28,489 nucleotides of DNA. Origin: Gallionella sp. Its GTDB lineage: Bacteria > Pseudomonadota > Gammaproteobacteria > Burkholderiales > Gallionellaceae. Where the stretch lies: positions 1-28,489 of the forward strand of contig JAUYGW010000229.1 in the NCBI GenBank assembly GCA_030690245.1, given 5' to 3'. The translations under genes were made by a program, and so were the position numbers. Under the pieces are notes generated by a model. That model worked only from the letters and a program-made list of their open reading frames with translations. It was not told the DNA's origin and searched no databases. Shown here piece by piece: positions 1 through 28,489 of this stretch. Within the stretch, counting starts at the first letter, position 1. Each line of letters starts with the position of its first letter.

Positions 1-183
1 GACCTACACCTGATGAACGACTTGAGATAAACATAAGCATTTGTCTTAGCATATTACGATGAAGGCAAAGTCTATCAGACTTTTCTATGGGGATTTAAGC
101 AGGATAAAGATCGAGAACACCTCGGTTGGAATAGATCGCAATCTTAAAATAGCCGCGATTTCTGAATCAGCTGATAATTTCGT
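1..183. other. Unassigned left edge
   Basis: No gene is recognised here. A plus-strand frame open from the left edge ends at a stop at 28-30 and could be the last codons of an upstream gene, but nine residues are too few to identify. The rest is AT-rich and looks intergenic. Confidence 0.4.
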
Positions 184-214
184 GAAGGGTTGAACTCGTT
201 GAGTTCAACCCTTC
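184..214. terminator. Strong hairpin, probable terminator of the yqjDEK-like operon
   Basis: A perfect 14-bp inverted repeat (GAAGGGTTGAACTC and its complement) surrounds a 3-nt GTT loop. It lies 54 bp beyond the stop of the last minus-strand gene of the yqjDEK-like operon. No clear T-tract follows on either strand, so intrinsic termination is inferred from stem strength and position only. Confidence 0.55.
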
Positions 215-267
215 CGTTATGACGTTGGTGATGCGATGTTTGAAACCGGTAGCTAGCCAACGAACCC

Positions 268-591
268 TCAATGGTCAACACTGGTATTTTGCGCTCTTCC
301 TGGAAAACGAGTTGCCAGGGAAAAGATGGCGGGATAGAGGCGCAACAAGCGCCATCCCTCCTGCGCCAGCCCGGCAATGCCTTTACGGCGTAATGCTAGA
401 AATGCCGCCACCCCGCCGGCCACCCATGCGGGATGGTTGTGTATGAAGCGCACCGCCTTCACCCCTGCGTCAACCAGCGCCAAGGGTTTTTGCCAGCGCT
501 GGGAAATTCCGGCCACTTCTATTCGCTGGGTCTCAATTTTTTCTATGAGCACCCGGCGGCGGCAGGCAAGGTCGGCAAGTCGCTTTTTCAT
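268..591 (-). CDS. yqjK: YqjK-like protein
   Basis: This basic protein of 107 residues has an Arg/Lys-rich amphipathic N-terminus (about residues 1-40) and a short hydrophobic stretch near 55-72 (HPAWVAGGVAAFLALRRKG). That layout is typical of the YqjK family, which travels with yqjD and yqjE. I chose ATG at 591 because it overlaps the yqjE stop as ATGA, the usual sign of translational coupling; an in-frame ATG at 609 would run 22 nt into yqjE. The molecular role of YqjK is not established. Family assignment rests on size, composition and operon position more than on a diagnostic motif. Confidence 0.7.
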   Translation of the reverse strand: MKKRLADLACRRRVLIEKIETQRIEVAGISQRWQKPLALVDAGVKAVRFIHNHPAWVAGGVAAFLALRRKGIAGLAQEGWRLLRLYPAIFSLATRFPGRAQNTSVDH

Positions 592-965
592 GGGCGAGGC
601 GCAAGCCAATCGCGGTCATCGGCCAATTCGGCCAGGCTGGTAGAAAACAGTTTGGATCTTTCTCTTGCCACGCGGCGCAATGCGTTCCATGCCAAGAGTC
701 CGGCGACAAAATACAACGCAGTAAAACCACCCAGCACCAGCAGACGATGGCTATCCCAAAACAACACCAAAACAAACACGGTCAGCAGCATGATGGCCAA
801 GCCAAAGAACAGCAGGGCAACACTGCCATAGAGCAAAACTTGCCCGACGCGCAGGCGCTCTTCCTCCATCTCGTTGGACAGCAGTTCAATCCTTGTCTGG
901 ACGATGACGAGCAAAGTGCCCGCCATTCGCTTCAGCGATTCCATCAGCCCTGTCGATTCCGCCAT
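588..965 (-). CDS. yqjE: Phage holin family / YqjE-like inner-membrane protein
   Basis: This 125-residue protein has an N-terminal amphipathic helix (about 1-38, rich in Glu and Arg) followed by two strong transmembrane segments near 43-70 and 75-95, separated by a short WDSHR turn. That is the layout of the YqjE family (Pfam Phage_holin_3_6). In Enterobacteria YqjE is a small membrane protein encoded with YqjD and linked to stationary-phase stress; despite the Pfam name there is no evidence of lysis function. It starts 3 nt after the yqjD-like stop and overlaps the next gene by 4 nt, so it is the middle gene of a three-gene operon. Confidence 0.85.
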   Translation of the reverse strand: MAESTGLMESLKRMAGTLLVIVQTRIELLSNEMEEERLRVGQVLLYGSVALLFFGLAIMLLTVFVLVLFWDSHRLLVLGGFTALYFVAGLLAWNALRRVARERSKLFSTSLAELADDRDWLAPRP

Positions 966-968
966 GCC

Positions 969-1304
969 TTAGCGCCGTGCAATCAGCATCCCGACAATCA
1001 CGCCCGCGCAGGCGGAGATGCCAATCGATTGCCAAGGGTTATTGTGAACGTATTGGTCTGTGGCTTTTGCAGCCTGCCGGGCGTGCTCAATCACAGCGTT
1101 TTCGGCCGCAGCCAGTCGTCCCTTAACAACCTGCAGGCTTTCCTGGATGCGCGCACGGGCGGCAACAGCTCCTTCACCCGCTTGGCTGGCGGTTGCGCGC
1201 AGCAGTTCCTCGGCATCCGCCACCACCAATCGCAAATCTTCCATGAGCTTTTCCTTTGAAGCTGCGGCGCTTGTATTATTTGAATCCATTATTTTTGTGT
1301 TCAT
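969..1304 (-). CDS. yqjD: DUF883 family protein (YqjD/ElaB-like)
   Basis: The 111-residue protein is mostly a long charged amphipathic helix (about 15-85) and ends in a C-terminal membrane anchor (NNPWQSIGISACAGVIVGML). The NPWQ(S/A)xG...GxxxG tail followed by Arg-Arg is the hallmark of the DUF883 family. E. coli YqjD, ElaB and YgaM are tail-anchored inner-membrane proteins induced in stationary phase, and YqjD associates with ribosomes. Here the lead position of the operon and an AAGGA about 8 nt before ATG 1304 support this start; an internal ATG at 1289 is an alternative. The similar operon layout in enterics supports the assignment. Confidence 0.88.
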   Translation of the reverse strand: MNTKIMDSNNTSAAASKEKLMEDLRLVVADAEELLRATASQAGEGAVAARARIQESLQVVKGRLAAAENAVIEHARQAAKATDQYVHNNPWQSIGISACAGVIVGMLIARR

Positions 1305-1451
1305 GGCTTAATTCCTTAGTTAAAGTTGGGTGTTATAGATACGGATAGAGCTACTAAGCAACGGACAGGACGCGAAGAAATTGCGTTTCAGCCGTCACAA
1401 ATAGCCATCTGCTTATACGGGAAACTATTGCAAGTTGCATGGCTATGCATT

Positions 1452-1482
1452 GCGGGCAATGTCACGTTAGAGACGCGCCCGC
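1452..1482. terminator. Weak candidate terminator after the BON gene
   Basis: GCGGGC at 1452-1457 pairs with GCCCGC at 1477-1482 around a 19-nt loop, just beyond the stop of the minus-strand BON gene. There is no T-run, so this is a tentative call from position and GC content. Confidence 0.3.
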
Positions 1483-1489
1483 AACTGCG

Positions 1490-1801
1490 TTACTTGCTCC
1501 GCATGTCATTCTTGATGGATTTTACACCCTTGACGCTACGTGTAACTTCGACCGCTTTGTCCATGTCGGCCTTGTACTTAACGAAGCCGCTTAATTGAAC
1601 TACACCCTTAAAGGTTTCGACGTTGATTTCGGCGGATTTCAGGGTGGGTTCGTTGAATATGGCTGCCTTGACCTTGGTCGTGATAACGCTGTCGTCGACA
1701 TATTCGCCGGTGCCTTCCTGCGTTGACGTGGATGCGCAGCCCAGGGAAAACAGCAACGCAATAGTCATAAAGAATGCGGAAAAATATTTTAGTTGTTTCA
1801 T
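1490..1801 (-). CDS. BON-domain lipoprotein (OsmY-like), paralogue of 12741-13055
   Basis: The 103-residue precursor has a signal peptide ending in a lipobox (LFSLGC, Cys22) followed by one BON domain (about 38-100), with the typical VDDSVITTKVKAAIF start and a GVVQLSGFV core. BON domains occur in periplasmic or outer-membrane proteins such as OsmY and are thought to bind phospholipid. The start at 1801 is supported by AGGAG about 8 nt upstream; an earlier in-frame ATG at 1840 would put 13 residues before the signal peptide and is rejected. It is strikingly similar to the plus-strand gene at 12741, with the motif CASTSTQEGTGEYVDD shared exactly, so the two are paralogues. Confidence 0.9.
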   Translation of the reverse strand: MKQLKYFSAFFMTIALLFSLGCASTSTQEGTGEYVDDSVITTKVKAAIFNEPTLKSAEINVETFKGVVQLSGFVKYKADMDKAVEVTRSVKGVKSIKNDMRSK

Positions 1802-1908
1802 GGTCAATCTCCTTGGATATATATAAAAATTAAACTTCAAAGTTGCTCATCATCAAGTACTGCCGCTGAAATTCGCCATTTGCTTTCAGGCAAATTTTAA
1901 CGAGCACA

Positions 1909-2067
1909 TCACAATCGTCCCAGCAAAAACAGAATGATCAGAATAGTCAATATCAGCCCGATGCCTCCGCTTGGGCCATAACCCCAAGTCCTGCTGTGCG
2001 GCCAAGCCGGGATTGCACCGATTAGCATCAACACCACAATGATCAATAGAATAGTTCCAACTGACAT
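1909..2067 (-). CDS. DUF3309 family mini membrane protein
   Basis: This 52-residue ORF starts at ATG 2067 with GGAG 9 nt upstream and stops at 1909. It has two hydrophobic segments (about 4-20 and 36-51) around a loop containing PAWPHSRTWGYGPSGG and ends in LLGRL. The W-(P)-x-S-R-x-WGYGPSGG loop is the signature of DUF3309, a family of tiny proteins common in Proteobacteria with no known function. It lies between the BON gene (107 nt downstream) and the OmpA-like lipoprotein (76 nt upstream), so it may be cotranscribed with either. A longer overlapping ORF in another frame (1886-2137) lacks any family signal. Confidence 0.88.
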   Translation of the reverse strand: MSVGTILLIIVVLMLIGAIPAWPHSRTWGYGPSGGIGLILTILIILFLLGRL

Positions 2068-2143
2068 TTCGTTTCTCCTTGTAACCTTGCCGAAATAGCT
2101 GCCTGGGCCTTACTGTGCGAAGCCCAGGTTTTGCCACAGATGC

Positions 2144-3037
2144 CTAGCGTGGAGCGATGTTGTCTTTACTGTCGGAGATGATGATTTCCACGCGCCGATT
2201 CGATTGACGGCCGGCGGCGGTGTCGTTGCCGCCAACCGGAAATGCCTCGCCATAGCCATGTGTGGTGACACGATCGCTGCTGATTCCCATGTTGATCAAA
2301 GCCATCCGTACGGCATTGGCGCGCCGCTCAGAGAGCTCCTGGTTGTAGCTGTCACTGCCGGTGCTGTCGGTGAAGCCTTCAACCAACACCTTGTGCTGCG
2401 GATATCGATTGAGAAAATCGGCCAGCTTTTGCACATTGCGCATACCGCCCGATTCCAGCTGCGCCTTGTTGGTGCGGAACAACACATCGCCTAGCGTGAT
2501 CACCATGCCGCGCGCCGTTTTCTTGGCATCCAACTCCTTGAGCTGCATTTCCTGTTGGGCGATGAGCGCTTGGTCACGTTCCGCATTGGCGCTGGCTGCC
2601 GCCAATTCGGCGGCTTGCTGGTCAACGGTTTCCTGTGAAATCGCTGCCTGCTGTTTGGCCGTATCTGCTTCGGCTGTTCTCGCTTCAAGGCGAGCTTCGG
2701 TGCGTTTCGCCCCGGCGTTGGCGACCGCTAATTCAGCCGTTTTTTGCTTGGCAGTTTCCTGTGCAATGCCCACTTTTTGACTGGCTAAGTAAGACAGATG
2801 ATCGACTGTGGCAGTACCTTGACCTTTGCTAAAGGCCTCGTCCGCCTTGTTCAGGGTATCGCCTGCTTCTTTCAATTCAAGTGCGGCTAGAGTGGTGACC
2901 TGGGGGTTGGCTTGCGCGGTGTTGTAACGGTCATGTGCTTCTGTGAGTGCTGCGTTTTGCGGTGGCGCGGAAGTGGCACAGCCAGACAGAACCGCAACTG
3001 CGATCAGGGTCATGGGAAAGAATAGATTTTTTTTCAT
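2144..3037 (-). CDS. Lipoprotein with DUF4398 and OmpA-like peptidoglycan-binding domains
   Basis: The 297-residue precursor carries a lipobox (AVLSGC, Cys20), a DUF4398-like helical region (about 25-100), an Ala/Gln/Glu-rich coiled coil (about 95-175) and a C-terminal OmpA domain (about 185-288). That domain contains the TDSTGSDSYNQELSERRA motif and the NRRVEI end that bind diaminopimelate in peptidoglycan. The family (Pal- or YiaD-like) tethers the outer membrane to the wall; here a long coiled coil would act as spacer. ATG at 3037 is chosen for the GGAG about 9 nt upstream and because the lipoprotein signal begins there. It follows the DUF4398 gene by 18 nt, so the two probably form an operon. 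Confidence 0.9.
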   Translation of the reverse strand: MKKNLFFPMTLIAVAVLSGCATSAPPQNAALTEAHDRYNTAQANPQVTTLAALELKEAGDTLNKADEAFSKGQGTATVDHLSYLASQKVGIAQETAKQKTAELAVANAGAKRTEARLEARTAEADTAKQQAAISQETVDQQAAELAAASANAERDQALIAQQEMQLKELDAKKTARGMVITLGDVLFRTNKAQLESGGMRNVQKLADFLNRYPQHKVLVEGFTDSTGSDSYNQELSERRANAVRMALINMGISSDRVTTHGYGEAFPVGGNDTAAGRQSNRRVEIIISDSKDNIAPR

Positions 3038-3055
3038 GATGAACTCCATTGATGA

Positions 3056-3466
3056 TTATTTGGTTTTACGGTCGATTTCTTGGCGAAGCACGCGATTGTC
3101 TTCTTTCACTGCATCCGCAGCCTTCTGTGCCTTGGCTGATCGGGCAGCGGCAGCAGCTAGTTCAGCATCAACCTGCACTTCTTCAGCCAAAAGGCGGGCG
3201 CGCGCATAATCTTTTTCCCCCATCGCCCGTTCTGCCCACTCCATTTTCTCCATCGCAGATTTGAATTGAAGCGGTGCAAACTCATTGCCCCCGGCATTCC
3301 TTGCATTGTTTAACGCAGCCTTGGAAATAGCCATCTGTTCCGTGGGTGCCGGAATGGCCGAAGTGGACGTAGTGCTTGCGCAACCCGAAATAAAAAGGGC
3401 AAATGCTACGGCTGCACCGATCCTGTGTATTTGATACGACTTGAGGCGGTTAAATTTTTTCATCAT
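3056..3466 (-). CDS. DUF4398 lipoprotein
   Basis: The 136-residue product has a signal peptide with lipobox FISGC (Cys29), then a single DUF4398 domain (about 44-125) of two Ala-rich helices (ISKAALNNARNAGG..., FAPLQFKSAMEKMEWAERA) ending in a charged coiled tail. DUF4398 proteins are small envelope lipoproteins often encoded with OmpA-domain lipoproteins, as here, where the next gene starts 18 nt after this stop. The start lies in a cluster of ATGs (3472, 3466, 3463); AAGGA 5 nt before 3466 favours that one. The reading frame is open to 3658 but the extra 60 residues lack a signal peptide. A TGTGCG-type palindrome lies about 180 bp upstream. Confidence 0.85.
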   Translation of the reverse strand: MMKKFNRLKSYQIHRIGAAVAFALFISGCASTTSTSAIPAPTEQMAISKAALNNARNAGGNEFAPLQFKSAMEKMEWAERAMGEKDYARARLLAEEVQVDAELAAAAARSAKAQKAADAVKEDNRVLRQEIDRKTK

Positions 3467-3641
3467 TTTCATCCTTTGAGTTAAACATCGAACATAGTTG
3501 TTGCAATGAATAGTTATTGCGGTTGCAACGATTTCTAATTGCTCTAACCACAGCCGCAGCAAAATTTGGATGGCTCTATTGGAAAGGAACCGCTTTTGAG
3601 AACCATCTGTATTGATTAAACGCCTCTCGGCAGATACACAC

Positions 3642-3657
3642 CGTGCGTTAACGCACA
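3642..3657. promoter_or_regulatory. Putative operator A (CRP/FNR-type palindrome)
   Basis: CGTGCGTTAACGCACA contains a perfect 14-bp palindrome, GTGCGTTAACGCAC. It lies about 180 bp upstream of the DUF4398 start on the minus strand. It belongs to a set of five near-identical sites (also at 4942, 7024, 7118, 8949) found only in this half of the window. Binding by the regulator at 14434 is inferred. Confidence 0.6.
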
Positions 3658-3714
3658 TAAATGAGTTGTAGCGAGAGGCAATCTTTTGCTGTGAAGATGA
3701 AATTCAAACAGGTA

Positions 3715-3912
3715 TTATTTTTTAGCGTCTTCTGCCGCATCCTCAATTCTTTCTCCGGCCTTCTCGATTTGTTGACCGGTTTTCTCTACCGCCTTGTCGA
3801 CTTCCTTGCCGGCGCGTTCCGCCGGACCTTCCTGTTTTTGGCAGCCGGATAGCATTGCAACCAAGATGCCAATCGCCAAGGTTGTGGCGATATTTTTGTT
3901 GAATTTCATCAT
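3715..3912 (-). CDS. Small coiled-coil lipoprotein
   Basis: This 65-residue precursor has a signal peptide and lipobox (AMLSGC, Cys24), and the mature part is a single charged amphipathic helix (GPAERAGKEVDKAVEK...). ATG at 3912 has AAGGAG 6 nt upstream; the next codon is also ATG. The mature helix resembles the N-terminal part of the BON lipoprotein at 13172 (GPAETAGKKIDQTVEEAG), so it looks like that protein without its BON domain. Small lipoproteins of this composition are common in Betaproteobacteria, and no function is known to me. It faces operator A across 63 bp but ends there, so it is not an obvious target of that site. Confidence 0.8.
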   Translation of the reverse strand: MMKFNKNIATTLAIGILVAMLSGCQKQEGPAERAGKEVDKAVEKTGQQIEKAGERIEDAAEDAKK

Positions 3913-4007
3913 TTGTATCTCCTTAGTCCAGATGTTTTATACCCAAAGGGTATGAGAACCTCTTTCGAGGTAAATTTGCACGAAGATCACGCCGGGTATT
4001 GCGAGTT

Positions 4008-4024
4008 GGGCGGTAAAGCCGCCC
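4008..4024. terminator. Short GC-rich hairpin after the Lmo0937-type gene
   Basis: GGGCGG and CCGCCC surround a 5-nt TAAAG loop. It sits 59 bp downstream of the minus-strand mini-gene stop at 4083 and 96 bp upstream of the lipoprotein start at 3912. No T-tract follows, so its role as a terminator is tentative. Confidence 0.4.
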
Positions 4025-4082
4025 ATCTCTGCCTACCCACTTTTATGGATAGGGCTGTTTTACAAAGTAGCCCCAGACCGCG

Positions 4083-4220
4083 TCATCTATTAATCACTCG
4101 CAGCAAGACAACTACGATAGCAATCACCAATAGAATATGGATGAAACCGCCCATGGTGGTAGAAGTAATGAGACCCAATAACCACAGGACAAGCATAACG
4201 ACAGCAATAGTGTAGAGCAT
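4083..4220 (-). CDS. Lmo0937-type mini membrane protein
   Basis: The 45-residue ORF from ATG 4220 to TGA 4083 encodes two transmembrane helices (about 2-19 and 25-42) with the pattern MLYTIAVVMLVLWLLG...GGFIHILLVIAIVVVLLRVI. The LWLLG, GGFIHILLVIA and VVLLR elements match the Lmo0937 family (Pfam DUF5670), a widespread group of about 50-residue membrane proteins of unknown role, often seen near stress genes. AAAGG lies 8 nt before the start. A plus-strand ORF overlapping this stretch (3913-4215) is its shadow. Confidence 0.85.
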   Translation of the reverse strand: MLYTIAVVMLVLWLLGLITSTTMGGFIHILLVIAIVVVLLRVINR

Positions 4221-4302
4221 GGGATCGACCTTTCTGTTTCATGGTTTACGCAGCGCCCGCAACCATTTGGTTGGCGCAACAGCGGTGTAGCTGACTGTAA
4301 GG

Positions 4303-4518
4303 TTATTTGCTGATTTCGTGGCCAATGACACCGCCGACTGCCGCACCGCCGACTGTGCCGGCGGCGCTTCCGCCGGTCATGACGGAACCGCCCACGGCGC
4401 CGACACCTGCACCGATCGCGGTATTCTTATCCTGCGTCGACATGCCGGCACAACCCGCCAATCCGAGCAGCATGCATGCTGCCATTGCATTCACTGTTAA
4501 TCTTTGTATCGTGTTCAT
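4303..4518 (-). CDS. Glycine-zipper lipoprotein (OsmB-like)
   Basis: The 71-residue precursor has a lipobox (LGLAGC, Cys23) and a Gly/Ala-rich mature segment (about 34-70) with repeated GxxxG spacing (IGAGVGAVGGSVMTGG..., VGGAAVGGVIGHEI). This is the glycine-zipper type found in OsmB and SlyB-like outer-membrane lipoproteins, which are induced by osmotic or envelope stress in E. coli. A strong GAGGAGG lies 8 nt before the start. It stands alone between two minus-strand genes. The exact family (OsmB versus other glycine-zipper lipoproteins) cannot be settled by eye. Confidence 0.85.
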   Translation of the reverse strand: MNTIQRLTVNAMAACMLLGLAGCAGMSTQDKNTAIGAGVGAVGGSVMTGGSAAGTVGGAAVGGVIGHEISK

Positions 4519-4572
4519 TTGGAATACCTCCTCGTTAAATATTTTGCGTTAAGAAAATTTCTGCCCGGCAGA

Positions 4573-4785
4573 TTATTCGTCGCAGCACTTCATTATTTTG
4601 TTCATACAGGGTTCCCTGGAGTTATCGGTGTATGAGGCATAATTTGCATTTCCGAACCCGTGCTCGGCTTTGATGTTTTTTGCGGCAGCGTTGTATTCGT
4701 TCTTCGGCATGTTTTGCGCCGCCGCGCCCGTGCTGAATGCGAGACTGGTTATGCCCAAAATTGCGGTAATGTGTGATTTATTCAT
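4573..4785 (-). CDS. Small secreted protein with C-terminal cysteines
   Basis: The 70-residue precursor has a clear signal peptide with an AxA cleavage site (STGAAAQ, cleavage after about residue 23). The mature part starts like a betaproteobacterial periplasmic family that carries KNEYNAA-KNIKAE, but the usual Lys/Ala-rich tail is replaced by a short segment ending in PCMNKIMKCCDE. Three cysteines in so small an exported protein could coordinate metal or form disulfides; that is inference. It may be a diverged or shortened family member. Operator B lies about 165 bp upstream. Confidence 0.7.
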   Translation of the reverse strand: MNKSHITAILGITSLAFSTGAAAQNMPKNEYNAAAKNIKAEHGFGNANYASYTDNSREPCMNKIMKCCDE

Positions 4786-4941
4786 GATGGTTTTCCTTGT
4801 GGTTGATTGGTCATTGCCGCCAACCGCAGCAGGTAGGAATAGTTTTTAACCTGCGCCTCCTGAATGGCTGTGTTACAAAATATCTGATCATGAAAACGCT
4901 GTGACGATGAGCGCATCATCTCTCTGGCTCCAGGTTTTTTC

Positions 4942-4957
4942 TGTGCGCTAGTGCACA
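4942..4957. promoter_or_regulatory. Putative operator B (CRP/FNR-type palindrome)
   Basis: TGTGCGCTAGTGCACA matches its own complement at 14 of 16 positions. It lies in the 221-bp gap upstream of the minus-strand secreted protein gene (start 4785) and downstream of the AI-2E permease stop, so the small gene is the likely target. Confidence 0.6.
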
Positions 4958-5006
4958 TAGAGTGGTTGTGGACGCCATCGTCGATAAAACCTGCGGCTGC
5001 TAGCTT

Positions 5007-6182
5007 TTAGCGCCCTAGCAACTCGCCGACCGGTTTTAGCGATTCGACCCGGTCACAGATAACTTTGGCGATGGCGACCAGCGGTGCACCGAGCAGCAGG
5101 CCCCAGACGCCCCATAGCCAGCCGAAGAACAGCAGGGCGATGAACAGCACTGCGGCATTCACGCGTGCAAAACGGCTCTGCAGCCAGGTCGCAAACACGA
5201 ACCCGACAGCGCCAGCCACCAGGAGCGACACGCCCGCTATGGCGAGCGCATGGAGTAGCGAACCAGACTGCAAAAAGTCGGCCATACCGCTGGCCAGCGC
5301 GATTGATGTCGGGCCCAGATAAGGGATGAAGTGCAGTACACCGGCGGCGACACCCCATACACCTGCCTGCTCGACTCCAAGCGCCTCGAACGCAAGCCAG
5401 GTGCCGACGCCAACCAAGGCATTCGATACGAGCATGGACAGCAGGTAGCGTTGTATTTGCACGTCGATCTCATCGAGAATGCGCACAACATCTTTCTTGC
5501 GCGACAGCGACGGCCCGACAAACTGCACCAGCTTGAGACGGAAATGCGCGCCCGAGGCCAGCAGAAAATAGGTGAGCAACAGGATGATTGGCGTCTGCGC
5601 GACAATCGTGGCCAGCAGCGCAAACTGCGCGAGCGCGTAGTCGCGCAACCATGTGGTGGATTCGGATGGTCGGACTGACACCACGTGGGTTCCCGGTTTC
5701 GCACCTGCATCGGCGGCGGCCCCCTCAAGCTGTTTGGCGGTTTCCTGCATGTTCTGCAGCGCAGTCGGGCCGGTGCGTGCGTCGCTCAAGTTATGCCGCA
5801 GCTCGCGCGCAGCCTCGGGAAATTTGTCGATCATCGCCGTGGCATCATCGCTCAACGAGAACGCGATCCAGGCCAGGCTGCCGATCAGTACGGCCAGCAC
5901 CAGTGCCGCTGATACGGGGCGCGGCACATGACACGACTTCAGCCAGCCCACCACCGGGCTTAGGGTGTAGCTCGCGAGGATCCCGATCAGCAATGGCACG
6001 AAGAAGGCGCGCGCCAGATACAGTGCGGCGACGATCGCGATGATCGTCAGCGTGCCGACCGCCACACTCATGCGCAAGTAACGGGTTGTACGGATCGTGA
6101 TGGCCACCGCATCTGCGGCAGATGTTTCGGATGCTGCCTTGAGATCGGCATTGCGGAGATTGCTTGGTTGGTCGTGCGGCAT
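5007..6182 (-). CDS. AI-2E family transporter (TqsA/PerM type)
   Basis: The 391-residue integral membrane protein shows the AI-2E_transport layout: a cytosolic N-terminus of about 30 residues, three N-terminal helices (about 35-110), an extracytoplasmic helical region (about 115-180), and five further hydrophobic segments (about 185-370). PYLGP (in LHFIPYLGPTSIALASG) is the family motif. Members export autoinducer-2 (TqsA) or act as sodium-proton antiporters, and most are uncharacterised permeases, so the substrate cannot be assigned. The start is the ATG at 6182. No partner genes are adjacent and it appears to be a single transcription unit. Confidence 0.9.
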   Translation of the reverse strand: MPHDQPSNLRNADLKAASETSAADAVAITIRTTRYLRMSVAVGTLTIIAIVAALYLARAFFVPLLIGILASYTLSPVVGWLKSCHVPRPVSAALVLAVLIGSLAWIAFSLSDDATAMIDKFPEAARELRHNLSDARTGPTALQNMQETAKQLEGAAADAGAKPGTHVVSVRPSESTTWLRDYALAQFALLATIVAQTPIILLLTYFLLASGAHFRLKLVQFVGPSLSRKKDVVRILDEIDVQIQRYLLSMLVSNALVGVGTWLAFEALGVEQAGVWGVAAGVLHFIPYLGPTSIALASGMADFLQSGSLLHALAIAGVSLLVAGAVGFVFATWLQSRFARVNAAVLFIALLFFGWLWGVWGLLLGAPLVAIAKVICDRVESLKPVGELLGR

Positions 6183-6322
6183 TTTATGCGCCTCAATTTG
6201 ATCGTTGATAGCCCGTCATGGGAGAAAATGTAGCCGACACCGCCGGATGAAATCGGGTTGTAATCCGAGAGACACGGCAGTCGGCGGAGAATTTTCCATA
6301 GCCCCATTGTTGAACTGCTCTT

Positions 6323-6342
6323 GTAGGAGCGAATTTATTCGC
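6323..6342. repeat. Short REP-like palindrome, copy 1
   Basis: GTAGGAGCGAATTTATTCGC contains a 5-bp stem, GCGAA/TTCGC, with a TTTA loop. A related sequence occurs at 14213-14238. Dispersed repeats of the form GTAGGAGCGAA-n-TTCGC are common in environmental Proteobacteria; membership is inferred from memory. It lies in the gap between the AI-2E gene and the secreted protein gene. Confidence 0.45.
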
Positions 6343-6420
6343 ACTTCACCCTTCGTTGCTGAGAATGAATTTGCATCTGCAAACCTGTGGTCGGATTGCT
6401 AGTTGAAGGGCCCAATAGCA

Positions 6421-6873
6421 TCAATAGAACTCCTTGCGCCATACAACCTGAAACGAGTGGCGTCGCGGCTTGACCTCGATCCGTTCTCCTGCCGACTCAA
6501 AGCGCAGCAGAGGCGACAATGAAACGCGGCCGCTATCGCGAGCGATTTGCCAGCGTGCATTTGTTGGCCAAGCGATTTCTTTTTTCGGATTGGCGACGGG
6601 GTGTAACCGTGGTGTATAGCTGTGTGCTGCCCCGATAGGTGCGCTATCTATTGAGTGGGTAAGCGCGAAGCTCATGCTGACACGGTAAGGGCGCAGCCAG
6701 TCAACGTCGGGGCGCACCGGTTGGATTGTTAATATTCCCAGAGCGGATGCCAAAGAGCTCTCCTCAGACTGTGCTGTATGCGCCGCAACGGCCAATCCAA
6801 CAAACACCAACCCGAAGCACATGCGAAGCATGGCCGCCTGAAAAAAACGAGAACCAGAAATAGAACTAAACAT
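6421..6873 (-). CDS. Secreted protein of unknown function
   Basis: I do not recognise a family. The 150-residue product has an N-terminal signal sequence (hydrophobic core about 19-31, AHTAQ cleavage region), so it is probably periplasmic or outer-membrane associated. The mature part has no cysteines or transmembrane helices, is rich in Arg, Ser and Pro, and ends in WRKEFY; a terminal aromatic residue can occur in outer-membrane beta-barrels, but the protein is short for one. ATG at 6873 is supported by AAGGAG about 8 nt upstream. Operator C lies about 160 bp upstream, which groups it with the other envelope genes here. Confidence 0.65.
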   Translation of the reverse strand: MFSSISGSRFFQAAMLRMCFGLVFVGLAVAAHTAQSEESSLASALGILTIQPVRPDVDWLRPYRVSMSFALTHSIDSAPIGAAHSYTPRLHPVANPKKEIAWPTNARWQIARDSGRVSLSPLLRFESAGERIEVKPRRHSFQVVWRKEFY

Positions 6874-7023
6874 GTTGCTCTCCTTCTTTAAATACGGCGG
6901 GAGCGTAGAGCCTGATCGAAAACCCGGGCCGGCCCGCTACCGTTTATTCAATTCCCTGTGTCTGAACCGCTCAGAGACTGCGCCTATCGTTAGGCCATTG
7001 TTTTTCATTGGCCGCAACCATGC

Positions 7024-7039
7024 CGTGCGTTGACGCACA
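7024..7039. promoter_or_regulatory. Putative operator C (CRP/FNR-type palindrome)
   Basis: CGTGCGTTGACGCACA is nearly identical to operator A (one central base differs). It lies about 160 bp upstream of the minus-strand secreted protein start at 6873. Confidence 0.6.
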
Positions 7040-7117
7040 TAACCCGTTAATTTGTTATCTGTGTGAGTGCGCCGCCCCGATCAAATGCGGCTCCCTAAGT
7101 TTTTCAAAAAATTCTTT

Positions 7118-7133
7118 TGTGCACTGGCGCACA
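7118..7133. promoter_or_regulatory. Putative operator D (CRP/FNR-type palindrome)
   Basis: TGTGCACTGGCGCACA lies about 255 bp upstream of the plus-strand lipoprotein start at 7381. The downstream block ATGAAAGTGGGA begins 19.5 bp from the site centre, exactly as at operator E. Confidence 0.6.
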
Positions 7134-7380
7134 GAATGCTCTGAATGAAAGTGGGATAAATACAACCAGTGCGGCAAATTATCCTGGCTCCGGTTGATCT
7201 GATTTTGAATTGGAGCAAGTCTGACCAAGGCTCGTACATAACTAAGTGACAGTAGTTTCACCTGTCGCGAAACATGCCAACAGCGAATATTGACGACGCA
7301 CGCCATGATTATGTAACAGCAGGGGATAGGCCGATTGCACCGATTTTTTTAGAAATCAGATTAAAGTTAAGGAGAAGAAA

Positions 7381-8898
7381 ATGAACAAATTCGAGTATGT
7401 TGCTGGTGGAACTGCTGGCTATTACACCAGGTTGTCAAATGACGGCATGGCAGGTTATAAAGCACTGAAATGGCTTATGTCGCTACTGCTGGCCGCCTTG
7501 GTGACGGGATGCGGCGGTGGCGACGGTAGTGGCGCAGTACCGGCAGACACCACCGCACCCACCATAAGCTCCACCGCTATTGTTCCTGCGGATGCGGCAA
7601 CCGGTATCGCGCTTAACGCGAATATCACCGCCAGCTTTAACGAGGCGATGGATGCTGCAACAATCACCACGGAGACCTTCACCTTGACACAGGGGGGCGC
7701 GCCGGTCGCAGGTGCGGTGGCTTACGTTGGTACAACTGCGGTTTTCAATCCGACCAGCGACCTTGCAGCCAGCACCGTCTACACGGCTACGGTTACCACC
7801 GGGGTCAAGGATGTCGCCGGCAATGCACTGGCTGCCGTCAAAACATGGAGCTTTACAACAGGCACTACGGCGGACGCCACCGCACCCACCGTGAATTCCA
7901 CAGTCCCTGCGGATACGGCTATAGGTGTGGCGGTCAACGCGGACATCACCGCCACTTTTAGCGAAGTCATGGACCCTTCAACGATCACCACCGCCACCTT
8001 CACATTGGCGCAAGGGATCACGCCAATTGCAGGTGCGGTGACCTACGTGGGTACAACTGCGATTTTCAATCCGACCAGCGACCTTGCAGCCAGCAACGCC
8101 TATACCGCCACGGTTACCACCGGGGTCAAGGACCTGGCTGGCAATGCACTGGCTGCCGCCAAAACATGGAGCTTTACAACGGGCACAGCGGTAGCGGCAG
8201 GCCCAGCGCCGGTAGTCCTTGGAACGGCCGGAAATTATGCGATTCTGGCGGAGACGTTGATTTCAACCACGGCAGGAACCGCAGTGACTGGAGATATTGG
8301 AATCAGCCCTGCCGCTGCGTCTTTAATCACGGGATTTTCACTGACATTAGATCCATCGGGTTGTTTTTCGACCCCGACCCCGGCAACTCTGGTGGTTGGA
8401 AAGGTTTATGCCGCCGACTACAGCACGGGAGGGTGTCCAACGCCTGCCAATTTGACCACGGCTGTAGGCGATATGATGGTTGCATACACCGATGCCGCCG
8501 GAAGAACATTACCCGATTTCACCGAACTGGGCGCAGGAGATATTAGCGGAATGACACTGGCCCCTGGCCTGTACAAATGGGGTACGGGGGTGTTGATAAA
8601 TTCGAATGTTACGCTCAACGGTGGCCCCAATGATGTTTGGATATTCCAGATAGCGGGAGATCTCACCATGGCGAGCGCTACGAGCATGTTGCTGGCTGGC
8701 GGCGCACTGCCCAAGAATATCTTTTGGCAGGTCGGCGGTGGTACGGGCGTGACCATTGGAACGACCGCGCACTTTGAGGGCGTGATACTGGCCACCAAAG
8801 CGATTGCACTGAATACAGGCGCATCGGGTAACGGCAGATTGTTGGCGCAGACCGCCGTCACTTTGGATAACAATGCGGTTACCCAGCCTGCTCCGTAA
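7381..8898 (+). CDS. Lipoprotein with two Ig-like domains and a DUF3494 (ice-binding-like) domain
   Basis: The 505-residue precursor has an unusually long N-region, then a hydrophobic core and lipobox (LVTGC, Cys44) followed by a Gly-rich linker. Two Big_5-type Ig-like domains follow (about 56-161 and 168-268), each with the TAPT...P-AD-A-GVA-N--I-A-F-E-MD pattern and a WSFTTG end. The C-terminal DUF3494 domain (about 277-505) is the right-handed beta-helix fold of many ice-binding proteins. DUF3494 proteins bind ice or act as adhesins, and many have no tested activity. The start is fixed by AAGGAGAAGAAA before ATG and by the match of MNKFEYV to MNRFENV in the next gene. Surface exposure on the outer membrane is likely. 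Confidence 0.88.
   Translation: MNKFEYVAGGTAGYYTRLSNDGMAGYKALKWLMSLLLAALVTGCGGGDGSGAVPADTTAPTISSTAIVPADAATGIALNANITASFNEAMDAATITTETFTLTQGGAPVAGAVAYVGTTAVFNPTSDLAASTVYTATVTTGVKDVAGNALAAVKTWSFTTGTTADATAPTVNSTVPADTAIGVAVNADITATFSEVMDPSTITTATFTLAQGITPIAGAVTYVGTTAIFNPTSDLAASNAYTATVTTGVKDLAGNALAAAKTWSFTTGTAVAAGPAPVVLGTAGNYAILAETLISTTAGTAVTGDIGISPAAASLITGFSLTLDPSGCFSTPTPATLVVGKVYAADYSTGGCPTPANLTTAVGDMMVAYTDAAGRTLPDFTELGAGDISGMTLAPGLYKWGTGVLINSNVTLNGGPNDVWIFQIAGDLTMASATSMLLAGGALPKNIFWQVGGGTGVTIGTTAHFEGVILATKAIALNTGASGNGRLLAQTAVTLDNNAVTQPAP
7708..7865 (+). repeat. Internal direct repeat, unit 1 (Ig-like domain 1)
   Basis: The second half of the first Ig-like domain is nearly identical in DNA to 8029-8186, offset exactly 321 bp (107 codons). 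The shared block includes TACAACTGCG and the AATCCGACCAGCGACC stretch. This points to recent in-frame domain duplication. Confidence 0.8.
8029..8186 (+). repeat. Internal direct repeat, unit 2 (Ig-like domain 2)
   Basis: This is the partner of 7708-7865 at an offset of 321 bp. The first halves of the two domains have diverged more than the second halves, which suggests either partial gene conversion or recombination within the repeated block. Confidence 0.8.
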
Positions 8899-8948
8899 GG
8901 TCTGAGTCTTTGGAATGCATAGCAGTTAATCCCACAAAAAAATCTTTA

Positions 8949-8964
8949 TGTGCGCTAGCGCACG
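8949..8964. promoter_or_regulatory. Putative operator E (CRP/FNR-type palindrome)
   Basis: TGTGCGCTAGCGCACG has a perfect 14-bp core palindrome. It lies about 225 bp upstream of the second lipoprotein gene (9181). The leader downstream of it is homologous to that of operator D, with ATGAAAGTGGGA at 8976-8987 and TGGCTTTGGTTG at 9015-9026. Confidence 0.6.
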
Positions 8965-9180
8965 GAGCATCGTGGATGAAAGTGGGAAAGTGTCTCCGGT
9001 GGGGCGGATTTACTTGGCTTTGGTTGTTGTTTTCTGATAATCATGACGAAATGACTAGAAGTATTACCTGTTGCGAAGCATATCAGCAGCAAATATGAAA
9101 TAGCGCACCAGAATAATTGGCAGTAATGGGTCGGTTAATTGCACCGAAGTTTTTCGGGATTAGATAAAAAGGGGAATCAC

Positions 9181-11208
9181 ATGAACAGATTTGAAAATGT
9201 TACCAAGCCAGTGATGTGGTTTATGGCATTACTGCTGGCCGCTTTGGTGGCTGGATGCGGAGGCGGCGGCGGCGATCCAATTTTGGGTTCAAGCGGCAAT
9301 GCCGCACTCGCGCCCACGGTTACAGGCGTAGCCCCGGTTCCAAATGCTGTCGGTGTAGGCGTCAACAACACAATTATCACTGCCAACTTTAGTGAGCCGA
9401 TGAATCCGATCACCGGCGCAGCCACTTTCACGGTGACATGCGTGGCGCCTTGTGTGCAACCCACAGCGCCCATAGTTTCGCTCGACGCTACCAACACAAT
9501 CGCTACTTTCGCATCCGCAGCCAATCTCGGATATGTAACCGAGTACACTGCCACAATTACCGGCGCTACCAGCATCGCCACGGGTCTTCCGCTGGCCGCG
9601 CCTTACGTGTGGAAATTTACGACAGGTGTTGCACCGGATACCGCGAAACCCAGGGTAACAGCTACAGTCCCTGTTACAACCACCCCCGGTGTGCTTCCAG
9701 CTCCCGGCGTGGCAACAGCAGGCGTAGCAACCAATACCTTGGTCACCGCAACCTTCAATGAGGCGATGGCTCCGGCAACGATCATTTCACCCGCGACCAG
9801 CTTTACGCTGACATGCGCAGCGGGTACAACACCGGGGCCTTGTTTAAATCCTTCACCCGCAGGCACTGTGAGCTACGATGTCCCAACTAGGAGAGCAACC
9901 TTTGCGCTCACACCCCCAGGAACATTGCTGGAAGACGGCAAGACCTATACCGCCACCATCACCACTGCGGCGACGGACATTGCAGGCAATGCACTAGCCG
10001 GCGATGCCGCCTTTCCTCTGGTGGCGAACGACTATGTGTGGACCTTTATTACTGTAGCCGCAGCGCCAGCAGTGCCTGTAACGGTAGTGCCTCCAACCAA
10101 ACCTGTTGCCGGTGCGACGTTGGTATGCCCGAGCACAAACATTCAGGCAACTTTCAGCGTGCCGATGGCTCCTGTCACCACAGCAACTTTTCTTGTAACG
10201 GAACAACTTGCTCCATTCACTGTCGTCCAGGCAGCTTCGGTTGCTCTTGACGGCACATCCACCATTGCAACCTTTACGCCGCTTAACCCGCTAGTCGACG
10301 GCACAGCCTACACGGCCACGATTAAAGGTGACCCATTAGCGAACGGATCCGGGGTCGAAGACTTGGCCATTCCGGCCAACACCATGACCAGCGGCGACTA
10401 CACATGGAACTTTACCGCTGGCCCAGCGACAGGAATATGCCTGCCACCGGTCAATCCAGGCGCTCTTGCCACCTTCGGCGTTGCGTCATTCAGCGGGATA
10501 ACCAACACCGGTGCGACCACTGTTAACGGGGATGTAGTGATAGATACAGGCCTGACTTGTAATGGTGTTGCTGTTGGCGTGGCAAATGATTTCGGCGCCA
10601 ATTGCAATGCCGGAGCGAACACGATAACCAACTTTGCCGGTGACTCGGTAATCACCCAGACCTATCCAGACACAACCACGGCAGATTCCGTCATGGTCGC
10701 GCTACTCGCCAAGTGGAACAGCATCTCGCCAGCCGGTGTGCCGTTAGCTACCGTTCTGGGGTGTGGGACGATAGGAAGTGCTGGCGGCGCAGGGGCGGGC
10801 ATAGGTTGTGCCGGCAACTCAACACTTCCTCCCGGCGCCTACATTTCCGCTTCTAACTCCACAATTGATGTCACTGGGAATCTTACTCTCGATGGTGGCG
10901 GAAACGCGGATGCGACATGGATATTCCAGGCACCTTCCGCGCTTAACGTGAATGTCGGTAGCCAGATCATCCTGATTGGCGGTGCCAAGGCTTCCAACGT
11001 CTGGTGGTTTGTGGGCAGCTCAGCGACGCTTTTCACCAACAGCATATTCAACGGCAACATTCTGGCTTCTGCATCGATCACGATGCAGAACCTGGCGACA
11101 TCCTGTGGCCGCTTGTTGTCAGGGGCTGAAGGGGCTGGCGGATTTGTATTTGACACCAACGTTGTTTCAGTACCGGGTCATGCGAACGCACCTTTTGGTT
11201 GCGAGTGA
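9181..11208 (+). CDS. Lipoprotein with three Ig-like domains and a DUF3494 (ice-binding-like) domain
   Basis: The 675-residue precursor has a compact lipoprotein signal (lipobox LVAGC, Cys26) and a Gly-rich linker. Three Big_5-type Ig-like domains (about 42-149, 152-292, 296-415) precede a C-terminal DUF3494 domain (about 428-668). The domain contains TTVNGDVV, LPPGAY, WIFQ and GGAKASNVWWFVG, the usual beta-helix landmarks. ATG 9181 has AAGGGG 8 nt upstream; an earlier in-frame ATG at 9139 would add 14 residues before the signal and is rejected. It is a tandem paralogue of the gene at 7381 with a duplicated promoter. Cysteines are frequent and partly paired in position (for example 87/91), so disulfides are possible. 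Confidence 0.88.
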   Translation: MNRFENVTKPVMWFMALLLAALVAGCGGGGGDPILGSSGNAALAPTVTGVAPVPNAVGVGVNNTIITANFSEPMNPITGAATFTVTCVAPCVQPTAPIVSLDATNTIATFASAANLGYVTEYTATITGATSIATGLPLAAPYVWKFTTGVAPDTAKPRVTATVPVTTTPGVLPAPGVATAGVATNTLVTATFNEAMAPATIISPATSFTLTCAAGTTPGPCLNPSPAGTVSYDVPTRRATFALTPPGTLLEDGKTYTATITTAATDIAGNALAGDAAFPLVANDYVWTFITVAAAPAVPVTVVPPTKPVAGATLVCPSTNIQATFSVPMAPVTTATFLVTEQLAPFTVVQAASVALDGTSTIATFTPLNPLVDGTAYTATIKGDPLANGSGVEDLAIPANTMTSGDYTWNFTAGPATGICLPPVNPGALATFGVASFSGITNTGATTVNGDVVIDTGLTCNGVAVGVANDFGANCNAGANTITNFAGDSVITQTYPDTTTADSVMVALLAKWNSISPAGVPLATVLGCGTIGSAGGAGAGIGCAGNSTLPPGAYISASNSTIDVTGNLTLDGGGNADATWIFQAPSALNVNVGSQIILIGGAKASNVWWFVGSSATLFTNSIFNGNILASASITMQNLATSCGRLLSGAEGAGGFVFDTNVVSVPGHANAPFGCE

Positions 11209-11231
11209 CAAGGCTTGAGGGATTAGAATAG

Positions 11232-11259
11232 AGGTTGGCAGAGTCATTCCTGCCAACCT
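11232..11259 (+). terminator. Rho-independent terminator
   Basis: AGGTTGGCAG and CTGCCAACCT form a perfect 10-bp stem with an 8-nt loop, followed by TTATTGCTT. It lies 24 bp after the stop of the Ig/DUF3494 gene and closes that transcription unit. Confidence 0.85.
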
Positions 11260-11323
11260 TTATTGCTTAAACAAAACAAAGTTAATCTACAGTAATCATT
11301 CACCGTAACTTTTGGAGAAAAAC

Positions 11324-12475
11324 ATGAAAAGAGTAGTTAAAACCGTAGGGACTCTGGGTCTGGTGGGGTGCGCTGTAATCGCCAGCCCATTCGCAATGGC
11401 GGACGATTCAGGCTGGTACATCGGGGGCAATATTGGCCAGTCGAGAGCGAAAATCGATGATGCACGAATCACCAGCAACCTGCTGGGAGGAGGTTTTACC
11501 ACAACTTCGATTGCCGATGACAACCGCGACAATGGCTATAAACTTTTTGGCGGGTACCAGTACAACAAGAATTTTGCCGTTGAAGCGGGCTATTTCGATT
11601 TGGGGAAATTCGGCTATACGGCAACTGTGGTGCCGGCAGGAACGCTGACTGGCACTATTAAACTTAAAGGCCTGAATCTCGACGCAGTCGGCACGTTGCC
11701 TCTCACTGAAAAGTTTTCGGTGCTAGGCCGGCTCGGCTTGAACTACGCTCAAGCCAGAGATACTTTCGTCGGAACAGGATTTGTTGCCGTGCTCAACCCT
11801 AACCCCAGCAAGAATCAAGTTAACTACAAGTTGGGCGCCGGGCTTCAGTACGATTTCACTCCATCTCTCGGCATGCGCATCGAAGCGGAACGCTATCGCA
11901 TCAACGATGCCGTCGGCAATCGCGGCGATGTCGATATGTATTCGCTCGGTTTGGTCTACCGCTTCGGCGTGGAAAAGCCGGCCCCTGCCCCGAAAGCGGT
12001 GGAGCCAGAACCGGTTGTGGTCGCACCTGAACCTAAGCCGGTAGTCGTAGCGCCGCCTCCGCCGAAGAAAGTAGTTTTCTCCGCAGATTCTTCCGCGGAT
12101 GCCCTTTTCGATTTCGGCAAGGCGATCGTGAAGCCTACGGGCAAGCAGGCACTCGACAGGTTTGCTGCAGAGCTGAAAGGCGCGAACTATGAAGTCATCA
12201 TGGTAACCGGACACACCGACCGGATCGGTTCGCAAAAATACAACCAGAGACTTTCGGAGCGCCGCGCCGAAATGGTCAAGGCCTATCTGGTGGAATCCGC
12301 AGGGATCCCGGCCAGCAAGATCGAGACCAGGGGAGTGGATGGAGCGGAGCCTGTGACGAAGCCCGGTGAATGCAGGAGCAAGAAAGGAGCCAAGGCAACC
12401 AAGCAACTGATCGCCTGCCTGGCGCCTGATCGCCGCGTGGAAGTCGAAGTTATTGCAACGCGAACATCCAAATAG
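11324..12475 (+). CDS. ompA: OmpA family porin
   Basis: The 383-residue precursor has a signal peptide (cleavage near AMA-DD, residue 26), an eight-stranded beta-barrel region (about 28-215, starting GWYIGGNIGQS and ending SLGLVYRFG), a Pro/Val-rich hinge (about 217-249) and a C-terminal OmpA peptidoglycan-binding domain (about 258-378). That domain carries FDFGKAIVKP, the TGHTDRIGSQKYNQRLSERRA motif and a final DRRVEVEV. The protein would span the outer membrane and bind the wall. The CRSKKGAKATKQLIAC insertion, flanked by two cysteines, is a common disulfide loop in betaproteobacterial OmpA. Start 11324 has GGAG 8 nt upstream. It is flanked by terminators, so it is probably monocistronic. 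Confidence 0.93.
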   Translation: MKRVVKTVGTLGLVGCAVIASPFAMADDSGWYIGGNIGQSRAKIDDARITSNLLGGGFTTTSIADDNRDNGYKLFGGYQYNKNFAVEAGYFDLGKFGYTATVVPAGTLTGTIKLKGLNLDAVGTLPLTEKFSVLGRLGLNYAQARDTFVGTGFVAVLNPNPSKNQVNYKLGAGLQYDFTPSLGMRIEAERYRINDAVGNRGDVDMYSLGLVYRFGVEKPAPAPKAVEPEPVVVAPEPKPVVVAPPPPKKVVFSADSSADALFDFGKAIVKPTGKQALDRFAAELKGANYEVIMVTGHTDRIGSQKYNQRLSERRAEMVKAYLVESAGIPASKIETRGVDGAEPVTKPGECRSKKGAKATKQLIACLAPDRRVEVEVIATRTSK

Positions 12476-12538
12476 CGGTCGTATCGTATTTGTCGTACCG
12501 GGTTTATTTGCAATTGTAATCAGAACGATATTTTTGCA

Positions 12539-12566
12539 GCGTGGGCAAACGGTTGTTTGCCCACGC
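12539..12566. terminator. Strong hairpin after ompA
   Basis: GCGTGGGCAAAC and its complement form a perfect 12-bp stem with a GGTT loop, 63 bp beyond the ompA stop. It has no T-run but is too perfect to be chance, so I call it the probable terminator. Confidence 0.65.
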
Positions 12567-12740
12567 GCAAGAACCACCAATGAAATTATTGAGCATTCCG
12601 TAATTCGTTACACCGTTTACCCACTGCGGAGCAAAGTCGAAGCATCAGCCTGAGCGGAGTCCTTGTCGCAAATTATGGAATGTTCAATAGCCAGCCATTT
12701 TGATTTAACCAGGATTTCCCCAACATCAAGGAGCACTATC

Positions 12741-13055
12741 ATGAAATTTACCCTCAAGCGTTTCGCTACTTTCTTCTTCGCTCTGGCGCTGGCTTCTATA
12801 CTCGGATGCGCATCGACCTCTACTCAGGAGGGCACCGGAGAGTATGTTGACGATACCGTCATTACCACCAAGGTGAAAGCGGCGATCTTTGGCGAACCTA
12901 CGCTGAAATCGACCGAGATCAAAGTCGAAACTTTCAAAGGCGTCGTTCAGTTGAGCGGCTTTGTCAGTTCCGCTGCCGCCGAAAACAAAGCAGTCGAACT
13001 CGCCCGCAGCGTCAAGGGTGTGAAGTCGGTCAAGGATGACATGCGAATTAAGTAA
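12741..13055 (+). CDS. BON-domain lipoprotein (OsmY-like), paralogue of 1490-1801
   Basis: The 104-residue precursor has a lipobox (SILGC, Cys22) and one BON domain (about 38-101: VDDTVITTKVKAAIF..., GVVQLSGFV, GVKSVKDDM). ATG 12741 has AAGGAG 7 nt upstream; the longer reading from 12663 adds 26 residues without a signal and is rejected. It is nearly the same protein as the minus-strand copy at 1490, especially from CASTSTQEG through KVKAAIF. A CATCAC/GTGATG hairpin at 13085-13112 follows the stop and may separate it from the next gene. Confidence 0.9.
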   Translation: MKFTLKRFATFFFALALASILGCASTSTQEGTGEYVDDTVITTKVKAAIFGEPTLKSTEIKVETFKGVVQLSGFVSSAAAENKAVELARSVKGVKSVKDDMRIK

Positions 13056-13171
13056 CCGCAGGACAACTCTAAGAAATTGGATTTCATCACTCTGGCCTGC
13101 ACCGGTGTGATGAACTTTTAGGGTTGCCCCTGTTTTTTGCAATATAGATGAATCTCAAAAAGGAAAACAAA

Positions 13172-13597
13172 ATGAAGACGTTAAAAAATTTAAAATTAAT
13201 CGGTCTTTCGTCGCTATTGGTTGTTGGTCTTAGTGCATGCGAAAAGCCAGGGCCTGCCGAGACAGCGGGTAAGAAGATAGATCAGACGGTTGAAGAAGCC
13301 GGCAAGAAAATGGGTGAAGCGACCGATACAGTTGCTGTAAAAATGGCCGAGCAAAGCGAAAAAGCCGGGGTGGCCATCGATGATGCCGAGATTACGGCCA
13401 AGGTCAAAGCAGCTATATTTGCCGAGCCCGGCCTCAAGACACTGCAAATCAGTGTTGACACCGTAAAAGGCGTGGTGACGTTAAGCGGGTCGGTCGATTC
13501 GCTGGCGAGCAGCGATAGGGTCAGTGCACTGGCGGGTGCGGTGGCTGGCGTTAAAGAGGTTGAAAACCGGCTGGCGCTAAAGACAGTTATCAGGTGA
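13172..13597 (+). CDS. BON-domain lipoprotein with N-terminal helix
   Basis: The 141-residue precursor has a lipobox (VGLSAC, Cys23), a charged coiled stretch (about 26-65, GPAETAGKKIDQTVEEAGKK...) and a BON domain (about 71-138: IDDAEITAKVKAAIF, GVVTLSGSV, GVKEVENRL). AAAGGA lies 6-7 nt before ATG 13172. The helical segment matches the mature part of the 65-residue lipoprotein at 3715, and the BON domain matches those at 1490 and 12741, so the protein combines two modules found separately in this window. It is probably a periplasm-facing lipoprotein; the stress role is inferred from family. Confidence 0.9.
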   Translation: MKTLKNLKLIGLSSLLVVGLSACEKPGPAETAGKKIDQTVEEAGKKMGEATDTVAVKMAEQSEKAGVAIDDAEITAKVKAAIFAEPGLKTLQISVDTVKGVVTLSGSVDSLASSDRVSALAGAVAGVKEVENRLALKTVIR

Positions 13598-13629
13598 GAT
13601 TGAGTTGCCAGACACTTGGGGAGTAGAAC

Positions 13630-13917
13630 ATGGAGCTTCAAGAGGCATATAAACAAAAAATGGCGGCGCAACTGAAAGAATGGGGCGCGCAGATTAATTT
13701 GCTGGAAGCCAAGGTGGAGAATGCTGGTGCCGGCATGAGGGTTAAGCGTGCCGAGCAACTTCATGAGTTGCGAGCAAAACAGAGTGCAGCGTCTGAAAAG
13801 ATGAAGGAGCTGGAGAAGGCCAGTGGCGAAGCTTGGGAGCAGGTCAAAGAAACGGCTGACAAAATCTGGGATGACCTCAAGGCCGGCGTAGCTGATGCCC
13901 ATTCCAAATTCAAGTGA
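13630..13917 (+). CDS. sll1863-like stress response coiled-coil protein
   Basis: The 95-residue soluble protein is a single long amphipathic helix or coiled coil from about 5 to 85, opening MELQEAYKQKMAAQLKEW and containing KMKELEKASGEAWEQVK. It matches my memory of the sll1863 family stress response proteins, named after a Synechocystis gene. No signal peptide or membrane segment is visible, so it should be cytoplasmic. It has a GGGGAG 6 nt before ATG and follows the BON gene by 32 nt, which suggests one transcript with it. Confidence 0.8.
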   Translation: MELQEAYKQKMAAQLKEWGAQINLLEAKVENAGAGMRVKRAEQLHELRAKQSAASEKMKELEKASGEAWEQVKETADKIWDDLKAGVADAHSKFK

Positions 13918-13971
13918 AGCCTTGCAGGCGACGCCGCACACTACGATCCGTTCGTTTGTGAGGCTTGAAAG

Positions 13972-14205
13972 ATGAATTTAAGATTAACGCTGATCCTCAT
14001 TCTCTCAAGCCTGGCAGTGATATTTATCGCTCAAAATGTCGCCGTGGTTGAGATCGGCTTTCTCTACTGGAGAGCCTCGATGTCGAGCGCGTTATTGATA
14101 TTTTTCACGTTGATGATTGGGTTTGTTTTAGGTTGGTTCTTACATAGTTATCTTTTGCATCAAAAATCCAAGGGTGAGCCTATTCATCCAAAAAAAACCA
14201 GTTGA
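13972..14205 (+). CDS. LapA-domain (DUF1049) membrane protein
   Basis: The 77-residue protein has two transmembrane helices (about 5-22 and 40-62). The VIFIAQNVAVVEIGFLYWR turn between them and the GFVLGWFLHSYL second helix are the usual LapA/DUF1049 pattern. E. coli LapA (YciS) works with LapB in control of lipopolysaccharide synthesis, but LapB is not next door here and many DUF1049 proteins are unlinked to it. It lies 54 nt after the sll1863-like gene and probably shares the same transcript. Confidence 0.85.
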   Translation: MNLRLTLILILSSLAVIFIAQNVAVVEIGFLYWRASMSSALLIFFTLMIGFVLGWFLHSYLLHQKSKGEPIHPKKTS

Positions 14206-14212
14206 TGGGTTC

Positions 14213-14238
14213 GTAGGTGCGATTGAATTCGCGCCTGC
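14213..14238. repeat. Short REP-like palindrome, copy 2
   Basis: An imperfect inverted repeat, GTAGGTGCGA with TCGCGCCTGC, surrounds a short AT-rich loop. It resembles the copy at 6323-6342 and lies 7 bp after the LapA-domain stop. Confidence 0.4.
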
Positions 14239-14309
14239 AGAAGTAGCATAATTCGTCGAAATACCAGAATATTCTTCCGTGTTGAGCCAAACCAACCCCC
14301 CTGATTCAC

Positions 14310-14339
14310 TAGGCCGAAATATATAGGTATTTCGGCCTA
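14310..14339. terminator. Perfect 12-bp-stem hairpin upstream of the CRP-like gene
   Basis: TAGGCCGAAATA and its complement surround a 6-nt TATAGG loop. It lies 105 bp after the LapA-domain stop and 95 bp before the regulator start. There is no T-run, so it could be a terminator of the upstream operon or an operator for the regulator gene; position alone cannot decide. Confidence 0.45.
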
Positions 14340-14433
14340 TATAAATTCGAAAATGTTTTGTGTATGGTTCGGTTCTAAAAGAAAACGGCAAATCACCGCT
14401 TGTAATGAATATTTTCTTGGTAAGGAACCGCTC

Positions 14434-15213
14434 ATGCACGACCCTCATGCACCTCTCCAGAACCGTCTTCTCGCCGCCCTGTCGGCGGACGAATATGAGC
14501 ACCTCTTTCCCCATCTTGAACTGGTTCCGATGCCGCTCGGTCATGTGCTTCACGAGTCGGGCATGCAAATGCGCCACGCCTATTTCCCCACCAATTCCAT
14601 CGTGTCCCTGCTCTACGTGATGGAGGATGGCGCATCGGCCGAAATCGCCGTGGTCGGCAACGAGGGGGTCGTCGGCATCGGCCTGTTCATGGGCGGCGAA
14701 ACCATGCCCAGCCGGGCCGTCGTGCAAAGTGAAGGCTACGCCTACCGGCTGAAGGCGCAATTGCTGAAGGATGAATTCAATCGCGCCGGGGGGCGACGTA
14801 TCGGCGCAATGCAAAATTTGTTGCTGCGCTACACCCAGGCGCTGCTGACGCAGACGGCGCAGACGGCGGTGTGCAACCGGCATCATTCGGTGGATCAGCA
14901 ACTGTGCCGCTGGTTGCTGCTAAGCCTGGATCGCCTGCAATCCAGCGAGCTGACCATGACGCAGGAGCTGATCGCCAACATGCTCGGTGTGCGCCGCGAA
15001 GGCGTCACCGAGGCTGCCGGAAAATTGCAGCATGCCGGGTTGATTCACTACTGTCGCGGCAAAATCACCGTGCTTGATCGGCCCGGGGTGGAGACGCGTG
15101 TCTGCGAATGCTACCAGGTGGTCAAAAAGGAGTTCGATCGCCTGCTCCCGGAGGTAGTCATACTTGATCGCACGCGCGCACGCACCGTCCTGCGTGCTTG
15201 TTCTGTACGCTAA
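14434..15213 (+). CDS. CRP/FNR family transcriptional regulator
   Basis: The 259-residue protein has an N-terminal cyclic-nucleotide-binding-like fold (about 12-140; LVPMPLGHVLHESG opening and an NEGVVGIGLFMGG turn) and a C-terminal winged helix (about 170-240). The HTH reads LTMTQELIANMLGVRREGVTEAAGKL, with Arg-Arg-Glu at the start of the recognition helix where CRP has Ser-Arg-Glu. There are no FNR-type N-terminal iron-sulfur cysteines, and the phosphate-binding Arg-Ser pair of true cAMP binders is not evident, so the effector is unknown. ATG 14434 is supported by AAGGA 8 nt upstream; the frame is open to 14353 but that extension looks non-coding. It is the only DNA-binding regulator in the window besides MraZ, which makes it a candidate for the five TGTGCG palindromes. 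Confidence 0.9.
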   Translation: MHDPHAPLQNRLLAALSADEYEHLFPHLELVPMPLGHVLHESGMQMRHAYFPTNSIVSLLYVMEDGASAEIAVVGNEGVVGIGLFMGGETMPSRAVVQSEGYAYRLKAQLLKDEFNRAGGRRIGAMQNLLLRYTQALLTQTAQTAVCNRHHSVDQQLCRWLLLSLDRLQSSELTMTQELIANMLGVRREGVTEAAGKLQHAGLIHYCRGKITVLDRPGVETRVCECYQVVKKEFDRLLPEVVILDRTRARTVLRACSVR

Positions 15214-15219
15214 CACACA
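15204..15219. promoter_or_regulatory. Weak operator-like match at the regulator stop codon
   Basis: TGTACGCTAACACACA differs from the TGTGCGCTAACGCACA consensus at two positions and overlaps the stop codon of the CRP-like gene. No downstream gene is well placed for it, so it may be a chance match. Confidence 0.2.
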
Positions 15220-15345
15220 GGTAACTACTGGGTTTCCCCCCATGCGAAAAGCGCTCGCCCTTGGTCTGCTAAGGCCGCTGCCTTGCCGCAGAACAGAAAC
15301 TGATCACCTGTATCCGATGCTGTACCAGCCGATATAAATCTGAAG

Positions 15346-15724
15346 CTAAAAAGCCGGAATACACCGAGATGTGCCCGCAGAGGTCTACGGTTTTCTTGCT
15401 CCCGCCCTCGTCCATTGCCCGCGTCAAATCGAAGCGCATGTTGAAGTCTCGCTGGATATTCCAGCGAACCCCCGTGCCCATGCTGGGGATCGAGACCTGT
15501 TCCTTGGTATCCCCGGCCAGCGGGTTGTTGGCGGCCCTAGCGATGTCATAGAACAGCAAGCCGCGCAGGTTGCCCTCGCCGGGAAACAGTTTGCCCATCT
15601 GGTTGGGTGAATAGAGCTGAAGGTTGGCAAAATAGCCGGTATCGCGGGCAACTTCGCGCTCCAGAAAACCGCGCACGGCGTTGACAGCGGCGTGGATTTG
15701 CCAGTTGCTCTCGGGCACGTTCAC
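15346..15724 (-). pseudogene. Decayed C-terminal fragment of a TpsB (ShlB/FhaC/HecB-type) transporter
   Basis: The minus-strand reading NAVRGFLEREVARDTGYFANLQ... then LRGLLFYDIARAANNPL and GVRWNIQRDFNMRFDLTRAMDEG matches the end of two-partner secretion outer-membrane transporters, from the VRGF motif in strand-loop L6 to the last barrel strand. Only about 125 residues remain of a protein usually over 500 residues long, so the POTRA domains and most of the barrel are missing. The final strand HISVYSGF should be followed by a stop; an extra T in the TTTTT run shifts the true TAG (15346-15348) out of frame, and translation runs on to 15269. No TpsA partner is nearby. The identification is from memory of the family. 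Confidence 0.75.
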
Positions 15725-15906
15725 CCTGCTGATGCAAAAGCGAAGAATCTTGCAGCAGGTTGAATCATTCGACCGGAATATCTAGACCATCCATTACAAA
15801 CAACTTTAGCTTGTTTGTGCAATTCATTGCTTTTTAAGCATATTTGTTTTGCTTTAACTTTCTGCGCTAACTCCTTGTCCTATAAAGAAAAATCCTGTTT
15901 TTTTGC

Positions 15907-15935
15907 TTGACCTTCTGGTTTTTTTTTAATATAGT
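15907..15935 (+). promoter_or_regulatory. Sigma-70-type promoter of the dcw cluster
   Basis: TTGACC at 15907-15912 and TATAGT at 15930-15935 are spaced 17 bp. The -10 element overlaps the first MraZ repeat, and transcription should begin near 15942. This is the expected strong promoter ahead of mraZ. Confidence 0.7.
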
Positions 15936-15968
15936 GGGCTTAAGTGGTAAAAAGTGGGTAAAAGTGGG
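15934..15968 (+). promoter_or_regulatory. MraZ operator (four direct repeats)
   Basis: GTGGG, GTGGT, GTGGG and GTGGG begin at 15934, 15944, 15954 and 15964, an exact 10-bp period with 5-nt AT-rich spacers. MraZ of E. coli and other bacteria binds TGGG-type repeats with this spacing just upstream of its own gene and represses the cluster. Here the first repeat overlaps the -10 box, and the fourth merges with the GGGG that serves as ribosome binding site, so bound MraZ would block promoter and early transcript. Confidence 0.88.
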
Positions 15969-15976
15969 GTTAAAGG

Positions 15977-16423
15977 ATGTTTCAGGGAGCGGCGCAACTT
16001 AATCTGGATAGCAAAGGCAGGCTCGCGATACCGGCGCGGCATCGCGACATGCTGCTCGCGAATTGCGCGGGCAATCTGGTGCTGACTGCCGATGCCGACG
16101 GTTGCCTGCTGATGTATCCGCAGCCAGAGTGGCAACCGATCCGCGACAAGTTGCTCAAGCTTTCCGCGCTCAACCCAAAAATCCGTGCCTTGCAACGCCG
16201 CCTGATCGGTTATGCCGAGGATGTGGTGATGGATGGCGCCGGGCGCGTGCTGATTTCGCCGGCCTTGCGCAGCTATGCCGCGCTGGACAAGCGCGTGATG
16301 CTGGTTGGCCAGGGTAATAAATTCGAATTGTGGGACGAGCCGAAATGGCAGGCGCAGCAGGAGGCCGGTTTGTCGTTCATGGAAGGTGAGTTGCCGCCGG
16401 AGCTAGAAGGTTTTTCTCTGTAA
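15977..16423 (+). CDS. mraZ: Transcriptional regulator MraZ
   Basis: The 148-residue protein has two AbrB-like swapped-hairpin domains (about 1-55 and 75-125). The first opens MFQGAAQLNLDSKGRLAIPARHR, with the conserved D-KGR-IP, and the second has the DGAGRVLISPALR counterpart. MraZ forms a ring-shaped multimer that binds the repeats just upstream and represses the division cluster. ATG 15977 has GGGG 7 nt upstream. It is the first gene of the cluster, and the next gene is separated by 140 bp that hold a dispersed repeat. Confidence 0.97.
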   Translation: MFQGAAQLNLDSKGRLAIPARHRDMLLANCAGNLVLTADADGCLLMYPQPEWQPIRDKLLKLSALNPKIRALQRRLIGYAEDVVMDGAGRVLISPALRSYAALDKRVMLVGQGNKFELWDEPKWQAQQEAGLSFMEGELPPELEGFSL

Positions 16424-16430
16424 AACCTTT

Positions 16431-16555
16431 GCAGAACGTAGCGAGCGCAGCCGAGGCAAGGCAAAAAAATGGTGAGGAACCGGAGTTTACAAAATGCTAA
16501 ATGAGGATTTTGAGCCTTTTTTAACGCGGCATCGGCAAGCGCAGCAGTCATGCAG
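16431..16555. repeat. Probable dispersed intergenic repeat between mraZ and rsmH
   Basis: The stretch contains GTAGCGAGCGCAGCCGAGGC, then a GGAACCGGAGTTTACA...TAAATGAGGATTTTGAGCC block with partial internal symmetry, then AACGCGGCATCGGCAAGCGC. I recall closely similar intergenic elements in Nitrosomonadales genomes, but cannot confirm copy number. It does not look protein-coding and leaves the rsmH ribosome binding site (AGAGG) intact. Confidence 0.45.
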
Positions 16556-16563
16556 AGGTTTTT

Positions 16564-17499
16564 GTGAGTGAGGGCTTGGCCCATACCACCGTTTTGCTGA
16601 ATGAAGCTGTTGAGGCGTTGGCCATCAAGCCAGGCGGCGTCTATGTGGATGGCACGTTCGGGCGCGGCGGGCACAGCGCGCTGATACTGGAGCGGTTAGG
16701 CGACACAGGCCGGTTGATCGCGCTGGACAAGGACCCGGCGGCGGTGGCGGCAGGCGAGGCATGGCGTGATGCGCGTTTTTGCATGGTGCATCGCGGTTTC
16801 GCGCAACTGGCGGAGGTGTTGCGCGAGCAGGGGGTGGCGAAGGTGGACGGCATTCTGCTCGACTTGGGCGTGTCGTCGCCGCAACTGGACGAGGCGGCGC
16901 GCGGTTTCAGTTTTCGCTGCGATGCGCCGCTGGATATGCGCATGGACACCAGCAGCGGGATGACCGCAGCGCAGTGGCTGGCGACGGTGGATGAAGGTTT
17001 GCTGACGGAGGTGATACGTGATTACGGCGAAGAACGGTTTGCTAAGCAGATTGCAAGGGCGGTTGTTGCGGCGCGCGCAATCGAGCCCATCCACACCACG
17101 CGGCAGCTCGTCGAGCTGGTTGGCAAGACGGTACGTACCCGCGAAGCCGGGCAGAATCCGGCAACGCGCACCTTTCAGGCTATACGGATTTATCTCAACG
17201 GGGAACTCGAAGAGCTTGCGCGGGTGCTCCCGGAATGCGTGACGCATCTCAAGACCGGGGGGCGTCTGGCGGTGATCAGTTTTCATTCGCTGGAAGACCG
17301 CATCGTGAAGCATTTCATGCGCGACATGGCCGAGGGCGACAAGCTGCCGCGCGGCGTGCCGATCCGCGCCAGCGAGGTGCCGCAGGGCAGGCTGCAGCTG
17401 GTCGGCAAGGCCGTGCGCGCGGCTGGGGCGGAAGTGCAGGCCAACCCGCGCGCGCGCAGCGCGGTGATGCGCGTGGCGGAGCGCGGCGATGTGGCGTAG
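16564..17499 (+). CDS. rsmH: 16S rRNA (cytosine(1402)-N(4))-methyltransferase RsmH (MraW)
   Basis: RsmH methylates N4 of C1402 in 16S rRNA with S-adenosylmethionine, in the cytoplasm. The 311-residue protein shows the full signature: [13 protein letters not shown] at the N-terminus, [12 protein letters not shown] loop (about 32-40), [30 protein letters not shown] (about 98-120), [12 protein letters not shown] and [15 protein letters not shown] (about 239-253). The start is GTG at 16564 with AGAGG 5 nt upstream; GTG starts are not rare for this gene. The ftsL start overlaps its last codons by 11 nt. Confidence 0.97.
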
Positions 17500-17803
17500 C
17501 GATGTGATGAACGGGGGCGCGTTGAACGCGCTGCTGCTGGCGGCGGTAGTGATCTGTGCGCTGAGCGTGGTCACTTCGCAGCACAAGGCGCGCAAGCTGT
17601 ATATCGAGCTGCAGAAACAGAAGGAGTTCGCGCAGCAAATGGACGTGGAATGGGGGCAGTTGCAATTGGAGCAAAGCACCTGGGCTACGCCGGCGCGGGT
17701 GGAAAAGATTGCGGCGCGCCAGTTGCAGATGCAGTTGCCCAGAAACGGGCAAGTTCAATTTATACGGGTAGAGCCTAACGGCCATATAGATAAACAACCA
17801 TGA
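17489..17803 (+). CDS. ftsL: Cell division protein FtsL
   Basis: The 104-residue bitopic protein has a short cytoplasmic tail, one transmembrane helix (about 11-30, [20 protein letters not shown]) and a periplasmic coiled coil (about 33-75, [20 protein letters not shown]...) ending in a [18 protein letters not shown] motif. FtsL binds FtsB and FtsQ and helps activate FtsWI at the septum. ATG 17489 overlaps rsmH by 11 nt and has GGAG 7 nt upstream; a second in-frame ATG at 17507 has no ribosome binding site. The stop overlaps the ftsI start as ATGA. Confidence 0.92.
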
Positions 17804-19530
17804 ATTATGCGGCCAGCGCACATCCAGACATCACGGCAGAATTGCCCGGATGGCGCGCCACCGCGTTATTTGTGGCGCTGCTGGCCGGGCTGGCCGGGCT
17901 GGCCGGGCGCGGCGCCTACCTGCAAGTCATGCACGATGATTTCCTGCAGGAGAAAGGCAACGCCCGCTACAGCCGTGTAATCGAAGTCAGCGCGCATCGC
18001 GGCATGATCACCGACCGCAACGGCGAGCCGCTTGCGGTCAGCACGCCGGTGGAATCGGTGTGGGCCAGTCCGGCGGACGTGGAAGCCGATAGCCAGCAGG
18101 TAAAACAACTGGCGCAGATACTCGGCATGAACGTCGAAGAGGTGAAAAATCGCCTGTCCGACATGTCGCGCGATTTCGTTTATCTCAAGCGCCACCTGCC
18201 TCCCGATCAGGCCGGAAAAGTGGTGAGCCTCAATCTCCCCGGCATTTCTTTGCAACACGAATATCGCCGCTACTACCCGGCAGGCGAAGAGGCCGCGCAG
18301 ACGCTGGGTTTTACCGGGCAGGACGACAACGGGCAGGAAGGGCTGGAACTGGCCCTGCAGGAACGGCTGGCCGGCAAATCCGGCAGCCAGCGAGTCATCA
18401 AGGATCGGCGCGGGCATATCGTCGAGGATGCAGGCAGCCTGCATGCGCCCAAGCCGGGCAGCGATATCGCGCTGAGCCTCGACAGCAATGTGCAGCACCT
18501 CGCCTATCGCGAACTGGTCGATGCGGTGAAGCAGCATAAGGCCAAGGCCGGCGCGGTAGTTGTTCTCGATGCGAAGAGCGGCGAAGTGCTGGCGCTCGCC
18601 AACTATCCCGCCTACAACCCCAATAACCGCAGCAAAGTCGGCAGCCAGGCGATGCGCAACCGCGCCATTGCCGACCTGTTCGAGCCGGGCTCGACGATGA
18701 AGCCGTTCACTGTCGCAACCGCGCTCGAGCAGGGCAAGGTGCGTCCGGAAACCGTCATCAACACCGAGCACGGCGTGTACGCGGTGGGCAACAAAAAAAT
18801 CCACGACTCGCACCCGGAATCGACGCTGACCGTCGCGCAGGTCATCCAGAAGTCCAGCAATATCGGCGCGGCCAAGATTGCGTTGTCGATGGAGCCCGAG
18901 ACGTTGTGGCAAAGCCTGGCGGATAGTGGCTTTGGCGCGCGGACCGGCAGCAATTTCCCCGGTGAAGCGCCGGGAAAATTGCGCGACCCAAAAACCTGGA
19001 GGCCCATCGAGCAGGCCACCATGTCCTATGGGCACGGCATATCGGTGAACCTGCTGCAATTGGCGCGCGCCTATACGATTTTTGCCAACGATGGCGAGTT
19101 GAAACCGGTTTCGCTGCTGAAACTGGATGCGCCCGCAGTCGGAAAAAAAGTGTTTTCCGACAGCACGGCACATGCGCTGCGCGGCATGCTGGAATTGGCG
19201 GTGCAGCCCGGCGGCACGGCTCCATTGGCGCAGGTGGCCGGCTACCGCGTGGCGGGCAAGACCGGCACCGCACATAAACTGGAAGGCGGCCGATACGTCA
19301 ATCGCTATGTCGCCTCTTTCGTCGGGCTTGCGCCGGCATCGAATCCGCGCCTGATCGTGGCGGTGATGATCGACGAGCCGGACAACGGGCAATACTACGG
19401 CGGGCTGGTCGCCGCGCCGGTATTCAGCAAGGTGGCGGGCGCGGCGCTGCATGCGCTCAATGTGCCGAACGATGCGCCGCTGGACAATGTCATCGCGCCG
19501 CCGGCGGACATCATCAAGGAGGAGGCGTGA
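17800..19530 (+). CDS. ftsI: Peptidoglycan D,D-transpeptidase FtsI (PBP3)
   Basis: FtsI crosslinks septal peptidoglycan and acts with FtsW. The 576-residue protein has one N-terminal transmembrane helix (about 22-42), a pedestal domain (about 60-220, with RG-I-DRNG at the start) and a transpeptidase domain. The catalytic motifs are complete: STMK with Ser298, SSN at 352-354 and KTGT starting at Lys487. The membrane helix contains a perfect triplet of GGGCTGGCC-type 9-bp repeats coding LAGLAGLAG. It overlaps ftsL by 4 nt and shares one base with the murE start. Confidence 0.97.
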   Translation: MNYAASAHPDITAELPGWRATALFVALLAGLAGLAGRGAYLQVMHDDFLQEKGNARYSRVIEVSAHRGMITDRNGEPLAVSTPVESVWASPADVEADSQQVKQLAQILGMNVEEVKNRLSDMSRDFVYLKRHLPPDQAGKVVSLNLPGISLQHEYRRYYPAGEEAAQTLGFTGQDDNGQEGLELALQERLAGKSGSQRVIKDRRGHIVEDAGSLHAPKPGSDIALSLDSNVQHLAYRELVDAVKQHKAKAGAVVVLDAKSGEVLALANYPAYNPNNRSKVGSQAMRNRAIADLFEPGSTMKPFTVATALEQGKVRPETVINTEHGVYAVGNKKIHDSHPESTLTVAQVIQKSSNIGAAKIALSMEPETLWQSLADSGFGARTGSNFPGEAPGKLRDPKTWRPIEQATMSYGHGISVNLLQLARAYTIFANDGELKPVSLLKLDAPAVGKKVFSDSTAHALRGMLELAVQPGGTAPLAQVAGYRVAGKTGTAHKLEGGRYVNRYVASFVGLAPASNPRLIVAVMIDEPDNGQYYGGLVAAPVFSKVAGAALHALNVPNDAPLDNVIAPPADIIKEEA

Positions 19531-21143
19531 TGTTCTCCCTTGAACAGTTAAACGGCTTGAACGTAAAAATCACGCGCCTGGTGACCGACAGCCGCGCGGT
19601 GCGGCAGGGTGATACCTTCGTCGCTTATCCGGGCGAAAGAACGGACGGCCGGCAATTCATCGCGCAGGCGATCGCGCAAGGCGCGAATGCGGTGATCTAC
19701 GAAGCGCAGCATTTCGCTTGGGATGCCGCCTTGCAAATACCCAACCTCGCGGTGAGCGACCTGCGCCACAAGGCGGGGTGGCTGGCGGATGAGGTATATG
19801 GCACACCTTCCGAAAAGCTGTGGCTGGTCGGAGTCACCGGCACCAACGGCAAGACTTCCACCAGCCACTGGATCGCGCAAGCGCTGAACGATGCCGGGAA
19901 GAAATGCGCGCTGATTGGTACCCTTGGTAATGGATTCCTGGGGGCCAACGGTTTTGCCGGTGCGCTGCGGGCCAGCGCCAACACCACGCCGGACGCGCTT
20001 CTTGTGCATGGCCTGCTCGCGGATTATCTGCGCGCCGATACGCAGGCCGTGGCGATGGAAGTGTCCTCGCACGCGCTGGTGCAGGGGCGGGTGAACGGCG
20101 TGCGTTTCGATGTGGCGTTGCTGACCAACCTGAGCCGCGACCATCTCGATTATCACGGCGACATGGAAAGTTACGCGGCGAGCAAACGCAAGCTGTTCGA
20201 TTGGCAGCAACTTAAATTTGCCGTGGTCAATCTCGACGACGCGTTCGGCGCGGAACTGGCGGAACAATTGCAGGATGGTGCGTTCCCCTCTCCTCAATCC
20301 TCTCCCGCAAGCGGGAGAGGAGGCGAACGAGAAGTGGTTCAAGCAGGTATTTTGTCGCAAGACAAAAACTCGCAAAAGCAACATTCAATCCCCGAGGTGA
20401 TCGGCTACGGTCTGGGGGATGCCGCGTTGCAACTGGCCGAGCGTCTCGGGCTGCGCATGGTGTATGGCCACCTCGCGGAGATGAGCGCGCAGGGCTTGCG
20501 GCTGGACGTGCATTCGAGCTGGGGCGGCGCGCAGATCAACAGCACGCTGGTCGGCCGCTTCAATGCGGCGAATTTGCTGGGCGCGCTGGCGGTGTTGCTG
20601 GTGAGCGGCATCGAACTGGGCGAGGCGGCGCAGTCGCTGAGCAGGGTGCAGGCGGTGGCCGGGCGGATGCAACGCTTGGGCGGTGCAGCACAGCCGACGG
20701 TCATCGTGGACTATGCGCATACGCCGGATGCGCTGGAGAAAGTGTTGCTGGCGTTGCGCGAGGTCGGCGCATCGACTGGCGGCAGGCTGATCTGCGTATT
20801 CGGCTGCGGCGGCGACCGCGATCGCGGCAAGCGCGCGATGATGGGATTGGTTGCCGAGAAGTTTTCCGACCATTGCATCGTCACCAGCGACAACCCGCGC
20901 AGCGAAGAACCGCAGCACATCATTGCCGAAATTCTCGGCGGCATGACTGCCCGCAACCACGAGGTTGTCATCGAGCGCGCTGCGGCCATCGAGCGCGCCA
21001 TCGGCTTGGCGCGGCAATGCGACACCGTGCTGCTGGCGGGCAAGGGGCATGAGGATTATCAGGAAATCAACGGCGAGAAGCATCCGTTCAGCGATGTGGC
21101 GGTTGCCGAGGGCGCGCTGCGGGCATGGAGGGCGCCGGCATGA
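19530..21143 (+). CDS. murE: UDP-MurNAc-L-Ala-D-Glu:meso-diaminopimelate ligase MurE
   Basis: MurE adds meso-diaminopimelate to the UDP-MurNAc dipeptide using ATP. The 537-residue protein has the substrate domain (1-100), the P-loop TGTNGKT (Lys108) and the C-terminal DNPR motif (454-457), which marks a diaminopimelate rather than lysine enzyme. I chose ATG 19530 (TGATG overlap with the ftsI stop, GGAGG upstream); a GTG one codon earlier is possible. The protein is about 40 residues longer than usual because residues about 250-289 (FPSPQSSPASGRGG..., SQDKNSQKQH) are translated from an inserted palindromic repeat at 20281-20390. It lies in the central domain between QLQ and VIGYG, probably a surface loop. 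Confidence 0.95.
   Translation: MFSLEQLNGLNVKITRLVTDSRAVRQGDTFVAYPGERTDGRQFIAQAIAQGANAVIYEAQHFAWDAALQIPNLAVSDLRHKAGWLADEVYGTPSEKLWLVGVTGTNGKTSTSHWIAQALNDAGKKCALIGTLGNGFLGANGFAGALRASANTTPDALLVHGLLADYLRADTQAVAMEVSSHALVQGRVNGVRFDVALLTNLSRDHLDYHGDMESYAASKRKLFDWQQLKFAVVNLDDAFGAELAEQLQDGAFPSPQSSPASGRGGEREVVQAGILSQDKNSQKQHSIPEVIGYGLGDAALQLAERLGLRMVYGHLAEMSAQGLRLDVHSSWGGAQINSTLVGRFNAANLLGALAVLLVSGIELGEAAQSLSRVQAVAGRMQRLGGAAQPTVIVDYAHTPDALEKVLLALREVGASTGGRLICVFGCGGDRDRGKRAMMGLVAEKFSDHCIVTSDNPRSEEPQHIIAEILGGMTARNHEVVIERAAAIERAIGLARQCDTVLLAGKGHEDYQEINGEKHPFSDVAVAEGALRAWRAPA
20281..20390 (+). repeat. Palindromic insertion in frame within murE
   Basis: A perfect 10-bp inverted repeat with an AA centre occupies 20299-20320 (arm CCTCTCCCGC). 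A second perfect hairpin, TTTTGTC-GCAA-GACAAAA, follows at 20350-20367. CCTCTCCCGCAAGCGGGAG-type palindromes are widespread intergenic repeats in bacteria. Here it is translated as a Ser/Pro/Gly/Lys-rich stretch unlike the rest of MurE. Exact borders are uncertain. Confidence 0.75.
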
Positions 21144-22666
21144 TGCTGCTCTCGCAAGCCGCGCAAGCGCTGAATGGCCGGCTGGTCGGGCCCGACGTGC
21201 GCTTCGCCGCGGTCTCGACCGATAGCCGGAAGATCAAGGCCGGTGATTTGTTCATCGCGTTGCGCGGCGAACATTTTGACGGCTACGAGTTCGTCGCAAC
21301 CGCTCTGCAATCTGGGGCAGCAGCAGTGCTGGTCAACGCGGACAGTTACAGGATCGAGGATCGAGGAGCGAGGAGTGAGCAAGAGGCCGAGAGCGAAGCT
21401 CCCCACTCAATCCTCAATCCACAATCCTCGATTCTGGTCGTAGAAGATACGCGTCTCGCGCTGGGACAACTCGCGGCGTACTGGCGCAAGCAATTCGACA
21501 TTCCACTGGTGGCGATTACCGGCAGCAACGGCAAGACCACGGTGAAGGAAATGCTTGCCGGAATTTTGCGTTTGGCGGCAGGGAGCGATGATGCGGTGCT
21601 GGCCACCAGGGGCAATCTCAACAACGACATCGGCATGCCCCTGACCCTGCTGCAATTGAATGCGCAGCATCGCTATGCCGTGATCGAAATGGGCATGAAC
21701 CACCCCGGCGAAATCGATTACCTGACGCATCTCGCCTGCCCCGACGTCGCGCTGGTCACCAATGCCAGCGGCGCGCATCTGGAAGGGTTGGGTTCGGTGG
21801 AAGCGGTGGCGCTTGCCAAGGGCGAGATATTTGCCGGGCTCCAGCCGCACGGCACCGCAGTGATCAATGCCGACGATGGCTATGCGCCGTTGTGGCGGAT
21901 ACTCGCCGGTACGTGCGCGTTGCTTGAATTCGGCCTGGGCAGTTCTATCACTAACGTGTCGGAGACGGAACGGGAAGCCGACGTGTCCGGACAATGGCAG
22001 CCGCATGAAGCCGGGCTGCGTCTGGACGCCCAGACCCCATCGGGAAATTTCAGCGCGGATTTGCAAGTACCCGGCGCGCACAACGCGCGCAACGCATTGG
22101 CGGCAACCGCCGCGGCGATCGCGCTGAAGGTGCCGCTGGAAATCATCGCCGCAGGTCTGGAGAAATTCGGCGGCGTGGCCGGACGCTTGCAGCGCAAGGC
22201 CGCGCGGCATGGCGCGGTCCTGATCAACGATACCTATAACGCCAACCCTGCCTCGATGCGCGCCGCAATCGGCGTTCTGGCACAGGCTGGAGGCAGGCGT
22301 GTGATGGTGATGGGGGATATGGGTGAGCTGGGCGATGACGCCGCGATGCTCCATGCCGAGATCGGCACCGAGGCGCGCAGCGCCGGGATCGAGAAACTTC
22401 TTGCGCTGGGCGCGTTGAGCGTCAACGCGGTGCGCGCCTTCGGTTGCGGCGCGGAACATTTCGAGCGCATCGAGGATTTGCAGAAAGCGTTGGAAGATGA
22501 GCTGGACGTGGATACCACCGTGCTGGTGAAGGGCTCGCGCTTCATGAAAATGGAACGCGTGGTGCAGTACCTGGAGAGTGGTGAGTGGAAAGTGGGGGGT
22601 GGGAAACCCGCCCCGCACTCACCACTTTCCACCCCCCACTTACCAAAGGAAAAAAAATGTTGCTAG
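21140..22666 (+). CDS. murF: UDP-MurNAc-tripeptide:D-Ala-D-Ala ligase MurF
   Basis: MurF adds D-alanyl-D-alanine to the UDP-MurNAc tripeptide, the last cytoplasmic ligase step. The 508-residue protein has an N-terminal domain, the P-loop TGSNGKTT (Lys132), [11 protein letters not shown] and VMGDMGELG motifs. I chose ATG 21140 (ATGA overlap with murE, GGAGGG 7 nt upstream) over 21125. It is about 50 residues longer than usual for two visible reasons: residues about 71-99 ([17 protein letters not shown]...) come from a heptamer inverted repeat, and the last 28 residues after QYLES ([10 protein letters not shown]..., ending KEKKCC) come from a second heptamer element. The altered end makes murF overlap mraY by 10 nt. 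Confidence 0.95.
21350..21435 (+). repeat. Heptamer tandem/inverted repeat in frame within murF
   Basis: The left arm (21350-21379) is four AGGATCG-type 7-bp units. The right arm (21406-21435) is the reverse complement in CTCAATC-type units and pairs with it at 24 of 30 positions. The 26-bp loop is also translated. The insert sits in a loop of the N-terminal domain before [13 protein letters not shown]. Confidence 0.85.
22574..22643 (+). repeat. Heptamer tandem/inverted repeat at the murF-mraY junction
   Basis: Four G-rich 7-bp units run from 22574 to 22601 (GAGAGTG, GTGAGTG, GAAAGTG, GGGGGTG). Four C-rich units run from 22616 to 22643 (CACTCAC, CACTTTC, CACCCCC, CACTTAC), the same words on the other strand in altered order. 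A GGGAAACCC loop lies between. The element is translated as the tail of MurF. Confidence 0.85.
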
Positions 22667-23742
22667 CGTTCGCTCAGTGGCTCGCCCAGGACATCAGGTT
22701 CTTCAGCGTGTTCAATTACATCACGCTGCGCGCGGTGCTGGCGGCGATGACCGCGCTGTTCATTTCATTTATGGTCGGGCCGGCGATGATCCGCAAGCTG
22801 ACCGCCTACAAGATCGGGCAATCGGTGCGCAGCGACGGGCCGCAGACGCATCTGGTCAAGGCCGGCACGCCGACGATGGGCGGCGCGCTGATCCTCACCT
22901 CGATCGCGATCACCACGCTGCTGTGGGGCGACCTGTCCAACCATTACGTGTGGGTGGTGCTGCTCACCACGCTGGGCTTCGGCGTGATCGGCTGGGTGGA
23001 CGACTACCGCAAGGTGGTACACCGCAACCCCAAGGGGCTGTCAGCCAGGGCAAAAATGTTCTGGCAGTCCATCATCGCGCTGATGGTCGGCGTCTACCTG
23101 TGGAATACCGCGACGCTGCCCGCGCAGACCGAACTCATCGTGCCGTTCCTGAAGTTCCTGATATTCCCGCTTCCGGCCTTCCTGTTCGTCGTGCTGGCCT
23201 ATCTGGTCATCGTCGGCAGCAGCAATGCGGTGAACCTGACCGACGGGCTGGACGGGCTGGCGATCCTGCCCACCGTGATGGTGAGCGGCGCGCTGGCAAT
23301 CTTCGCCTATGTCGCGGGCAATGCGGTGTTCTCGAAGTATCTCGGCATCCCCTACATCCCCGGCGCGGGCGAACTGGCGGTGTTTTGCGGCGCGCTCGCC
23401 GGCGCGGGGCTGGCCTTCCTGTGGTTCAACGCCTATCCCGCCGAAGTGTTCATGGGCGACGTCGGCGCGCTGTCGCTCGGCGCGGCGCTCGGCGTGGTGG
23501 CGGTGATCGTGCGCCAGGAGCTGGTGCTATTCATCATGGGCGGCGTGTTCGTGGTCGAGGCGGTCTCGGTGATGATCCAGGTGGCCTCGTTCAAACTCAC
23601 CGGTAAACGCGTGTTCCGGATGGCGCCGCTGCACCATCACTATGAGCTGAAGGGCTGGAAGGAAACGCAGGTCGTGGTCAGGTTCTGGATTATCACCATG
23701 CTGCTGGTCTTGATTGGCCTGGCGACGTTGAAGTTGAGATAG
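22657..23742 (+). CDS. mraY: Phospho-N-acetylmuramoyl-pentapeptide transferase MraY
   Basis: MraY transfers phospho-MurNAc-pentapeptide to undecaprenyl phosphate to form lipid I at the inner membrane. The 361-residue, ten-helix protein has the expected length and motifs: GTPTMGG (about 68-74), [19 protein letters not shown] (about 190-202), DVGALSLG and [13 protein letters not shown] 22657 has AAAGGA 7 nt upstream; an in-frame ATG at 22585 would add repeat-coded residues and is rejected. The start lies inside the last codons of murF, an overlap caused by the repeat at the murF end. Confidence 0.97.
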
Positions 23743-23752
23743 GAGGGAGCTC

Positions 23753-23845
23753 GTAGCGGGTAGCCAGTGGCTAGTAGCTAATAAGGAGCGCGCTTTGTGC
23801 GCGGCAATTAAAAGCTACAAGCTACAGGCTACAGGCTACAAGCTT
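23753..23845. repeat. Heptamer tandem/inverted repeat between mraY and murD
   Basis: The left arm is GTAGCGG, GTAGCCA, GTGGCTA, GTAGCTA (23753-23780). The right arm is AGCTACA, AGCTACA, GGCTACA, GGCTACA, AGCTT (23813-23845). Between them a perfect hairpin CGCGC-TTTGT-GCGCG lies at 23789-23803. The element fills nearly all of the 115-bp gap but leaves the murD ribosome binding site GGAGG at 23849 intact. Confidence 0.88.
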
Positions 23846-23857
23846 ATTGGAGGTAGA

Positions 23858-25249
23858 TTGAAACAATGGGCTGACAAAAATGTACTGGTGCTCGGTCTCG
23901 GTGAGACCGGGTTGTCGCTTGTGCGCTGGTTGAGCGCACAGGGCGCGCTCCTGCGCGTCGTGGACAGCCGCAGCGAGCCGCCCGGTTTGGCCGAAGCCGG
24001 CCGGCATGTCGCAGCCGGGCAGATTTTTTGCGGCGCATTCGGCGATGCGCTGCTCGAGGGCATCGACCTGATTGCGATCAGCCCCGGCGTGCCGTTGTCC
24101 GATCCATTTGTGCAACGCGCTGCCGCGCGCGGCATTCCCATCGTCGGCGACATCGAGTTGTTCGCGCAACAGCTCAGGATTCAGGATTCAAGATTCAGGA
24201 CTAAAGTCATCGCGATTACCGGCGCGAACGGCAAGACCACCGTGACCAGCATGGTGGAGCATCTGTGCAAGGCAGCTGGCAAGGATGCGGTCGCGGCGGG
24301 CAACATCTCACCGGCGGTGCTGGATGTGGTGCTGGCGCGCGGCGCAAACCAGCCGGAAATATGGGTGCTGGAATTGTCCAGCTTCCAGCTTGAAACGACC
24401 GCGACGCTGAATGCCGATGCGGCGACGGTGCTCAACATCAGCGAAGATCACCTCGACCGCTATGCCGGCATCGATGAATACGCGGCGGCCAAGGCGCGCA
24501 TTTTTACCGGCAGCGGGGTGCTGATTCTAAATCGTGACGATGCGCGCAGCATGGCCATGGCGTTGTCCGGTCGCGAGGCCGTAACCTTCGGACTCGATGT
24601 GTCGTCTCACGAACGGGATTTCGGCGTGGAGCGGGAGCGCGGCGATATCTGGCTAATGCAGGGCGATCAGCGGCTGCTCAAAGTCAGCGATTTACAGATC
24701 GCCGGAATGCACAACGTCGCCAACGCATTGGCCGCGCTGGCGCTGTGCCGTGCGATCGATTTGCCGATGCCGGCGTTGCTCGAAGCGTTGCGCAGCTTCA
24801 GGGGGTTGCCGCATCGCGTGGAGCGCGTGGCCGAGATCGACGGCGTGGTCTATTACGATGATTCCAAGGGAACCAATGTCGGCGCGACAGTCGCCGCGCT
24901 GGAGGGCTTGGGACGCAAGGTGGTGCTGCTGGCCGGCGGCGAAGGCAAAGGGCAGGATTTCGCGCCGCTCAAGCCGGCAGTGATGCGGCATGCGCGCGCG
25001 GTGGTGCTGATCGGGCGGGATGCGCCGCTGATCGCGTCGGCGCTGGAAGGTTGCGGCGTGCCGCTGCTGCATGTCAAGAACATGAACGACGCGGTGCGGC
25101 AGGCCGCGCAACTCGCGCAAGCGGGCGATGCGGTGCTGCTGTCGCCCGCTTGCGCGAGCTTCGACATGTTCCGCAATTATGCGCATCGTGCCGAGATCTT
25201 CGTGGAAGCGGTGCATGAGCTGATCAAGGAGGCCGCATGGTCTCGCTGA
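23858..25249 (+). CDS. murD: UDP-MurNAc-L-alanine:D-glutamate ligase MurD
   Basis: MurD adds D-glutamate to UDP-MurNAc-L-alanine. The 463-residue protein opens [19 protein letters not shown] (domain 1 Rossmann-like), has the P-loop TGANGKTT (Lys126), the LELSSFQLE and [10 protein letters not shown] motifs and the C-terminal [13 protein letters not shown] chose the rare TTG start at 23858 with GGAGG 4 nt upstream; the first upstream ATG frame runs through the heptamer repeat (SYKLQATGYKL) and is rejected. Residues about 107-115 (RIQDSRFRT) are translated from a 28-bp heptamer array at the domain 1-domain 2 boundary. The stop overlaps ftsW by 13 nt. Confidence 0.94.
24175..24202 (+). repeat. 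Four heptamer units in frame within murD
   Basis: CAGGATT, CAGGATT, CAAGATT and CAGGACT follow each other without gap. They are translated as part of [11 protein letters not shown], just before the VIAITG strand that leads to the P-loop. There is no opposite-strand arm. The 28-bp length is not a multiple of three, so flanking bases must have changed too. Confidence 0.85.
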
Positions 25250-26448
25250 CGTCCGCTATGCAGGCCGATGCACGGGAGCCGCGCCGTCCTTACGCCGTCA
25301 AGACGCGTACCCGTCCGCCGCAGGCGCAGTTCGACGAATTGCTGATCTGGGTACTGATTGCGCTGCTCGCGCTCGGGCTGGTGATGGTGTATTCCGCCTC
25401 GATCGCGACGGCGGAAGCCGGGAAATTCACCGGCTACCAGCCGGCCTATTATCTGCTGCGGCATGGTGTGTTCATCGCAGTGGGATTGTTCGCCGGGCTG
25501 CTCGCCTTCCAGGTGCCGGTGCAGTTATGGCAGAACTATGCGCCCTACCTGTTCCTGACCGGGGCAGTGTTGCTGATCTTGGTGCTGATCCCGGGCATCG
25601 GGCGCGAAGTCAACGGCAGCCGCCGCTGGCTGTCGCTGTTCGTCGTCAACTTGCAGCCTTCGGAACTGATGAAACTGTTCGCCGTGCTGTATGCCGCGAG
25701 CTATACGGTGCGCAAGGCGAAGGTGAAGGGCACCTTCGTCAAGGCGTTCTTGCCGATGTTCGCGGTGATGGCGCTGGTCGGCAGCCTGCTGCTGCTGGAA
25801 CCGGACATGGGCGCGTTCGTGGTGATCTGCGTGATTGCGCTGTGCACGCTGTGGCTGGGCGGTTTCAATCTCAAGGTGTTTGCCGGGCTGGTCGTGACCT
25901 TGCCGCTGGCGTTTGCCGCGCTGATTCTTTCCTCTCCGTACCGCATGCAGCGCGTCATCGGCTTCATGGACCCGTGGTCCGACCCGTACGGCAAGGGCTA
26001 CCAGTTGAGCCATGCGCTGATCGCCTTCGGGCGCGGCGAATGGTTCGGCGTGGGTCTGGGCGGCAGCGTGGAAAAACTGTTCTACCTGCCGGAGGCGCAT
26101 ACCGATTTCCTGATGGCGGTGATCGCCGAAGAGCTGGGGCTGGCCGGCATCACGGCGGTCATCGCGCTGTTCGCGCTGTTCGTGGTGCGCGCCTTCCAGA
26201 TCGGCCGCCATGCCGCATTTCTCGATCGCAACTTTTCCGCGCTGACCGCGCAGGGCATCGGCGTGTGGCTCGGCGTGCAGGCGATGATCAACATCGGCGT
26301 AAACATGGGCGTGCTGCCGACCAAGGGGCTGACCCTGCCGTTCCTCAGCTTTGGCGGCAGCGGCCTGGTGGTGAACTGCATCGCCGCTGCGGTGCTGCTG
26401 CGAGTCGATTATGAAAACAGACGAGTTGCGCGGGGGCTTCCGGTATGA
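25237..26448 (+). CDS. ftsW: Septal peptidoglycan glycosyltransferase FtsW
   Basis: FtsW polymerises septal glycan from lipid II and works with FtsI. The 403-residue SEDS-family protein has about ten transmembrane helices after a basic N-terminus (about 1-40), and shows [16 protein letters not shown], the [29 protein letters not shown] loop and [18 protein letters not shown] 25237 has AAGGAGG 5 nt upstream and overlaps murD by 13 nt. The last ten codons ([10 protein letters not shown] and stop) recur 116 bp downstream with synonymous changes only. Confidence 0.97.
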
Positions 26449-26564
26449 GCACACACTTTCACAACACGTCTGTTTCGGTGAAGGCTAACTTGCACAAGCA
26501 AGTTAAGCCCCGCAGGGGCGGCCGGAACCAAAACAGACGGGTTGCACGGGGATTGCCGGTATGA
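26414..26564 (+). repeat. Duplicated ftsW tail flanking a hairpin element
   Basis: The 35 bp at 26414-26448 and 26530-26564 match at 30 positions. Both can be read as [10 protein letters not shown] followed by TGA, and all five differences are synonymous at codon level (CGA/CGG, GCG/GCA, GGG/GGA, CTT/TTG). The second copy is in no complete gene. Confidence 0.85.
26467..26539. repeat. Nested hairpin element between ftsW and murG
   Basis: CGTCTGTTT at 26467 pairs with AAACAGACG at 26531 (second ftsW tail) or with the same word at 26415 in ftsW itself. Inside lie a perfect AACTTGC-ACAA-GCAAGTT hairpin (26487-26504) and GCCCC-GCA-GGGGC (26507-26519). The whole could fold as a multi-branched structure in RNA. 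Confidence 0.75.
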
Positions 26565-26574
26565 AAAGCATATT

Positions 26575-26660
26575 AGCCACGGATGAACACGGATACACAC
26601 AGATAAACACCGAACATGATGGTGGGGTTATCCGTGTTTCATCCGTGTTCATCCGTGGCT
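26575..26660. repeat. Inverted repeat of 10-bp units before murG
   Basis: AGCCACGGATGAACACGGAT at 26575-26594 has its perfect reverse complement at 26641-26660. Each arm is built from GGATGAACAC-like 10-bp units. Such CCACGGATGAACACGG elements are common intergenic repeats in environmental bacteria; this is from memory. It ends 22 bp before the murG start. Confidence 0.85.
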
Positions 26661-26682
26661 CAATTCTGTTTGAGGTTATGCG

Positions 26683-27747
26683 ATGAGCCGCTCCATACTC
26701 ATCATGGCAGGCGGCACCGGCGGGCACATCATGCCGGGGCTGGCGGTCGCCGACATCCTGCGTTCGCGAGGCTGGCAGGTAACGTGGCTGGGGGCGCCGG
26801 GCAGCATGGAGGCCGAACTGGTGCCGAAGCATGGTTACGGCATGGCTTGGGTGCGCTTCTCCGGCTTGCGCGGCAAAGGGATTCTGCGCAAATTGGCCCT
26901 GCCGTTCAATCTGCTGACCGCCCTGGGGCAGAGTGCAGCGGCGATCTTCCGCCACCGTCCCGATGTGGTGCTGGGTATGGGCGGTTACATCACTTTTCCG
27001 GGCGGCCTGATGGCGGCTTTGCTGCGCCGTCCGCTGGTGATCCACGAACAGAACTCCATCGCCGGGTTGAGCAACAAGGTTCTGGCGCGCATCGCGCAGG
27101 AGACACTGAGCGGTTTTCCCGATGTGCTGCCGAAGGCAGTCTGGTGCGGCAACCCGGTGCGCGGCAGCATCGCCGGATTGGCCGATCCGCAGATACGTTA
27201 TGCGGCGCGCAGCGGCAGGCTGAACCTGCTGGTCGTGGGCGGCAGCCTCGGTGCGAAGGCGCTCAACGAAACCCTGCCGCAAGCGCTCGCGTTGCTGCCG
27301 GCCGAGGTACGTCCGGAGGTGGTTCATCAAACCGGCAAACAGCATTTTGCGGCCGTGCAACAGCTGTACCGGCAGGCCGGCGTGCAGGCCGACATTCAGC
27401 CATTTCTCGAAGACATGGCCGGCAGCTACGCGAATGCCGACCTGGTGATCTGCCGCGCCGGCGCATTGACCATCGCGGAGCTCGCGGCGGCGGGCGTGGC
27501 AAGCATCCTGATCCCGTTCCCGTTTGCGGTGGACGACCACCAGACACACAACGCGCGCTTTCTCTCCGAGCGCGGCGCGGCGGTCTTGCTGCCGCAGAGC
27601 GAGTTGAGTGCGGAGAAGCTGGCGCAGTTGCTGCGCAGATTGGATCGCGAAAAATTAGCGGCGATGGCGCAGCAGGCGCGCGGTGTGGCCAAGGCCGATG
27701 CGGCACAACAAGTCGCGCAGGTTTGCGCAGAACTGGCTGAAGCATGA
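26683..27747 (+). CDS. murG: UDP-GlcNAc:lipid I GlcNAc transferase MurG
   Basis: MurG adds GlcNAc to lipid I to make lipid II on the inner face of the membrane. The 354-residue GT-B protein has the N-terminal [14 protein letters not shown] loop (about 10-23), [23 protein letters not shown] (about 123-134), the [10 protein letters not shown] motif of the C-terminal domain (about 186-195), [11 protein letters not shown] and [17 protein letters not shown] 26683 has GAGG 7 nt upstream. It is the only gene of the cluster with sizeable gaps on both sides, and both gaps are occupied by inverted repeats, so it may depend on readthrough or on its own promoter. Confidence 0.97.
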
Positions 27748-27767
27748 ACTTCAGGGACAATGCTATT

Positions 27768-27839
27768 TACCACGAAGAACACGAAGATCACGAAGGGTTT
27801 TCGGTGTTCTTCTTCGTGTGCTTCGTGCTCTTCGTGGTA
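27768..27839. repeat. Inverted repeat of 9-bp units between murG and murC
   Basis: CACGAAGAA, CACGAAGAT and CACGAAG units at 27768-27795 are mirrored at 27812-27839 with three mismatches in 28. The 16-bp loop contains GGGTTTTCGGTG. This is the common ACCACGAAGAACACGAAG type of intergenic repeat. It leaves 17 bp before the murC start. Confidence 0.85.
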
Positions 27840-27856
27840 CAGATTGGGTTTTCGAG

Positions 27857-28489
27857 ATGAAACATAAAGTCAAACACCTCCATTTCGTCGGCATCGGCGG
27901 CTCCGGCATGAACGGCATCGCCGAAGTGCTGCTGAACCTCGGCTTTCAGGTCAGCGGTTCCGACCTCGGCGAGAATGTCGCCACGCAGCGCCTCAGGCAG
28001 CTCGGCGCGACGGTGAATCTCGGCCATGCCGAACAGCATCTCACCGACGCCGATGCGGTGGTGGTTTCCACCGCCGTCAAGGCAGACAATCCCGAAGTGG
28101 TCGCGGCGCGCGCGCGCCGCATCCCGGTGGTGCCGCGCGCGATGATGCTCGCGGAGCTGATGCGCCTGCGCCAGGGCATCGCGGTGGCGGGCACGCACGG
28201 CAAGACCACCACCACCTCGCTGGCCGCCAGCGTGCTGGCCAAGGGCGGTTTCGATCCCACCTTCGTGATCGGCGGCAAGCTCAACAGCAGCGGCGCCAAT
28301 GCCAGGCTCGGCACCGGCGAATTCATCGTCGCCGAGGCCGACGAATCGGATGCGTCGTTCCTGTATTTGCAGCCGATCATCGCGGTGATCACCAACATTG
28401 ACGCCGATCACATGGAGACCTACGGCCATGATTTCGGCAGGCTCAAGCAGGCATTCGTCGACTTCGTCGAGCACCTGCCGTTCTACGGC
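27857..28489 (+). CDS. murC: UDP-N-acetylmuramate:L-alanine ligase MurC (3' truncated by window edge)
   Basis: MurC adds L-alanine to UDP-MurNAc. The first 211 residues are present and the frame is open to the edge. They show the Rossmann-like start [19 protein letters not shown], the P-loop [10 protein letters not shown] (about 111-120), [26 protein letters not shown] and [13 protein letters not shown], all as in MurC. ATG 27857 lies 17 bp after the inverted repeat with only a weak GAG as ribosome binding site, so initiation may be poor or depend on mRNA folding. No in-frame insertion is seen in this part, unlike in murD, murE and murF. Confidence 0.96.

Follow-up and report, generated by a model that had tools for sequence, protein, structure and literature searches.

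Short hairpin-forming elements, many built of seven-letter repeats, in the division cluster and genome of a Gallionella species

Short hairpin-forming elements, many of them made of repeated seven-letter words, are dispersed through the genome of Gallionella sp., an iron-oxidiser-like bacterium, and orthologous spots in related species, between and inside essential cell-wall genes, carry elements with different words. Our analysis started from a window of 28,489 nucleotides that holds the division cluster. With moderate confidence, we read the elements as dispersed, non-autonomous, MITE-like palindromes that are kept in tolerated places, with some exchange of words in place.

Repeat elements in the division cluster

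All seven repeat elements that an earlier note had placed in the cluster were located where it put them (Table 1), with the unit lengths it gave: four of 7 bp, one of 9 bp and one of 10 bp, the murE element (20280-20393) being a CTCTCCCGCAAGCGGGAGAG palindrome without a 7-mer array. Its proposal of a single architecture held for five of the seven only, because the units of the murD array all point the same way and the murE element is not built of tandem units; the seven fall into several classes. At least four elements are translated within ligases, as claimed, namely in MurE, the MurF linker, the MurF tail and MurD. The F6 element begins 5 nt past the mraY stop codon. Structure prediction gave pLDDT values below 50 for MurE residues 254-285 (insert) and for MurF residues 82-94 (linker element) and 487-513 (tail), and the MurE and MurF inserts are predicted to be disordered.

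Table 1 Repeat elements and their host genes in the window
Feature	Position	Strand	Remark
murE host gene	19527..21143	+	NCBIfam TIGR01085
murE insert, in-frame, 38 codons, with palindrome CTCTCCCGC-AAGC-GGGAGAG	20280..20393	+	missing from 13/16 same-genus MurE
murF host gene	21125..22666	+	NCBIfam TIGR01143
Two-armed heptamer element of group F1 (GAGGATC-type units), translated as part of the linker joining MurF domains 1 and 2	21347..21437	+	
Two-armed heptamer element of group F5 (GTGGNGA-type units), making up the C-terminal tail of MurF and the murF/mraY junction	22572..22645	+	
Two-armed heptamer element of group F6 (GTAGCTA-type units), mraY/murD spacer	23748..23846	+	
murD host gene	23861..25249	+	NCBIfam TIGR01087
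Group F2 heptamer array, four CAGGATT units, translated in MurD linker, without inverted arm	24172..24202	+	
Host-matched hairpin: ftsW 3′ end, inverted copy, core GGTGAAGGCTAAC..GTTAAGCC..CCAAAAC, second ftsW-end copy	26414..26564	+	
10-bp-unit palindromic element (CACGGATGAA units), ftsW/murG spacer, inverted arms	26575..26660	+	
9-bp-unit palindromic element (CACGAAGAA units), murG/murC spacer, inverted arms	27768..27839	+	

When the window was matched to itself at a lag of seven, the murF linker, mraY/murD and murD arrays reached 22-25 of 28, against at most 17 in shuffled sequence, and the murF/mraY array stayed under 22 of 28. Self-complementarity exceeded the shuffle maximum of 47 for the 10-mer element (93) and the mraY/murD element (51), equalled it for the 9-mer element, and lay under it for the murF/mraY (39), murE (38) and murF linker (32) elements. 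An inverted repeat at 25107-25163 in murD was dropped as conserved MurD sequence by reading, despite a score of 52, above that of shuffles. Three Rfam matches between positions 15900 and 28489, to animal or plant miRNA families, were below the gathering score and were judged to be chance.

Beyond the seven, the end of ftsW carries a palindromic hairpin (26414-26564) of a class other than the heptamer elements, whose stem covaries. Host-matched triple copies (sense, inverted, sense) gave 18 matches in 3.44 Mb and none in shuffles; these were not kept as one type, only two of the 18 being ftsW/galU-like by reading and the others plain palindromes or other repeats.

Abundance, words and arms across the genome

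Seven was the commonest repeat period in 229,718 bases of the source genome (13 arrays, none in shuffles), followed by nine (6 arrays). Across the division-cluster loci of the genus, only two of the periods 4 to 20 had arrays: 7, with 24 arrays, and its harmonic, 14, with 11. A two-unit pattern of the 9-mer had 94 matches genome-wide, overlaps counted, and its reversed control had none. Outside the cluster, four well-assembled relatives held only two arrays each per 300 kb.

That each element has its own, unrelated word was not borne out: the heptamer words follow one G-rich pattern and form about eight groups, which recur across the genome and the genus. Over 75 arrays the word grammar amounts to 4.02 bits, against 2.73 (s.d. 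0.08) in letter-shuffled words, and the commonest units are of the GAGGATC, CAGGATT, GAGGATT, GAGGACA and GTGGTAA types. Both arms of one element share a word, agreeing in 5.82 of 7 letters against 4.15 (s.d. 0.21) with shuffled partners (22 elements). The G-rich arm leads in 24 of 25 classifiable opposed (convergent) pairs, 19 of 20 in the genus and 5 of 5 in others, with one pair called same-strand and two unclear pairs set aside.

Used as a query, the murF (F1) element of the source genome had 30 matches there and 53 in genome G010, and 12 of 19 genomes had none. The mraY/murD (F6) element had 15 matches in G009 and 9 in the source genome, and 15 of 19 genomes had none. Many of these matches are single arms, and some are one palindrome counted on both strands. 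The F6 element has a second full-length copy in the source genome, 81% identical. All 20 F1 copies fetched read as two heptamer arms around a core, which is recognisable in 10 of them by a consensus drawn from those same copies. In gaps between same-strand genes, 8 of 9 elements of the 9/10-mer type and 33 of 43 other palindromes lie nearer the 3′ end of the upstream gene, as do 2 of 3 heptamer elements; gene context came from a crude ORF caller that missed cluster genes, so that only three heptamer elements were usable here.

Orthologous sites and exchanged words in the genus

The division clusters of 17 genomes hold 71 arrays at 13 sites. The positions observed are gene junctions, just past stop codons, and flexible loops within essential enzymes. 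Cluster junctions are empty in some same-genus relatives, and the mraY/murD spacer, readable in 16 same-genus genomes, measures 32-77 nt in 5 of them and 93-275 nt in the other 11. Elements lie in frame in MurE, MurF, MurD and DnaE in the source genome and in MurB in relatives, where the arrays of a single loop belong to at least five word groups across nine species. Among 16 relatives, only G013 shares the two-armed form of the MurF linker. At one junction outside the cluster, G017 has no element, the source genome has a heptamer element, G008 a plain palindrome and G007 an element resembling the 9-mer type. No target-site duplication was seen in the empty and filled pairs, which represent different species rather than strains.

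The picture of an invaded cluster, drawn in the earlier note, agrees with these comparisons: 13 of 16 same-genus MurE sequences and all three order-level ones aligned lack the insert, and similar elements are plentiful elsewhere in the genome. The segments are likewise missing in the three order-level relatives aligned and in solved MurF and MurD sequences.

With or without an array, the MurD linker measures 63 nt in 13 of 17 genomes, and its arrays consist of four units in one phase, with words that differ between genomes. Both G009 and G011 encode DLRLTT there, G011 in perfect heptamers and G009 with only synonymous differences. Arrays with one arm occur in MurD and in five MurF linkers.

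In two elements the core was kept while the words were swapped. One core has GGACAGA-type arms at all five of its places in G005 and at one of two in G010; at the second G010 place one arm carries another word, and in the G013 copy both arms do, with one GGACAGA-type unit left. The core pattern TTTCGGYGNAGGC, present in 17 of 19 genomes and matching controls as well, was rejected as not specific, and a longer pattern was found at three places in two of 19 genomes.

Origin of the elements

In our preferred reading as mobile palindromes, each terminal inverted repeat of the 7-bp class would consist of about three to five tandem G-rich heptamers, the arms being linked by a short core. Such elements may spread within a genome by machinery acting in trans, with Y1 transposases as a candidate, and selection would retain them at such low-harm places, past stop codons and in enzyme loops. 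The division cluster would be a recurrent landing area in the genus. Heptamer units would sometimes be exchanged in place, as the two chimeras suggest, possibly via template switching or short-homology conversion. The word at one site would then differ between species because the site has been filled repeatedly and units have sometimes been exchanged. In favour of this reading are the empty and filled sites, the dispersed two-armed copies, the word shared by both arms of an element, the polarity and grammar of the words, the position near upstream 3′ ends, the predicted disorder of the MurE and MurF inserts, the two chimeras, and the lack of cluster arrays in G002 and G006, which have no Y1 match. 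Counting against mobility, no transposase was linked to any heptamer element and no target-site duplication was seen in the species pairs; the MurD linker, constant in length, phase and unit number with differing words, means that insertion does not account for the MurD arrays. The F1 core, recognisable in only half of the copies, the one-armed arrays and the few arrays outside the relatives' clusters also speak against this reading.

We consider it unlikely that no mobility is involved and that arrays arise locally by 7-nt replication slippage, with the inverted arm from template switching at a hairpin, in which case the words would be local inventions that drift. The MurD linker, including the DLRLTT peptide of G009 and G011, would fit such an origin, as would F1 cores recognisable in only 10 of 20 copies, and polymerase contact has been proposed as the source of the 7-nt period, an idea cited in PMC4679880. 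Slippage sits poorly, however, with the many places at which a genome carries two-armed copies of a single word group, with a core common to separate places, and with nonrandom words whose groups recur at unrelated sites. Similarly doubtful is a heredity of form, in which an array would inherit its site, its border, the 7-nt period, the number of units and the strand polarity, and the word of both arms would be rewritten in place from other arrays of the genome; we do not prefer rewriting as the sole explanation, since two-armed multi-copy elements exist. A somewhat smaller chance is given to the heptamer elements being relatives of REP elements, moved by REP-associated Y1 (RAYT) transposases. 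The source genome has five Y1 matches above the cut-off and GTAG-headed palindromes, REPs likewise lie after and inside genes (PMC3733652), and G002 and G006, the sole genomes of 17 without a Y1 match, are also the sole two without a heptamer array in the cluster, a coincidence of 1 in 136 if unrelated (17 genus genomes with cluster data). Two genomes are nevertheless few and may lack mobile DNA generally; G011 has arrays, yet its Y1 match is only below the cut-off; and by reading, no GTAG or CGTC tag lies beside the arms of F1 (20 copies) or F4 (7 copies), which end in CAGGAT and CAGAGG types, although F6 words contain GTAG.

It is improbable that the elements are kept because they act as hairpins, in RNA or DNA, at the ends of genes, serving mRNA protection, translation coupling or termination. 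Their 3′-end position and hairpin-forming arms would suit such a role, and the ftsW stem covaries, though it is of another class; but the same junctions are empty in relatives or change class there (7-mer, 9-mer, palindrome), several elements are translated inside enzymes, and no Rfam family reached its gathering score between 15900 and 28489. An assembly or binning artefact is scarcely credible: the source genome is a draft, 82.5% complete and in 357 contigs, but independently assembled relatives, several of which are 99-100% complete, carry elements at these sites too.

Relation to known repeat systems

The earlier note knew of no description of such a combination in a betaproteobacterial dcw cluster. 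Tandem heptamers with inverted arms are already known from Xanthomonas, where Rehm et al. (2015; PMC4692102) count 186 and 183 GGGAATC arrays in two genomes, 11% and 7% of them within genes, with 70 and 75 convergent pairs at close range. For a betaproteobacterial division cluster, our literature searches found no description of such elements, and a search with the unit sequences found nothing related. The Xanthomonas GGGAATC and Nostoc GGGGA(C/T)T arrays share with ours tandem G-rich heptamers, mostly of four units, in close opposed pairs, nearer the upstream gene and in part intragenic (PMC4692102). They differ in that a single word was studied there, whereas about eight groups occur here within one genus, with cores that join the arms and orthologous sites with different words. 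The units GGGAATC or GGGANTN are not the commonest here. Cyanobacterial STRR (Calothrix), as cited in the same source, are likewise tandem heptamers with several words. REP elements of the GTAG and CGTC families are small palindromes located after and inside genes, several families per genome (PMC3733652), as here, but our arms are tandem heptamers.

The in-frame position in essential protein genes recalls the Rickettsia palindromic elements (RPE), by description and not by sequence, although the arms here are tandem-built. RPE are in-frame palindromic inserts in essential genes and are not known to be tandem-built. MITEs are small, dispersed and without a gene of their own, with terminal inverted repeats; the heptamer elements, in which no own gene was seen, are likewise short, multi-copy and dispersed, with terminal inverted repeats that are, in contrast, tandem-built and degenerate. 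For STRR, we know of no inverted arms with a core and no placement within genes. To our knowledge, many bacteria have an excess of heptamer repeats for which no cause has been agreed. One genus here supplies orthologous sites in one essential cluster that are empty, filled, decayed, chimeric or of differing words, and slippage, transposition and unit exchange are therefore directly testable with close strains. Essential enzymes thereby bear non-conserved peptides derived from such repeat DNA. Heptamers also occur at the MurD linker of a Sulfuricella MAG, with words that differ from those of the source genome.

Repeat elements of the division cluster

The window is a single contig of a draft genome of 2.34 Mb (completeness 82.5%). 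NCBIfam models confirm murE, murF, mraY, murD, ftsW and murG, and the contig stops within murC. Its MurD is 70% identical to that of a Gallionella MAG, and the organism is probably Gallionella-like. All seven repeat elements listed in an earlier note are present. Its unit sizes hold for 7 bp in four elements, 9 bp in one and 10 bp in one, while the murE insert is a CTCTCCCGC palindrome. The proposed common plan of tandem units followed by the same units inverted does not extend to this palindrome or to the murD array, which has no inverted arm. Taken singly, the murF/mraY, murE and murF-linker elements show no self-complementarity above that of the best shuffled window. The case for the elements rests on periodicity, number and relatives.

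We scanned periods 4 to 20, counting as an array at least 18 of 21 matches at a given lag. In 229,718 bases of the own genome, where densities are biased since half of the contigs were picked for 9-mer matches, 13 arrays have period 7, six period 9 and five period 18, with one each at periods 6, 12 and 14 and none at the remaining periods between 4 and 20. Shuffles of this sample yielded no arrays at any period except 18 (0.5). Across the genus, cluster loci (197,410 bases) contain 24 arrays with period 7, 11 with period 14 and no others in the range 4 to 20; in 78 named loci outside the genus set (1.28 Mb) the counts are 15 at period 7, seven at period 14, four at period 6 and at most three at each other period.

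Inserts in cell-wall ligases and DNA polymerase III

Inserts were compared in an alignment of 16 same-genus relatives, two more same-genus genomes having no clear MurF. The MurE insert is missing from 13 of the 16; the exceptions are G017 with a related insert, G007 with a different one and G005 with a few residues (G numbers denote compared genomes). The two-armed MurF linker element is common only to the own genome and G013, and one-armed heptamer arrays occupy this linker in five further species, one (G008) with the same word group and four with others. The segments were not found in the sequences of solved MurF (4cvk, 1gg4) and MurD (7sy9) structures. In predicted models of MurF and MurE, pLDDT drops below 50 at the inserts and over the MurF tail, as it does at MurF residues 1-3 and 274-281. 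A further element of the murF-linker type (group F1, GAGGATC-type words) is translated within the own genome's DNA polymerase III alpha; G017 lacks it. In a Sulfuricella MAG, heptamer arrays lie at the same two places at murD as in the window.

Coordinates and make-up of selected elements
Element	Locus	Position	Description
Host-matched hairpin element	window, ftsW-murG	26414-26564	ftsW 3' end, inverted copy, GGCTAA..TTA-GCC hairpin core, then second, diverged ftsW-end copy
F1 element in DNA polymerase III alpha	L084, own genome	9557-9655	
Heptamer arrays at murD	L108, Sulfuricella MAG	7864-8336	different words; one site upstream of murD, the other some 300 nt inside the murD match

Same sites, different words

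Seventy-one arrays were found at 13 sites when the cluster loci, some of them incomplete, were scanned in 17 genomes; they make 54 species-site combinations in 15 of the 17 (cut of 15 of 20 matches, at which one shuffle of 357,713 bases gives three). Nine species carry arrays in a MurB loop; these represent five or more word groups (GAGGATC, GGGATTT, GTGGAAA, GGGAAGA and GTGAAAC types), and the border is nearly the same in those read. At the filled mraY/murD junctions that were read, the element begins no more than about 10 nt from the mraY stop, be it a heptamer element or a plain palindrome. At this junction in G009 (L068), a core related to that of the ftsW-murG hairpin element adjoins a duplicated mraY 3' end. 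The division cluster makes up 6% of four 300-kb stretches and contains seven of their 15 arrays (binomial 1.4e-5), a figure weakened by shared descent and by the cluster being the starting point of the analysis.

The words are constrained, not free. Aligned to NG(A/T)GGA(T/A/C), 75 arrays reach 4.02 bits vs 2.73 in letter-shuffled words, whose sd of 0.08 is too small because the arrays are non-independent. The two arms of an element carry the same word (5.82 of 7 letters in 22 elements), against 4.15 for shuffled partners (sd 0.21, maximum 4.95 over 5000 shuffles). Among opposed pairs of the genus set, the G-rich arm comes first in 19 and second in one, with one further pair called same-strand and two unclear by purine count; the sole reverse pair, by reading, joins two unrelated words. 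Outside the genus set the order is five to none. Word groups F1-F8 were drawn up by hand, and computed assignment at 6 of 7 letters is loose in a few cases.

Dispersal, exchange and candidate movers

A search with the murF element yielded 53 matching places in G010, 30 in the own genome, 13 in G008 and five to six in each of four others, and 12 of 19 genomes gave none; the mraY/murD element (GTAGCTA type) gave 15 in G009, nine in the own genome, three and one in two more genomes, and no match in 15 of the 19. Single arms account for many of these matches, and some are one palindrome counted on both strands. All 20 fetched F1 places (nine from the own genome and 11 from G010, chiefly the longest matches) read as opposed heptamer arms. 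Ten of them have a recognisable core resembling AAAAGCGGAGCAGTGGTTTT, in one orientation or the other (5% of each core's own shuffles), a descriptive count, since the consensus was built from the same 20 copies. Of 299 phylum genomes, five contain an F1 heptamer pattern; the own genome has 40 matches to it vs four with the reversed control.

Fresh insertion is favoured by differing element classes at one junction outside the cluster and by genome-specific amplification, exchange in place by two observations: arm words swapped round one core, and the MurD linker. One core carries GGACAGA-type arms in G017, at five places in G005 and at one of the two G010 places. In G013 the same core has AATCAGG-type arms plus a single unit of the old type, and at the second G010 place one arm is of the old type and the other of the ATCCTCA type. 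Thirteen of 17 genomes have a 63-nt MurD linker; in six species the linker contains four units in a single phase, drawn from three word groups, and no array is seen in other species with a linker of that length.

The elements could instead be relatives of REP elements moved by Y1 transposases, matches to which lie at five places in the own genome. Among the 17 genus genomes with cluster data, the two without any Y1 match (G002, G006) are also the sole two without a cluster array, even at a looser cut, a coincidence expected by chance once in 136. Yet G011 has arrays and a Y1 match that is sub-threshold only, and we consider this origin improbable, though the comparison of genomes raises its likelihood slightly.

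The nearest known system is the repeats of Rehm et al. 2015 (PMC4692102), who note that prominent repeats lie at different genes in two species. Di Nocera et al. 2013 (PMC3733652) place REPs after genes and also within replication and repair genes, and MacGregor 2015 (PMC4679880) describes TAACTGA repeats and cites a polymerase idea for heptamers. Differing words at orthologous sites, as seen here, are not reported in the portions of these three papers that were consulted.

A separate element between ftsW and murG

The ftsW-murG element is separate from the heptamer elements and looks like an insertion copying its host gene. In six species, selected for equal length, its 14-pair stem is 98.8% paired (slid controls, 38-45%); both sides have changed in five pairs, which 2 of 500 shuffles reach, and the covariation score is reached by none of 500. 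The element is present with different spacing in G011 and G012, and no such stem was found in 8 of 16 genomes examined. The plan recurs at the start of another own-genome gene, which we take to be galU, and repeatedly, in tandem, between ftsW and murG in G023, a genome of another family.

In the own genome, the 9-mer pair pattern matches 94 times if overlaps are counted, and the reversed pattern not at all. Among 299 phylum genomes, a stricter version occurs in 27: the own genome and 26 from one family of another class. A family of another class (L260-L279), which may belong to the iron-oxidising Zetaproteobacteria, carries similar 9-mer and 10-mer elements and, on one fetched contig, heptamer elements. 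On a contig of another family (L265), AAAGTGCTGGCACTTT palindromes occur in a cluster with similar spacers. In G007 (L341), the start of a gene, presumably radC, is duplicated on either side of a short AGGCTAAC..GCCGAAGCCAAA core.
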